DNA from: Verrucomicrobiota bacterium
Lineage (GTDB): Bacteria > Verrucomicrobiota > Verrucomicrobiia > Chthoniobacterales > Terrimicrobiaceae
Assembly (NCBI GenBank): GCA_026398275.1
Contig: JAPLTF010000027.1
Coordinates: forward strand, 1-64,000
Length of the DNA: 64,000 bases
Direction of reading: 5' to 3'
Shown: positions 1-64,000 of the stretch, piece by piece
How the letters are laid out: each line of letters opens with the position of its first letter
How positions within the stretch are numbered: the stretch's first letter is position 1
The notes under the pieces: model-generated
Told to the model about the DNA's origin: nothing
What the model saw: only the letters and a program-made list of their open reading frames with translations
Database searches by the model: none
Program-made: the position numbers and the translations under genes

Positions 1-1
1 C

Positions 2-121
2 AGAACTTTGCAACTTTTGAGCGTTCACCCGTTTGAGAAAATGACTATGCATGAGCTACTTACAGAAAACGACTTCAGACATTTGGAACCATTAGATCCT
101 AACCAGTTGATGTTGTGGTAG
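2..121 (+). pseudogene. C-terminal 40 aa of an IS4-like transposase (cut by window edge)
   Basis: Frame 2 reads RTLQLLSVHPFEKMTMHELLTENDFRHLEPLDPNQLMLW*, resembling the LSV..FEK......NQL.LF tail of IS4-type transposases. Confidence 0.4.
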
Positions 122-233
122 TTAAAACCGGACGCTCGTGAATCGGCGGATAAAACCGAATGGCCAGTTTATGGGCTGGGGCCGACTCGCGGCGCAGCAA
201 CTCCAACGCCCCGGTATCAACGAGAATCGCCAC
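99..233 (-). pseudogene. Truncated PIN-domain (VapC-like) toxin, N-terminal fragment
   Basis: VAILVDTGALELLRRESAPAHKLAIRFYPPIHERPVL then frame loss at the IS-like sequence; candidate GTG start at 233. Confidence 0.45.
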
Positions 234-414
234 GTGACTTCGCCTCTTTTCTGATTGCCTCCAGGCTGGCCAACAAGAGATCTCCTGCCCGGTCGAGGTC
301 GGCATTGTGCGGCCGCCGCCAGAAAACTGGCGTCTCGACTGGCTTGAAGCCCTGTTGCGGTTTCATGGCACCATGGACTTTCGCATTTCGTGGATTGCTT
401 GCAATTGCAGTCAT
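217..414 (-). CDS. Putative antitoxin overlapping the truncated PIN gene
   Basis: Small ORF ending MKPQQGFKPVETPVFWRRPHNADLDRAGDLLLASLEAIRKEAKSRGDSR, overlaps the start of the PIN fragment. Confidence 0.35.
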   Translation of the reverse strand: MTAIASNPRNAKVHGAMKPQQGFKPVETPVFWRRPHNADLDRAGDLLLASLEAIRKEAKSRGDSR

Positions 415-474
415 CAAAAACAGGGTAGCTGAGAACCTGTGAAATATATAGGAAAAAGCCACGCGTGCGGCGGG

Positions 475-720
475 AGTTGCGCGGAAAGCTGAAGGCGGAA
501 GGCTGAAAGGGAGAGGGCGGAAGAGAAGGATGAAGCGTGAACACGTGGCCGCGGGGCGGCCCGGGTGGGTAGACAATCCGGAGGATTGCCCCGGAGGGGC
601 GACACGCTCGGGAGAGCGGGAGTCAAACTTGAAAGCTGAAGGGGGGGAAACCAGTTCTTGGTTCTTGGTTCTTGGTTCTTGGTTGGGGCGGAAGAAAAAG
701 CGGAAAGTGGAAGGCTGAAA
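475..720. repeat. Low-complexity region: GGAAAGCTGAAGG-like purine repeats plus tandem GGTTCTT heptamers (about 653-685)
   Basis: Direct reading: ccagttcttggttcttggttcttggttcttggttgg and repeated gaaagctgaagg/ggaaggctgaaa units. Confidence 0.6.
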
Positions 721-778
721 CGTGAAAGGGGAAATCAGACGAGCGTCGAGGTATCAGCGCCGGGGGGCGCGTTCGGAG

Positions 779-1039
779 TCAAACAGCAACGGGAGACAGT
801 GCTGCGGGATAGTGTCCCATAACAGCATCAGAAACCCAGATGTCCTCATCCAGATCCTCCCAGCGGAGTGCTCTTCCACCGACGCGGAGCTTTACCGAAG
901 CGAGCTGTTTTGCCGGTGCTGAAGCAAGCTTGGGATAGAAATGAACCGGAAACGAGTGCGTCGAGCCATCGAGCAGACGAACCCTAACCTGGCCGCTCCT
1001 CACGGTGGCTTCCGTGGCAACGAATTCAGGATTGTTCAT
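779..1039 (-). CDS. DUF2442-family protein
   Basis: VRLLDGSTHSFPVHFYPKLASA...LRWEDLDEDIWV; downstream of and overlapping a DUF4160 gene, a recurrent gene pair. Confidence 0.7.
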   Translation of the reverse strand: MNNPEFVATEATVRSGQVRVRLLDGSTHSFPVHFYPKLASAPAKQLASVKLRVGGRALRWEDLDEDIWVSDAVMGHYPAALSPVAV

Positions 1040-1265
1040 GGAATGTGTTCCAAGCATCTATGAGAGCATCCGCATTTTTCCGGATGATGCCAAGGATTTT
1101 GGGTATCTCATGCGGCGCAAGACCGTAGTTTTTTGACAGGGTCACCGGGACGAGCCAAAATTTTGCCTCAAAATCATCACGGGCAACATGGATGTGCGGC
1201 GGCTCTCCCGGTTCTCTGGAATAGAAATGGAACCTATATGGTCCGCTTCGAAAAACTGTTGGCAT
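1026..1265 (-). CDS. DUF4160-family protein
   Basis: MPTVFRSGPYRFHFYSREPGEPPHIHVARDDFEAKFWL matches DUF4160. Confidence 0.8.
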   Translation of the reverse strand: MPTVFRSGPYRFHFYSREPGEPPHIHVARDDFEAKFWLVPVTLSKNYGLAPHEIPKILGIIRKNADALIDAWNTFHEQS

Positions 1266-1882
1266 TTTTGGAATTTGAAGGGCGATTGGGCGGGAAATTA
1301 TCGGCCGGCAGGCTGCCGCCTTTGGTCATTTCGGCGAATTTCGCCAAAGACCACACACTATTTTTGGATTTTTTAGCGCTTTCGCGCATTTTTTCTAATT
1401 GCCGTCGCCTTTGGACGTGAACTTCGAGGCGGACTGCAAAATCTTTTCGGCCAGCGGGAGGAACTGGGCGGCGCGGGCGTGCCACTGGGTCACCCGCTGG
1501 AGTCGGAACCCGGCTTCCTTGGCTTCCCCGGCGGGCATCGGCCAGCTTTTTCCAGAAGTTCGTTCGCTTTACCAAGGGGGGAATAGTGGTATATTCCCCG
1601 GAAAAAAGTCCTGATGATAGAGCCGAAAAAATCCCAAAACTACCGATCATCGGATGCGCTTCGGGGGATGGATTTCAATTTTTTTGGGCACTATTAGGGC
1701 ACTGGCGAGTGCCCAGAGTGCCCAAACAGAAAATCCGACTTACATAAACAACTGATAAACATGTTGTTAAAGTGGTCGGGCCGGAGAGATGATCCCTCCG
1801 GTGGCGGGCTCTGCGAGTTGGGCTTCGCGAGCAGGGTAGCGCTATCGCGCTGGGCAGTCGAACTGCGTTCAAACCTCGCCGG

Positions 1883-1930
1883 AAGAATCGGGCCGGCGAG
1901 ATTCGAACTCGCGACCTCTTGAACCCCATT
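1883..1930 (-). repeat. Distal att site: partial tRNA-Pro copy (3' end through anticodon loop)
   Basis: aagaatcgggccggcgagattcgaactcgcgacctcttgaaccccatt, 47/48 identical to 17414-17461. Confidence 0.92.
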
Positions 1931-2047
1931 TATACGGTTGACGTGTTGCTCCATGTTCCGTAATATTCGTTTGTGAACGCGGATAATCCCAGCAAAGCAA
2001 GACGGGTAAAGGATAAGAAGCTCATCAAGGCGGGTGGTCGAGCGAAC

Positions 2048-3460
2048 ATGAGCAGAAATTCGGCTACAGAAAAAGTGGCAAGGGAATGGCAAGGGGAATC
2101 AGAGCGGAATGCACGTGCTTTTGCCAAGAACGATGTCCGATTTTGGAAAAAGCGGATTTTCAAGCCGCTGGACGGCAGGACCGGGAGCGAATCCCCGCAC
2201 TATTCAGTCAGGATTGCCCACGGGGGAGTCCGGCGGTCGGTCAGCCTGGAAACGGGCAATGCCGAGGCTGCGGCGACCCGCGCTCGCGACTTTTTTCAAG
2301 ATGTCATGCGAATCGGCCTCGCGGCGGCGGCAGAGAAGATCCGTCCGACTTCCTCCGCACCGGACCGGATCGCGACCATCGGCGAGTGGATCGTGGCCGC
2401 GCAGGGGGTGTCGGATGCCAGCACAACGACGGTGGGGCAGTATGCCGGGGCGCTGCGGTTGATTGCCGGCCAAATCCTCTCTGTGAAGAAATCCAAGAAG
2501 AGGTTCGCTCCGGGAAAAAAGGGCGGAGCGGCGGAGTTCCGCAAGATGATTGATGCCGCCTCGCTGGAGATCTTCACCCCGCAGGCGGTTCAGCAGTGGC
2601 GTTTGGGTTACGTGAAACGGGCACAGAATCCCGCAGAGGAGCGGAGCCGGATGACTTCGAGCAACAGCCTCATCAAGCAGGCCCGTTCTCTTTTTGGGGA
2701 GAAAATCGTCCGATTTGTTCCCAATCTCAAGCTCCCCGAGCCCAAACCGTTTGCCGGGTGCGAGTTCTACCCTCGCCAGAGCTCCCGGTATTTTTCCCGG
2801 ATTGACCCCAAGGCGCTTCTTCAAGCCGCCCATGCGGAATTGTCCGAGCAGGTTCCGCCCGTTTTTCTTGCCATGCTCCTCGCATTGTCTGCCGGATTGC
2901 GGAAGGGGGAGATAGATTCGCTGGCATGGCATCAGGTGGATTTTGACCAGGCGCTGATCCGGGTCGAGAACACGGCCGCCGCGAGCCTCAAAACCGTGGA
3001 CTCCCGCGACGAGGTTCCGATTGATCCGGGCCTGATCTCAATCCTTCGCGGGTTCAGGGCGAAGGCCACAGGGGAATTCGTCATCGAGTCCCCCAATGAG
3101 GACTCCGGCCCGAAGGCCTGGGGGCGGATGTATCGGTCTGAGCGTGTTTTTGAAAAGCTCTACGCATGGCTCCGCAAAAATGGCGTCACAGCGAGGAAGC
3201 CCCTGCACGAGTTGCGGAAGGAGCTTGGGGCACTGATCACCACGGAATTTGGAATCTATGCTGCCAGCCGGATACTCCGGCACAGCGACGTTGCCACAAC
3301 CGCCCGCCACTACTCCGACGTGAAAACAAGGGCGGTCATCAGCATGGGGGATTGGCTCGCGCCTGGAAACGTCATCAGAATGAAACCCAAGACGCCTGGA
3401 AAAGCATTGAAAGGGAAAACGAAGGTCCGGCGTCCGCGCCGGGTGAAGGAGGCGGCATGA
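2048..3460 (+). CDS. Tyrosine recombinase/integrase
   Basis: ALSAGLRKGEIDSLAWHQVDF...LHELRKELGALITTEFGIYAASRILRHSDVATTARHYSDV: R..HxLR..H..Y signature; next to att site. Confidence 0.92.
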   Translation: MSRNSATEKVAREWQGESERNARAFAKNDVRFWKKRIFKPLDGRTGSESPHYSVRIAHGGVRRSVSLETGNAEAAATRARDFFQDVMRIGLAAAAEKIRPTSSAPDRIATIGEWIVAAQGVSDASTTTVGQYAGALRLIAGQILSVKKSKKRFAPGKKGGAAEFRKMIDAASLEIFTPQAVQQWRLGYVKRAQNPAEERSRMTSSNSLIKQARSLFGEKIVRFVPNLKLPEPKPFAGCEFYPRQSSRYFSRIDPKALLQAAHAELSEQVPPVFLAMLLALSAGLRKGEIDSLAWHQVDFDQALIRVENTAAASLKTVDSRDEVPIDPGLISILRGFRAKATGEFVIESPNEDSGPKAWGRMYRSERVFEKLYAWLRKNGVTARKPLHELRKELGALITTEFGIYAASRILRHSDVATTARHYSDVKTRAVISMGDWLAPGNVIRMKPKTPGKALKGKTKVRRPRRVKEAA

Positions 3461-4500
3461 AAGCGCCAAGAAAGATCGCTGAAAATTCACCGCTGCCCGA
3501 GAGGATCAAGATAATCAAACTGAAATCTCTCGCGCCATTTAGGCTTGGAATGCCCGGCATAGCATGCATTTGCAGGCGAGCCTTTGAAATGTCAGCCAGA
3601 TGGGGAACCAAAGAGCGGACTCCGGCCATACAGGACGAGTCGGACGCCAGGCGTGCGTTGGCATCCCTCGTGGACTTGGCGTCTCGCGGCGACGCTCAAG
3701 CCGCCAAATTCATTCACATGCTCGCGGAAGAATTGACAGTGGCAATGAATGCACTGGCAAAACGCGATTTTGAGCTTTGGGATCCGATCCTTGCCGAAGC
3801 AAGTGCATGGCCGATTCGATATTCAGACATCCCCTTGGAAAAAAAGCTCAACGAGGACCTGCTTGCGCGAGTTGGGAGAAAGTCCATTTTGCCTCGCGCA
3901 ATTCACCACAAGTCAGCGGGAACCCCAAAGCCCACCAGACTGGATGTTACAACACCATTGAACCAACGATTAATGTTCTGTGCTGATGCGTTAAACAGTC
4001 TTTCCGGCGCCGCATGTATTGTGCTGGCTTCCGACAATCCGAGCGCTGAAGTCTTTGAAGAACGGCTGGACGATCTATTGCTTGATGCCTTAGTAAAGCA
4101 GCCTCAAACGGCCGGCATTCCAACCCCAGTAATTCGGAAACTCATGCTTGAGTTCCGGCAGAATGGCCAATTCGACCTCGCAGATAAAAAGGGACGAGCA
4201 TCGGCCATCTTCGACTGGCTGGACGCAGAAGCCGGCAGGAAGATCCAGGATGTTGATTTTTTTCGCGAGCGGGGATTAAACGCGCAGAGCATGGGCGGTC
4301 CGGACGCCAACAAGGTTGACGAATGGCTTCGTATCATCAAAAAATGCAACACCCCTAAAGGCGCGAGGGAATCCTTCTGCGCCGAGACCAGCGACGCGGA
4401 TCGAAAGAATTTCCTACTGCTTCACCGAGGACCAAAGACGGTCGAGACGGCCATCCGAAAACAGATTTTGCGGGCAATCATTGAATCACAGAACTGGTAA
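3457..4500 (+). CDS. Hypothetical protein coupled to integrase
   Basis: Long ORF; ATGA overlap with the int stop (3457-3460). Confidence 0.6.
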   Translation: MKAPRKIAENSPLPERIKIIKLKSLAPFRLGMPGIACICRRAFEMSARWGTKERTPAIQDESDARRALASLVDLASRGDAQAAKFIHMLAEELTVAMNALAKRDFELWDPILAEASAWPIRYSDIPLEKKLNEDLLARVGRKSILPRAIHHKSAGTPKPTRLDVTTPLNQRLMFCADALNSLSGAACIVLASDNPSAEVFEERLDDLLLDALVKQPQTAGIPTPVIRKLMLEFRQNGQFDLADKKGRASAIFDWLDAEAGRKIQDVDFFRERGLNAQSMGGPDANKVDEWLRIIKKCNTPKGARESFCAETSDADRKNFLLLHRGPKTVETAIRKQILRAIIESQNW

Positions 4501-4595
4501 TCTTTGCTTGTTGAGGCCCGCCAGTAAAGGCGGAGGAAGCTATCGCGGATAGCCCCCCTTTATCTTCTCAATTCATTTGTTGGTTCTTTTGCGCA

Positions 4596-4799
4596 ATGCG
4601 AAGGAACCAAGAAAACAACAACGAACAGCCTCATTTCAGCCCGAGGAGACTCGCGGACCGATGGGGGGTATGCGAGCTGACCTTGCGGAGGTGGCGGCGG
4701 GAGGGACGAATAAGGGCGATGCGCATCGGGCGGGCAGTCAGGTTTTCTATCGAGGAAATCGAACGCATCGAGCGGGAGGCTCAGGAGGTTGCCGTATGA
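4596..4799 (+). CDS. Excisionase-like small HTH (MerR/HTH_17 type)
   Basis: SPRRLADRWGVCELTLRRWRREGRIRAMRIGRAVRFSIEEIERIE. Confidence 0.8.
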   Translation: MRRNQENNNEQPHFSPRRLADRWGVCELTLRRWRREGRIRAMRIGRAVRFSIEEIERIEREAQEVAV

Positions 4800-4987
4800 A
4801 AAGGAAGCCATCGCCCTTGATACCGCTCGACTTTGTTCCGCAGGGTAGCCCGAAGGTGCGGCGTCTTGCCGAGCAACTTCAAATTCTCGTTGAAGAGCGG
4901 GCGCGGGAACTCTTCGATGAAACCCTACGCCGTGCGGTGCAGGCGCGTGGGGATGCGACGATCCAGCATCCGGGCAAAATGCCATGA
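4796..4987 (+). CDS. Small hypothetical protein
   Basis: ATGA overlap with previous gene; MKRKPSPLIPLDFVPQGSPKVRRLAEQLQILVEERARELFDE... Confidence 0.55.
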   Translation: MKRKPSPLIPLDFVPQGSPKVRRLAEQLQILVEERARELFDETLRRAVQARGDATIQHPGKMP

Positions 4988-5226
4988 GGCCGCCACCAAA
5001 AAAAGAAGCCCCGACGGCAACCGGGGCAGTCGGCGATGGGATAGCGACGACAGGAGGAATATGTGCGAACCCGCCTATTTCGTCAATACGGCTTGCTTGC
5101 GCAGCGCTGGGGCAGGACGGCTTTGTGGAATGGCACAGTGGACTATTCCCCGAACCCGTTACCACCGGGTTTGAGGACTCGCTGGCGCTTTGGCGCGAGT
5201 ATGTCGCGAGGGAGACGTGGCGATGA
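4984..5226 (+). CDS. Small hypothetical protein
   Basis: ATGA overlaps on both sides. Confidence 0.5.
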   Translation: MRPPPKKEAPTATGAVGDGIATTGGICANPPISSIRLACAALGQDGFVEWHSGLFPEPVTTGFEDSLALWREYVARETWR

Positions 5227-6269
5227 GCGATTCCCTTTGCTCGCTGATCAAAAGCCGCCTCTCAATCCGGCAGGCGGCAGCCTTGCTTGGAATTGAGCTT
5301 CCGCCGAAAGATTGTGTTAAATTTCGCTCTCCATTCCGCTCCGACCGCTCTCCGAGTTGCACGGTCCGAAAGGACGTTTTTACCGACTGGTCAACCGGCG
5401 AACACCTCGACCAGATTGATTTCTTTGCCGTTGCCAAGGGGATTCCCGTCGCTGAGGCAGTCAAGGGGCTGGCAGACATCCTGCGGATTGTTGGCGACAG
5501 GCCCGCCCGCACCGTTCGGCAGGCAAGGCCGACTGCGGATGCCGACGCCGCCGAGCGGGCACGCAAGCGTTTCGCCTGGTCGGAATTTGAAATACCCAGC
5601 CGGGGGGAGATCCGGCAGATTGCGGAGATTCGGGGATTATCTCCGGAATCAATCGGGCTCGCCGTTTCGCGCGGCCTGCTTTGGATTTGTGATTCCCGCG
5701 AGGGGAGAGCTTGGGTGGCAACCGACTCCGCTCGTCGCAATGCCCAAGCCCGTCGCTTGGACGGCAGACCCTGGGACAAGATCGGAGCGAAAGCGTGGAC
5801 CATGCCCGGATCGGAAGCGAGTTGGCCCGTCGGACTCCGCGAGGCCGCAAATTTTCCAACAATCGCCCTATGCGAAGGCGGACCAGATATGTTGGCGGCG
5901 CTGCACCTCGCTTGGATTGCTGGCGCGGAGGACAAGATTGCGGCCGTGGCGATGCTTGGGGCAGCGATAAGGATCCCGGGCGACGCGATTCCGCTGTTCG
6001 CCGGTCGTCGCGTGCGGATCTTCGGGCACAGGGACATTGCTGGCCAAGATGCCACAGATCGCTGGGCAAGCCTACTTGCCAGGGCAGGCTGTGCCGTGGA
6101 CGGCTTCATGTTCAATGGACTTCTAAAGGCGGACGGTGCGCCCGTGGCCGACTTGAACGACTTTGCGCACCTCGACCCGGACCAATGGGAAGGCGAGCGT
6201 GACCGCATAGAGTCCGCATTCAATTTTGCAGCCCCGCCAGCAACCGGCACAACGAACCGCCACCAATGA
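5223..6269 (+). CDS. CHC2/Toprim DNA primase-like protein
   Basis: IKSRLSIRQAAALLGIELP...KFRSPFRSDRSPSCTVRKDVFTDWSTGEHLDQIDF (CHC2-like) and IALCEGGPDMLAALHLA (Toprim-like). Confidence 0.8.
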   Translation: MSDSLCSLIKSRLSIRQAAALLGIELPPKDCVKFRSPFRSDRSPSCTVRKDVFTDWSTGEHLDQIDFFAVAKGIPVAEAVKGLADILRIVGDRPARTVRQARPTADADAAERARKRFAWSEFEIPSRGEIRQIAEIRGLSPESIGLAVSRGLLWICDSREGRAWVATDSARRNAQARRLDGRPWDKIGAKAWTMPGSEASWPVGLREAANFPTIALCEGGPDMLAALHLAWIAGAEDKIAAVAMLGAAIRIPGDAIPLFAGRRVRIFGHRDIAGQDATDRWASLLARAGCAVDGFMFNGLLKADGAPVADLNDFAHLDPDQWEGERDRIESAFNFAAPPATGTTNRHQ

Positions 6270-7486
6270 TCAAAACATTTCCACCCACACCCGCTATGAC
6301 CCTCAAAGAAAAATTCGCCAACAGCAGGCCAGCGGCAAAAGAACAGGATCGCCAGCGGGGCGAGCCTCGCGACATTCCCTTTTTCAGGGAGGAGGAATTA
6401 CGCGGCGAGAATCGAATGCCCGCACCGGAGGCAATCCCATTGCTTTCAATCCGACATGATACACCGAACCCGGAGGACACCTTGCTTGGAGACCGCTTCC
6501 TTTGCCGCGAGGGTGGAATGTTGTTTGTCGGACCGTCCGGCATCGGCAAATCATCCTCCTCCGTTCAAATGGATGTTTGCTGGTCAATCGGAAAACCGTC
6601 CTTCGGAATCCATCCGGCAAGGCCGCTGAAAATCCTTCAAATTCAAGCGGAGAATGACCGTGGTGACCTTGTGGAGATGATACGAGGGGTCTGGCAGGCA
6701 ATGGGATTCGATGCGGATGCAGAGCGCCTTTGCCTTCAAAACCTCCTGACTGCATCGGAGAAGACGCGCACCGGGGATATATTCCTGTCTGAAGTTGTCC
6801 GGCCATTGCTGGAGAAACACAGCCCGGACATCCTTCGGATTGATCCCTTGCTTGCCTATTTGGGCGACGATCCGACAGACACAAAGGCCCTGGCGAGATT
6901 CTGTCGGAATGGACTCAATCCTTTGTTGGAGGAATTCAAATGCGCCGTGATTCTCAACCATCACACCCCAAAGACAACGAACCGGGACACTTCGCTTTGG
7001 CGGGCATCGGATTGGATGTATTCGGGCGCCGGGGGCGCTGACCTCACAAACTGGGCGAGAGCAATTCTCGTCATTGACCCGACGAGCAACCCCTCCGCCT
7101 TCAAGTTTATCGGGGCGAAGCGAGGCAAGCGGTTGCAATGGGTGAGCGGAGATGGGGGGCCGCAATTCCAACGGATTTTCTGCCATAGCGAGAATTCGAT
7201 TGCATGGCGCGATGCGACCGAGGCCGAGGTTGATGGGATTCGGCCAAAGGGGGACAAAGGGCTCCCAAGCGATGAGGAACTGATCGCTTTTGTCCCAATG
7301 TCTGGGAGCATCGCAAAGGAGCGGCTTCTTGACCAATGGAATACGAAAAAGGAGATCGGACAGAAGAGATGCAGAACGTTGCTTACGTTGATGATTTCCG
7401 ATGGAAAGGTTTTCGAGTGGCGTATTCCCCGCTCAAAAACCAACCCGGAAGTCCACATTTCACGCCATGAACAGCAGCTTGTTTGA
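6266..7486 (+). CDS. RepA-like AAA ATPase (AAA_25/DnaB-RecA-like replicative helicase)
   Basis: FVGPSGIGKSSSSVQMDVCWSIGKPSFGI (Walker A), ILRIDPLLAYLGDD, VILNHHTPKT; ATGA overlap with primase. Confidence 0.82.
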   Translation: MIKTFPPTPAMTLKEKFANSRPAAKEQDRQRGEPRDIPFFREEELRGENRMPAPEAIPLLSIRHDTPNPEDTLLGDRFLCREGGMLFVGPSGIGKSSSSVQMDVCWSIGKPSFGIHPARPLKILQIQAENDRGDLVEMIRGVWQAMGFDADAERLCLQNLLTASEKTRTGDIFLSEVVRPLLEKHSPDILRIDPLLAYLGDDPTDTKALARFCRNGLNPLLEEFKCAVILNHHTPKTTNRDTSLWRASDWMYSGAGGADLTNWARAILVIDPTSNPSAFKFIGAKRGKRLQWVSGDGGPQFQRIFCHSENSIAWRDATEAEVDGIRPKGDKGLPSDEELIAFVPMSGSIAKERLLDQWNTKKEIGQKRCRTLLTLMISDGKVFEWRIPRSKTNPEVHISRHEQQLV

Positions 7487-7892
7487 GACTTCGGCACTGA
7501 CTCCGGCACTACGGCAATCCGTTGCCAGCATCACGCCGCAAGACCCGGTGACAGACGATGGCGGCAGCCTACTTGGTGTAGCTGCCATCGTCTCTGTCTC
7601 CACTCGCGAACGTCTCAGAAAGAAACCTGCCAACATCTCCGGGCATTTCAGCACAAGGCAGGCTTGTGCCTTCTTGGAGCAGGAGGCCCGTGGCGAGGGC
7701 AACGCCCCGCGCGAGATGACCATTTCGACATGGAAAGAAAGAAGGCAGTCAACCCGCTCTGCTGCCGGAGGCCGCAAGAGATACGCCCGAGGCGCGGGGA
7801 CTGCCCAAAGCCAAACATACGTTTTCCAACGGCCCCGTCAACCCCGAGTCCGTTTCCAAGTCGCGGACGAGAACGGCGAGCGGAAAGCATGA
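7467..7892 (+). CDS. Hypothetical protein downstream of RepA
   Basis: Overlaps the repA 3' end; basic C-terminus. Confidence 0.4.
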   Translation: MNSSLFETSALTPALRQSVASITPQDPVTDDGGSLLGVAAIVSVSTRERLRKKPANISGHFSTRQACAFLEQEARGEGNAPREMTISTWKERRQSTRSAAGGRKRYARGAGTAQSQTYVFQRPRQPRVRFQVADENGERKA

Positions 7893-8003
7893 GAGCGCTC
7901 CCCGACAATCGGGATTTTGGCTTTGCAGATGAAAAACCGGGTCGTTTGAAAGATTTTTGAAAATAACCGATTCCAACTGCTGAGGCGCTGAGTATAGCGT
8001 AGG

Positions 8004-8570
8004 GTGAACTTCAAATATGTTGGCAAGCACCCCGGCCCGGCACCCTCCAAACTGGCCGGGTGGCCCAGAATCGAAAAACTCATTTCCGGGGGCCAGACCG
8101 GAGCCGACCGTGCAGCGATGGATGTGGCGATCCGGCACGGATTCCCGCATGGCGGATGGTGTCCGAAAGGCAGGAAAGCGGAGGATGGTCCCATCGGCGG
8201 ACAGTATGGGCTGGTCGAGACTCCATCGGCGAATTACCTCCAGCGAACCGAGTGGAATGTCCGGGACACGGACGGGACGGTTGTTTTCACCCTCGCCAAG
8301 GAGGTGACCGGCGGCTCGCTCCGCACCCTCGCATTTGCCCGGAAGCACAAAAAGCCATGCCTTCACATCTCGGCGCACGGCACCGGCTACAGGGACCCGG
8401 CTCTCACCCTCCAACAATTCGTGGCAGAGCATGGGATCAAGCGGCTCAATGCTGCCGGATCGCGCGCGAGCAAAGAACCCGGTGTGTGGCAGTTTGCATA
8501 TCAAGTGATCGAGGATGCGTTTTTCTGGAACCTCGCACATGGGGGCATTGGAGGCCCGGGCGAGGGGTAG
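8004..8570 (+). CDS. YpsA-like/putative molybdenum-carrier family protein (SLOG superfamily)
   Basis: EKLISGGQTGADRAAMDVAIRHGFPHGGWCPKGRKAEDGPIGGQYGLVETPSANYLQRTEWNVRDTDGTV. Confidence 0.85.
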   Translation: MNFKYVGKHPGPAPSKLAGWPRIEKLISGGQTGADRAAMDVAIRHGFPHGGWCPKGRKAEDGPIGGQYGLVETPSANYLQRTEWNVRDTDGTVVFTLAKEVTGGSLRTLAFARKHKKPCLHISAHGTGYRDPALTLQQFVAEHGIKRLNAAGSRASKEPGVWQFAYQVIEDAFFWNLAHGGIGGPGEG

Positions 8571-8741
8571 CAGGAGGGAGATCCAAATGGAAAAGAAGAT
8601 TACGGGGAGGAAACGACACCTTCGATGACGACTTCGGGATTTCTAAACAAGGCAGCGCCAACAGCAGCAACTTGACCAGCAGGCGGAAGCCTGGAGAAAT
8701 CGAAACAGGTAGCTTCCGAATAAAACTGACGTGCCTTCCTG

Positions 8742-8770
8742 TTGACGACATCGGATTCCGTGAGTAGATT
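8742..8770 (+). promoter_or_regulatory. Sigma70-like promoter of ncRNA copy A (TTGACG-17 bp-TAGATT)
   Basis: Direct reading; embedded in an 18-nt block identical to copy B. Confidence 0.65.
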
Positions 8771-8776
8771 CTTATT

Positions 8777-8976
8777 GTCCGCTTTACTTCCCTCCCTCGG
8801 CAATTGCAGCCGAGCTGAGAGGAAGTAAACGCGGGCTTTTTCTTTGCTCGCAGTTGCCAGTTTTTGTTGTCCGAAGCAGAGCTGGGCTGTATAGATCCAA
8901 TTGACTTCGCTGTCTGAGGGGCCATCCCCTGAGATGCCAGCGTTGCCGGGGCCGCAGATGGTTGCGGCCCCGCACC
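8777..8976 (+). ncRNA. Predicted structured ncRNA, copy A
   Basis: GTCCGC-TTTACTTCC/GGAAGTAAA-c-GCGGGC closing stem, CTCGGC/GCCGAG apical stem, AGGGG/CCCCT hairpin, GGGGCCGCA/TGCGGCCCC terminal hairpin; paralogous to copy B. Confidence 0.6.
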
Positions 8977-9060
8977 GTTTACGAAGCGATGCAGGCACGC
9001 CCCAAACAAGCCTGCCAGCATTATTGTCAGCCTCCGAAAAAACAGACGTGTGACTTCCTG

Positions 9061-9089
9061 TTGACGACATCATCCCACGTCCGTATGGT
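9061..9089 (+). promoter_or_regulatory. Sigma70-like promoter of ncRNA copy B (TTGACG-17 bp-TATGGT)
   Basis: Same -35 and spacer length as copy A. Confidence 0.65.
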
Positions 9090-9095
9090 TTTAAT

Positions 9096-9312
9096 GCGCC
9101 CGAGACCTTGGAGCCAGTATTGAGGGGAATGGAACCCCGAGTGCTGGATCAGCCAAGCTCGGGCTTTTTCTTTGTTTCCGGATGTCGCTTTTGTTGACCG
9201 AACCACCGCTTGGACGTATGGATTTAGGTGTCGCCGTTGCTGTTGAGGAGCCTATCTCCTGTGAAGCAGCCGGTTGCGGGCCAGCAGTAGGTTGCTGGCC
9301 CGACCCATTTTT
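9096..9312 (+). ncRNA. Predicted structured ncRNA, copy B, ending in an intrinsic terminator
   Basis: GCCCGAG-ac-CTTGG/CCAAG-CTCGGGC stem then TTTTTCTTTG; AGGAG/CTCCT hairpin; GGGCCAGCA/TGCTGGCCC then ATTTTT. Confidence 0.62.
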
Positions 9313-9407
9313 GCGGAGGATCCTGGGGCCTTATCGCGACCGTCGCCCGAAGCTCCGCCTTCCAGAAAGTTCAAAATCTCCCGTTTCCGAAGCCGGGTCC
9401 GCTCCGT

Positions 9408-9650
9408 ATGGTGGGACAAATGACGGATCTGCAAATAGGCCAGGAGTTCAGCCAACTGGCACGAAACTTCGACCGGAAGATGAGCGGGATCGAGAGCGAG
9501 ATGTTCTGGCGGGCGGAGTGGAAGGATTGGCGGGCGGTGTGCCAGATGTTCAACCCGCAGCAGCCGGTGGAGGAACTCCCCCTGTTCCAGTGGGCAAAAC
9601 AGGCGAGTCCTCCAGCGAGAAATTCACAGCAACCTGGCCTTGGCCGGTGA
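9408..9650 (+). CDS. Small hypothetical protein
   Basis: Plausible ORF: MTDLQIGQEFSQLARNFDRKMSGIESEMFWRAEWKDWRAVCQMFNPQQPVEELPLF. Confidence 0.4.
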   Translation: MVGQMTDLQIGQEFSQLARNFDRKMSGIESEMFWRAEWKDWRAVCQMFNPQQPVEELPLFQWAKQASPPARNSQQPGLGR

Positions 9651-9683
9651 GATCATTTGGTCGGGTTGAAATCCGCCGGATTG

Positions 9684-9742
9684 CAAAAAAAAGGTCGGTT
9701 CCGATCTATAGGGCTCCAATTGCCCAAAGAGGGAACCGACCT
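9684..9742 (-). terminator. Intrinsic terminator downstream of the R-M gene
   Basis: Minus strand AGGTCGGTTCC-29nt-GGAACCGACCT followed by T8. Confidence 0.65.
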
Positions 9743-9841
9743 GAACAAGGTTGCAACGAATACCCCCGGCGGTCAAACGAAAGATAAAAAATTCGGTCCG
9801 AGAAAAAGCTGGTCCGCAGTCCAGCAACTCGCTCGATAACC

Positions 9842-12751
9842 TCAGGCGTTGACCCGAATACAGTCGTCGGTGACGAACTGCGCGAGTTTGTCTGCGGGAA
9901 CCGGGATTCCGGGCGGCGTAATTGGCTCCCCGGCTTTCTCCTTGGCGGCGAGGGAGAGATTGAGGGCGAGAAGGAATGCGAGGGGATCGGAGTCCTTGGG
10001 CATGCCGTAGGCGGCGCGAACGGTAGTATCAAGCCGGTCGTGTGCATCGCGGAGCGGGTTGGCTCCGGGTTCTTCGAGGGTCCGGTAAAGATCGCGCAGG
10101 GAATAGTCGAGTTTGTCCATGGTTTCCCGACGCAAGCCGCGCAGTTCCACGGCGGCATCGGCGACGTCTGCGATTTGGTCTGTCGTGGGAGATTGCGGCC
10201 AGGGGAAGGTGTCGAAAACGGATTCGGCGCTGTAACGGAACCTTGCCGTCAGTTTTCCGCACTTTTCCGTGAACCACAGCCAGTGAAAGTGCGATTGTAA
10301 AACGCCGAAGCTGTAATCGTCGGAAAAACCAAAGACTTGGATCAGGTTACTTGGGCGAATATTTGAGGATACAAAGAAAAAGATTGGCCGCTTTGTTACA
10401 TAGGAACAGGCCACATACCGTGGCAATGGCTTGATGATCGACATCATCTCGGGCCGACCGAAAGAAAGTCGCCACCAATGCGCAAGGAAAGCTTTGTGAT
10501 GTGGGCGGACTTTGCCCGCAGAATCCTTGCCTTCTTCAGCCTTTCTTTCGCGATCCGGCAAAACCATCCTTCGAACATGATCGAAAGGAATCGGAAAAGC
10601 CTCTGCTTGAAATCGGTCCCTTTGCTCAAAGTCAATGACGAAGCGATTGAATTCTCCGCCAGTTAATGCGTCCTCGCCATTCAAGTATGGAAAGGTGATT
10701 TCCTCGTTTCGGGAGTCGTGTGAGACCCAGTTCATTCGTTCTTCCGCAGTAACTAAGAACCCCGGATGTCCAATCATCTGTCCATTGAAGCAACGCTGCG
10801 GCTTTGTATTCGAGATCAGTGGACCTGCGCTCGTGACATCAGCACCGACCGAAAGTGATGAATTGATACTGGGAAGTTCAAAGCTCTCCCAAACACTGTC
10901 TGTGGTGTCACCTCGCTGGAAATGAAGCAGTTTCTCCCCGTTCGCTCCGCCCCTGATCCAATTTACAATAGAGACATGAACTTGAGCCTCACCGCTCCAG
11001 ACCTGCGTCGAGACGGCCTCAGTGATTGTTCCACCGTGGCCGATAATGTAGTCGAGCCCGCCCGCCCTCGAATTGATATTTCTGATGTTCTGTGTGCCAA
11101 CGAGCCCTGCGCGTCCGCCGGGCTTCAAATGGTCGTGGGCTTTCCTGAACCAATAGACGCAGAGATCCGCCATACCGGGCACTTCTGGAAATGCTTTGCG
11201 CACTTTGTTGGCGTAGTCAGCGCCATGCGTTGGTTTGAGCAGCTTCGCCCCAAGATAGGGCGGGTTCCCGACAATGGCATCCGCTTCCGGCCACTTGGCA
11301 AAAAGGGCGTCGGCGCAGATGATATTCGAGTCAAGGTTTGCGAGCGGCAGCGGCTTCTCCTCAATGAGAAGCTGGTCGGATTGGGCGAGCTTCTTGGCTT
11401 CAATCAATTCGAGTTCCTTGGCGAGCATGAGAGTGACCTTAGCCAGCTCGACTGCGAACGGATCGATGTCGATGCCGTAGAAGTTTTTCAGAGAGATCGC
11501 ACTTTCGAGCGGTTCTCTTTTGCTCAACTCGTGGAGCCGCCGCAGAATCTCGCGCTCCAGGCGCTTGATTTCGCGATAGGCGACGAAAAGAAAATTCCCG
11601 GACCCGCAAGCGGGATCGAGAACGCGGAACCGGCGCAGGGCGGCGAGGCATTCGCGGAGCTTCCCGACGTTTTTTCCGGCCGCTTCGATGCGTTCCCGCC
11701 ATGGCCGGGTGATAGTCGGGCCGACGACTTTCTGGATGTCGAACTCGCTGGTGAAGTGGGCTCCGAGGGCATGGCGGGCAATGGCGTCCATGCTGTGCTG
11801 AAACAGGGTGCCGAAAATTTCAGGCTTCACCTTCGCCCAATCGTTGGTGAGAGCGGCTTGGTGGAGGGCGAAGACTTCGGCGTGCTTCAACTCGATGGGA
11901 TCGACATTGGCAAAGAGCCCCCCGTTGAAATAGTCAACACCGGCGTAGCGTCCGCCCCGTGCCGGCTCGGCTGTCGCCATTTGCCGGAAGAGTCCGCCGA
12001 GGAGGTCGTAGCTGGCAGAGGGGTGCTTGACGCAATCGGCCAAGAGCGTGGTGACGAGTTCGCCCGGGAGCAACCCAAGATCCTCCGCGACAATGGAAAC
12101 AAGGAGCTGGAGAATAAACCGCTGGGCGCGGGTGCGGTCCTCACCGCGGGCAATGATCTTCCGGAAGACATCGGCCAGGGTATCGGCAGCTTTGCGGGTG
12201 ACCTCGACACGGTTGTTGCCGAAAATCGGGTTTTGCGCGTGGGGAAGGAGGAAGTTCAGCGCGGCGGGGTTCTGCGGAAGATTCCGCAGGAGCAGCCGCT
12301 CGACGGGATCGAAAAGCTGGGTGTTGAAATCGTAAATCCAGAATTCGTCAAAGTTGCAGAGGATGGCGTATGCCGGCTTGTGCGGGACGATGTGTGTCCA
12401 GTATTCAAAAATCTGGTCGTAGTGCTTTTCGAGGCTGGCACCGCGCGACTTCATCTCGATCAGCACGCGCCCCGGCCAGAGGAGATCGGCGAATTTCTTC
12501 CCGCCCTTCAGCTTGTTTTTGCCTCCCTTGAAAAGTTCGAGCTGGGGAGAGCCGGGTTTCTTGGCAACCCGATACTCGAACGTCGCGCCGGCCTCCGCAA
12601 CCCCGCCGCCGTGACCGAATGCCCGGAACAGGTGATCCAGAAAAAGCTGGGCCTCGCTCTTTTCGTCGCCCCGGAGCGTCCGCGCAAAAATAGCAAACTT
12701 TTCGAGGGATTCCTTGTGTTCTACTGACGCCACGGATGGGACATTTATCAT
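9842..12751 (-). CDS. Type IIL (MmeI-like) single-chain restriction-modification enzyme
   Basis: N-terminal VLIEMKSRGASLEKHYDQ nuclease-like motif, RVLDPACGSGNFLFVAYREI SAM motif, AIVGNPPYLGAKL (NPPY), C-terminal specificity region. Confidence 0.85.
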   Translation of the reverse strand: MINVPSVASVEHKESLEKFAIFARTLRGDEKSEAQLFLDHLFRAFGHGGGVAEAGATFEYRVAKKPGSPQLELFKGGKNKLKGGKKFADLLWPGRVLIEMKSRGASLEKHYDQIFEYWTHIVPHKPAYAILCNFDEFWIYDFNTQLFDPVERLLLRNLPQNPAALNFLLPHAQNPIFGNNRVEVTRKAADTLADVFRKIIARGEDRTRAQRFILQLLVSIVAEDLGLLPGELVTTLLADCVKHPSASYDLLGGLFRQMATAEPARGGRYAGVDYFNGGLFANVDPIELKHAEVFALHQAALTNDWAKVKPEIFGTLFQHSMDAIARHALGAHFTSEFDIQKVVGPTITRPWRERIEAAGKNVGKLRECLAALRRFRVLDPACGSGNFLFVAYREIKRLEREILRRLHELSKREPLESAISLKNFYGIDIDPFAVELAKVTLMLAKELELIEAKKLAQSDQLLIEEKPLPLANLDSNIICADALFAKWPEADAIVGNPPYLGAKLLKPTHGADYANKVRKAFPEVPGMADLCVYWFRKAHDHLKPGGRAGLVGTQNIRNINSRAGGLDYIIGHGGTITEAVSTQVWSGEAQVHVSIVNWIRGGANGEKLLHFQRGDTTDSVWESFELPSINSSLSVGADVTSAGPLISNTKPQRCFNGQMIGHPGFLVTAEERMNWVSHDSRNEEITFPYLNGEDALTGGEFNRFVIDFEQRDRFQAEAFPIPFDHVRRMVLPDRERKAEEGKDSAGKVRPHHKAFLAHWWRLSFGRPEMMSIIKPLPRYVACSYVTKRPIFFFVSSNIRPSNLIQVFGFSDDYSFGVLQSHFHWLWFTEKCGKLTARFRYSAESVFDTFPWPQSPTTDQIADVADAAVELRGLRRETMDKLDYSLRDLYRTLEEPGANPLRDAHDRLDTTVRAAYGMPKDSDPLAFLLALNLSLAAKEKAGEPITPPGIPVPADKLAQFVTDDCIRVNA

Positions 12752-12852
12752 TCCCAGCCTGTATGGCGAGAAAACATCCGGTGTGGTCATCGCCAGGTGG
12801 AACGCTGTTGAACATCCACCTCGCATGGTATATTGAACCTGAGCATCCAAAT

Positions 12853-13188
12853 ATGAGCGTCCTCACACAACGGCTGTTGACAGAAATCGAGTCCGCCCCG
12901 GAGCCGGTCCAGGCCGAGGTGCTCGACTTTGTTCTGTTTGTGAAAGCCAGGCACTCTGGCGCTACCATCGAGCGGACTCCCGGCGTTTGCGGTGGGGAGG
13001 CGTGCATCGGGAAGACCCGCATTGCCGTCTGGATGCTTGAGGAGGCCCGCCGACAGGGAGTGAGCGATGGGGAGTTGCTGCAAGACTATCCCGGCCTCTG
13101 CGCGCCCGATCTCGCCGCCGCATGGTCCTACGTCGAGGCTCATCCGGCAGAAATCGAAAACGCGATCCAGGCCAACCTCGTCGCGTGA
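12853..13188 (+). CDS. DUF433-domain antitoxin
   Basis: RTPGVCGGEACIGKTRIAVWMLEEARRQGVSDGELLQDYPGLCAPDLAAAWSYV. Confidence 0.85.
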   Translation: MSVLTQRLLTEIESAPEPVQAEVLDFVLFVKARHSGATIERTPGVCGGEACIGKTRIAVWMLEEARRQGVSDGELLQDYPGLCAPDLAAAWSYVEAHPAEIENAIQANLVA

Positions 13189-13523
13189 TGGCCAGGTTCT
13201 ACTCGAACGAGAATTTTCCCCTCCGTGCTGTCCAGAGCCTTCGGGCGCTGGGGCATGACGTGCTGACTTCACTGGAGGCCGACCGCGCCAACCAGAAAAT
13301 CCCCGATACAGAGGTGCTCCGCTTCGCCACGGAAGAAGGCCGGGCGGTTCTCACGCTGAACCGCTTGGATTTCTTCCGGCTCCACCGGGAGACGGAAGCC
13401 CACCATGCGGGCATCATCGCCTGCACCCAGAACCGTGATTCCGCCGCTCTGGCAGAACGGATCCATCAAGCCGTCGAAGCCGACCCGGACCTGAACGGCA
13501 AGCTAATCCGCATCGTGCGGTGA
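13188..13523 (+). CDS. DUF5615 PIN-like toxin
   Basis: MARFYSNENFPLRAVQSLRALGHDVLTSLEADRANQKIPDTEVLRFATEEGRAVLTLNRLDF; TGATG overlap with DUF433 gene. Confidence 0.85.
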   Translation: MARFYSNENFPLRAVQSLRALGHDVLTSLEADRANQKIPDTEVLRFATEEGRAVLTLNRLDFFRLHRETEAHHAGIIACTQNRDSAALAERIHQAVEADPDLNGKLIRIVR

Positions 13524-13908
13524 CGGGGAATCCGGGCACCCAACCGACAGCCTCGCTTTCAACGTGGCAATCACCTTCCCCAATGCCGGGCGCGTGTCTG
13601 CGTTGCGCGGTGTCCACGCGAGACAGCGGGTGAATTGGTCGGGGAGCGGGAGGCGGAGCAGGCGCTGGCCTTGCAGGGGAGAAAGCGCCCCAAACTCGCC
13701 TGCCTCGACTACGGCACCGGCAAAGGCAGGTTCCTGTGCGCCTACCGGTGGGATGGCGAGCGGGAGATCGACACCGGGAAATTCACCACTGCAATGACCT
13801 GAATAGTGATGAAAACCAACATTTTGAAAATATCTGCTTACCGGGTCGATGTCGCTCAGTATGGTATAGTCGCGGCCCCAAGAGAGGCCGGAAAGGAATG
13901 GAACGAAA

Positions 13909-14580
13909 ATGAAAGCCGACCTCAACAAGAAGAAACTGATCCGGTTCCTTCGCCATGCACAGAGTGCGGCCAATGCAGGTTTCCAGACATCGGATCCAAG
14001 TGAAATACCTCTCACGACCGAAGGCAAAGCGGCGGCAGAAAATGCGGCCATCGAATACGACGGTCCTGCCCCGGAATTGATTGTGGTCTCCCCTTTCCTC
14101 AGGGCGAAACAAACGGCTGGGCCATTTATCGCGAGGTTCCCGCTGGCGAAGGTGGAAACAACATTGCCGGTCCAAGAATTCACCTATATCAGCCCGGAGC
14201 GGTGCGTCGAAACGACCTTTGCCGAGCGAAGGCCGATGGTTGAAAACTACTGGCGTCATGCTGCTCCGGATTATGTGGATGGTCCACGAGCGGAATCCTT
14301 CGAGGGATTCATCGCACGAGTGAAGGATTCGATCACGAAACTACTCGCACGGGAGGAGAAAAGCATCCTCGTGATCTGCCATGAGATGTTCATACAGGCA
14401 GCCGAGTTCTACCAGCAGCCCACCGAAAACCCTACAAACCCCGATTCGATGCGAGGATTCCATCACTTCACCTTGGATTTTCCGGTGAAGAACCTTGGGT
14501 TCTGGGATTTCACAGACTTCCGTGATTGGAAATGCCATTCGGTGGCACGCTATGGGAGCAGGAAGGAAGCCGGAGAATGA
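13909..14580 (+). CDS. Histidine phosphatase (phosphoglycerate mutase-like) family protein
   Basis: KLIRFLRHAQSAANAG...LTTEGKAAAENAA...VVSPFLRAKQT...ILVICHEMFI. Confidence 0.8.
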   Translation: MKADLNKKKLIRFLRHAQSAANAGFQTSDPSEIPLTTEGKAAAENAAIEYDGPAPELIVVSPFLRAKQTAGPFIARFPLAKVETTLPVQEFTYISPERCVETTFAERRPMVENYWRHAAPDYVDGPRAESFEGFIARVKDSITKLLAREEKSILVICHEMFIQAAEFYQQPTENPTNPDSMRGFHHFTLDFPVKNLGFWDFTDFRDWKCHSVARYGSRKEAGE

Positions 14581-15296
14581 ATGCCCAGCTAGATATTGAA
14601 TCTGCTGAGATTACGGCCGCAAATGGCTACTTCTCGCTCGGTTTGCTCGACTTGGCGGAGGCTGAGGTTCAACGGGCAGTTGCGTGCGATGGGGAGACCT
14701 CGGCTGCCCTGAGCGATGCGCACGCTCGGGCACGGCACTACCCGGCAATTTGCTGGTCAGCGCGATCTTGGGGGGATTCTTATCAATCCAGAACCATCAT
14801 CCGGGAGGCGCGTGGACTGATGGAATTTCCCGACCCATGGCACCGATACGCGCCCGAGGACTGGGCGAGGCTGGCCAAGGCGATTCGCCGGCTCAATTCC
14901 CTTCGCCGCCGGAAAGGGCTCCCGCCGCTGGACTCCCGTCCGCCGATGCTGGCTCTGCGGTTGGAGGAAAATCACATCACCGAGCCCAACCGGAGGTCTT
15001 CAACTGCCGTGCAAAATCCTTCGGAAAAAGCATGGAAATCGGAACCTTCAACGCCCCCGCAATCGCAAAAAGCTCAACATCAGTCGCACTGCGGATCTGC
15101 GCCTCAATCTTCGCCAGCGTGCCCCGCGAGATCGAACATCCTGCAACCTCGCACTTCGCCGCCAATGCTTCCTGGGTCCACCCCTGCTTGTAGCGAATTC
15201 TCCGGACTGTTTCGCCGACCGCGTTTCTTGGCAATGTCTGCTCCATTACAGAGCTTGACTCTACTGGTAGAGGGAGGCTCAAATGCTCCGATATAG
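14577..15296 (+). CDS. Hypothetical protein (3' end uncertain)
   Basis: ATGA overlap with phosphatase; N-terminal ~130 aa plausible, 3' part is antisense to an HTH gene. Confidence 0.35.
   Translation: MNAQLDIESAEITAANGYFSLGLLDLAEAEVQRAVACDGETSAALSDAHARARHYPAICWSARSWGDSYQSRTIIREARGLMEFPDPWHRYAPEDWARLAKAIRRLNSLRRRKGLPPLDSRPPMLALRLEENHITEPNRRSSTAVQNPSEKAWKSEPSTPPQSQKAQHQSHCGSAPQSSPACPARSNILQPRTSPPMLPGSTPACSEFSGLFRRPRFLAMSAPLQSLTLLVEGGSNAPI
14977..15246 (-). CDS. XRE-family HTH regulator
   Basis: VGETVRRIRYKQGWTQEALAAKCEVAGCSISRGTLAKIEAQIRSATDVELFAIAGALKVPISMLF. Confidence 0.82.
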   Translation of the reverse strand: MEQTLPRNAVGETVRRIRYKQGWTQEALAAKCEVAGCSISRGTLAKIEAQIRSATDVELFAIAGALKVPISMLFPKDFARQLKTSGWAR

Positions 15297-15340
15297 AGCA
15301 GGATCGAGCGTCTTGAATTTTTTCAAAACACAAACCGAAC

Positions 15341-15649
15341 ATGAGCAATAGAAGCATTCAAAGTCCGGGAGGGTGCTGCTTGGCCTCTGCCCCCATGGTT
15401 GTGACGCTGGGGCTCCTGTGGTGGCATGGAAACCTTGCTCTGCTCTGCTGGCTGGTGGTCATCGCGGCAGTCTTCAATTGGCTCTGTGCAGAAGCTGTTG
15501 TCCACGCCAGAAATGCCGCCGGAGAATCAGCCGAGAATCTGAATGTCGCACGGCTATGGTTGAAGATTTACAACCTGACCACGCCAATCTACTGGCTGTT
15601 CTGTCTTGCCGCCGTCACCTACGCCATTGTGACGAAGCAAAAGCCATGA
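15341..15649 (+). CDS. Small membrane protein
   Basis: Hydrophobic segments VVTLGLLWWHGNLALLCWLVVIAAVF and LTTPIYWLFCLAAVTYAIV. Confidence 0.5.
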   Translation: MSNRSIQSPGGCCLASAPMVVTLGLLWWHGNLALLCWLVVIAAVFNWLCAEAVVHARNAAGESAENLNVARLWLKIYNLTTPIYWLFCLAAVTYAIVTKQKP

Positions 15650-15680
15650 GCACCTCGGTCTCAAGTGCAGCGCTGCCAGT

Positions 15681-16247
15681 ATGAACATGGCGCGATCTAC
15701 GCACACCGGAGCAGAGTCGTTCTCGATGCCGGCGATCACCGGGGATCTCGTGATGCATTTTCCGACCGATGCCATTGCGGGGCCATCAGTCCATCCGGTC
15801 GATTTCTGGCTGTTTGATCGGCCGGTGGAGTTTGCGATCATCAGCAAATTGTCCGAGCTTCCCGCTTGGTTCATCCTCCATCCGACGGAGAGGATGGGTG
15901 AGTTGGCGCAAGCGATGACCGGAGAGCTGCGGAAAGGAATATCCTTTCCCGACCCATTCTATGCCCCGAACGTCTGGAGAGTGAAGGCAGGTGACCGGAT
16001 CGCTTTCTTTTGCCAGCGCCCGTGGACGACCCCCGCAGAAAACGGCTGGATCATCGATATCGGTGAGAACGCACTGGTTTATTGGCAACTTCCGGGCGGG
16101 GGCATTCCGAACACACTCGAAGCGTCCGGCGCTTCTCCAACCGATGACGAGAAACTGGAACGCTGGATTCAAGTGGCCTCAGCCAAAATCGCCTCGATGG
16201 GGCTCCCGAGGAGTTGTGCCTTGGATTGGGGGATCGCCCGCCAGTGA
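15681..16247 (+). CDS. Hypothetical protein
   Basis: ORF of 188 aa with non-biased composition. Confidence 0.45.
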   Translation: MNMARSTHTGAESFSMPAITGDLVMHFPTDAIAGPSVHPVDFWLFDRPVEFAIISKLSELPAWFILHPTERMGELAQAMTGELRKGISFPDPFYAPNVWRVKAGDRIAFFCQRPWTTPAENGWIIDIGENALVYWQLPGGGIPNTLEASGASPTDDEKLERWIQVASAKIASMGLPRSCALDWGIARQ

Positions 16248-16305
16248 AACTATTCACACCAACCCGTTGTCGAAAGCACAACTCAATCCTATAGTAATTT
16301 AGAGG

Positions 16306-16446
16306 ATGAAGACCAACGAGAAAGACCCGAAGAAAGCCAAGGCAAAACCGGCCTGGCCGACCGAGGAGGAACGGCAAGCGAGCTTCGAGCGCGGCAAAGC
16401 CGAGTGGTTCAAGAAGCACGGGGACAAACTCCCCAAGGTTCACTGA
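16306..16446 (+). CDS. Very small charged hypothetical protein
   Basis: MKTNEKDPKKAKAKPAWPTEEERQASFERGKAEWFKKHGDKLPKVH. Confidence 0.4.
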   Translation: MKTNEKDPKKAKAKPAWPTEEERQASFERGKAEWFKKHGDKLPKVH

Positions 16447-16581
16447 AAACCGCCGATTTAAATGCCGCGATCCATTGATGCTTTCCGCCAAGGAACTGAT
16501 ATCTTCACCCCATCGACATGATTTTCCAAATAGACACGTTCGCAATTTACGCAATTCCACCGCCGGGCCTCGCCCCGAGCT

Positions 16582-16875
16582 ATGGAATTGCATCGCATTT
16601 TTGTGACTCAACGGAGGCTGCGCAATTCGGCCCAACTACCTGCCCTCATCCGAGAGGTCGGGCTGTCTCTTCGCGTCCCGCCGGTGGTCTTGGGTGAATT
16701 GGAGGATGGAACGGTATTCATCATTGATGGGCACCACCGCTGCTTGGCCTATCTTTTTTCAGGCCGCGATTCCCTCCTGTGGGGCGAGTATGTGCTCTGC
16801 CCCGTTGATCACCAGAAAGCCATGTTTGGAAAATTGACCGATCCCTCCGTCATCAGGCGCCTGCTTGGAGAATAA
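16582..16875 (+). CDS. ParB-like fold small protein
   Basis: VVLGELEDGTVFIIDGHHRCLAYLFSGRDSL (DGHHR motif). Confidence 0.5.
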   Translation: MELHRIFVTQRRLRNSAQLPALIREVGLSLRVPPVVLGELEDGTVFIIDGHHRCLAYLFSGRDSLLWGEYVLCPVDHQKAMFGKLTDPSVIRRLLGE

Positions 16876-16906
16876 TCGAGGAGAAGATCGAAAGAAGGCG
16901 CAGGCC

Positions 16907-17185
16907 ATGAAGCCAACCGAGGAAGAAATCAGGAAGGAGGAGGAAAAGGCGGTATTGGACGGGAAAACCAACCGCCTCAGGAGCATTCCTCCCCAGCAGC
17001 TTCTGGAGAAAGTGGGTCCAGTGAGGGCGCAAAGGGAACTTCTGGGGAGAATCTGGAAGCAGGAAGAAAAGACTCCGAGAAACTTCCTGGTCCCGGTGGA
17101 GAGACATCCAGCGTGGCCCGACGAGGAGAGAATTCTGACGTTGATCGGGCGGTTGACTTTGCTGGAAATTGGCTTGGACGACTGA
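16907..17185 (+). CDS. Hypothetical protein
   Basis: 92-aa ORF MKPTEEEIRKEEEKAVLDGKTNRLRSIPPQQLLEKVGPVRAQRELLGRIW. Confidence 0.45.
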   Translation: MKPTEEEIRKEEEKAVLDGKTNRLRSIPPQQLLEKVGPVRAQRELLGRIWKQEEKTPRNFLVPVERHPAWPDEERILTLIGRLTLLEIGLDD

Positions 17186-17413
17186 AAACCAGGATGGTTG
17201 CCAACCTCGCGCGGGCGCGCACGCGTTGTGTAGACGCTTTTCTCGTGGCATTTCGAATGGTCACGCGCGGGTGCGCGAGAATCGAAGTGAAACGAGAGAA
17301 AACACTGGCGGCAATGGGGAAACAAAGTCGCAACATCCGCCGCAAAAATGGCAAGGGAGTGGCAAGGGAGATTTTTCTGCAAAATCCGATTTCCTTGTAA
17401 CTCATTGATTACA

Positions 17414-17461
17414 AAGAATCGGGCCGGCGAGATTTGAACTCGCGACCTCTTGAACCCCATT
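17414..17461 (-). repeat. Proximal att site (3' part of intact tRNA-Pro)
   Basis: Direct repeat of 1883-1930. Confidence 0.92.
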
Positions 17462-17492
17462 CAAGCGCTCTACCAAGCTGAGCCACGGCCCG
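17419..17492 (-). tRNA. tRNA-Pro(GGG)
   Basis: CGGGCCG...CTTGA ATGGGGT TCAAG...GCGAGTTCAAATCTCGCCGGCCCGA folds as cloverleaf, anticodon GGG. Confidence 0.93.
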
Positions 17493-17604
17493 TGACGGAA
17501 TGAGGACAGTCGCGCAGACGGGTGGGGGATTCAAGAACGAAATTTGAAACGATATTGCGGGAAGGGGCGGGAGTGTCTAATGTCGCGTTTCAACCATCAC
17601 TTTT

Positions 17605-18369
17605 ATGCGCAAAAAAATCATCGCCGCGAACTGGAAAATGAACATGACCATCTCCGAAACGGAGAGCTTTCTCGAGGACTTCCGCCTCGATGTGGAGGAG
17701 GTGAACGGGGTCGAGATCGTGATCGCTCCGCCCTTCACCGCCCTGGCCAAGCTGTCGGAGCTTCTGGGGGGATCGCAGAAGATCCGGCTCGGCGCGCAGA
17801 ACATGTATTTCGAGATGTCCGGCGCCTACACCGGCGAGGTCAGCCCGGCGATGCTGAGGGAATTGTTCGTCCGCTACGTCATTCTCGGCCACAGCGAGCG
17901 GCGGCAGCTGTTCGGGGAGACCGACGCGCTGATCAACAAGAAGGTTCATGCGGCGCTCGCTTCCGAGCTGAAGCCGATCCTCTGCGTGGGCGAGACGCTT
18001 GCCGAGCGCGATGCCGGGCAGGAGAAGGCCGTGCTCGAAACCCAGTTGAAGGGCAGCCTTGCGGGGGTGACCGCCGAGCAGATGCTCGACGTGGTCGTGG
18101 CCTACGAGCCGGTCTGGGCGATCGGAACCGGGCGCAATGCGTCCCCCGAACAGGCCCAGGACGCCCATGCGCACGTCCGCTCGGTGCTGGCTTCGCTGAC
18201 CGATGCCGAGACCGCCGAGAAGGTCCGCATCCAATACGGTGGCAGCGTGAAGCCGGCGAATGCTCCGGTCCTCATGAGCCAGCCGGATATCGACGGCGCG
18301 CTGGTGGGCGGTGCAGCCCTCGAGCCCCGCAGCTTCTCGGAGATCGTGAAGGCAGCGGTTCCGGCGTAA
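17605..18369 (+). CDS. tpiA: Triosephosphate isomerase
   Basis: RKKIIAANWKMNMT...VILGHSERRQLFGE...AYEPVWAIGTG...IQYGGSVKPAN. Confidence 0.97.
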   Translation: MRKKIIAANWKMNMTISETESFLEDFRLDVEEVNGVEIVIAPPFTALAKLSELLGGSQKIRLGAQNMYFEMSGAYTGEVSPAMLRELFVRYVILGHSERRQLFGETDALINKKVHAALASELKPILCVGETLAERDAGQEKAVLETQLKGSLAGVTAEQMLDVVVAYEPVWAIGTGRNASPEQAQDAHAHVRSVLASLTDAETAEKVRIQYGGSVKPANAPVLMSQPDIDGALVGGAALEPRSFSEIVKAAVPA

Positions 18370-18432
18370 GGAGCCGCCAGACAAGCGAGTGGCTGGCACG
18401 TCTGTCAGGGAGTGCCGGCCGCCGCGCGTTTT

Positions 18433-19281
18433 TCAGGACAGCTTGAAGAATCCTTCGGCTGTCTTCTCAGTTGCGGCGGCGATCTGTTCCAGGGTCGTTC
18501 CGCGGACCTCGGCAATTTTTTCCGCGACGAGCCTTGTATGGGCAGGCTCGGCGCGCTTCCCCCGGTTCGGGATGGGAGCCAGATACGGGCAGTCGGTTTC
18601 CACCATGAAGGCATTTTCCGGAACCATGGCCACGACCTCGCGGACGATCGGGGCATTTTTAAATGTCACGATGCCTGTGAACGAGACGATGTGGCCCATG
18701 GCGAGGATTTCCTCCGCCTGGTCCGGCATGTTGCCGAAGCAGTGAAAGACTCCGCGCACCCGTCCTGTGTAGGGCTTTAAAATTTCAATCGTGTCATCCC
18801 AGGCGTCGCGCTGGTGGATCACGACATTGAGCCCGAGTTCGCAGGCGAGATCGAGCTGGGCCGAGAACGCCTCGGCCTGCGCGGAGCGGTAGGATCCGTC
18901 AACGATCATGGCTTCGGTGTCCTCCGCCATTTCGGCCTGGAGGGCGGAGAGAGCCGGGGACGACGCGAGGCGTTCGGAGGGAGGGTGATGGTAGTCGAGT
19001 CCGGTTTCGCCAATCGCCGCCACTTTCGGGTGGGTCGCGAGACCGCGCAGCACGTTGAGCCAGTCTCCGGATTCCTCCTCCACGTTCGTGGGATGGAGCC
19101 CGACAACCGCGTAGATCGAGGGATATTTGTCCGCGAGGGCGACCGCCCTCCGGCTGCTTTCGATGCCGGTTCCGATGGTGATGATCCGGTGGACTCCGGC
19201 CTGCCGGGCCCGCTCCAGGGCGGCGTCGAGGTCGGCGGCAAAGTCCGGGTAGTCGAGGTGCGCATGGGTGTCAGTAAGCAT
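18433..19281 (-). CDS. TatD-family DNase
   Basis: MLTDTHAHLDYPDF...AIGETGLDYHH...GVFHCFGNM...VETDCPYLAPIPNRGKR. Confidence 0.95.
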   Translation of the reverse strand: MLTDTHAHLDYPDFAADLDAALERARQAGVHRIITIGTGIESSRRAVALADKYPSIYAVVGLHPTNVEEESGDWLNVLRGLATHPKVAAIGETGLDYHHPPSERLASSPALSALQAEMAEDTEAMIVDGSYRSAQAEAFSAQLDLACELGLNVVIHQRDAWDDTIEILKPYTGRVRGVFHCFGNMPDQAEEILAMGHIVSFTGIVTFKNAPIVREVVAMVPENAFMVETDCPYLAPIPNRGKRAEPAHTRLVAEKIAEVRGTTLEQIAAATEKTAEGFFKLS

Positions 19282-19282
19282 G

Positions 19283-20467
19283 TCAGTTCAGGAGTTGATA
19301 CCAGGTGCTCCGGCGGTGGGGTTCATAGCCGGCTTCGCGGATCAGGCGTTCGATGTCGGCGGCCGAGAGCCGGAACGACGTTCCAGCGCTGGAGACGACG
19401 TTCTCCTCCATCATCACGCTGCCGAAATCGTTGGCGCCGAACTGCAGCGCGATCTGCCCGATCTTTGGTCCCTGGGTGACCCACGAGCTCTGGACGTTCT
19501 CAAAATTATCCAGGAAGATCCGTGCGATCGCCTGGGTGCGGAGGTATTCCGCGCTGGTGACGGTCTCGGCGCGGAGCTTCGTGTGCTCGGGTTGGAACGT
19601 CCAGCAGATGAAGGCCGTGAACCCGCCGGTTTCGTCCTGCAGGTCACGGAGCCGCCCGAGGTGCGCGATCCGGTCGTCGAGGGATTCGACGTGCCCGAAC
19701 ATCATGGTGGCGCTGGATCTCAGGCCGAGCTGGTGGGCCTGGCGCATGACATCCAGCCACTGGTCGGAGTTGCATTTCAGCGGGGCGATCCGGTCGCGGA
19801 CGGCGTCCACCAAGATCTCTCCACCGCCGCCGGGGATCGATCCGAGACCGGCCTCGATGAATTTCGAGATGACCTCGCGAACCGGCATTCCGAAGACATG
19901 CGAGAAATGGTTGAACTCCGGCGGGCTGAACCCATGGATGTTGATCTGCGGGTATTTCTCCCGGATGTGGGATAGCATGTTCAGGTAGAAATCGATTCCG
20001 AGCTTCGGATGGTGCCCGCCCTGGAGCAGGACCTGGACTCCGCCTTCCGCCGCCAGCTCGTCGAGCTTTTCGTCGATTTCATCGAGCGTCAGGACGTAAT
20101 GGTCGTCGTCCTTTTCCGTGCGGTAGAACGCGCAGAATTTGCAGTAAACATTGCAGACGTTCGTGTAGTTGATGTTGCGGTCGACGATGTAGGTCACGAC
20201 GTCGTTGCCCCTGCCGTCGTAGGCGGCGGCCTTCGCAGCCTTGCGGCGGGCATCCGCCAATGACCCGAGCACCTCGAGCGGCAGCTCGTGCAGCGCGCGG
20301 GCGTCATCGGGGGTGATCCGCCCGCCGTCCAGGATTTTGTCCACCAATTCGTCTTCTGCGCAGATTACAGACATAACCGGCACCCTAGCCCCCGCTGCCG
20401 CCGATTTCAACCGCAGGTTCGCCGTAAATATTTCCTCGCCGAAAGGAGGCGAATTGACGAGTATCAA
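19283..20467 (-). CDS. mqnC: Cyclic dehypoxanthinyl futalosine synthase (radical SAM)
   Basis: NINYTNVCNVYCKFCAFYR (CxxxCxxC), VQVLLQGGHHPKLGIDFY, GAGLGSIPGGGGEIL-type motifs. Confidence 0.9.
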   Translation of the reverse strand: MILVNSPPFGEEIFTANLRLKSAAAGARVPVMSVICAEDELVDKILDGGRITPDDARALHELPLEVLGSLADARRKAAKAAAYDGRGNDVVTYIVDRNINYTNVCNVYCKFCAFYRTEKDDDHYVLTLDEIDEKLDELAAEGGVQVLLQGGHHPKLGIDFYLNMLSHIREKYPQINIHGFSPPEFNHFSHVFGMPVREVISKFIEAGLGSIPGGGGEILVDAVRDRIAPLKCNSDQWLDVMRQAHQLGLRSSATMMFGHVESLDDRIAHLGRLRDLQDETGGFTAFICWTFQPEHTKLRAETVTSAEYLRTQAIARIFLDNFENVQSSWVTQGPKIGQIALQFGANDFGSVMMEENVVSSAGTSFRLSAADIERLIREAGYEPHRRSTWYQLLN

Positions 20468-20493
20468 AGTTCGCCAATTCCCCGCAACTTCTC

Positions 20494-22263
20494 ATGAATT
20501 TCCGGCATTTTGTTCTGGCTGCGCTGCTTTTCCCCGTGATGGGTGCACGCGGCGACCTCTCGTCCAGCGAGGGGCAGCCGGATATTTTTTCCGGGCTTTA
20601 TGAGAACGGGGCCTTTCAATCGCCCACATTCGTCAACTCGGTGGTGGGGTGGAACACGTTTTATAATGCTGGTTTTCGCGGGTCGGGGAGGGTGATCGCC
20701 AATGTCGAGGCCGGCCTGGTTTGGAGCGGGCACGATGTGTTCCTGCGCCCCGCGAGTTCCCTGCCAGCCGTGGGCATGACGTATGCTGGGACAGGCGCAT
20801 TGAATGAGGTCGACTACCACGCAACCATGGTCGGCCATGTTCTGGCGGGCGCGGGCTACGTGCCCGGGACCGACCCTGTGGATTACTACCTCTACAGCCT
20901 CGGGATGGCCCCCATGGCGCAGATCTGGTCCGGGGCGATCGCGACTGAATATTCACCGACCGACACCGGGTCATTTTCCACAACCACCAATTCGACGGTA
21001 TCAGTCTATCGGGCGTTCTTTCAGGGCATCGGCAATGTGAAGCCGGATGCGATCAACAGCAGTTGGGGCGGCGCGGATCTCCAGTCTCCCGAGGTCGTTG
21101 CCATCGAAGGGTTGGCCCGGCAGAACCCCACGGTCGCCTTCGTGGCGTCCGCCGGAAATGGAGGCAACGCCTCCGTCTCCGCGCCGGGGTCGACCTTCAA
21201 CAGCATTACGGTCGGTTCGCTGGGCGGGAGCACATTTTTAGAACCCTCTTCCTTTAGCTCCCGGGGGCCTGCAGAATTCTACAACCCGGTGACCGGCCAA
21301 ACCCTGACCGGCGTTCGCGCGGCGGTGGATATTGCCGCTCCCGGAGAGCTTCTCTTTCTGGCGGCCTATCTTGGCCCGACGGGTTCTCTTGGCGCCTCGA
21401 CGGACCCCAACATCATGCAGATTGTTCAGAATCCCTCGCCATCCAACCTGAATTGGGTCAACCAGGATGGGACGAGCTTCTCTTCGCCGATCGTCGCCGG
21501 CGGGATCACGTTGCTCAAAGATGCTGCGGCAAACGCGCTTTTCTACAACCTGAACGGCGTCGCCTCGGCGAATGACACGCGCGTGATCAAATCAGTTCTG
21601 ATGGCCGGAGCCACGGAGACCGTGGGCTGGAACAACGGGCAGTCTGTCAACGGGGACGGGGCGATTCTAACGACCCAGGCCCTCGACTATGCGACTGGAG
21701 CCGGGGCGCTCAACCTGGACACCGCAGTGGGAATCTACCTGCTCTCAGGAACCCGCGATGTTGCGGGATCCGGCGGAGGGGCGATCTCGGAAAGCGGCTG
21801 GGATTTTGGCACGGTCGGACGCTCCCAATCGAACGACTACCTGTTCACTAATCCGTTCGAGACGCCCGTCGAGCTCACGATCTCGCTGAACTGGTTTGCG
21901 GGATCATCCTTCAACAACACATCTGGACTCGGCGAGAATCTGAGCTTTTCCGACCTGAACCTTCAGGTCTGGACGGTCGTGAATGGCGCATTGACGACGC
22001 TCGTTGCCGAATCCGCCTCGATCTACAACAACGCCGAATTCCTCCGGGTCGACCTGCCGGCAGGCACGTATGCCCTCCGCATCACGTTTAACGGCGTCGT
22101 TTACGAGACCGTCCCCGACAGCGTAACCGGGGAGGAATATGGCCTGGCCTGGCAGGCCGTCCCCGAGCCAGCCAGCATCGTTCTGCTGCTTCTCGCCGGT
22201 GTGGTGATTGGCCTGAAGGTGCGCATAAACCGTTCCGGGAAGGTCCGCCAGCCGGCGCCGTGA
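20494..22263 (+). CDS. S8 (subtilisin-like) serine peptidase with PEP-CTERM anchor
   Basis: Signal peptide; NSSWGGADL, DGTSFSSPIVAGG; C-terminal VPEPASIVLLLLAGVVIGLKVRINR. Confidence 0.85.
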   Translation: MNFRHFVLAALLFPVMGARGDLSSSEGQPDIFSGLYENGAFQSPTFVNSVVGWNTFYNAGFRGSGRVIANVEAGLVWSGHDVFLRPASSLPAVGMTYAGTGALNEVDYHATMVGHVLAGAGYVPGTDPVDYYLYSLGMAPMAQIWSGAIATEYSPTDTGSFSTTTNSTVSVYRAFFQGIGNVKPDAINSSWGGADLQSPEVVAIEGLARQNPTVAFVASAGNGGNASVSAPGSTFNSITVGSLGGSTFLEPSSFSSRGPAEFYNPVTGQTLTGVRAAVDIAAPGELLFLAAYLGPTGSLGASTDPNIMQIVQNPSPSNLNWVNQDGTSFSSPIVAGGITLLKDAAANALFYNLNGVASANDTRVIKSVLMAGATETVGWNNGQSVNGDGAILTTQALDYATGAGALNLDTAVGIYLLSGTRDVAGSGGGAISESGWDFGTVGRSQSNDYLFTNPFETPVELTISLNWFAGSSFNNTSGLGENLSFSDLNLQVWTVVNGALTTLVAESASIYNNAEFLRVDLPAGTYALRITFNGVVYETVPDSVTGEEYGLAWQAVPEPASIVLLLLAGVVIGLKVRINRSGKVRQPAP

Positions 22264-22397
22264 GAAAATGCCCGCGCGGAACGCCCCGCGCCAACATTTT
22301 TTCAAAAATTCCCTTGCCAGTGCGGCGCGCATCCCTAGTCTTTCCCTCCCGCTCAATGTCGGGATTTTAACCAAAAACATTCACTGTTCTTTATTTT

Positions 22398-22715
22398 ATG
22401 GCATCACCATCAGCCCAAAAAATCCGAATCCGGCTCAAAGGATTCGACTACCGCATCCTCGATGCGTCCGCGCATGAGATCGTGGAGACCGCGAAGCGCA
22501 CCGGATCCAAAGTCACCGGACCGATCCCGCTTCCGACCCGCATCGAAAAATTCACCGTCAACCGCTCGCCGCACGTCGACAAGAAGTCGATGGAGCAGTT
22601 CGAAATCCGCACCCACAAGCGGCTTCTCGACATCGTCGAGCCCACGGCCAAGACCGTTGACGAGCTCCGCAAACTGAACCTCCCGGCCGGGGTCGACATC
22701 ACCATCAAGATCTGA
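22398..22715 (+). CDS. rpsJ: 30S ribosomal protein S10
   Basis: [57 protein letters not shown]. Confidence 0.98.
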
Positions 22716-22720
22716 CCGTT

Positions 22721-23368
22721 ATGAGCATTGGACTTCTCGGAAAAAAACTTGGCATGACCCGCGTCTATGATGACAAGGGCCGCTGCACACCAGCCACCGT
22801 CATCGAGGCGGGCGGCAATCGCATTCTTCAAACCAAAAACGCGGAGAAGGACGGCTACACGTCGGTCCAGATCGGTTTTGACGACCAGAAACCCCAGCGC
22901 GTCACGAAGGCGCAGACCGGGCACTTTGGCAAAACCACCTCGACGCCGAAGCGGTTCATCCGGGAGTTCCGACTCGCCGCAGGCGAAACCGCTCCGGAAT
23001 CCGCGGACGTCGCGGTCACGGTCTTCGAGACCGGACAGTTCGTGGACGTGATCGGCCAGTCGAAAGGCAAGGGCTTCCAGGGCACGATCAAAAAGCACAA
23101 CTTCCATGGCCAGCCGATGACCCACGGTTCGACGATGCACCGCCGGAACGGCGCCATCGGCAACCGCTCGACCCCGGGCCGCGTCTGGAAAAATATGGGC
23201 ATGCCCGGACACATGGGCGACGAGCGCGTCACGCTTCAAAACCTCCGCGTGCTTCAGGTGCGCGGCGAAGAGGGCGTGATTGTCGTCAGCGGAGCGATCC
23301 CCGGAGCCAAGGGTTCCTACGTGATCGTCCGGCCTTCGAAGAAAAAGAAGCCCGCCGCGAAAAAGTAA
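22721..23368 (+). CDS. rplC: 50S ribosomal protein L3
   Basis: [17 protein letters not shown]...[22 protein letters not shown]. Confidence 0.98.
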
Positions 23369-23534
23369 CCACCTCATCCCTGGGCGACCGGGGACGGAAT
23401 TTCCAGCCGCTCCGGTTTTCCATCGGGGCGGCCTTTTTCGTTTGCGCGCCCGGCAGGGCGCACCCACCCGGGGGTTGAAATCCCCTGCCCGCCCTTCGCC
23501 TGTCTTCGTTTCCCCTGCCGGACAGGCCCTATTG

Positions 23535-24953
23535 TCAGCCGCATGAATTTCCGTCCGGCGTGCAGCCGAATAGCCGTCGGTCCTGGATGATCGCGGCGAC
23601 TTCTTCGGGGACCATCTTTTTCCATGCGGAATCACCTTTGCGGATGAGGGCGAGGACGTCAGCGGAGCGGATGGGGAGAAACTCCGGCTGGTAGCCCCTG
23701 ATGCCTTCGATGAATTTGTTTTGGAGAAGATGGGTGTAGAGGTGGGTGAGATTGGGGGCCACGTGGAAGTTGTCCGCCGTGACGACCCGGCCATCGGGCA
23801 TGAGGCGGGGGTAGGCGTAGAGCTTGACCCCGTTTTTGAAGAGTCGGCCGAGGCCTTCGAGGATGCCGCCCTCGAGGTCGGCGTAGAATTTTTCCTCAAA
23901 GATCTCATGCATGCCCGGGATCCCGAGCGGGAGCCCGATCATCTTGTCGGTGTAGATCGTGAGGTAGTTGACGAGTCGATGGAACTCGCCGTAGTTCGAG
24001 ATCAGGACGGTGCGCCCCAGCGCGCCGAGCATGTCCACGCGGTCGAGGAAATCGCGGAGGTCGAGGTGTCCGGTCGAGAGCAGGTTTTTCATGGTGATCT
24101 CCATGAGGATTTCCGGCTGCGTGCCCTGGACCTGCTCCTCCTTCTCAAACATCCTGAGCGCGCAGTCGAGCATGTCGTTGGTGATGTGGGTGACCGGGCG
24201 GAAGCTGCCGCGCTCGACGAGGAGCGGCTTTTTGTAGAACGCGTCCGCCGCCTGCACGACCTCTCCGTCCGAGCGGAAGAGCGTCGCATTGGTGAGACCC
24301 TGAACGACGAGCTGCAGGCTCATGATCCGGTTGTCCACGCCGGGAAATGCCGGGCCGGAAAACCGGATCATGTCCACGATGATCCGGCCGGGCGACAGGT
24401 CGTCCATGAGCGCTGCGATGAGGCTCTCCGGCTTTTCTGCGAGGTGGAAGGCGGCATGGACGAGGTTCACCCCGAAGATGCCGAGCGCCTCCTGCTGCTG
24501 CAGGTTTTCCAGATCCAGCATGCGGACATGGAGGATGATTTCGCTGAAAGGGGCGCGGGGCGCGTGCTGGAAGCGGAGGCCGGCCCAGCCGTGGGACTCA
24601 TCGTGGCGGCGGAAGCTGCGGGCGGCGACGGTATCGGCGAAGACAAAAAACTGGCGCTCCGAGCCGACGGTGGCGTCGAGGCGTTCGATCAGGAGCCCGA
24701 CCTCGTGGGTGAGCATCGTGTCGAGCCGGGCGCGGCTCACGTAGCGCTCGCACGTCCCGTAAATCGCATCGCTAAAAACCATGTCGTAGGCCGAGATCGA
24801 CTTGGCGATCGTTCCCGCGGCCCCGCCGGCGGAAAAAAACCGTCGCGCGACCTCCTGTCCGGCACCGATCTCCGCGAAGGTCCCGTAGAGCCTCCGGTCC
24901 ATGTTGATCTCAAAGGCCTTCTTCCCGACGTGCTGGTCAATTCCCTGTGCCAT
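23535..24953 (-). CDS. Conserved protein of unknown function
   Basis: Long [69 protein letters not shown]. Confidence 0.8.
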
Positions 24954-25002
24954 GGCGCGGGACGCTACCACAGGCGGCAGGGCGCTGGGAAGAGGATCAG
25001 CG

Positions 25003-26070
25003 TTATTTCGGCAACCTCTGCTCGCTGGCGGGCTGTTCGGGCGCGGCTGGTTCGGCTGCGGGCGGCGCGGTCAGCAGGCTCACGAGCCGCTGTCCGGATT
25101 CCGTGAGGCGCGGACTCCCGGCCGGTCCGCCGATCAGGCGGCGGGTGGCGAGGGCGTAGGAAGTTGAGGAATCCTTCACCCATGCCACCTCGGGGGCGGT
25201 CACCGGTTTTTGCGATGCGACGGCGTGGACGGGGAAGCCGGTTCCCGTGAAGGAGATCGTCCATGCGGGGGGGCTGGCGATTTCTCCGGCCGGCACGAGC
25301 CACGGGCAGTTATGCAGGATCGAGAGGTCGGGGGAGTTGGGGATGGTGAGTTTGAAGACCGGCTCCAGCCCGGCGAGGAATTTTGTGATCCGAAAACCGG
25401 GATCCCTCGCGGATGCGAGCAGGATGGCCGACGGGTCGGTGCCGGAGAGGTTCATGCCGTTGAAGAGCCCGTGCTTGTTGGGGTCCCCGGAGGAGCGGGC
25501 GGCATACCAGGCCTCGAAATTTTCGCTGAGCAGGATGCCGATCTCGAAATGCACATGCGCCCGCTGGCGGTCAATGCCCGCCCCGGAAAAACCAAGCCGT
25601 CCCAGGACCTCCCCCTGGCGGACGATTTGGTCGGGCTCGACCGCTGTCGACGCGAGGTGGGCGTAGAGGGTGTAGATCGGACATCCCTCGATCCGGTGTT
25701 CGACGACGATGTATCGGCCGTAATTTGACGCGCCGGCTTCCTTGCTCACGTGGACCACCCGCCCTGCGGCGGAGGCAAGGATGTCATCGAGCGGGTTGCC
25801 CGACGGGTCCCGCTGAAGCGGCTGGATGTCGACACCCTCGTGAAGCGTGGCGTAGACCACGCCTTGCGGCGTTCGCTGCGGGCCACGCACAAATCCGAAT
25901 CGCCCGCCCTCCCACGGGTAGCTTTTCTCGCCCTCGAAATCCCTCTCGACATACATGTAGAAGTCTTCCGGGCGCCCTTCGAGGAGCGCGCGGTTCCTGG
26001 TCGGGAAATCGAAGAGCGCGGCCTGCACCCCGGAGATGGCGAGAAGGGCCGCGAGCAGACGCAGGATCAT
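25003..26070 (-). CDS. M23-family (LytM) peptidase-like secreted protein
   Basis: LHEGVDIQPL...AAGRVVHVSKEAGASNYGRYIVVEH...YTLYAHLAS. Confidence 0.85.
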   Translation of the reverse strand: MILRLLAALLAISGVQAALFDFPTRNRALLEGRPEDFYMYVERDFEGEKSYPWEGGRFGFVRGPQRTPQGVVYATLHEGVDIQPLQRDPSGNPLDDILASAAGRVVHVSKEAGASNYGRYIVVEHRIEGCPIYTLYAHLASTAVEPDQIVRQGEVLGRLGFSGAGIDRQRAHVHFEIGILLSENFEAWYAARSSGDPNKHGLFNGMNLSGTDPSAILLASARDPGFRITKFLAGLEPVFKLTIPNSPDLSILHNCPWLVPAGEIASPPAWTISFTGTGFPVHAVASQKPVTAPEVAWVKDSSTSYALATRRLIGGPAGSPRLTESGQRLVSLLTAPPAAEPAAPEQPASEQRLPK

Positions 26071-26603
26071 TGTTTCTTTTCTTTGACCGGCTTCTCTTTG
26101 ACTGGCTTTTTCCCGAATTCCGACTCCCGGCCGATGACCGGATACTTTGTTTCGAGCTGCGCCACCTCATCGGGAAGGATCCCCCCCGGAACGTAAAGGA
26201 TGCCATCCCGGACCCGCTGCTCGATGCGCAGCGCGGCAGCGACCCGGCCGTTGACCATGATCACCGCCAGCTTTCCGCGGTCCTCCGTGGTGAACTGGTC
26301 GAGCTTGTCCGCCCCGTGCGCGTCCAGACGGAAATACGCCGCGATCATCCCGTCGCGCCCGGGAAATGGATAGAATGAGGTGATGTCCTTCTCGGTCACG
26401 ATCGGCACCTTCCGCAGGAACACCCGTTTTTGCGGGGTGGTCAGTTCGACCGGGGTGACGAACGATTCCCCCTCCTTCTCGTTGCCTTCGCAGAACAGCC
26501 TGACGCTGACCGGCGGGGCCTTCTTTTGCCCGGCCTGGAGCAGGAGCGGAAAAAGGACGAGGAGGACGGGCAGGAGGCGGATGAGCGGGCGCATGGCTGA
26601 CAT
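26067..26603 (-). CDS. Secreted hypothetical protein
   Basis: Signal peptide MSAMRPLIRLLPVLLVLFPLLLQAG; overlaps downstream peptidase gene. Confidence 0.65.
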   Translation of the reverse strand: MSAMRPLIRLLPVLLVLFPLLLQAGQKKAPPVSVRLFCEGNEKEGESFVTPVELTTPQKRVFLRKVPIVTEKDITSFYPFPGRDGMIAAYFRLDAHGADKLDQFTTEDRGKLAVIMVNGRVAAALRIEQRVRDGILYVPGGILPDEVAQLETKYPVIGRESEFGKKPVKEKPVKEKKQ

Positions 26604-26661
26604 GGTATTTGAAGCAAATGGATTTGCAACCGTCCGTGCGGTGCGATAGGGACATGTTCGT

Positions 26662-27336
26662 ATGAAACACGCCGTGCTTATTTTACTGGCTACAGGACTG
26701 GCCCCGCTTCTGGCCCAGACCGCAAAGCCCAAGGCCGGTCCCGTTGACGCGGCGACTGCATTTGCCATCGCCGCGCCGGATGAGAACAGCCCGTTCTTCA
26801 TGGACCCTCTCAGCGCCGCCCGGACCCGCAATGCGGATTATGCCGGCCGCGATGCGAACGACACCATCGCCGAATACCCGCAGAGCAGGAACACGTCGGG
26901 CAGCGCGGTGGCCCAGATCAAGGGGTTCTTCGGAGGCATGTTCTCCTCCGTGAACCTCGGCCCGATCCGCACCGCCCCCACCACCGAGAAGCTGGAGGTC
27001 GAGCCGGCGAAATTTTCCCTGCAGGACCGCCGGGAGGTGAACGTCACCTACACGATCCGCAACAACACGAAACAAATCTCACGCCTCGAATACCCGACGA
27101 CCCAGAGGATCGACATCCTGACCCACGATTCCAAAGGCATCGTCATCGACCGCTGGTCCGACGACCGCGCATTCCAGCCCGAGGAGGGGATCGTGGTCAT
27201 CAACCCGAAGGAGCGGATCGAATATCAGGAAAAGATCCCGACCCGCGAGATGAAAGCCGGCGAGAGCTACCGCGTGGAGACGTTCACGACCAGCTCGGAG
27301 AAATTCCAGTCCGAGAAGCTGATCAACCCGGAGTAG
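26662..27336 (+). CDS. Secreted protein with BsuPI-like domain
   Basis: NVTYTIRNNTKQISRLEYPTTQRIDILTHDSKGIVIDRWSDDRAF. Confidence 0.65.
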   Translation: MKHAVLILLATGLAPLLAQTAKPKAGPVDAATAFAIAAPDENSPFFMDPLSAARTRNADYAGRDANDTIAEYPQSRNTSGSAVAQIKGFFGGMFSSVNLGPIRTAPTTEKLEVEPAKFSLQDRREVNVTYTIRNNTKQISRLEYPTTQRIDILTHDSKGIVIDRWSDDRAFQPEEGIVVINPKERIEYQEKIPTREMKAGESYRVETFTTSSEKFQSEKLINPE

Positions 27337-27556
27337 CCCGGGATTTTTTCGGAAGTATTCGCACTCCCCGAAAGGCTTCTCGGTGACGGCTTTCGGGGGA
27401 GGGAACACCTCAAATCCAAACCCCCTTTTTAAAAATACGCTTGACCTCCTCTGCTGATACGTAATTTTCGCCACCCGCACCTGACAAATTTAAAAATTAT
27501 TTGTTGCCAAAGTGCGGGACGCTCAATACTGCATCTCTTAACCAACACATCCAGCC

Positions 27557-27802
27557 ATGTCCGAAAAAACCATTGAAGAAAAAGTGAAAGATATCATCGT
27601 CGAGCAACTCGGCGTTAACCCAGAGCAGGTCACCCCGAGTGCCTCCTTCATCGAAGATCTCGGAGCCGACTCACTCGACACCGTCGAGCTCGTCATGGCC
27701 TTCGAGGAAGAATTCGGCGTGGAAGTGCCCGATGAGGACGCGGAGAAGCTCCAGAGCGTCGGCGACGTCATCAAATACATCGAGGAGAAAGCCGCGAAGT
27801 AA
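27557..27802 (+). CDS. acpP: Acyl carrier protein
   Basis: [44 protein letters not shown] (DSL motif). Confidence 0.98.
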
Positions 27803-27826
27803 CCCTCTCGCGTTTTTCAGTTTTGA

Positions 27827-27853
27827 AACACCCCGCCCGGTGCGGGGTGTTTT
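27827..27853. terminator. Intrinsic terminator between convergent acpP and leuS
   Basis: AACACCCCGC-ccgg-tGCGGGGTGTTTT. Confidence 0.75.
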
Positions 27854-27874
27854 CATTTCTGCACCCGGTGCTGG

Positions 27875-30800
27875 TCAGGGCTTGGCGACGATGTTCACGA
27901 GCTTGCCGGGGACGATGATGGCTTTGACGATCGTCACGCCGGCGGTGGCCTCGAGGACTTTTGCGCTGGCGCGGGCGGCGGCTTCGACCTCCTCGTTTGT
28001 GGCACCGACCGCCACGCGGATGCGGTCGCGCACTTTGCCGTTCACCTGGACAGGGATTTCGATTTCGGATTCCACGAGGAGCGACTCGTCGTGGACCGGC
28101 CACGGCTGAGCGGATGCGGCACCCTCGAAGCCAAGGCGCGACCAGAGCTCCTCGGCGAGGTGCGGGGCGAACGGGCTGAGCAGCGGGAGCAGGATCCGAA
28201 GCGCCTGAACCGGCCGCGGCTTCGCGTTCACAAACTCGTTCGTGCAAACCATCATCTGCGAAATTGCGGTGTTGAACGCGAGCAGTCCGAGATCGTGAGT
28301 CACCTTCTTGATCGTCTCGTGGACGACGCGTGCCTGCGCGGAGGTGAATGGGATATCCGCGAGATCCTGCAAGACGACCCACTCGCCCTCCTGGTTTTCC
28401 TGAAGTCCGAGGCGCCACACGCGTGCGAGGAAGCGATAGACTCCCTCCACGCCTTTTATGCTCCACGGCTTCATCTGCTCAAGGGGACCCATGAACATCT
28501 CGTAGAGCCTCAGTGAATCCGCACCATATTCGGCGATCACGCTGTCGGGTGTGATGACGTTGCCGCGGCTCTTGGACATTTTTTGTCCATCCGGCCCGAG
28601 GATCATTCCCTGGTTCACCAAACGCTGGAAAGGTTCCGGCGTGGAGAGGTGGCCGAGATCGAACAGGACTTTGTGCCAGAAACGGGCATAGAGAAGGTGC
28701 AGCACGGCGTGCTCGGTGCCGCCGACATAGAGATCCACCCCGCCGGGGGTTCCGGCGGATGCCATCCAGTAGTTTTCGGCGTCCGTCCCGATGAAGCGCG
28801 AGGAATTTTCCGGATCACAGAATCTCAGGTAATACCAGCACGAGCCCGCCCACTGCGGCATCGTGTTCGTCTCGCGCTCGGCCTTGTCCGTGTATTGCAC
28901 CCACTCGCGGGCCTTGCTGAGCGGGGGTTCCGGCGTTCCGGTGGGTTTGAAGTCGTCCATCTCCGGCTGCACGACCGGAAGTTCCCCCTCGGAAATCGCG
29001 CGGTGCCGTCCGCCCTCCCAGACAATCGGAAACGGCTCCCCCCAATACCGCTGACGGGAAAAGAGCCAGTCCCGCAGTTTGTAGTTGATCGTGGCGCGGC
29101 CCAGACCGTGCTCTTCCAGCCACGCGGAGATCGTGCGCTTGGCTTCGGCGGTCGGCAGACCGTCGAGGAAACCGGAGTTGACCGCCACTCCCTCGCCGGA
29201 GAAGCAGGTGCCCGTGGCCTGGGAATCCACAGGAGGCACGGGCGTCCCGCCCGTGTAGGCTCTGACTCCACTTAACCCAGCCCGGTGCGGATTGTTGACA
29301 ATGTATTCCACCAGCTTGGAAAAATGTCCGTCATCGCGAATCAGGCGGTCAAAATATTCCTCCTGCCAAACCGCCCCCTGCCGGTTCAGCGCCTTATTGA
29401 TTCCATGCGCAGTGAAGCTTTTCCAACTGTGAAGAGTTTTTGCGAGATCCTGCCCCTCGCGGAGCCTGAAAAGGACATGCACGTGGTTCGGCATGACCAC
29501 AAACGCGGAAAGGTCATAGCGGTCTCCGTCGAAATGTTTGAGCGCGCTCTCAACGAGCGAGGCAACAGCCGGGTCATTCAAAAGGCAGCTTCCCCTGCCG
29601 GCATCAAGCGCTTCCTCAATGCGGTTTGAGAAAAGGTCGTGAAATTCCTCCTGCTCTTCTGCCGAGAGCGGTTGTCTGTGGTTTGTGAGCCAGGCATCGG
29701 CTTCCAGATTCCAGCCTTTTACCACGTCTGCAGGAATGCTGTCCGCAAGGCGCCATGTCACGAAGTAATACTTCGAGTCCTGCTCCCAGTGCGGCAAATT
29801 GCGCTCGTGGATTTTGATTTCCTCGAGCTTTTCGAAGAAGGGCGTCAGCGTCTTCACGGGCGGGACGCCCGTGCCCCCTGTGCCCCCCGTGACCCCTGTG
29901 CCCCCTGTGCCCCCTGAAACCACGACCTCCCTCACCGGCAGGCCGAACTGCTGCGCAAAATCAAAATCCCGCTCGTCGTGAGCGGGCACGGCCATGATCG
30001 CGCCGGTTCCGTATCCCATGAGGACATAGTCGGCGATCCACACCGGGAGCGGCTCGCTGTTCACCGGATTGATGGCATGCGCGCCAGTGAAGACGCCGGT
30101 CTTTTCCTTGGCGAGGTCGGTGCGCTCGAGGTCGGACTTTGAACCCACGGTTTTTTGATACGCCTCAACAGCGTCCTTCTGGTCGGGCGTTGTGATCTGC
30201 GGGACGAGCGGGTGCTCCGGAGAAAGCACCATGTAGGTCGCGCCGAAGAGCGTGTCCGGCCGGGTTGTGAAGACGGGAATTTGGAATTTGGAATCTGCAA
30301 TTTGAAATTCCACCAGCGCGCCCTCGCTGCGGCCGATCCAGTTTTTTTGGAGGAGCTTGATCGAGTCCGGCCAGTCGAGACCTTCGAGCCCGTCGATGAG
30401 CCGTTCGGCGAATGCGGTGATCCGCAGCATCCACTGGCGGAGCGGCCGCCGCTCGACCGGGAATCCGCCGACCTCGCTCTTTCCATCCACGATCTCCTCG
30501 TTCGCCAGAACGGTGCCGAGTTCCGGGCACCAGTTCACCGGCATTTCGGCGACGTAGGCGAGCCGCACGCTGTCCCGCTCGTCGCCTGTGTAGGTGGAGA
30601 TCGGCTCGGCTTTGTTTGTCTCAGGATTGAACCACGCGTTATAGAGCTGCAGGAAAATCCATTGCGTCCAGCGGAAGTAGCCAGGGTCGGTGGTGCCGAA
30701 TTCACGCTGCCAGTCGTAGCTGAATCCCAGCGCCTGGAGCTGGCTGCGGAATCTTCCGATGTTGCGGGCCGTCGTGACCCGCGGATGTTGTCCGGTTTTG

Positions 30801-31102
30801 ATGGCGAACTGCTCGGCTGGCAGCCCGAAGGCATCCCAGCCCATCGGATGCAGGACGTTGAATCCGCGCATGCGGTGGTGGCGAGCGAGGATGTCGGTGG
30901 CCGTGTAGCCCTCGACGTGGCCGACATGGAGCCCGTCACCGCTCGGATACGGGAACATGTCGAGGATGTAGTATTTCGGGCGGGCGGGATCGAAGCCCGG
31001 ATCGTCGGGATTTGTGGCATGGAACGCCCCGGCGTCGAGCCAGTGCTGCTGCCAACGGGATTCGAATTCGGAGAACGGAAATTGCTTGCGCTGCGTGGAC
31101 AT
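27875..31102 (-). CDS. leuS: Leucyl-tRNA synthetase with in-frame RAYT (Y1 transposase) insertion
   Basis: [22 protein letters not shown] (HIGH region), [26 protein letters not shown]; residues about 396-628 read as a RAYT. Confidence 0.96.
29237..29255 (+). repeat. REP palindrome CACGGGCGTCCCGCCCGTG
   Basis: Exact reverse complement of 29855-29873. Confidence 0.85.
29855..29873 (-). repeat. REP palindrome CACGGGCGGGACGCCCGTG
   Basis: Exact reverse complement of 29237-29255. Confidence 0.85.
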
Positions 31103-31119
31103 TGTAGGAACCGGGGACT

Positions 31120-31728
31120 ATGCCAGACACGGACGCTCCTGCAAACCCATTGCTTGTCTCAACCCGCAATGCCCACAAAATCGGCGAGATCCGCGCGATC
31201 CTCGGGCCGCGGTTCCTCGTCAGCGATCTCGCCTCCCTGCCCGACTTGCCGGAGGTCGAGGAAACCGGCGACACGTTCGAGGAAAATGCCACGCTCAAAG
31301 CGGTCGCGGCCTCGATGCTCTTTGAGGGATGGGTTATCGCCGACGACTCCGGTCTCGAAGTCGATGCCCTCGGGGGAGCCCCCGGCGTGCTGTCGGCGAG
31401 ATACGCCGGGGAAAAAGCCAACGACGCAGCCAACAATGACCTTCTCTTGCGCAATCTCCTGCCATTCCGGGCGGAAGAGCGCACGGCGCGATTCCGCTGC
31501 GTGATCGTTCTCGCGCGCAATGGACGCAAGCTGGCCGCCTTCTCCGGGACCGTCGAGGGAGGAATCCTCGGCCGCCCGCGGGGTGCCGGGGGATTCGGAT
31601 ACGACCCGCTCTTTGTCCCGCTTGGGCATTCCGAATCTTTCGCCCAGCTCGGCAGCGACGTGAAAAACGGGATGAGCCACCGGGGCAGCGCGCTTCGAGC
31701 CCTCGCCGCATGGAATGGATGGGGATGA
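31120..31728 (+). CDS. rdgB: XTP/dITP diphosphatase (RdgB/HAM1 family)
   Basis: VSTRNAHKIGEIRAIL...FEENATLKAVAAS...IADDSGLEVDALGGAPGVLSARYAG. Confidence 0.95.
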   Translation: MPDTDAPANPLLVSTRNAHKIGEIRAILGPRFLVSDLASLPDLPEVEETGDTFEENATLKAVAASMLFEGWVIADDSGLEVDALGGAPGVLSARYAGEKANDAANNDLLLRNLLPFRAEERTARFRCVIVLARNGRKLAAFSGTVEGGILGRPRGAGGFGYDPLFVPLGHSESFAQLGSDVKNGMSHRGSALRALAAWNGWG

Positions 31729-31815
31729 ATAAAATTACTTGACGCTTTATGCGGACTCTTGTAGTCACTGTTTCCACGTGGCTCAGTAGCCGCTAACAAA
31801 AAAACAAACACAACT

Positions 31816-32346
31816 ATGAAAAAACTCTCCTTAACTATCCTGATGGCGGTAGCGGTTGCCGGTTCGGCCTTTGCCGGAACCGAAGCCAAAACCTTCAAAG
31901 ATAAAGTCGTTGTCGAGCCCACCTGCCTGTTCCGTGCAAACGAACTCCAGTTGGATGCGTTCGCCACCGGCCTGTTCCACAACAGCGCTCGCTCCGCATG
32001 GGGCGGCGGTCTCGGTGTCAGCTACTACTTCACCAAGTTCATCGGAATCGGTGTCGAAGAAGACATCTTTGCCCGCAAAGGTGAAACCACAGAATGGGCA
32101 ACGTCCGGCAACCTGCTGCTCCGTTACCCGATCTGCGCATGGAACCTCGCTCCTTACGCCATGATCGGCGGCGGCGCGACCTACGGCTGCAAACGCCAGG
32201 GTCACGGGTTCGGCGACATTGGCGCCGGCTTGGAATACCGCTTCACGAACAACATCGGCATCTTCACCGATGCTCGTTGGCTCTACTCCTCCGAGGATCC
32301 CAAGAGCGCCGTTCAAGGCCGTGCTGGTCTTCGCTTCGCGTTCTAA
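31816..32346 (+). CDS. Small outer-membrane beta-barrel-like protein
   Basis: Signal peptide; alternating Gly/aromatic pattern ending GRAGLRFAF. Confidence 0.65.
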   Translation: MKKLSLTILMAVAVAGSAFAGTEAKTFKDKVVVEPTCLFRANELQLDAFATGLFHNSARSAWGGGLGVSYYFTKFIGIGVEEDIFARKGETTEWATSGNLLLRYPICAWNLAPYAMIGGGATYGCKRQGHGFGDIGAGLEYRFTNNIGIFTDARWLYSSEDPKSAVQGRAGLRFAF

Positions 32347-32370
32347 TCGAAGTTAAAAACTCAACAAAAA

Positions 32371-32400
32371 GCCGGGCCTGCAAAGGTCCGGCTTTTTTTT
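32371..32400 (+). terminator. Intrinsic terminator
   Basis: GCCGGgCCT-gcaa-AGGtCCGGC-T8. Confidence 0.85.
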
Positions 32401-32707
32401 GTGCTGATTCCGGGTGGCATCCCGCATATGCCCGGATTCGTTCATTATTCTCCCAAAGGCCGCTCCGAAGCGGGTTTTATTCACAGGGGGAAGAACCCCG
32501 GACGCGGAGGGGGAACATGTTTTCTTCGGACCATCGAACGAAAACACGAGGGGAAACCTTGTTCCTCACTGTATTTAAGCCTGTTCCACGCCCGATTGCG
32601 CGGGTTTCCAGATCGCGATTTGGATCAACAAAGGCGCTCGAACAGGCGGAATTTCTCTGGAGAATCCGGAGAAACTCACAGGTTGTTCACAATCTCCCGC
32701 GCGTCGC

Positions 32708-33223
32708 CTATTTTGAGATCTGGCCGATGATCGCGCTGGTGAAATTCGTCTCCTTCTGTGCGGACTGGCCTCTGGTGACGACCGTTGATTTTCCGGAGAC
32801 CTGGCGGATGCTCAGGATTCTGGGTTGGCCGGGGGAGAGTTGGGAATTGGCCTCATGCGTGCGGCTGGAGAACCGGCGCAGCCCGGCTTCGACCCCCTCG
32901 CTCAGGGTGATTTTCACGGCGATGTTTGCTCCCGAGATCCGGCCCTGCACTTCGGCGCGGTTGTTCGAGATCCGGGTCGAGGAGGCGAATGCACCCGAGA
33001 CGGGCAGACTCTGGGCGAAAACCACATAGCCACCTTTGAGATACGGCTCGGAAGTCATGGTGCGGTCGGAGTTGGTGATTTCCGCCAGATTCACATTCGC
33101 CAGCGCGGCCTCGAGCTCGGCGACGGTTTTTACTTCTGGAAATTGCACGACGGCGAGGTCAAGCTGGGCGGCGTTGGCGGCGAGGGAAAATGCCAGCAGT
33201 GCGAGAACGATGAGTTTTTGCAT
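32708..33223 (-). CDS. Secreted hypothetical protein
   Basis: Signal peptide [18 protein letters not shown]. Confidence 0.6.
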
Positions 33224-33324
33224 GCCCTCCGCTATTCCCGCGACACCAAAAATGCAATGTCATTCCATCGAAAATTGTGCATGGACCCGGCGCTCGGAGA
33301 GCGGGTATTGCGCCTTGTGATCCG

Positions 33325-35832
33325 ATGACCCATTCCCTCCGCTTCAAAATTGCGCTCTGGTTTTTGATCGTGGCCGTGGCGGTCGGTCTGGCCGGCGTGG
33401 CGGGCTTCCACCGGCTTTCCAATTACGTCCAGGCGGAGGCGGAGAACCAGATGGCCGCGAAGCTCGACCATGTGCTCGATGTGTTGGAATCCACCAACAG
33501 GATTTATTCCGAGCTCGTGACCTCCTCGATGCATGTCATGAAAATGTTGGCCGCGCAGCAAGGGTCGCCACACATCGCCGGCGTGGATGCCGCCGGCTGT
33601 CCAGTCCTGCTGTTCGGGGATTCCCCGGTAAACGGCAACACGGCACTTGTGGATGGGGTGAGCGGGATCATGGGGGGCACGGCGACGATTTTTGTAAAAA
33701 ACGGCGACGACTTTTTCCGGATCTCAACCAATGTGCGCGGACCGGACGGGGGGCGGGCGGTTGGGACCATGATGGATCGCGACAGCCGCGCGATGGCCTC
33801 CCTCCGCAAAGGAAGCCCTTATGCAGGGATCGCCGAGATCCTCGGGAAGCCCTACATCACAAGGTACGAGCCCATACGGGACGCTTCGGGGTCCGTCATC
33901 GGCGCCTATTATGTCGGATACGCGCTCGAAACCTTGAATACGATCCGCGACGCGATCGAGGATCGCGGGCTCCTCGAGCGGGGATTTTTTGTCCTCCTGG
34001 ATCACAGGGATCAGGTTGTCTTTCGCACCACAAAAATCTCCGGGGAGGAAGCGACAAAGGCGATTGCTGCGAGAACGAACAAAACCGAGGGAGCGGGAAG
34101 CCAGTGGCTGGTCAACGTTTCGAAGTTCGAGCCGTGGGACTACACCGTGATTGCGGCCCTCTATCGGCCGGATGTCAACCGGATCACCTGGCAGTTCATC
34201 CGCCAGGTTTACGGGATTGGCAGCGTGATCATCCTGCTGGTTCTGCTCGTATCCTTCTGGCTGGCATCGCGGCTCTCGGGCGCGCTGGAGTCGGCGGAAG
34301 CCGCCCGAGGGGAGGCGCTGGCGGCGCGGGATGCCGCTGAGTCCGCCAACCGCACGAAGAGCGCCTTTCTGGCAAACATGAGCCATGAGCTGCGAACACC
34401 GATGAACGCAATCATCGGCTACAGCGAGATGCTGATCGAGGAGGCGGAGGACCTGAAGCTCGACGGATTCTCCCCGGATCTCAACAAGATCCGCTCCGCA
34501 GGCAAGCACCTGCTCTCGCTCATCAACGACATTCTCGATCTCTCCAAAATCGAGGCGGGGAAGATGACGCTCTTCCTCGAGGAATTCGATGTCGATAAAA
34601 TGATTCGCGAGGTGGTCGCCACGATCCAGCCGCTGATCGAGAAGAACGGCAACACGCTCGCGGTTTCGGTCGCTCCGGACTGCGGCCGGATGCAGGCCGA
34701 TCTCACCAAGGTCCGCCAGACGCTCTTCAACCTCCTGAGCAACGCCGCCAAGTTCACGAAAAATGGAACGATCGATCTCGCGGTGGCCCGTTCCCCCGAT
34801 TTGCAGCGCGTGCTTTTTGACGTGACGGACACAGGCATTGGCATGACCGCCGCCCAGTTGGGGCGGCTCTTCCTGGCGTTCACGCAGGCCGATGATTCCA
34901 CGACGCGGAAATACGGCGGCACCGGGCTCGGGCTCGTGATCAGCAGGAAATTTTGCCAGCTCATGGGCGGGGACATCACCGTGCGGAGCACGCACGGGAA
35001 GGGTACGACGTTCCGCGTGGACCTTCCCGCCACGGTTTCCGAACCGGAGCCCGCGCCGTCTGCGGCGGGCGCGACCGCCCCGTCCGGGAAATCCCGTCGC
35101 ATGGTTCTCGTCATTGACGACGACCACGACGCGGCCGCCATCTTGAAGCGCAGTCTTGTGAAGAGCGGATACGATGTCCTCACCGCATTCACCGGCAGGG
35201 ACGGGATCGAGCTCGCGCGGAAGATGCTGCCCGCGGCGATCACGCTCGACGTGATGATGCCGGGCATGGACGGATGGTCGGTGCTGGGCGAGCTGAAGGC
35301 CGACCCCGCCCTCGCACACATCCCTGTGATTTTGGTGACCATGCTCCAGGACCGCCAGCTCGGATTCAGCCTCGGTGCCTCGGAATTTCTCACCAAGCCG
35401 GTTGATCAGGGGCAGCTTGCCGCGGTCCTCACCAGATATTGCGGCTCGCAGAAACCCCGGGTGCTTGTTGTCGAAGACGATCCGGGAAATCGCGAGCTGC
35501 TCGTGCGAATGCTGGAAAAGGACGGATACCTGGTCTCCGGGGCGGAGAACGGGAGCGTGGCCCTGGAGTGTGTCGCCAAGGAGCCGCCCGCACTGATCCT
35601 CCTAGACCTCATGATGCCGGTGATGGACGGCTTCGCGTTTCTTGAAGCCTTGCGCCAGCAGCCGGAATTTTCAAAAATCCCCGTCGTGGTTGTCACCGCC
35701 AAAGACCTGACCCCGGCCGAGCGGGATCTCCTGCACGGCAGCGTCCAGCAGGTCATCCAAAAAGGCGCGGTGGATCGTGAAAAACTTTTGGCGGAAATTA
35801 CCGCCATGATCGCGAACAGCACCCGGAACTGA
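33325..35832 (+). CDS. Hybrid sensor histidine kinase (Cache-type sensor, HisKA, HATPase, two REC)
   Basis: [39 protein letters not shown]; two REC domains ([27 protein letters not shown]). Confidence 0.93.
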
Positions 35833-35834
35833 CC

Positions 35835-36212
35835 ATGCCCAGAATCCTCCTCGTCGAAGACAATGAAATGAACCGTGACATGCTGTCCCGCAGGCTTGCG
35901 CGTCGCGGTCACGAGATCCTTGTCGCGGTGGACGGTGCCGAGGGAGTGGCGCGCGCAGCGGCCGACCTGCCGGATCTGATCCTCATGGACATGAGCCTTC
36001 CCGTGCTCGACGGATGGGAAGCCACGCGCCGCATCAAGGCCGACCCCGCGACCGCAAGGATCCCGGTCATCGCCCTCACTGCGCATGCCATGGCCGGGGA
36101 CCGCGAGCAGGCGCTGGCAGCCGGCTGCGATGACTACGATACCAAGCCGATCGAACTCGACCGCCTCGTGGAAAAAATCGCAGCCCTCCTCGCCGGCGCA
36201 GGCGGCCAATAG
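35835..36212 (+). CDS. Stand-alone response regulator receiver
   Basis: ILLVEDNEMNRDML...LILMDMSLPVLDGWEATRRIK. Confidence 0.95.
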   Translation: MPRILLVEDNEMNRDMLSRRLARRGHEILVAVDGAEGVARAAADLPDLILMDMSLPVLDGWEATRRIKADPATARIPVIALTAHAMAGDREQALAAGCDDYDTKPIELDRLVEKIAALLAGAGGQ

Positions 36213-36216
36213 CCTC

Positions 36217-37635
36217 ATGTCTGAACTTTCCCAACTCCGCCACGACTTCCGGACTCCGGTGAACCACATCATCGGATACTCGGAACTCTTGGGCGAGGAG
36301 TTGGCGGATCGCGGGGTTGATGGTCTCGAGGATCTTGCAAAAATCCGCTCTGCGGCGGATGCGCTCCTGAAGCTGATCAATACCCGGCTCGGCGAGGCGT
36401 CCGGAGTTCCAGTGACGGCCGGGGCTCCTGAGGCTGCTGGAGTTTCCTTCGAGCGCATCGGAGGCGACCCCGCCCGCATCACCGGGCATATTTTGATCGT
36501 GGACGACAACGACTCAAATCGCGCGCTGCTCGAACGTCAGCTGGTCCGTCAGGGGCACAAGGTCACCGGCGCTGCGGACGGGCGCGAGGCATTGGATTTC
36601 CTGGCGTCCCAGTCCTGCGATCTCGTCCTGCTCGACGTGATGATGCCGGTCATGGATGGGTTCACCGCGCTCTGCGAACTGAAAAAATCCCCCGGTATCC
36701 GGCACATCCCGGTGATCATGATTTCCGCGCTGGACGAGATCGAGAGCGTGATCCGCTGCATTGAGGCGGGGGCGGAAGACTACCTGCCGAAGCCGTTCAA
36801 CCCTACCCTCCTCCGCGCGAGGATCGGGGCCTGCCTCGAAAAGAAAGTGCTCCGCGATACCGAGCAGCAGTATCTGCAGACGATCGAGGAGACCCAGCAG
36901 CGCTTGGGCTCGGAGCTCGCCGAGGCCGCAAACTACGTCCGCTCGATCCTCCCTGCTCCCACGGCGGAGCCATTTGCCATCGACTGGTCGTATGTTCCCT
37001 CCACCGAGCTCGGCGGGGATTCGTTCGGATACCACTGGATCGATGACGACCATTTCGCGCTCTACCTGCTCGATGTCTGCGGACATGGCGTGGGCGCCTC
37101 CCTGCTCTCCGTCTCCGCGATCAATGTCATCCGCTCGGGTGCACTGTCGGGCGCGGACCCGCGCGACCCCGGGGCGGTCCTTTCCGCGCTCAATGCGGCA
37201 TTTCCGATGGAGAGCCAGAACAACATGTATTTCACGCTGTGGTATGGGGTTTACGAGAAATCCACCCGCACCCTGCGCCATTGCAGTGGCGGGCATCCGC
37301 CGGCGCTCCTGCTCGTGCCCAGGCCCGATGGCACGAACACAATCGAGGAAGTCCGAGCTCCTGGCATGATCCTCGGCATCATGCCCGCGGCCAGCTACGA
37401 GGGCGGCACCTGCACGATCCCTGCCGGGGCCAGCCTGATCATGCTTTGCGATGGAACCTACGAGGTCCGCACCCGCGACGGGGCGATGCTCGAGTTTGAC
37501 GAGTTCCTTGCATTCATGGGCGAGAACGGGACCAAGCCGGATGTCTTTGAACGCGTGCTCTCGTGGATTCATTCGCTTCGCGGCGACGGTCCGCTCGACG
37601 ACGACTTTTCACTCGTCCGCATCCGCTTCCCCTGA
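36217..37635 (+). CDS. HisKA-REC-PP2C (SpoIIE/RsbU-like) phosphatase
   Basis: [70 protein letters not shown]. Confidence 0.9.
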   Translation: MSELSQLRHDFRTPVNHIIGYSELLGEELADRGVDGLEDLAKIRSAADALLKLINTRLGEASGVPVTAGAPEAAGVSFERIGGDPARITGHILIVDDNDSNRALLERQLVRQGHKVTGAADGREALDFLASQSCDLVLLDVMMPVMDGFTALCELKKSPGIRHIPVIMISALDEIESVIRCIEAGAEDYLPKPFNPTLLRARIGACLEKKVLRDTEQQYLQTIEETQQRLGSELAEAANYVRSILPAPTAEPFAIDWSYVPSTELGGDSFGYHWIDDDHFALYLLDVCGHGVGASLLSVSAINVIRSGALSGADPRDPGAVLSALNAAFPMESQNNMYFTLWYGVYEKSTRTLRHCSGGHPPALLLVPRPDGTNTIEEVRAPGMILGIMPAASYEGGTCTIPAGASLIMLCDGTYEVRTRDGAMLEFDEFLAFMGENGTKPDVFERVLSWIHSLRGDGPLDDDFSLVRIRFP

Positions 37636-37636
37636 C

Positions 37637-38044
37637 ATGGAACTCACCCTGAAAAATGATTTGTCAGAGATTCCGCCCGCGGCGGATGAAGTCGAGCGCC
37701 ATCTTGCCGGTCAAGGGGTGCCCGCAGAGATCCTCTACGTCGCCCGCCTCGTTATTGAGGAACTGGTGAGCAATATCATCAAATACGGATACGACGACAA
37801 CGGGCCCCACGAGATTCGTATCAACGCATGCATCCAGGACGGGACGCTGTCGCTGGAGGTCTCCGACGACGGGCATCCCTTCAACCCTCTCGATGCCCCG
37901 GATCCGCCCCTGCACCTCCCCGCACACGAACGCCCGATCGGCGGGCTCGGCCTCCACTTCATCCGCAGCATGACCGACTCTCTCGACTACAAACGCCACG
38001 AAGGCCGCAACATCGTCACCGTCCGCAAAAGTTATTCGTTGTAA
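37637..38044 (+). CDS. RsbW-like serine kinase/anti-sigma regulatory factor
   Basis: ARLVIEELVSNIIKYGY...LSLEVSDDGHPFNPLD...IGGLGLHFIRSMTDSLDYKR. Confidence 0.9.
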   Translation: MELTLKNDLSEIPPAADEVERHLAGQGVPAEILYVARLVIEELVSNIIKYGYDDNGPHEIRINACIQDGTLSLEVSDDGHPFNPLDAPDPPLHLPAHERPIGGLGLHFIRSMTDSLDYKRHEGRNIVTVRKSYSL

Positions 38045-38427
38045 ACTTTCAGGCTGCAGATCTCCGCGATGATGGAAAAATCCCGGTCCCTGTGGAGAAC
38101 GGAGCAGTTCTGCTCCATGGCGCATGCGGCGATCAGGCAATCCACGGAACTCCGGATCGTGAACCCGCGATTCCGGCAATTGCGGTAGATCCTGGCGGCG
38201 AGCTTGTAGGTGCCCCGTTGCGGGAAAATTTCGATGAATGGCAGGAAGTGCTTTTCGATGGCGACCGCATCCTTTTCCCCGGAACATCCCTGCATGAGTT
38301 CCTGGAGGATTATTCCGGTGAATGCGATGGTTTCCTCGCGCTCCAGCAACGAGTTCACGGCATCAACCTCCTGGGTCGTCTTTTCCCGCAGGAAATCGAT
38401 CCAAACCCCTGTATCGACCAGAAACAT
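38032..38427 (-). CDS. PIN-domain VapC-like toxin
   Basis: MFLVDTGVWIDFLREK...TIRSSVDCLIAACAMEQNCSVLHRDRDF. Confidence 0.92.
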   Translation of the reverse strand: MFLVDTGVWIDFLREKTTQEVDAVNSLLEREETIAFTGIILQELMQGCSGEKDAVAIEKHFLPFIEIFPQRGTYKLAARIYRNCRNRGFTIRSSVDCLIAACAMEQNCSVLHRDRDFSIIAEICSLKVYNE

Positions 38428-38624
38428 CAGAAGCGGCTCCCGCGCATCAAATCCAGGTCGCCCTTCCAGCGGATCTTCCCGCGCAACTCCAGAATCTTCT
38501 TCTGGTCTTTCCGCCGGACAAATTCCTCCAGAGCCAGATTCACGAGATCCTTCTTCGTCCGCAGCCCCGAGAGATGCAGCCCGCGGGAGACCAACCCCTC
38601 ATCCAGATCGATGTTCGTTCGCAT
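38427..38624 (-). CDS. VapB-like antitoxin
   Basis: MRTNIDLDEGLVSRGLHLSGLRTKKDLVNLALEEFVRRKDQKKILELRGKIRW. Confidence 0.88.
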   Translation of the reverse strand: MRTNIDLDEGLVSRGLHLSGLRTKKDLVNLALEEFVRRKDQKKILELRGKIRWKGDLDLMRGSRF

Positions 38625-38693
38625 ATACACATAAATACACGAAATAGGTGTATTTGTCGAGCGACACTCAGTTTTGTTTTTGCGACGCCTCGG

Positions 38694-40127
38694 TCACTGA
38701 GGTTCTCGTATCGCCGATTTGATATCCTCAAAGGGAATGAACCAGAATCCGAGTCTGGCACCCACGATTACAAGACCGCTGTCAACCGCCAAGAAGCCAT
38801 AGTTTGAAGGCAGGGGATATTTGAACGTCTCAATGCGGGAATAGGACTCTCTGATGAGTTGTTCGTCTGCCTGGGAGAGATCAAATGTCAGAGAGAGCAT
38901 TTTCACTTCCGGTTGGCCGCGTCGGAAAATATACAGATCGTTTCTTGGTGCGCCCGAGGGGGAGCCGTCCCTCTCGCAGATGAAGAGGTAAAGGTCATCG
39001 CCGGACATGGCTGCCCGGTAGTTGTAGCGATCCGAACCGTATGTTTGAGTGGCCTTGAGAAGTTCATCTGGAAATTTCCAGACGGGTTGGCTTGCAAATG
39101 GAGCGGGGTTTTCCGCATTCCAAAGCAAAACCTCAAAGTGCCCACGGCGGTCCACTCTTTGCATGCTTCGCAACACATTTCGTCCTTCTCCAGGAAAAGC
39201 ATCGATAAAAAGCGTCTCTCCGGAGACGGACGTAATGTTTGAAAGGCGCTTCGGGTCGATGGTTTTCCACTCGTCCCCATTTCCTAACTTTCGAAAACTG
39301 TTCCACGGCTTGTTGAGGAGTCCTATGATAGGTCCGCCATCTTCCCCAGGGAATACGCAGAATGGACGCTCGCAAACGATGCTGTCCAGTGGACGAACCG
39401 GTGGTCGACGGTGGGTGCTGAAGAGCAGTTCGGCTGTTTCATCACGGGTATTGATCCGATAAAGACCGGCCCCCTCGCCGCGCCTGCGCTCATTATTGTC
39501 GGCACGTTCTCCAAAGCTTGCGAACAAATCCTCTCCCGCAATCCATAAAGAGTAGTGAGCGTCGGGGAGGTTTAATCTGGCCCAGGAATTTGAATCGGGC
39601 TTGTAAACCCAGAGGTCACCTTGTTCAGGGAGATACAGGTTCCCGGCGATGCGACCGGAAGGGATTGCATCGCTCTTGTAGAAATCTCCATCTTCTATCG
39701 TTTGAAAATCATCCGGATAGGCGTCAAAAGCGTAGGCCCGGATGCGGAGTGTTTCGGTTGATTGGTTTTTTAGCCCGAGTGCGATTGCGGATTCGGCCGC
39801 TTGAATGGCATCCGTGGTCAATCGCTGGCGCAGCAACCATTCCGCTTCCTGCTGGTAGAGGCGAATGAGAAACGCGGAAGTCGTCTCCTTTGACCCTTCG
39901 TCGTCGCCTGGATTTTCCCTCACAACGACGCGGAACACGCTTGGGGTTTCGACAGCCGGCAGAGGGATCGAGAAATATCCGTTGAGCAAAGCGGGATTTT
40001 CCCTTTTGGATGGCACCTTGAATGGCAACGATTTTGCGAGTGGTGCCCCAAGCGTGTCGCCATCCAGAAATACATCAGCGCAGAGATGGGGGGAGTTTGC
40101 GGGATTAACAACAAAGACCGCCGACAA
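38694..40127 (-). CDS. Hypothetical protein, possibly 5'-truncated
   Basis: 477-aa ORF whose start abuts a truncated sigma factor. Confidence 0.55.
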   Translation of the reverse strand: MSAVFVVNPANSPHLCADVFLDGDTLGAPLAKSLPFKVPSKRENPALLNGYFSIPLPAVETPSVFRVVVRENPGDDEGSKETTSAFLIRLYQQEAEWLLRQRLTTDAIQAAESAIALGLKNQSTETLRIRAYAFDAYPDDFQTIEDGDFYKSDAIPSGRIAGNLYLPEQGDLWVYKPDSNSWARLNLPDAHYSLWIAGEDLFASFGERADNNERRRGEGAGLYRINTRDETAELLFSTHRRPPVRPLDSIVCERPFCVFPGEDGGPIIGLLNKPWNSFRKLGNGDEWKTIDPKRLSNITSVSGETLFIDAFPGEGRNVLRSMQRVDRRGHFEVLLWNAENPAPFASQPVWKFPDELLKATQTYGSDRYNYRAAMSGDDLYLFICERDGSPSGAPRNDLYIFRRGQPEVKMLSLTFDLSQADEQLIRESYSRIETFKYPLPSNYGFLAVDSGLVIVGARLGFWFIPFEDIKSAIREPQ

Positions 40128-40129
40128 AA

Positions 40130-40318
40130 TGGCAGGCTCTTGATGAAACTTTCCTGCGCGATGTCTGTGGCATTCTCATGGTTGAGCACAATTCTGTAAG
40201 CGAATGTTCGGATGCGGTCGAAATAGCGGTCGAAGAGCTCAGAGAAGGCGGCTTCATCGCCTTCACTTGCAAGGCGAACCAAATCCGAGTCTGGGGGATG
40301 ATCTTCATGCACCAACAT
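40130..40318 (-). pseudogene. Truncated ECF sigma factor (region 2 only)
   Basis: DSDLVRLASEGDEAAFSELFDRYFDRIRTFAYRIVLNHENATDIAQESFIK then divergent frame; no region 4 follows. Confidence 0.65.
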
Positions 40319-40395
40319 CGTTCTCTTTTACATAGAGGACGAATGCCGGAGGAGCATTCCTTGGAAAAAGTTCAGGAATTACCGCAAAAAGTGAT

Positions 40396-40815
40396 TCAAA
40401 CCTTGGCCGGAAGCTGGCTTAGGAAATCCGTCGGGGAGATGGCAGGCACTTGTGAGGCGGGGAAGTCGCCGACATTTCGCGTGATGATGAAAGACGATCC
40501 TGTTGACCTGGCCACCGTGGCAACCGCGGCATCCTCGAAATCCGCGAACGGGAGCAGTCGTGCCTCACGCCAACCGGCGGCGTCGAGGTTACCGATTTGA
40601 AAATGACTCAACACCCGATCCATTGCGGTTTCCGCGTTTGGCTTCGAAGCGTGTTTGCGCACCAGATAGTAGAGCGTTGTCAGCCCGTGAGCCGGAAACA
40701 CACCAGCCAGCGTCCCATTGGATACCATGCTCACGACCTGTGCCGAGGCCGCGTAATGCGGTTCGCGTTTCTGGAAGACGTCCAGAAGCACATTGATATC
40801 CACCGTCACGATCAC
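40396..40815 (-). CDS. PIN-domain toxin
   Basis: MIVTVDINVLLDVFQKREPHYAASAQVVSMV...ADFEDAAVATVARSTGSSFIITRNVGDF. Confidence 0.9.
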   Translation of the reverse strand: MIVTVDINVLLDVFQKREPHYAASAQVVSMVSNGTLAGVFPAHGLTTLYYLVRKHASKPNAETAMDRVLSHFQIGNLDAAGWREARLLPFADFEDAAVATVARSTGSSFIITRNVGDFPASQVPAISPTDFLSQLPAKV

Positions 40816-41042
40816 GAGTGCTTTTTTTCCAGGTGCTCGCGGTGGATTTCCTTGTCGGGAACTCGCGGCAGAATGATGCCGCTGGCGGCGGTGACCTCAT
40901 GCTGTAGTGGTCGTTGAAGGTGCTCACGCAGGCTGCGGGTCTGTCGTGCGAGGAACTCTTCCGCCGAGGTTCCCAGCGCATTCGAATAGGCGCGGAGGAA
41001 AGTGAGATCTTCTTCCGGCAAAGGAATCGTGATCGTGGACAT
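40812..41042 (-). CDS. Antitoxin partner of PIN toxin
   Basis: MSTITIPLPEEDLTFLRAYSNALGTSAEEFLARQTRSLREHL; ATGA overlap with toxin. Confidence 0.8.
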   Translation of the reverse strand: MSTITIPLPEEDLTFLRAYSNALGTSAEEFLARQTRSLREHLQRPLQHEVTAASGIILPRVPDKEIHREHLEKKHS

Positions 41043-41142
41043 GTGGCGAACGTAATGCATCTCACGCATACTGGCAAGGTGGCGCTAGAGGACGCTTTTC
41101 GATCGGGTCATTCAGCCCGCAGACTTTCGCGATGATGAATAC

Positions 41143-41170
41143 GTGACACAGGCTGGAAAGCCTGTGTCAC
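41143..41170. repeat. REP-like perfect palindrome GTGACACAGGCT-ggaa-AGCCTGTGTCAC
   Basis: 12-bp perfect inverted repeat just downstream of the L,D-transpeptidase stop; could act as terminator. Confidence 0.6.
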
Positions 41171-41175
41171 CTTGC

Positions 41176-41946
41176 TCAGTGCACGATCTTGACCGGGGTT
41201 CCGGGCGGGGAGTTTTCGTAGAATTTTTCCGCGGCGCCGTGGGGGAGGCGGATGCAGCCGTGGGAGGCGGCGTAGCCGGGCAGGTAGCCGGCGTGCATGC
41301 CGACGGCTCCGTTGACCCTGAGGAAGTGGGGCATGGGGGCACCTTGGAAGTGGGTGCCCGGAGGGCGTTTGTCCTTGTTGACCCCGATGTTTTTCACGAC
41401 GGCATTGCCGCTGGAATCCACGTAGTCCCCATAGAGCGTCGAGATGTGGTCGGCATCCTTTTCAATGACGGAAAAATTTCCCGAGGGGGTGTTGTATCCC
41501 TCGCGGCCGGTTGAGACGGGCGCGCTGCCGACCTCGACTCCGCCCTTGTAAAACCGTGCGGTCTGGTCGCTGAGGTCGATGACGATCGACGGGGCGCCGG
41601 GGACGCCGTCGCCGGACCACGACCATTTCGGTTCCGGTGCCGGAGCGGCCTCGGCCGGGCGCTTCGGGCCATTCTGTTTGGCGAAGAAGATTTCCCCATT
41701 CGGGCCGAGATAGGCGGTGGAGTAGTCCGGCTGATCGCGGAAGGCGGGGCCTCTGGACGCGCAGGAGGTGAGGACGGCAACGGCGAAGAGTGCGGCGAGC
41801 CAGCGAGTAAAACCTGGAGGGCGCTGCGCCGTCAGCGCCGACTTTTCCAATCCAAAAAATGGGACGGCACGGCGGCCATCCCTCCAAGGAATCCGCACAG
41901 TCAGGCTGCCCGTGCCCCCTGGTTTGGTTGTTTCACCTTTCTTCAT
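41176..41946 (-). CDS. L,D-transpeptidase (YkuD) lipoprotein
   Basis: IVIDLSDQTARFYKGG...VGMHAGYLPGYAASHGCIRLP; lipobox LTSCAS. Confidence 0.93.
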   Translation of the reverse strand: MKKGETTKPGGTGSLTVRIPWRDGRRAVPFFGLEKSALTAQRPPGFTRWLAALFAVAVLTSCASRGPAFRDQPDYSTAYLGPNGEIFFAKQNGPKRPAEAAPAPEPKWSWSGDGVPGAPSIVIDLSDQTARFYKGGVEVGSAPVSTGREGYNTPSGNFSVIEKDADHISTLYGDYVDSSGNAVVKNIGVNKDKRPPGTHFQGAPMPHFLRVNGAVGMHAGYLPGYAASHGCIRLPHGAAEKFYENSPPGTPVKIVH

Positions 41947-41955
41947 AAGCGGGGC

Positions 41956-44900
41956 TCAGGTCGCCGGAGGTTCTTCCACAGGTGCCGGCGCAGGGGCCGG
42001 TGCATCTTCTTTGCGTCCGGCGAAAAAGCGCTCCACAACGTAGAAGCAGGCCGGGATGAGGAAGATCGAGAGGAAGGTGGCCGCGAGCATTCCGCCGATC
42101 ACGGTGGTGCCGAGAACACGCCGGGAGACGGCTCCCGAGCCGTTGGCGAGCGCCAGCGGAAGCGTGCCAAGGATGAAGGCGAATGCGGTCATCAGGATCG
42201 GGCGCAGGCGCAGCCTGGCTCCGGCCAGCGCCGCTTCGAGCGCCGGCTTGCCTTTTTCGTATTCATCCTTGGCGAACTCGACGATGAGGATGGCATTTTT
42301 TGCAGCGAGCCCGATGAGCATGACGAGGCCGATCTGCGCGTAGAGGTTGTTCTGCATTCCTCGGATACTGAGTCCGGCGAATGCGCCGAACACGGCGACG
42401 GGCGTTGTGAGGAGGACGCTGAACGGCAGCGACCAGCTCTCATATTGCGCGGCGAGGATCAGGAAGACGAAGAGCAGCGAGAGCCCGAAAATCGCGGTGG
42501 GAGGGACGCCCTGGGCGGCCTTCTGTTCCTGGTAGGACATGCCGAAATAGTCGTATCCCATTCCCTCCGGCATCGTCTGTGCGAAGACGTCCTCGAGGGC
42601 GCGCATTGCCTGTGCGGTCGAATAACCGGGGCTCACCGCGGCGTTCACCTGCGAGCAGCGGAACATGTTGTAGCGCATCGTGAACTCCGGCCCGAACGAA
42701 CGCCGGGCCTGGATGAAGGAATTCACCGGCACGGCCTGGCCCTTGTCGTTTGTGACGTAGAAGAGGCCGAGGTTGTCGATGTCCGTGCGGTATTCGCCCT
42801 CGGCCTGGATGTAGACCTGCCACTGGAGGCCGAAGCGGTTGAAGTAGTTGACAAAGTATCCTCCCAGGAACGTCTGGACGGTCTGGTAGGCATCTGTGAG
42901 GCTCACCCCCTGGATCATGGCCTGGGCCTCATCCACATCGAGATAGATCTGCGGAACATCCCAGAGCGCGGTGGTGAACAGGCTCGAAAATTCCGGGCGC
43001 TTTTTCGCCGCGGCCATGAAGGCCTGCGTGTTCTTGGCGATGAACTCGACATCCGCGCCAGTGCGGTCTTCAAGCATGAACGTGACTCCTCCCGCCGTGC
43101 CGATACCGGGAATTGCCGGAGGAGGAAACGCGAAGGCGGCCGTCGGTTTCGAGAGGCCGGCAAGCTGGCGGTTGATGTTCGCCTGGATGGCGTCGATCTG
43201 GAGTTCCTTGGTCGTCCGCTCCGCCCACGGCTTCATCGCGATGAAGAAAAACCCGGTATACGTGCTCTGGACGGTGCTGAGCAGGTTGAAGCCGATGATC
43301 GATGTGACGTGCTGGACGCCCGGCGTTTTTTCGAGAAGCTTCTCGATCTCGGCCGAGGCGGCACCGGTCTGCTGGAGCGAGGACGCGCGCGGAAGCTGCA
43401 CGACGCCGAAGAGGTAGCCCTGATCCTCCTCGGGGATGAACCCGGACGGCATCCGGGCACCGAGGCCGACCCCCGCAAGAGCCAGCACTCCCATGAGGAG
43501 CAGGCTGATGACGAACTTCCGCATGAGCCCGCCGCAGATCGATGCGTAGCCGTTCGTCGCGGAACCAAAAACCTTGTTGAACGAGCGGAAGAAGGCGCCG
43601 AGCGGACCTTTGGTCTCCTTCTTCGGCTTGAGCAGCAGGGCTCCAAGCGCCGGGCTGAGGGAGAGCGCGTTGAACGCCGAGATGAGAACCGAGACCGCCA
43701 TGGTCACCGCGAACTGCTGATACATCGCTCCCGTGATCCCCGGGATGAACACGGTCGGGATGAACACCGCCGCCAGGATCAGCGCGATGGCGATGACCGG
43801 CCCGGAGACCTGGCTCATCGCCTTGAACGCCGCATCTTTTGGAGACAGCCCCTCCTCGATATGGTGCTCGATCGCCTCGACCACGACGATGGCGTCGTCC
43901 ACGACCAGGCCAATCGCCAGCACCAGCCCGAACAGGGACAGCGTGTTGATGGAAAATCCCAACATGGGAAAAATCGCAAACGTCCCGATCAGGGACACGG
44001 GCACCGCGATCAGCGGGATCAGCGTGGCCCGCCAGCCCTGCAGGAAGATGAAGACGACGATGATCACGAGGACCATCGCCTCGAAGAGGGTCTTCACGAT
44101 TTCCTTCATGCTCTCGGTGATCGCGAGCGTCGTGTCGAGGGCGACCTCGTATTTAAAATCGTCCGGGAAAAGCTTCGCCTGCTTTTCAAACAGCGCGCGC
44201 ACCTGCTTCATCGTGTCCACGGCGTTCGACCCGGGGAGCTGGTAGACGCAGACGATCGCCGCGTTTTGTCCGTTGTAGCGGCCCTGCAGGTTGTAGATCT
44301 GCCCTCCCAGGTCCACCCGCGCCACGTCGCCCACGCGAACGATCGATCCGTCGTCGTTCGCGCGGATTACGATCTGTTCGAAATCCTTCGGCGTCACGAG
44401 GCGCCCGGTCGTGTTGACGGTGAACGTGAAGACCTGCCCCGGCGGAACCGGTTCCCCGCCGATCTGACCGGCGGGGTTCACGTTGTTTTGCGCGTTCACC
44501 GCGCGGATGACCTCCGGGACCGTGATGTTCAGGGTGGCGAGCCGGTCGGGCTTCACCCAGATCCGCATGGCATACTGGCCGGCGCCGAAGATGCTGACGC
44601 TGCCGACGCCGTTGACGCGGGTGAGAGGGTCGTTGATGTTGATGTAGGCATAGTTCGCCAGGAAGGTGGGGTCGAACGTCCCGTTCGGCGAGTAGAGGGC
44701 GAAGACCCCGAGCGGAGAAGAGAGCGCCTGCTCGACCGTGACGCCGAAGTTGCGCACGTCCTGCGGGAGCTGCGAGGACGCCTGCGTCTGGCGCATCTGC
44801 GCGAGGATCTGGTCGGTCGTGGGGACGGTGCTCGTATCGAAGATGACGTTGAGGGTCATCATGCCGTTGTTGGCATTGATCGAATACATGTAGTCCATGC

Positions 44901-45120
44901 CCTCGACCCCGCTCATCTGCTGCTCGATCGGCGTGGCCACCGACTGCTCGACCGTGAGGGCGTCGGCGCCGACATACGTCGTCTGCACCTGGATCTGCGG
45001 CGGGACGATATTCGGGAATTGCGAGACCGGCAGGCCGGCCATCGAGACAAGGCCGACGATCACCATGATGATCGCGATGACCATCGCCACAATCGGCCGG
45101 CGGATGAAAAAGTTCGACAT
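41956..45120 (-). CDS. RND efflux pump inner-membrane subunit (HAE1/AcrB-like)
   Basis: [45 protein letters not shown]...[17 protein letters not shown]. Confidence 0.97.
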
Positions 45121-45122
45121 GG

Positions 45123-46277
45123 CTATTTGGCGGCCTGCGGGGCGGGTGAAGCTGCGGGGGCGACATACGGCTGGGCGATCACCTTGGATCCCGGCGCCGC
45201 CTTCTCCGTGCCGCCGACCAGCACCTTGTCCCCGGCCTTGAGCGCGCCCTGCACGACCTGCAACTGGCCGTCAATCGGGCCCAGCTTGACCGGCACGGGT
45301 TTCACCGTGTCGTCCGGTCCGAGCACTTTGACGAAGTAGTTCCCCTGAAGCTCCACCGTTGAGGCCTGCGGGACGAGGATGGCATTCTTCAGCTGCTCCA
45401 CCGGTGCGGTGACCCGGGCGAAGAGTCCGGGCCGGAGGACGCTGTTGGCATTCGGGAAGAGGGCCGTGATCTGGATCGTTCCGGTCGAGGTGTTGATCTG
45501 CCGGTTCACGAAATCGAATTTCCCCCCTTCGGGATATTCCGACCCATCCGCCAGCCGGAGCTTGAGCAGGGACTTCAGATCGTCCGGGTTCTTTTCCTGC
45601 AGAGTCGCCAGGAGCTTGGACGCTTTGAGGTATTGGGCCTCGGTGATCGAGAAATTCATCTTCATCGGATCGACCTGCGAGAGCTGGGTGAGGATGGCGG
45701 TCTTGCCGCCGGGCCCGACCAGGTCGCCGATCTGCGCCTGGGCGACACCCGCGATGCCGTCGAATGGCGCCGTGAGCGTGCAGTAGTCGAGGTTGACCTG
45801 AGCCGCCTGCATCTGGGCCTGGGCCGCCGCTGCCGCCGCGATGCCGGCCTGGGTGTCCTGATACGAGGTGTCGTATTGCTGCTGGCTGATGACTTTGGTT
45901 TGGTAGAGCTGAGCCTGCCGCTGCAGGGTGATCTGCAGGAGCTGGGCCTGCGCGACGGCTTGAGCGTAGTTCGCCTGGGCCTGGGCGAGCGCTGCCTGGA
46001 ACGGCCGGGGGTCGATGGTAAATAGCACGTCCCCTTTCTTGACCGCCGAGCCCTCCTTGTAATTCTGCGTGAGAAGATACCCTGTGACCTGGGCCTGAAT
46101 ATTAGCGTTCTGATAACCGTCCAGGAGCCCGACCCACTCGTCGGTGGCGACGACATCTTTCTGGATGGCAGTCGTGTAGCTGACGACGACCGGCGGGGCC
46201 TCGGGCTTCGGTTTCTCACACGCGGAAAAAAGCAGGACGCCGCAGACGGCCATGGCCCGGAGCAAGGAACGGTTCAT
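45123..46277 (-). CDS. RND efflux periplasmic adaptor subunit (AcrA-like)
   Basis: [49 protein letters not shown]. Confidence 0.96.
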
Positions 46278-46526
46278 GGGCGGATTGCTACCAGCTTGCG
46301 CCAGCCAGGGCGAGTTCCAAATTTGCCACGACCACTACGGGTCAACTTCCCCATGCACACCAGATGGCAAACCTCATGAAGCAAACCGAAGAACGGCACT
46401 CCGAGAGCCGGATATTGCCGCTTGTATGACGCCCCGTGCTTGGTTGCAAAGCCCATGTTTTTGGATGGGGCGTTCATTCCATTATGGTATCTGAACACCT
46501 ATTGTCCCATCATCAACTGCGAAACC

Positions 46527-47168
46527 ATGAAAAAAGCCCTGTTCCTCGTCGGCGGTTGGGATGGCCACCAGCCTGAAAAGATTGTCCATTTGTTTTCCGA
46601 AGAGCTCCGCAAAGCAAACATCGCGACAGACATCGAATCGACGCTTGACGCGCTCGCGGATGTGGAGCGCCTGAAAACTTATGACCTCATCTCGCCCTGC
46701 TGGACCATGGGGACCCTGACCAAGGAACAGAGCGACGGACTGCTGGCCGCTGTGCACGGTGGAGTCGGGCTGGCCGGCATCCACGGCGGCATGGGTGACG
46801 CCTTTCGCGGGAACATCGATTTCGAGTGGATGGTGGGCGGGCATTTTGTCGGCCACCCGCACGTCGGTGAATATACCGTGCGGATCAAAGACTTCGACAG
46901 CCCGATCACCAAAGGCCTTCCCGGGTCGTTCGCTTACAATTCCGAGCAGTATTACATGATGATCGATCCTGCCGTTCATGTGCTCGCAGATGCCGGGTAT
47001 GTTTACGAGGGTCGGCACTCGACGATGCCCGTCGCCTGGATCCGCAGGTGGGGGAAAGGCCGGGTCTTTTACTCCTCTCTCGGGCACGATCCGGCCGAGT
47101 TTGAGAAATTCCCCGACGCCCGCGCGCTCACCGTGAGCGGCATGCGCTGGGCCGCCGGGGATCTTTGA
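46527..47168 (+). CDS. ThuA-like domain protein
   Basis: ALFLVGGWDGHQPEKI...GGVGLAGIHGGMGDAFRGN...GKGRVFYSSLGHDPAEF. Confidence 0.9.
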   Translation: MKKALFLVGGWDGHQPEKIVHLFSEELRKANIATDIESTLDALADVERLKTYDLISPCWTMGTLTKEQSDGLLAAVHGGVGLAGIHGGMGDAFRGNIDFEWMVGGHFVGHPHVGEYTVRIKDFDSPITKGLPGSFAYNSEQYYMMIDPAVHVLADAGYVYEGRHSTMPVAWIRRWGKGRVFYSSLGHDPAEFEKFPDARALTVSGMRWAAGDL

Positions 47169-47506
47169 TTTTTATGAAAACCCGCAAAAAGCCTGCCGAC
47201 ATCAAAGTCGGAGTCCTCTACGATTGGGGCGTCCACCTTTTGGAGTATTCGCTCCAGCTCATCGACGCGCCGGTCGGCGAGGTCAGCGGATTCGCCCACG
47301 AGGGGTTCTGGGCCCCGAAGACGAAATGGAAAGCCGACGCGAACGAAGACGAGGGATTCCGCTACTACGAAAACGTGGCTGCCTACCTCACAAAAAAGGC
47401 CCCGCTCGTGATCACGCCCGAGTGGTCCCGCCGCCCGATCCACATCCTCGACCTCGCCGCCCGCAGCGCGAAGACGGGCAAAGCCATCCCAGCGAAATAC
47501 GGCTGA
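47165..47506 (+). pseudogene. C-terminal fragment of a Gfo/Idh/MocA-type oxidoreductase
   Basis: KVGVLYDWGVHLLEYSLQLIDAPVGEVSGFAHEGFW...ITPEWSRRPIHILDLAARSAKTGKAIPAKYG; no Rossmann N-terminus. Confidence 0.65.
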
Positions 47507-47710
47507 GCCCGGCCGGATTTGCTTTCCGCCGAGCTTGAAAAGAGCGTAGTATGCCGCGCCCCGATACCGATACAGGAATGCACCGACCTTCGCTCAATCC
47601 GACTTTTGCTTTTCTGCCTTCGCTGAATTCTGCCGGGTTGCAAAATCGGGTTGCAGGACCTGTTTTCGCGGCGCTAGAAATAGTTGTAAGTAGCGTATAT
47701 AAAGTTAGTT

Positions 47711-47783
47711 GGGGGTATAGCTCAACGGTCAGAGCAGGCGGCTCATAACTGCTTGGTTCACGGTTCGAATCCGTGTACCCCCA
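47711..47783 (+). tRNA. tRNA with CAT anticodon (probably tRNA-Met)
   Basis: GGGGGTATAGCTC...GGCGG CTCATAA CTGCT...CACGGTTCGAATCCGTGTACCCCCA. Confidence 0.9.
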
Positions 47784-47869
47784 TGCTTTCGGGTTCTCCG
47801 ACGGACCAGTGGATGCCGTCCCGCCACAGTGAGGGATCGACTTGCGCGCGGGAAAAAGTAATTTCCCGG

Positions 47870-48512
47870 AATGCCATCCGCAGAGCACACGACCCACCGT
47901 TGGGATATTCTGGTGATCGAAGCCGATGAGCCAACGAATGCGGTGCTGCGGGATCTGATCGACCGGGAGCTGCGGACCTCCTGGGCGGTCTCGGCGCTGG
48001 AGGGAGAGACGTTCATGCGGGGGAACGAGGTGAGGGTGGTCATCTGCGCGGACGATCTTCCGGATCTGCCGGGGTTGATGTTCCTGGCGGAGACCAGAAA
48101 TTTATGGCCGACGACCCAGCGGATTCTGATGTGCCGGGATCTTGATGCCGACCTGCTGCTGCACACGATGAGGGAGGGCGGGATATTGAACTGCCTTCCG
48201 AAGCCACTCGATCGCGAGGCCACCGGACACATGATCGAGCACGCGCTCCGACAGAGCCGGATGATGGAATCCCTGACCACGACGCGTCGGCAGCTCGATG
48301 AGGCGGAGGTCCGGGTGGCGTATCTGGACTCGGCATCCCGCAGGAACTGGTTCACCGGAACCGGGCTCAGGCTTCTGCTCTGGCTGGCGACGGCGATCCT
48401 GCTTGTGGTCTCCTTGGTTTTGCTTGGCTTAACCGGATTTTACCTGCTAAAAAGCTGTCTGGGCGTGGATTTTTTCCCGGACATCCACCTCCTGGATCTT
48501 CTACGACGTTGA
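47870..48512 (+). CDS. Receiver-like protein with C-terminal transmembrane segment
   Basis: WDILVIEADEPTNAVLRDLIDREL...LNCLPKPLDREATGHMIEHAL; LLLWLATAILLVVSLVLLGLTGFYLL. Confidence 0.7.
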
Positions 48513-49963
48513 AAACCTCTCCGCTGGCTTCCGATCCCCGGACGATCGTTCTTTTTGGAATTCCCTTCCACGATCTGACGATGTCCGAAACGCTGGAGTG
48601 GATCGATCGCCTGATCGCGCAGCGCCGTCCATCCTACCTCGTCACCGCGAATCTCGATTTTGCCGCGCAGGCCAGCGAGGATGTCGAGCTGCAGCGGATC
48701 CTGGTCGAGGCCGAGCTCGTTCTCTGCGACGGGACCCCTCTGGTGTGGGCCTCGCGGCTCACGGGGAAGCCGCTCCGCGAGCGGGTGGCCGGTTCGGATC
48801 TCGTGCCCCGCCTTGCGGAGCATTCGGAAAAAATGGGCTATCGGATATTCCTCCTGGGAGGCGAAATCTCGAGCCTTGAGGGCGCAGCAAAAAACCTGCA
48901 GGCCCGGTATCCGGCCCTGCCTGCGGTCGGCTATTTTTCGCCGCCATTCGCGCCCCTGCACGAGTTCGACAACCAGCAAATTCTCCAGGAAATTCAAAAG
49001 GCCAGGCCGGACATCCTGCTCGTTGCCTTCGGATGTCCGAAGCAGGAAAAATGGATCTACATGCACTACCGGAAGCTCGGGGTGCCGTGCTGCATCGGAG
49101 TGGGTGCCACCATCGATTTTCTGGCGGGGAAGGTTTCCCGGGCTCCGGCCTGGGTGGCGAAGACCGGGCTGGAGTGGATTTATCGGATGCTTCAGGAGCC
49201 GAGGCGACTGGCCGGACGGTATTTGAAGGACGTGTTTTTTTTGCTGAGGCAGAGCTTCCGCGAGAGCCGGGCCATTGCCGCCGGGGGGGGCGGCACCCCT
49301 GCGGATTCGGAGCCGGGTCCCACGGGCTCCGCCGACGGGCTGGAGATCATCAGCTGGAGCGGCGCCCTGACCGCCGGCCATGTGCAGGAGTTTGCCATGC
49401 CCTCGCTCGACAGATCTTTCGTCATCGATCTTTCGCGGGTCACGAAGGTGGACAGCCGCGGGCTCGGGGTCATGCTGCGGTTGATCCGAAAAGCCTGGGC
49501 CGGGGATGTGGCGGGATGCTTCATCGCCCCGTCCCACGCCGTGCGGCTTGTGGTCGAGGTCACGCGCCTGGACAGAATCCTGCCCATTGCCGCCACCATG
49601 GCGGAGGCCAAACTCCACATCGCCAAGGATGCTGCCGCAGTCCGCCTGCGTCCCGTGGCTGAGGAAGGCAGCGGGGTGCTGATCTTCACCCTGCCCTCAC
49701 GCATCTCGGCCGAGGTCGCAGAGACTTTCGGGCAGGCTGTCCGGACGGAGTGGGAGGGCAGGCCCGCGCTGCGGGAAATGGCGCTGGATTTCGGAGAAAC
49801 AAATTTCATCGACAGCTCCGGCCTGGGGTTTCTGATCCGCTGCCACCGCATGGTCGGCCAGCGCGAGGGAAGCAGCCTGCGCCTGCTGAATCTGCGCGAG
49901 AACGTTCTCAACGTCATCAAGGTTGCCAAACTCGAAGGTCTCCTCCTCTCCGGGGAAAGGTAG
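48509..49963 (+). CDS. WecG/TagA/CpsF-type glycosyltransferase fused to two STAS-like domains
   Basis: YLVTANLDFAAQA...VLCDGTPLVWASRLTG...ILLVAFGCPKQEKWIYMH; then SFVIDLSRVTKVDSRGLGVMLRL and EMALDFGETNFIDSSGLGFLIRCHR. Confidence 0.85.
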   Translation: MKTSPLASDPRTIVLFGIPFHDLTMSETLEWIDRLIAQRRPSYLVTANLDFAAQASEDVELQRILVEAELVLCDGTPLVWASRLTGKPLRERVAGSDLVPRLAEHSEKMGYRIFLLGGEISSLEGAAKNLQARYPALPAVGYFSPPFAPLHEFDNQQILQEIQKARPDILLVAFGCPKQEKWIYMHYRKLGVPCCIGVGATIDFLAGKVSRAPAWVAKTGLEWIYRMLQEPRRLAGRYLKDVFFLLRQSFRESRAIAAGGGGTPADSEPGPTGSADGLEIISWSGALTAGHVQEFAMPSLDRSFVIDLSRVTKVDSRGLGVMLRLIRKAWAGDVAGCFIAPSHAVRLVVEVTRLDRILPIAATMAEAKLHIAKDAAAVRLRPVAEEGSGVLIFTLPSRISAEVAETFGQAVRTEWEGRPALREMALDFGETNFIDSSGLGFLIRCHRMVGQREGSSLRLLNLRENVLNVIKVAKLEGLLLSGER

Positions 49964-49980
49964 AGAGGTCCCTGCCGGAA

Positions 49981-50042
49981 TGGAGGGACGACCGCCGTGT
50001 CGCCCCTTGAATAAGTGGGACCGGACAGCGCCCGTCCCTCCA
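49981..50042. repeat. REP/BIME-like inverted pair TGGAGGGACG...CGTCCCTCCA
   Basis: 10-bp exact inverted ends around 42 bp, intergenic. Confidence 0.65.
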
Positions 50043-50176
50043 GGAATCCGGAAGCGTATGCCTGCAAACGCCCCCCGATTGCAGTGGGCGATTCCTTCCG
50101 CAGGAAAATATTTATATTTTTTTATTGCGCGTCCATTTCGAATGATGTATGCATCTGGTTGTATTCACTAAATACT

Positions 50177-51034
50177 AGTATGAAACACAAACAAAACACA
50201 AATTCTACATCATATAAAAACAACTGGTTGTTCATTGGTTTATTGGCAGCAACTGTCTCGCAGGGCTTTGGATCTTCGATGGTGACGGTCGCGGAGAATC
50301 CCAACGATTTCACATCGAGCCTTTCGGGCACGTCGCTCTATGATTTCAATTCCCTGAAGACCGGGGTGACAAAAAATGCGGTCTGGGAAGGGGTGGGGAC
50401 CTTCGACCAGCTTTACGTAATTCCCGCCAATCAATATGGCGGGGCTCCGAGCGCCAAGCAACCGAAGGGCTCAAACTATTCCGTGCAGGGGATCGGGAGC
50501 CCGGTGAAATCGACGACGCTGACATTGGACACTCCGAGCTCGTATTTTGGATTCTATTGGTCGGCCGGGGATGCCTCGAACATGCTGCAATTCTACAAGG
50601 GGAAAGAGCTGGTGGCGCAGTTCACGACGAAAAGCCTGCTCGGCAACCTGCCCGGCGAATACTACGGCAATCCGCTCAACCGGGGCGCCAACAAGGGCGA
50701 GCCCTACGCGTTCATCAACTTCTACGGGGACATCTCGACGTCGTGGGACACGATTGTGATGACGAATGCGAGCTCGTCGGGTTTTGAGTCCGACAACTAC
50801 ACGTCGCGGGCCCAGGCCTGGACGGCCGCGAAGGATGGAGCGATCACCGGAAGGCCGGTTGTCGTGGTTGACGGTGCCAAGATGACAGCGGTCACATCGG
50901 TTCCCGAGAAGTGGGCGTTTTCCGCAAAGGCCCCTGCGGCACCGGCTCCTCCGCTCTATGCGTTGCTGGCGTTCGCGGTCGTTGTGGGAGTGCGCGGGTG
51001 GTTGGGACGCAAGTCGTCTCCCGCGATCGGGTGA
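50177..51034 (+). CDS. Secreted surface protein with atypical C-terminal sorting signal
   Basis: C-term VPEKWAFSAKAPAAPAPPLYALLAFAVVVGVRGWLGRKSS (motif-TM-basic); adjacent to exosortase. Confidence 0.7.
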   Translation, partial: SMKHKQNTNSTSYKNNWLFIGLLAATVSQGFGSSMVTVAENPNDFTSSLSGTSLYDFNSLKTGVTKNAVWEGVGTFDQLYVIPANQYGGAPSAKQPKGSNYSVQGIGSPVKSTTLTLDTPSSYFGFYWSAGDASNMLQFYKGKELVAQFTTKSLLGNLPGEYYGNPLNRGANKGEPYAFINFYGDISTSWDTIVMTNASSSGFESDNYTSRAQAWTAAKDGAITGRPVVVVDGAKMTAVTSVPEKWAFSAKAPAAPAPPLYALLAFAVVVGVRGWLGRKSSPAIG

Positions 51035-51108
51035 GGGCAGGCATTGGCAGGCGTGCTGAATATCCGTGACCATCCCTGTCCATCTGTGGTTTAACTGGCA
51101 TTGACAAA

Positions 51109-52518
51109 ATGCCTACTTCCCCGGGATTAAGTGGTTGGAAACGGATTCTGCCGCTCGCGCTTGTTGCCCTGCTGGCCCAGCTTTCGCAGGCCAAGGATCT
51201 TTTCGGGGATCTGACGCGGCCGATCGTCCTCTTCCTGCTGAACGCGGTGGGAGTGGCTGCGGCAGACAGCGGAGCGTTTCTGTCCATCGGGCGTTTGGAG
51301 GTGCCGTGGAGCCGAGACTGCGCCGGGCTCAACCTGCTGATCATCCTTCTCGCGGTGGCGGTCTGGGTCAACCGCAACGAGTCCCCCGGGCCCGCCTACT
51401 GGGTCCGGCTCGCGCTCATGATTCCCGCGGCGCTTGTGGCGAACATCGCGCGGATTTTCACAATCATCGCCTACCGGCATTTTCTGTATCCGGCCATCGA
51501 AACCCCGCAGCTGCACTATTTTTTCGGGCTGCTCTGGCTGGTGCCGTTCGCGATCCTGGCGATGCCGAAAGAGTCACGCCCGCGCCCGGCCCTGATTTTC
51601 GAGCTTCTGCACACGGCATCCGTTGTCGCGCTCCTCTCGCCGATGGTCGACGGGCCGGGAGGGATCGGGCTGTCCATCGCGGTGGTGTTCAACCTCGCGC
51701 ACTGCCGTCTGCCCGGAAGGGTGTCGGTGATGCGCGTGGCGGCATTTGCCGCGTGGCTCCTGGCCGCGGCAGGCATCATCTGGGTCGGCGTCGAGTCGTT
51801 CTGGATGCCATGGCTGCTGGTTTGCCCGCTCCTTGCGGACCCGGCCTGGGTGCTCCGGCCAACCGGCGGCCTGCTGATTCTTGCGACGCATCCGATGTTC
51901 GCATTGATTCCCGGCGGCGAGGCGGTGACATGGATCGCGATCGGTCTGGCGACGTGGAAAATGTTCCATCAGGTCCCGCAGCCCGTCGATTCCGGGATCG
52001 TGGAGGCCCTCCATGGAAGCGTCGTGGCCTGCATGGGCGCGGGGATCCTGGCATTTGTCCTGCCCTTTCTTTCTTCGAGCTTTGCGGGGGAGGGGAGCGG
52101 GAAGCTTCTGCCGCCGGACTGGGTGGAGAAAAAGGAAATCCCCGGATCCGGATTCCAGATCCAGCTTCCCGGTCAGGGAGACGACGTCGGGCTTTTTTGG
52201 TATATGCCGAGCGGGCGGCAGCGCCACCACACGCTGAAGATCTGCATGAAATACCGCGGCATCGATCTCCATCCCAGCGGGGAGGATGCGAACGTCATGA
52301 CCGATGGCGAGCTTTGGATGAGGGAATTTTTTATCCAGGACGGACGGCTTCTGGACTCGCATCTCGACTATGTCAAGAGCACGCTCGGGCCCGGAAAATC
52401 CCCCGGTGTTCATCTCATTTTTGTGGCGATGAAGAACTCGATGGGCGCGAAGCAATTTGATGCGACGGCCCAAAAGCTGGCCAACCAGGTGAGCCCCCGG
52501 CCGGCTGAGACCCGCTGA
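51109..52518 (+). CDS. Exosortase-family transpeptidase with extended C-terminal domain
   Basis: VPWSRDCAGLNLLIILLAVAVWV (Cys), VANIARIFTIIAYRH (Arg), LHYFFGLLWLVPFAIL (His). Confidence 0.85.
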   Translation: MPTSPGLSGWKRILPLALVALLAQLSQAKDLFGDLTRPIVLFLLNAVGVAAADSGAFLSIGRLEVPWSRDCAGLNLLIILLAVAVWVNRNESPGPAYWVRLALMIPAALVANIARIFTIIAYRHFLYPAIETPQLHYFFGLLWLVPFAILAMPKESRPRPALIFELLHTASVVALLSPMVDGPGGIGLSIAVVFNLAHCRLPGRVSVMRVAAFAAWLLAAAGIIWVGVESFWMPWLLVCPLLADPAWVLRPTGGLLILATHPMFALIPGGEAVTWIAIGLATWKMFHQVPQPVDSGIVEALHGSVVACMGAGILAFVLPFLSSSFAGEGSGKLLPPDWVEKKEIPGSGFQIQLPGQGDDVGLFWYMPSGRQRHHTLKICMKYRGIDLHPSGEDANVMTDGELWMREFFIQDGRLLDSHLDYVKSTLGPGKSPGVHLIFVAMKNSMGAKQFDATAQKLANQVSPRPAETR

Positions 52519-52545
52519 GCTCGCTCCCGCGAGGAGCGCCTTTTT

Positions 52546-54867
52546 TCAAATCCACCCGAGGCCGAAAAGCTGGACGGTGATTCCGCCGCGCGAGGGCTTG
52601 AGGGCTGCGGATTCGATGGCCGGCTCCTGAAGCGAGGCGGTGAGGCTGGCGGACTCGGCGGCAAAGTCGCTCTCGAGTTTGGCCCGCTCGGTCTGGAGGC
52701 TTTCGACAGATCCCTCCGCTTGCGCGACGTCCGCGCCTTCGCGCATCGCGCGGCTGGCCCCGCGTGCGGCGGTTCCCGCCTTGCTGATCGTCGAGGCGCT
52801 GAGCGCTTTGCGGCCGAAAAGGGCGCCGAGGATCGTGGTGCCCACGGAGATCGCGGTCTGCATGTTGGCGTTCCGCGCCTGATCCTTTTGTTTTTGCACG
52901 GTGACCTCGGCGCGGGCGATCCGGGCGTCGATCGCAGCGAGCTTCGGCGCGAATTTCGTCCGCAGGCCGGAGACTTTTTCATCGCGAAATTCCCGCTGGG
53001 CGAGCGAGGCGCGCGCGGTGAAGTCCGCCCGCGATTCGCCGGGCGTGGAGCTCAGCGAAAGCGCCGGGCATTTCAGCAGCTCGCATTTCTGGTTGTCCGC
53101 CACCCAGCGCACAAAGTCCTTCTCCCAGGCCGGAAAGTTTTTTGCCACCGAGGCCGCAGCCGGCAGCTCAGCGAATGCCGCATCGGCAGGGGCTGCGGTG
53201 ACGAAATCCCCGGGGCTCGCATCCGGGTTTTCAGCGCCCGCCCAATCCACGCCGCCCAATCCGGCCGGGAACTCTGCGGCGAGAATAATATCGCGGATCT
53301 CCTCGACGCCGGATTTGGCATCGGCGAAGCGGACCTTGGCCGCGCCGACAAGCCTCGGGCGGAGCGTGCCGTCGGAGGGGAGGAAAAACTGTTTGATCCC
53401 GGGCGGCAGGGCGGGGAGGTTGCCTCCGGAGGGAGTGGCAGCCTGGGACACAGCGGGAGCCGCCTGCCTGCCGGCCATGAGGGTTTTGATCTGGTCGCGC
53501 GTGAGCGGCCCGCGGAGGTAGCTCATGACCCAGCGGGATTCGAAGACGACCGGCGCGTCTTCGTGGACGTTGTTCAGCAGGAATTTCCGGCTCCCGAGTC
53601 CGGCGAGCAGCTTTTCGAGTTCGGGCTTGGAAAGTTTTGACGAGCTGCCCATGAGCCCCTCGATCACGCGGGCCTTGTCGCGCTCGGTCTGCAGGCGTCC
53701 GATGAACCACGTGCCGGTATTTGCGAGCGCCTTGTAGTCGAGATCCACCGGGTTCTGCGTGGCGAGGACGACTCCGACGCCGAATGCCCGCGCCTGCTTG
53801 AGGAGGGTCAGCATCGGAAGCTTGGACGGGGGGTTCGCGACCGGCGGCAGGTATCCGAAAATCTCGTCCATGTAGACGATGGCCCGCAGGCTTGTGGTCC
53901 CGCTCTGCCGGCGCATCCAGGAGACGACCTCGTTGAGGAGCAGCGAAACAAAAAACATCCGCTGCGCATCGTCGAGGTGCGCGATCGAGAAGATCGCGTG
54001 TCGCGGGCGTCCGTCCTCGGTGCGGAGGAATTTTGCGATGTCGAGCTGCTCGCCCGTGTTCCAGGCCGCGAACCCGGGCGATGCCAGAAGCGTGTTCAGG
54101 GCGAGCACCATCGAAAACCGTTCCTTGGCCGGATAAAATGACTCGATGTCGAGAACCCCGATTTTTTCGAACGGCGGCTGCTGGATCTTTGTGATGATCG
54201 CGCCGAGATCGAGGTCGTGGCCGGCCTTCCACTCGTGTGTGAAGATCGCTCCCAGGAATGCGCCCTCGCGGCTTTTTGCGGGGTCGGCCGTGATGCCGAG
54301 CAGCCCCAGCAACCCGGCGACAGCCGTCTGCACGCGCTCGCCGAGCGCCTCGTCATCCGGCTGGTCCGCGGGAGCGTGGAATGCGTCCACCAGATTCACC
54401 GGCAGGCCGGACGTGCTGCCCGGCGTGTAGATGGCGAAGTCGGCCTTCGCCTTCATGGCACGGATCCGCTCGCCATCCTGCCCCCAGGAGGCGAGGCCAT
54501 CGGTCCAGATCTTCGCCTGCTGGGCCGCCCATTCTTCCGGGCCCACCCCCTTGCGCGCGGCATCGTCCTCCACGATCCACGGCCGGAAATCCTGCGGCTG
54601 CAGATCCGGGAACGTGAGCAGCAGGTTTCCGAGGTCGCCCTTCGGATCAATGATGATCGCCGGCACGCCATCCATCGCGGCCTCCTCGAGAAGCGCGAGG
54701 CAGAGCCCGGTTTTTCCGCTGCCGGTCATGCCGACGCAGACCGCGTGGGTGACCAGATCGCGTGAGTCGTAGAGGAGCGGTTCCTCGGGATCCCCTTCCA
54801 CCGGCTTCCCGAGGTAGAACGCGCCGAGCTTTTCGAAGTCAGATGTAGCTGGAGGCATGGCCGGCAT
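52546..54867 (-). CDS. HerA/DUF853-like ATPase
   Basis: HAVCVGMTGSGKTGLCLALLEEAA, AIIIDPKGDLGNLL, RAIVYMDEIFGYLPP, VLATQNPVDLDYKAL. Confidence 0.9.
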   Translation of the reverse strand: MPAMPPATSDFEKLGAFYLGKPVEGDPEEPLLYDSRDLVTHAVCVGMTGSGKTGLCLALLEEAAMDGVPAIIIDPKGDLGNLLLTFPDLQPQDFRPWIVEDDAARKGVGPEEWAAQQAKIWTDGLASWGQDGERIRAMKAKADFAIYTPGSTSGLPVNLVDAFHAPADQPDDEALGERVQTAVAGLLGLLGITADPAKSREGAFLGAIFTHEWKAGHDLDLGAIITKIQQPPFEKIGVLDIESFYPAKERFSMVLALNTLLASPGFAAWNTGEQLDIAKFLRTEDGRPRHAIFSIAHLDDAQRMFFVSLLLNEVVSWMRRQSGTTSLRAIVYMDEIFGYLPPVANPPSKLPMLTLLKQARAFGVGVVLATQNPVDLDYKALANTGTWFIGRLQTERDKARVIEGLMGSSSKLSKPELEKLLAGLGSRKFLLNNVHEDAPVVFESRWVMSYLRGPLTRDQIKTLMAGRQAAPAVSQAATPSGGNLPALPPGIKQFFLPSDGTLRPRLVGAAKVRFADAKSGVEEIRDIILAAEFPAGLGGVDWAGAENPDASPGDFVTAAPADAAFAELPAAASVAKNFPAWEKDFVRWVADNQKCELLKCPALSLSSTPGESRADFTARASLAQREFRDEKVSGLRTKFAPKLAAIDARIARAEVTVQKQKDQARNANMQTAISVGTTILGALFGRKALSASTISKAGTAARGASRAMREGADVAQAEGSVESLQTERAKLESDFAAESASLTASLQEPAIESAALKPSRGGITVQLFGLGWI

Positions 54868-54940
54868 GCTTGCGAAATTTCCCGCCCTCTTCCAGCCGAA
54901 TGTGCTTGAACTTCTCCCGGCAGTGCGAATCTTGATCCCC

Positions 54941-55642
54941 ATGTTGCGCTATCTTCTGCTGATTCTTCTGGCCGGGATTCTCACCGCCGGCGCCGCCGTC
55001 CAAAAGGAATACATCCTCGTCAGCGGCGGCCCGTCCCTGATCGAATGGGAAAAATACAAAGCCTCCCCGCACGACCGCTGGTGGGGGAACTTCATCCGGG
55101 CCGCCCGCGTTCGGATTGAGGAGATCCGGAAGAAGGAAGGCCCGGACGCGCTCATCACCTGGCTGGTCTACAAGCCCGGCTACGTCCGCCGCGCCGAGCG
55201 GCAGGACAAAACCGACCTCATCGGCAACATCCTGTCCGTCCGCGACAAATACCACGTCAACCTCGTCTGGATCACATCCGGCACCGACGTCATCAACTAC
55301 CTGAATGCCGGCCGCCCGCGCTCGGAGGTGAAGATCGCCGACTTTGAATTCTACGGCCACTCGAACCGCGCGTGCTTCATGTTCGACTACAGCAACGAGG
55401 TCGACAGCGGATCGAAGAGCTGGCTGCACGAGACCGAGCTCGCCCAGATCCACCGCGGGCTCTTCACCCGCGATGCCTTTGTCAAAAGCTGGAGCTGCCA
55501 CACCGGCGAAAGCATGAGCAAATTCTGGAAGGCCGCCACCGGGAAGCGGATGATCGGAGCCATCGGCAAAACCGACTACGCGAACGGCCACGAGCGCAAC
55601 TGGACCCCCGCCCTCAGCGAGGGCGCCCGCTGGGGCGGGTAA
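54941..55642 (+). CDS. Secreted hypothetical protein
   Basis: Signal peptide MLRYLLLILLAGILTAGAAVQ; ORF 233 aa. Confidence 0.65.
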   Translation: MLRYLLLILLAGILTAGAAVQKEYILVSGGPSLIEWEKYKASPHDRWWGNFIRAARVRIEEIRKKEGPDALITWLVYKPGYVRRAERQDKTDLIGNILSVRDKYHVNLVWITSGTDVINYLNAGRPRSEVKIADFEFYGHSNRACFMFDYSNEVDSGSKSWLHETELAQIHRGLFTRDAFVKSWSCHTGESMSKFWKAATGKRMIGAIGKTDYANGHERNWTPALSEGARWGG

Positions 55643-55875
55643 ACCGGAAGGCGGCTTTGATATTCTGTTTCCGTTTTTTTACGGAAATGATGTTGCTTGA
55701 GCAGTGGGTCTGCGTTGCATCGCCGGAAAAGATTGCCCGTGAAAAGCCCTGGCATTTTCGGAAGTTTCGCATTGGCCGGACTCCTCATCACCGCCAGCGC
55801 TCTTGCGTCCGACTACCTCCCGCTGGAGCTTGGTGGCAGCAACGCAGGATCCACCCTTAATCTCACGAAGGGTCG

Positions 55876-57336
55876 TCACTTCATTCGGCTGATCGCATTC
55901 CGGAACTCCGGGTAAACGAGAGGATTGGTGTTCGGATAGCCATCCGCAGATCTGCCGAGCAGGGTGGCATTAAATACCCCGTTCAGAACCCAAGGGGTGG
56001 CGGTGGGCACCAATTGATTATCCGACCACGGATATCGTGGGGCTTCTTCGATGCCGTAGGTCACCGCCAAAACCCCTTCGGCTTCGAAGGCGTTGATCAT
56101 CTCGCGAAACCAATTCCGAGGATACCACGATTGCGCGAGAAAGTAGCTGAGGAATTGGCTTTGTTGGACGGGTGTGCCTGTCGCAGCCTGGGCGGTGGTG
56201 TTGTTGAGGAATTGCCAGAGCGGCGGCAGCGTCGAGCCCAACGGGACCGGGTTGTTCATGTTGGCCTCAAAAAGCCGGATGATGGAAAACTCCGTCGAGA
56301 TGATTTGAAGCGGCAGAGCCCCCAAAGGCCGGAACTTTGTCTGGTCCTTGACATACTGGATATCGCTGCGGACTTCGGTGGTCGCGGCGACATGCTCGTG
56401 GAGGTCGATTCCGGCGACGCTCACGTTGTCCCGGGCCACCTCCAGAACAGCGGGGAGGATGACGTTGGCGGACGGAGGAGGATTGATGGGAGAGTTCAGC
56501 GCCCCGACGAAGATCTGAAAATCCCAGGTGTTTTGCACCCCGGCGACGGTTTTCGTGTTTTCTGCGGCCTTCAGGTCCACGAGCTGCTGGATCAGGGAGT
56601 TCAGATACAGCTTATACTTCCGCGCGGTGTCGGGGTCGCTGTTCGGCTGGATCTCGAACATCGGCTCGTTTCCTGTGACCAGGATATCAATCTCGTTCCC
56701 GCGATTGTTCGTGATCAGAAGATTTTCGATGGCCGTCACCATTTGATCGGCTTCCGCGAGGCCCGCAGGGGTCGAGACATCGGGGAACTGCCCCGCCGGA
56801 ACGGTTGCCCCTTTGGGATACGGATAGGAAAAATCGTGCTTGAGGCTGAGGATGATTTTGACCGGGGCTCCCCCGGCGATCACGGTCTTCGTATTGATGA
56901 GCTGGTCGAGAGCGGCGACGGCGAGCGCGTCGGCATCGCTGCTCACATTCGACGGCTCCTGGATGATGTTCCCCTCGACAACGCCGGTGATCGGATAGAG
57001 GGGCTGGCTCGGAGGAGGCTGGAGAATTGGCGCTCCAAAGACCCAAAAGTTTCTCGAGAGGTTCACGTAGGCGCGCACCCACCGCGCGCCGGATTTTGCG
57101 ACGACCGAGTTGTTGATATTCGCAATCTGCTCGTTGTAGCCGGCCCCGAGTTCGAGGTTCAATTTCGGACCAATCGGTCCGGGGGAGCCCTGCGCGGCGG
57201 CTGCCGGGGAGTCATTCTGCGAATGCTTGGGTTGGTGCTTGGATGCCTTCTTTTTTCCGTCCTCGTTGCAGCCGGAGAGAATCCCAACGGCCAGGATGCA
57301 AACAAGGACAAAAATAGAACCGGTTGAGCGTTTCAT
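55876..57336 (-). CDS. Lipoprotein, glycosidase-like secreted protein of unknown family
   Basis: Lipobox VGILSGCN; LVTGNEPMFEI and ISTEFSIIRLFEAN resemble (beta/alpha)8 hydrolase strand ends. Confidence 0.55.
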   Translation of the reverse strand: MKRSTGSIFVLVCILAVGILSGCNEDGKKKASKHQPKHSQNDSPAAAAQGSPGPIGPKLNLELGAGYNEQIANINNSVVAKSGARWVRAYVNLSRNFWVFGAPILQPPPSQPLYPITGVVEGNIIQEPSNVSSDADALAVAALDQLINTKTVIAGGAPVKIILSLKHDFSYPYPKGATVPAGQFPDVSTPAGLAEADQMVTAIENLLITNNRGNEIDILVTGNEPMFEIQPNSDPDTARKYKLYLNSLIQQLVDLKAAENTKTVAGVQNTWDFQIFVGALNSPINPPPSANVILPAVLEVARDNVSVAGIDLHEHVAATTEVRSDIQYVKDQTKFRPLGALPLQIISTEFSIIRLFEANMNNPVPLGSTLPPLWQFLNNTTAQAATGTPVQQSQFLSYFLAQSWYPRNWFREMINAFEAEGVLAVTYGIEEAPRYPWSDNQLVPTATPWVLNGVFNATLLGRSADGYPNTNPLVYPEFRNAISRMK

Positions 57337-57453
57337 AAATTCACGGAAGATTCTCCCCGCAGGCTCGCTGTCCCAATATCTTGACGCAAGTCAAAAGCAC
57401 AGGGGCCATGGGATGGGACGAGCAGCCCGCATTTTGATGCGCCCGACCGCTTT

Positions 57454-57822
57454 TTGCGTTGCGCACTTGCCCGCGCCGCGTGGGGTGTCAGATTGCCTGC
57501 TGTGACCGCACGTTCCATCCTGGTTTTACTGCCTGCATTCGCACTGCGATGTCCGGCCGCCGCCGAGGAGGTCAAATCCCTCGCCGGCTGCCAGCTTGTC
57601 CCCGCCGAGTGGTCGGACGGCGACAGCTTCCGCGTCCGGCTTCCGGATGGGACCGGGCAACCGGTCCGGATCTACGGGACCGATTTCATGGAGTGGCACG
57701 TCAATTCCGAAAGCGACCTCCTCCGCGTCAAGGGCATCAGTCCGAAAGCTCTCCAGGCGATGACTTCGAGTCTCCGCTTTACAAAGGCGCCCGCCAGCGG
57801 CGACTCTCGCGCAGCCAAATGA
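57454..57822 (+). CDS. Truncated staphylococcal-nuclease-like protein
   Basis: LAGCQLVPAEWSDGDSFRVRLPDGTGQPVRIYGTDFMEWH then short non-homologous tail; overlaps next gene. Confidence 0.5.
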   Translation: MRCALARAAWGVRLPAVTARSILVLLPAFALRCPAAAEEVKSLAGCQLVPAEWSDGDSFRVRLPDGTGQPVRIYGTDFMEWHVNSESDLLRVKGISPKALQAMTSSLRFTKAPASGDSRAAK

Positions 57823-58589
57823 TTGAACGCCTCGAACGATCCCTCTCCCGCTTCGCGATCCCCGGCCTGATCCGCTACGTCGTCGCGCTCAACGCGCTCG
57901 TCTTCATCCTCATCACGTTCGATCCGAACTTCGCGCAGTTCCTCGTGCTCGACCGCGCGGCCATCCTGCACGGCGAGGTCTGGCGTCTCGTGAGCTGGAT
58001 CTTCATCCCGACGACGCCGAGCTTTTTCTGGATCATCTTCTACCTGATGTTCACGTGGTGGCTCGGCGATCTTCTCGAGGGAAGCTGGGGGACGTTCCGG
58101 ATGAACGCCTACTATATCCTCGGCATGGTCCTCTGCATCGGGTCGGCCCTGATATTCGGCGCCTCGGAGGGAAATCTTTTTTTGAATCTTTCGCTCTTCC
58201 TCGCGGTGGCGACGCTTGCCCCGGATCTGGAGATCCTGCTGTTTCTGATCCTTCCGGTGAAGATCAAATGGGTCGCGCTGTTCAGCCTCATCTTTCCGGT
58301 GTTCGTTCTGATCTTCCAGCCGCTCGCTGAGAAGATGGTCGTCGTCATGTGCCTCGGCAACTACGTGATCTTTTTTGCCCCGGCGTATTTCAAGGGAACG
58401 CTGGCTTCCCACAAAACCCGTGAGCGCCGCCAGCGGTTCGAGGCGGCAAAGCTCCCTGCCGATGCCGCGCTGCACGCGTGTGCGGTCTGCCGGGCCACCG
58501 AGCGCACGCATCCGGACCTGGAGTTTCGCGTTTCCTCGGACGGAAACGAATATTGCACCGAGCACCTGCCGATCCGGCGGACTGCATGA
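57819..58589 (+). CDS. Rhomboid-like membrane protein
   Basis: LHGEVWRLVSWIFIP...FWIIFYLMFTWWLGDLLEGSWGTFRMNAYYILGM. Confidence 0.75.
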   Translation: MIERLERSLSRFAIPGLIRYVVALNALVFILITFDPNFAQFLVLDRAAILHGEVWRLVSWIFIPTTPSFFWIIFYLMFTWWLGDLLEGSWGTFRMNAYYILGMVLCIGSALIFGASEGNLFLNLSLFLAVATLAPDLEILLFLILPVKIKWVALFSLIFPVFVLIFQPLAEKMVVVMCLGNYVIFFAPAYFKGTLASHKTRERRQRFEAAKLPADAALHACAVCRATERTHPDLEFRVSSDGNEYCTEHLPIRRTA

Positions 58590-58598
58590 CCACCCCGC

Positions 58599-59237
58599 CT
58601 ACGTCCCCGGCAGGGTCTTCAGGCGTTCATCCAGGTGGTCGCGGTCGGCCATTGCCCGGAGCAGCGGCCCATGCTCGCCAAATTCCACGACCGAAACCGA
58701 TCCCACCGGGCAGGCCAGGCGGTAGCGGAAGCGGCCGACATCGATTCCGAGAAGCGAGCACAGCAGGATCCGGATTGTCGCCTTGTGCGAAACGATGAGC
58801 ACATTCCCCTCGTCGTAGACCTGCTGGATTTCCTCGACGACCTGCAGCGAGCGATGGGCGATGGCAACAGCCGGCTCGCCATCCGTCGGCGGATACCAGG
58901 CCGGATCGGCCGTCCAGCGAAGGTAGTCGTCATGAAACTCCGCCTGCACCTCCTCGACCGTCTTCCCCTCCCACTGGCCGTAGCCGATCTCCTTCAATCC
59001 ATCCCGGACCTGCGGCGAAAGGCCCGTCGCGCTGCAGATCGGATGCGCGGTCTCGAGCGTCCGCTTGAGCGGGCTGGTAAAAATGGCCTGCCATGGCTTC
59101 GAGGCGTAGGCCCTGGCGAAATCCTCCGCCATCTGCCTCCCGTCCCCGGTGAGGTCCGGGTTGAGCGCCGCCCCGCAAAACGCGTTCGCCTTGCTGAAGG
59201 ATGTCTGCCCGTGCCGGAGGAGATGAAGTGTCAGCAT
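58599..59237 (-). CDS. Histidine phosphatase family protein
   Basis: MLTLHLLRHGQTSFSKANAFCG...IFTSPLKRTLETAHPI...VLIVSHKATIRILL. Confidence 0.93.
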   Translation of the reverse strand: MLTLHLLRHGQTSFSKANAFCGAALNPDLTGDGRQMAEDFARAYASKPWQAIFTSPLKRTLETAHPICSATGLSPQVRDGLKEIGYGQWEGKTVEEVQAEFHDDYLRWTADPAWYPPTDGEPAVAIAHRSLQVVEEIQQVYDEGNVLIVSHKATIRILLCSLLGIDVGRFRYRLACPVGSVSVVEFGEHGPLLRAMADRDHLDERLKTLPGT

Positions 59238-59349
59238 GCGGGCGGTATAACTCCGGGGCGATACGTTGGCCACCGCTAATTCCGTCGAGGCATGACGCCG
59301 GGCGTGATTCAAATGTGGGTGAGGCTGGCGCGTCATGCTGGTAAAGGAG

Positions 59350-59410
59350 CATGGGCGTCTCGCCCGTGTGTGGCTCCGCTGCTCAGTCTCCAAACAGGCG
59401 GGACGCCTGT
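59350..59410. repeat. Two REP-like palindromes (CATGGGCGtctCGCCCGTG and ACAGGCGggaCGCCTGT)
   Basis: Direct reading; first closely resembles the leuS RAYT REP. Confidence 0.65.
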
Positions 59411-59508
59411 TCTCCCTTGTTCACCCGCATTTGATCACACCCCGCTGGAAGGCGCCTGCATTCGCCGCTTGAGGCTGGGGCCGACAACCGGTATAGCCAT
59501 TCGAGCCA

Positions 59509-59922
59509 ATGAGTCAGTTTCCCAAAGAATGGTCGTTCCTTCCCGCGGCGTGGAAGTTTGCGCTGGTCCTCACGGGGCGGGAGGCGGCCGCAACCTCGCT
59601 CGTGTCTGCTGCGCTCGGTGCCGTCGCAAAGCGGTCGGACCTGCACGAAGCGGAGAGGACGAAGCGCGTGCTCTTCTCGATCCTTTGCCGCGAGGGGGCC
59701 AAGGCCACCCCGGTCGCCGGGCCTGAGACCGCCGCCGAACATGCCACATTTATTTTGCACCAATTGCCCGAGCCAGGCCGCCAGGCGATCACCCTCCTCT
59801 GCCTCGGACTGTTTTCTGGAGAGCAGCTTGCGGGGCTGCTTGGAAAGTCCGGGCCCGAACTCGCCCGCTGCCTCGGCGAAGCGCGCGAGCGCCTGCACCC
59901 GCACCTCGCACCAAATTCATGA
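59509..59922 (+). CDS. Sigma-70 region-4-like short protein
   Basis: HQLPEPGRQAITLLCLGLFSGEQLAGLLGKSGPELARCLGEARERLHPHL. Confidence 0.55.
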   Translation: MSQFPKEWSFLPAAWKFALVLTGREAAATSLVSAALGAVAKRSDLHEAERTKRVLFSILCREGAKATPVAGPETAAEHATFILHQLPEPGRQAITLLCLGLFSGEQLAGLLGKSGPELARCLGEARERLHPHLAPNS

Positions 59923-60668
59923 GCCCGAAATCCGCCCGCCAATTTCTGGCCATCCAGCCTCCCGACCCTGCGGACGCCCGCGAGATCTCCCGCGCTCTCG
60001 GGACGCTCGCAAAATCCCCTGTTCTCCAGGCGGAATATGAGGCGCAGGTCGCCCAGGACAGGGCCGCCGGGGCCATCCTCGCGGATGTGGGGGTTCCGTC
60101 CGGGGTCGCAGCCTCGCTGGGGGAGCAGGTCGCGGACATCTCCGCCGCGCGAAGCAAGAGGCGGTTCAATCCGCGCGATCCGGCGATGCTGGCCGTCGCC
60201 ATCGGATTTCTCCTGCTTGTCGCCGTGCTCGCCTGGCATTTTCTCGGTCGCGTCGGCGTCTTCCCAGAGGAAGCCCTGACCATTGCTGCCGAGGGGGCCA
60301 AGCTTCGCTCCGAGCAGTTCGAGGTGGTCGAGGACAAGGCCGGGGACCTCGAGGATTGGTTCGTGCTCAAAGGATTCGACCGGTTCCATGTTCCCGCAAA
60401 ATTCGCAAACTACCAGGCGGCGGGGGCCAGGATTTTCAAGATCGAGAACCGGCCGGTTGCCGTGCTCGCAATCCCCGAAAATTACATGTTCTTTCTGATT
60501 TTCGATCCCGCCCCGCTCGGGATCGAGATCCGTCCGGAGGGATCCTGGCAGTTCACGGAATTCGATTACAAATACGCCGCTGCCATCCGCGAGGAAAAAG
60601 GCATGTGCTTCATGGTTGTGATCAAAGGCCCCGTCAAGGATCTCATCCGCCTGGTCGGCAAGCCCTGA
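59919..60668 (+). CDS. Single-pass membrane protein, possible anti-sigma factor
   Basis: ATGA overlap with sigma-like gene; TM LAVAIGFLLLVAVLAWHFLG. Confidence 0.5.
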   Translation: MSPKSARQFLAIQPPDPADAREISRALGTLAKSPVLQAEYEAQVAQDRAAGAILADVGVPSGVAASLGEQVADISAARSKRRFNPRDPAMLAVAIGFLLLVAVLAWHFLGRVGVFPEEALTIAAEGAKLRSEQFEVVEDKAGDLEDWFVLKGFDRFHVPAKFANYQAAGARIFKIENRPVAVLAIPENYMFFLIFDPAPLGIEIRPEGSWQFTEFDYKYAAAIREEKGMCFMVVIKGPVKDLIRLVGKP

Positions 60669-60735
60669 ATTCTCCTCCGGGTTTGGTGGGCGGGGCTGTC
60701 GCAGGGGTTGCATGCGCGGGCGGGGTCTGGCTAGG

Positions 60736-62298
60736 ATGCGGCGCATGTTGTCCACGATTTTTCCGATGGCACAGGCGGCGGACCCGGCCGGGGCGGGGGG
60801 AATCATTCAGACGGGCCTTCGCTTCACGCAGTCTCTGGCGCTTTATCTGGTGCTGGCGGCGGCGTTCTACGTGCTTCTGCTGTTCTGCGGGAGAATGCTG
60901 AAGCGCCGATTCCAGCTTCCGCTGAACTGGGTCTACCAGCTGTTCTGCATCCTGGCGGCGCTCTACATCCCCACGATCTTCAGCTTCATCCCGGTTCCCG
61001 GAGAAAAGCACCTCGGAGCGGCTCTGACGATCGCGGCGGCTTTCGTTCTGGTCGGGCTCGTGAGGCATTTCCTCTTTGATGGAATCCTCCGCAAGGGAGC
61101 CGGGGCCCAGGTTCCCAAATTCCTCGGGGAGTTTGTTTCCATCACCATCATCGTTGTGGTGGTCGTGGTCGTCACGAAGGTGATCTACGGGCAAAATATT
61201 CCCGGTCTCCTTGCAGGAGCTGGCATCGTTGGCATCGTGCTCGGCCTCGCCCTCCAAGACACGCTGGGGAATATCTTCAGCGGGTTTGCGATCTATTTCG
61301 GGGGCCAGTTCAAAGCGGGCGACTGGCTGCTCGTCGAGGGCCACCACGCCCAGATCGTGGAGATCAACTGGCGCTCGACCCGCCTCCGCACGACGGATGA
61401 CATCTGCCTGGACATTCCGAACAGCGGGATCACCAAGCAGACGGTCATCAACTACAATTACCCCACGAGCGTCCATGGGATCCGCCTGGCGGTCGGCCTG
61501 GAATACGACGCCGCCCCGAACCTGGTGAAAAAGATTTTGGTCGACGCCGCGCTCGACTGTCCGATGGTCCTGCGCAGTCCGATGCCCAACGTTTTCGTCA
61601 CGAATTTCGCCGACTTCAGCGTGACCTACGAACTCCGGTTCTGGCTGGACGACCATGCCAATTTCAACCCTGCCAACAGCCACATCTGGACGAGCCTCTG
61701 GTATTCACTCCGCCGCCACAAAATCAAGGTTCCGTATCCGATCCAGGAGCAGCGATGGATGGGCCGGCCGCAGCCGCATGTCGAGGATCGCGAAATGATC
61801 CGGGATTCGATGCACAAGGCGGTCTTCGCCCCCGCGCTGTCCGCCGCGCAGTTCGAGGAGATTGTGGCGAATGCGAAGATCGTCCAGTTCGGCGAAGGCG
61901 AGAGCATCATCCGGCAGGATGCCGACGCGGGTCCCATGTATGTGATTGTCAGCGGGAGCGCCGAGGTCTGGCTCGACTCCAACGGCCGCCGCACCTCGGT
62001 CGCGGTGCTCGGCCCGGATGCGTGCATCGGGGAAAATTCGGTCCTCACGGGAGAGAAGCGCACGGCCACGATCCTCGCGCTGGAAGACTGCCTCGCGGTC
62101 GAGGTCGGGAAGTCCACCCTCGCCCCGATCATCAGCACGAGCCCGGAACTTCTGGAGTCCCTCAGCGAGCTTCTCGCGCAGCGGCGCATGAAAAACGAAG
62201 GGCTGGTCGCCGAGGCCGCCGGGGCCGCGGACCAGGCGAAGAAAAGCAATTACAAAGCCAGCTTTCTGGGCAAGCTCCGGTCGTTTTTCGAGGTGTGA
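60736..62298 (+). CDS. MscS-family channel with C-terminal cyclic-nucleotide-binding domain
   Basis: GIVGIVLGLALQDTLGNIFSGFAIYFGGQFKAGDWLLV; FGEGESIIRQDADAGPMYVIVSGSAEVWL. Confidence 0.92.
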   Translation: MRRMLSTIFPMAQAADPAGAGGIIQTGLRFTQSLALYLVLAAAFYVLLLFCGRMLKRRFQLPLNWVYQLFCILAALYIPTIFSFIPVPGEKHLGAALTIAAAFVLVGLVRHFLFDGILRKGAGAQVPKFLGEFVSITIIVVVVVVVTKVIYGQNIPGLLAGAGIVGIVLGLALQDTLGNIFSGFAIYFGGQFKAGDWLLVEGHHAQIVEINWRSTRLRTTDDICLDIPNSGITKQTVINYNYPTSVHGIRLAVGLEYDAAPNLVKKILVDAALDCPMVLRSPMPNVFVTNFADFSVTYELRFWLDDHANFNPANSHIWTSLWYSLRRHKIKVPYPIQEQRWMGRPQPHVEDREMIRDSMHKAVFAPALSAAQFEEIVANAKIVQFGEGESIIRQDADAGPMYVIVSGSAEVWLDSNGRRTSVAVLGPDACIGENSVLTGEKRTATILALEDCLAVEVGKSTLAPIISTSPELLESLSELLAQRRMKNEGLVAEAAGAADQAKKSNYKASFLGKLRSFFEV

Positions 62299-62879
62299 AG
62301 CCGGTCGCCGAACTCGACTGGATCGGCGATGGCCTTGCCGTCTGGCATGGGTTCGATCCGGAGGTTCGATGCGAATGCGGCAGCACTGCGGTCCTCGGGG
62401 ACAAGGGATGGGTGATTTTCGATCCCATCCCGCTCTCGACCAGCGCCTGGGCGGAACTGCTGGCTGAGGCAAAAGTCCACGCCATCGCCCTCACCAGTGG
62501 AAACCACCAGCGCGACAGCCTCGCGCTCAAATCCGCCCTGAAGACGTCCATCCACGCCCCGGAATCCGCCCGAGGAGAAATCGAGGCCGATGTCTGGCTC
62601 AAGGAAGGCGATACCCTCGCCGGATTTTCCCTGACCGGGCTCCCTGGCGCAGGCCCGGGGGAAGCCGCATGGTGCGACGGCCGCCACCTCGTCATCGGCG
62701 ACGCCCTGCTCCACCTCGGTCAGCTGGAATTCCTCCCCGACAAGTATTGCTCCAACCCCGCCGAACTCCGCAAATCCACCAAAAAACTCTTGGGCCTGAA
62801 CTTCCAGTCCGTCTTCTTCGCCCATGGCCTGCCCCTCCTCTCGAAGGCCAGGGAAAACATCGCCGCCCTACTCACCTGA
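62295..62879 (+). CDS. Metallo-hydrolase-like hypothetical protein
   Basis: GTG start in GTGA overlap with MscS gene; MBL-like layout but degraded motif. Confidence 0.5.
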   Translation: MKPVAELDWIGDGLAVWHGFDPEVRCECGSTAVLGDKGWVIFDPIPLSTSAWAELLAEAKVHAIALTSGNHQRDSLALKSALKTSIHAPESARGEIEADVWLKEGDTLAGFSLTGLPGAGPGEAAWCDGRHLVIGDALLHLGQLEFLPDKYCSNPAELRKSTKKLLGLNFQSVFFAHGLPLLSKARENIAALLT

Positions 62880-62899
62880 TTTTTTGATTCACATTTTTG

Positions 62900-62933
62900 T
62901 TGACGATCTTTTAATAACGACTTATTAGATCGT
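62900..62933 (+). promoter_or_regulatory. Candidate promoter overlapped by operator palindrome ACGATCT...AGATCGT
   Basis: TTGACG-17bp-TATTAG with imperfect AT-rich dyad. Confidence 0.45.
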
Positions 62934-63004
62934 TAATTACAACTGATCCCATCTGCCCGCGGAAGGTCCCATCCCTTCGCGCGGCAGAGCTGGGCCTTCC
63001 AACC

Positions 63005-63832
63005 ATGCCACGCACAAAATCCACACTGGCCAGCCAAAGCGGACGGATCCGGGAAAACCACCGCTCGATCCACTCCCTGCTCGCGCCCCTGGAGAGCCTG
63101 TCCGCATCCTCGGGGAGTCTTTTTCCCGCACACTTGGAATTTCAGGATCGAAAAGGGATCTCCGGCTCGATCCCACGCTTTCTCTTCACCGGTCCGGGGG
63201 ATCGCGGCAGCTTTCTGCGCGTCGGGATCTTTGCCGGTGTCCATGGCGATGAACCGAGCGGCGTGCAGGCGGCCGTCGAGCTTCTGCGCCGGCTCCATCT
63301 GGATCCGCGGCCCGCGCTGGGCTACGAGCTTTTCGTGTATCCGGTCTGCAATCCCTGGGGCTACTCCCACGACACACGATTGACAAAAAGCGGTTCCGAC
63401 ATGAACCGCGAGTTCTGGCGCGGCAGCGATGAGATCGAGGTCCTCGTGCTGGAAGGCCAGCTCATGAAGCTGGCGTTCGACGGGATTGTTTCCCTGCACA
63501 CCGATGACACTTCGCCCGGGCTTTACGGCTTTGTCAAAGGCCACCAGCTCACCCGCCACGTGCTCGAGCCGAGCCTGGAGGCAGCCTCGCGGTTTCTGCC
63601 ACGGAACTTTGACAAGAGCATCGACAATTTCCAGGCCAACGCGGGCATCATCGAGGATGGATACTCCGGAATTCTGGGCGCTCCTCCAACGCAGAAACCC
63701 CGCCCCTTCGAAATCGTCTTTGAAACTCCCAGCCACGCGGACTCCGCCCTTCAGGTCGAGGCCCACGTGGCGGCGATCCTCACCATGCTCGGAAATTTCC
63801 GGGCGATGATTTCCGAAGGGCAGAACATCTGA
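63005..63832 (+). CDS. Succinylglutamate desuccinylase/aspartoacylase family protein
   Basis: LRVGIFAGVHGDEPSGVQAAVELLRRL...VYPVCNPWGYSHDTR...SDMNREFW. Confidence 0.9.
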   Translation: MPRTKSTLASQSGRIRENHRSIHSLLAPLESLSASSGSLFPAHLEFQDRKGISGSIPRFLFTGPGDRGSFLRVGIFAGVHGDEPSGVQAAVELLRRLHLDPRPALGYELFVYPVCNPWGYSHDTRLTKSGSDMNREFWRGSDEIEVLVLEGQLMKLAFDGIVSLHTDDTSPGLYGFVKGHQLTRHVLEPSLEAASRFLPRNFDKSIDNFQANAGIIEDGYSGILGAPPTQKPRPFEIVFETPSHADSALQVEAHVAAILTMLGNFRAMISEGQNI

Positions 63833-63886
63833 CCGTCATGAAATTCCTCCTCTGCACGATCGCCGCCGCAGCGCTGCCCAACGCCC

Positions 63887-64000
63887 TTAGTAGCTGTGCT
63901 TCGTCAGGCTGGTCTTGCCACGGAAAACCCAATAGATGCTGGCGGTGTAGGCGAGCACGAGCGGCACGCCAAGGAGGGCAATGATGAGCATGATCCCCAG
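63887..64000 (-). CDS. cydB: Cytochrome bd ubiquinol oxidase subunit II, C-terminal end (partial)
   Basis: LGIMLIIALLGVPLVLAYTASIYWVFRGKTSLTKHSY*. Confidence 0.88.
   Translation of the reverse strand: MGIMLIIALLGVPLVLAYTASIYWVFRGKTSLTKHSY

Follow-up and report, generated by a model that had tools for sequence, protein, structure and literature searches.

A REP-associated tyrosine transposase embedded in a leucyl-tRNA synthetase belongs to a widespread class of protein-embedded RAYTs

How does a transposase come to lie inside an essential enzyme whose reading frame it leaves open? The question is raised by a leuS gene in a 64 000-nucleotide stretch of a Verrucomicrobiota genome (the window; GenBank assembly GCA_026398275.1, contig JAPLTF010000027.1, positions 1–64 000). 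On the minus strand at 27875–31102, one open frame encodes a leucyl-tRNA synthetase (LeuRS) of 1075 aa (P0001) with an embedded REP-associated tyrosine transposase (RAYT). An earlier note, made from the sequence alone, had read a near-complete RAYT in frame across both REP boundaries, and the analysis bears this out: all 1075 codons are open, and the insert matches both Pfam Y1_Tnp (PF01797, E 8.3e-9) and NCBIfam REP_Tyr_transpos (NF047646, 81.9 bits, cut-off 80).

The synthetase around the insert appears complete. The open reading frame scores 972 bits against TIGR00396 (leuS_bact, cut-off 548), in a match that stops at model position 359 and restarts at 363 on the other side of the insert. 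The HIGH-type motif (HVGH, 30917–30928, residues 59–62) and the KMSKS motif (28568–28582, residues 841–845) are intact, the editing-site motif AHDERD (29966–29983) lies immediately upstream of the insert (all three by motif reading on the minus strand), and the CP1 editing motif TTRPDT is also found. Judged by this full-length profile match and by its HIGH, KMSKS and CP1 editing motifs, the product can be assigned to the bacterial LeuRS family. Profile search of the genome, a 4.66 Mb, 98.7% complete draft in 117 contigs, found leuS in single copy; the remaining TIGR00396 matches are weak, fall under the cut-off and are consistent with related class I synthetases. A second, intact leuS that would make this one dispensable, a possibility that the earlier note had raised against its own reading, is thus rejected. 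Single copy, together with the purifying selection described below, suggests that the RAYT-bearing protein aminoacylates and edits. Residues 267–275 (QIADSKFQI, window 30278–30304) form a second length-variable in-frame stretch of CP1, which is longer and repeat-like in relatives (G001, IRNSEFGMISTDDSSNPQSAIRNPHS; G007; G329), so LeuRS seems to gather small in-frame inserts at another loop too.

By the LeuRS profile gap and alignment, the entire insert spans 29207–29917 (minus strand, residues 396–632) and replaces what in Thermus thermophilus LeuRS is an ~11-residue loop (between 364 and 376 of 1H3N). These two lines of evidence agree with the earlier placement in a loop of the CP1 editing domain; the span first given, 29225–29920 (residues ~396–628), was right in location and is refined here. 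The RAYT (HUH/Y1 transposase) domain itself occupies 29267–29845 (minus strand, residues 420–612) according to PF01797, NF047646 and an alignment to E. coli TnpAREP (4ER8), to which the RAYT family profile aligned via the same Y..NP motif (YI..NP). The HxH pair and candidate catalytic tyrosine proposed earlier could be located by motif reading as H540/H542 in MPNHVHV (29474–29494) and Y600 in EYIVNNP (29288–29308), both on the minus strand. An IS200/IS605 element was considered and rejected, since the insert has Y-x-x-x-N-P and not the Y-x-x-x-Q of class 1 TnpA, and has room for a RAYT only. An intein was likewise rejected, as the open reading frame has no Hint or intein Pfam match at E <= 0.001.

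Repeat comparison identified the sequences that frame the domain. The upstream REP (GGCACGGGCGTCCCGCCCGTG, 29855–29875, minus strand) encodes the left linker GTGVPPV; the downstream REP, inverted (29235–29255, plus strand), encodes the right linker TGGTPVPP; and degenerate 9-bp tandem repeats beside the upstream REP (29870–29917, minus strand) encode a glycine-rich linker. The inverted arms, 29228–29269 and 29841–29882, are 88% complementary. Both REPs therefore sit in the open frame as translated linkers, the property that defines intragenic in-frame REPs. Profile matches, HUH and Tyr-NP motifs, inverted flanking REPs and a dispersed cognate REP together identify the insert as a putative RAYT (TnpAREP). 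It departs from a free-standing RAYT gene in that the frame crosses both REPs and, as the earlier note had stated, continues into LeuRS with no stop after the RAYT. The companion statement, that no in-frame methionine precedes the RAYT, holds in part: no ATG occurs in the insert ahead of HxH, yet the left REP contains a GTG that might serve as a start codon and yield a separate RAYT product. Across the wider set of embedded RAYTs, the lack of an ATG is uninformative because host methionines lie in the tested stretch. The uninterrupted frame strongly implies that LeuRS and RAYT are translated as one fusion.

Structure prediction, which the earlier note had proposed for the 1075-aa protein, was only partly successful at full length. 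The full-length AlphaFold model has a mean pLDDT of 58 with a shallow alignment, is poor outside CP1, the RAYT and the C-terminal region, and is unreliable in the LeuRS catalytic core, and a CP1+RAYT fragment was folded in its place. This fragment gave two confident domains, mostly at pLDDT 85–95, joined by linkers below 50, and its CP1 portion superposed on the LeuRS editing domain 4K47 at 1.3 A across 137 columns. The RAYT is thus predicted to be a separately folding domain, carried on disordered REP-encoded linkers next to an intact editing domain. For both models, the highest-ranking Foldseek matches listed are LeuRS, so the assignment of the RAYT fold rests on the profile matches and not on a fold match.

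The REP of the leuS element is dispersed. Pattern searches of the genome found 36 copies at <= 2 mismatches (control, 0), frequently arranged as REPIN pairs; one REPIN-like pair, with 2 mismatches in each member, lies within the window at 59349–59410. Copies also occur as REPs or REPINs in other open frames of this genome, those of a histidine kinase, a ClpB-like or Clp-type ATPase and a glycosyltransferase (loci L178, L185 and L163). A second RAYT of this genome, embedded in a SAM methyltransferase, has its own, different dispersed REP family, which fits one RAYT per REP family and makes it plausible that the LeuRS-embedded RAYT mobilises its own. Among 26 relatives, REP copies showed no clear tracking of LeuRS RAYT presence: G002, which has no RAYT in LeuRS, holds 14 copies, while G025, which has one, holds only its own two.

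The earlier note had regarded such an arrangement as very unusual. It is not a single case: a RAYT occupies this same LeuRS loop in 12 species of at least three families, nearly all of the genomes compared being metagenome-assembled genomes. Seven carriers were found among the source genome (G000) and 57 relatives (the others are G001, G020, G025, G007, G010 and G056), all with an uninterrupted frame; a phylum-wide search added four from another family (G290, G293, G296 and G329), and GTDB contigs one more (L046). The suggested alignment of LeuRS orthologues thus showed a RAYT at the same loop in some relatives and, in most of the close ones, a short loop. One of these frames (L127, G293:C9) was reported at 2175 aa, running about 1100 codons beyond LeuRS, either as a further fusion or as a chance open frame.

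Two kinds of evidence bear on the history of these insertions. On the one hand, the ten LeuRS RAYTs other than those of G007 and G010 can be held together as one clade with an improved likelihood (p 0.717), and across these ten species RAYT distances correlate with LeuRS distances (Mantel r 0.62, p 0.0014), with the RAYT changing at roughly twice the rate of LeuRS. Synonymous divergence (dS) is no lower in the RAYT than in LeuRS, which makes recent transfer unlikely. On the other hand, a single clade of all 12 is rejected by the AU test (p 0.030), a rejection that is only moderate and involves long branches, and the REP of G007 differs from that of the leuS element; together these make two or more invasions of the loop probable, with the RAYTs of G007 and G010 (one genus) probably an independent insertion. 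Presence and absence on the LeuRS tree require seven changes, at least six of them forced, and near-sisters differ (G025 from G023, G020 from G011). At the LeuRS insertion site, G002 has a solo REP (GGGAGCACGGGCGGGACGCCTGTGCTCCC) and G021/G016 a decayed one. These look like leftovers of RAYT loss, or alternatively may derive from insertion of a solo REP. We infer an old insertion, mainly vertical descent, many losses and some reinvasion, while the patchy presence could alternatively have come about through reinsertion instead of loss.

LeuRS is one of many hosts. In the source genome, in-frame RAYTs also occur in the sole alanyl-tRNA synthetase (AlaRS), in the SAM methyltransferase mentioned above and in a DNA methylase; in AlaRS, profile positions 1–375 and 376–847 adjoin the insert directly, and the RAYT is bounded by perfect 26-bp inverted REPs. 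The REPs of the DNA methylase RAYT (L011, G000:C37) start with GTAG (GTAGAAGCGGCGTCCCGCC), a tag known from GTAG REPs. Long open frames (>= 100 aa upstream and >= 80 aa downstream of the RAYT) surround 35 of the best 80 RAYT loci from GTDB genomes, a proportion that is not a population frequency, as most of the seeds for the search were RAYTs embedded in LeuRS. Nearly all of the 35 are recognisable proteins, with one repetitive frame (L060) having no recognised host; the census covered RAYTs that lie in frame and in the sense direction of the host gene. Profile search named as hosts ValRS, AlaRS, CarB, IspG, XseA, FabZ, YoaA/DinG, TsaC, RlmB, MetH, adenosine deaminase, HsdR, N6 methylases and a radical-SAM protein with a B12-binding domain, to which the phylum search added PriA. 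A radical-SAM protein with a RAYT is also present in Pontiellaceae bacterium B12227 (L079), the record of which bears no MAG label. Domains of the same host protein flank the RAYT on both sides in AlaRS, CarB, XseA, ValRS, IspG, YoaA/DinG, PriA, MetH, HsdR and others, and in-frame RAYTs in core proteins span several bacterial phyla.

RAYTs group according to the host gene and not according to the species (36 label changes vs 57.6 in shuffles, with 0 of 200 as low), in groups that for some hosts cross phyla. Of 62 embedded RAYTs, 43 have inverted repeats on their flanks, as against seven of 124 mismatched flank pairs, and hence complete REP-flanked units were inserted. Past the RAYT domain the frame stays open for a median of 405 aa in embedded RAYTs and 15 aa in free ones, a contrast partly built into the class definitions. 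The embedded RAYT in LeuRS is real, and is one of a widespread class that extends further than first described.

What kind of element is it? The RAYT is under strong purifying selection, similar to that on LeuRS: its dN/dS is 0.143 (G000/G001) and 0.038 (G020/G025), against 0.07–0.10 in the LeuRS flanks, with dS close to saturation for some pairs. HxH is retained in all 62 embedded RAYTs and the catalytic tyrosine is clearly lost in G010 only, by a strict motif pattern whose other failures mostly still show a tyrosine (L096 is ambiguous). The embedded RAYT is probably still competent, while in G010 activity was not required for its persistence. The reading that we favour, and consider likely, is that a RAYT/REP element became embedded in a tolerant surface loop of CP1 and has since been translated together with a working synthetase, to which it adds a domain that folds on its own. 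A stop-less RAYT with its REP flanks would have inserted in frame, and LeuRS and RAYT would from then on have been made as one fusion protein, the RAYT part of which would still nick and join single-stranded REPs and may act for the dispersed REPINs. Residence in an essential gene would shelter the element, as only precise in-frame deletion removes the RAYT, and this benefit would give rise to an intein-like pattern of one clade per insertion site, patchy presence and repeated loss, with no splicing. A bolder version supposes a class of transposons that live within proteins, their transposase existing only as an unspliced internal domain, such that LeuRS, AlaRS, ValRS and others double as active REP transposases while the host gene guards the element from loss; this we hold tentatively, at somewhat less than even chances.

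The alternative that survives best is that the RAYT is a neutral passenger, an old in-frame insertion tolerated in the loop and constrained only to fold without harm to LeuRS. The loop site, the flexible linkers, the twofold faster evolution and the missing tyrosine of G010 are all in keeping with this; fold maintenance alone does not, however, explain HxH in every embedded RAYT or the retention of REPs at both ends across long divergence, and we consider a pure passenger unlikely. It is less probable still that the RAYT has been co-opted for a host function, such as regulation through REPs or the binding of nucleic acids by LeuRS, and has ceased to mobilise REPs. Long vertical retention under strong purifying selection could be expected of such a domain, as could its survival in G010 with no catalytic tyrosine, but sister species lose the RAYT without replacement, a different RAYT/REP has probably entered the same loop independently, catalytic residues are kept nearly everywhere and the same type of element sits in dozens of unrelated hosts, all of which fits a mobile element better than a single host function. 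Thus, of the earlier phrase ‘tolerating or domesticating’, the in-frame RAYT in LeuRS is real, while domestication does not follow from it, given catalytic residues and cognate REPs that are kept and a RAYT that is repeatedly absent in sisters. Similarly improbable is homing, by which the RAYT would recopy itself into empty leuS alleles, as an intein does with its homing endonuclease, and patchiness would reflect gain. Site-specific clades, patchy presence and the likelihood of at least two invasions of the loop all suit homing, but no recent homing is seen in RAYT distances that follow those of the host and a dS not below it, and the REP remnants suggest loss. An assembly chimera, conceivable for a window taken from a draft of 117 contigs, can be dismissed, as the same in-frame junctions recur in the separate assemblies of 12 diverged species and purifying selection extends across the insert.

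With the RAYT/TnpAREP family, and with motifs like those of subclass 2.4 (Quentin et al., 2018; PMC6006769), the element shares HxH, WQ, Y-x-x-x-NP, inverted flanking REPs and cognate dispersed REPs. Subclass 2.4 RAYTs even carry REPs within tnpA with the frame unbroken, but described RAYTs are free-standing genes, whereas that of leuS has no stop of its own and lies within an essential protein as one of its domains. The same survey (PMC6006769) set aside RAYT proteins of unusual length, taking them for fusions or errors. In-frame REPs inside genes are also known, the GTAG ones being most numerous in the verrucomicrobium Opitutus terrae (Di Nocera et al., 2013; PMC3733652), and like the palindromic elements of Rickettsia they place in-frame palindromes in conserved proteins, including tRNA synthetases. 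Those inserts are mostly 20–30 aa and reach 43–82 aa (PMC3733652), in contrast to the complete transposase of ~190 aa carried in leuS. Inteins with homing endonucleases have in common with it an in-frame mobile insert in essential genes, clades per insertion site and patchy presence; they differ in having a Hint domain and splicing, whereas the leuS RAYT shows no sign of splicing and stays in the protein. Our search of the open-access literature, with subscription journals and preprints mostly outside it, turned up no description of an entire RAYT translated as a domain of a host or essential protein.

An unspliced mobile-element enzyme that persists time and again, and across long divergence, as a domain within essential proteins would place RAYT embedding alongside inteins and introns as a way of living in conserved genes. 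It makes the persistence of RAYTs and REPs testable in terms of essential-gene shelter and borrowed expression, and offers natural examples of sites where core enzymes take a whole extra domain. For annotation, ‘unexpectedly long’ RAYT or synthetase proteins are not necessarily errors.

Two further loci show other arrangements. In G002 (L187, G002:C330), two near-identical tandem RAYTs with REPs between them share a single 717-aa open frame. On a Candidatus Peregrinibacteria contig (L119), a RAYT lies upstream of a Ham1-family domain in one frame, an apparent N-terminal fusion.
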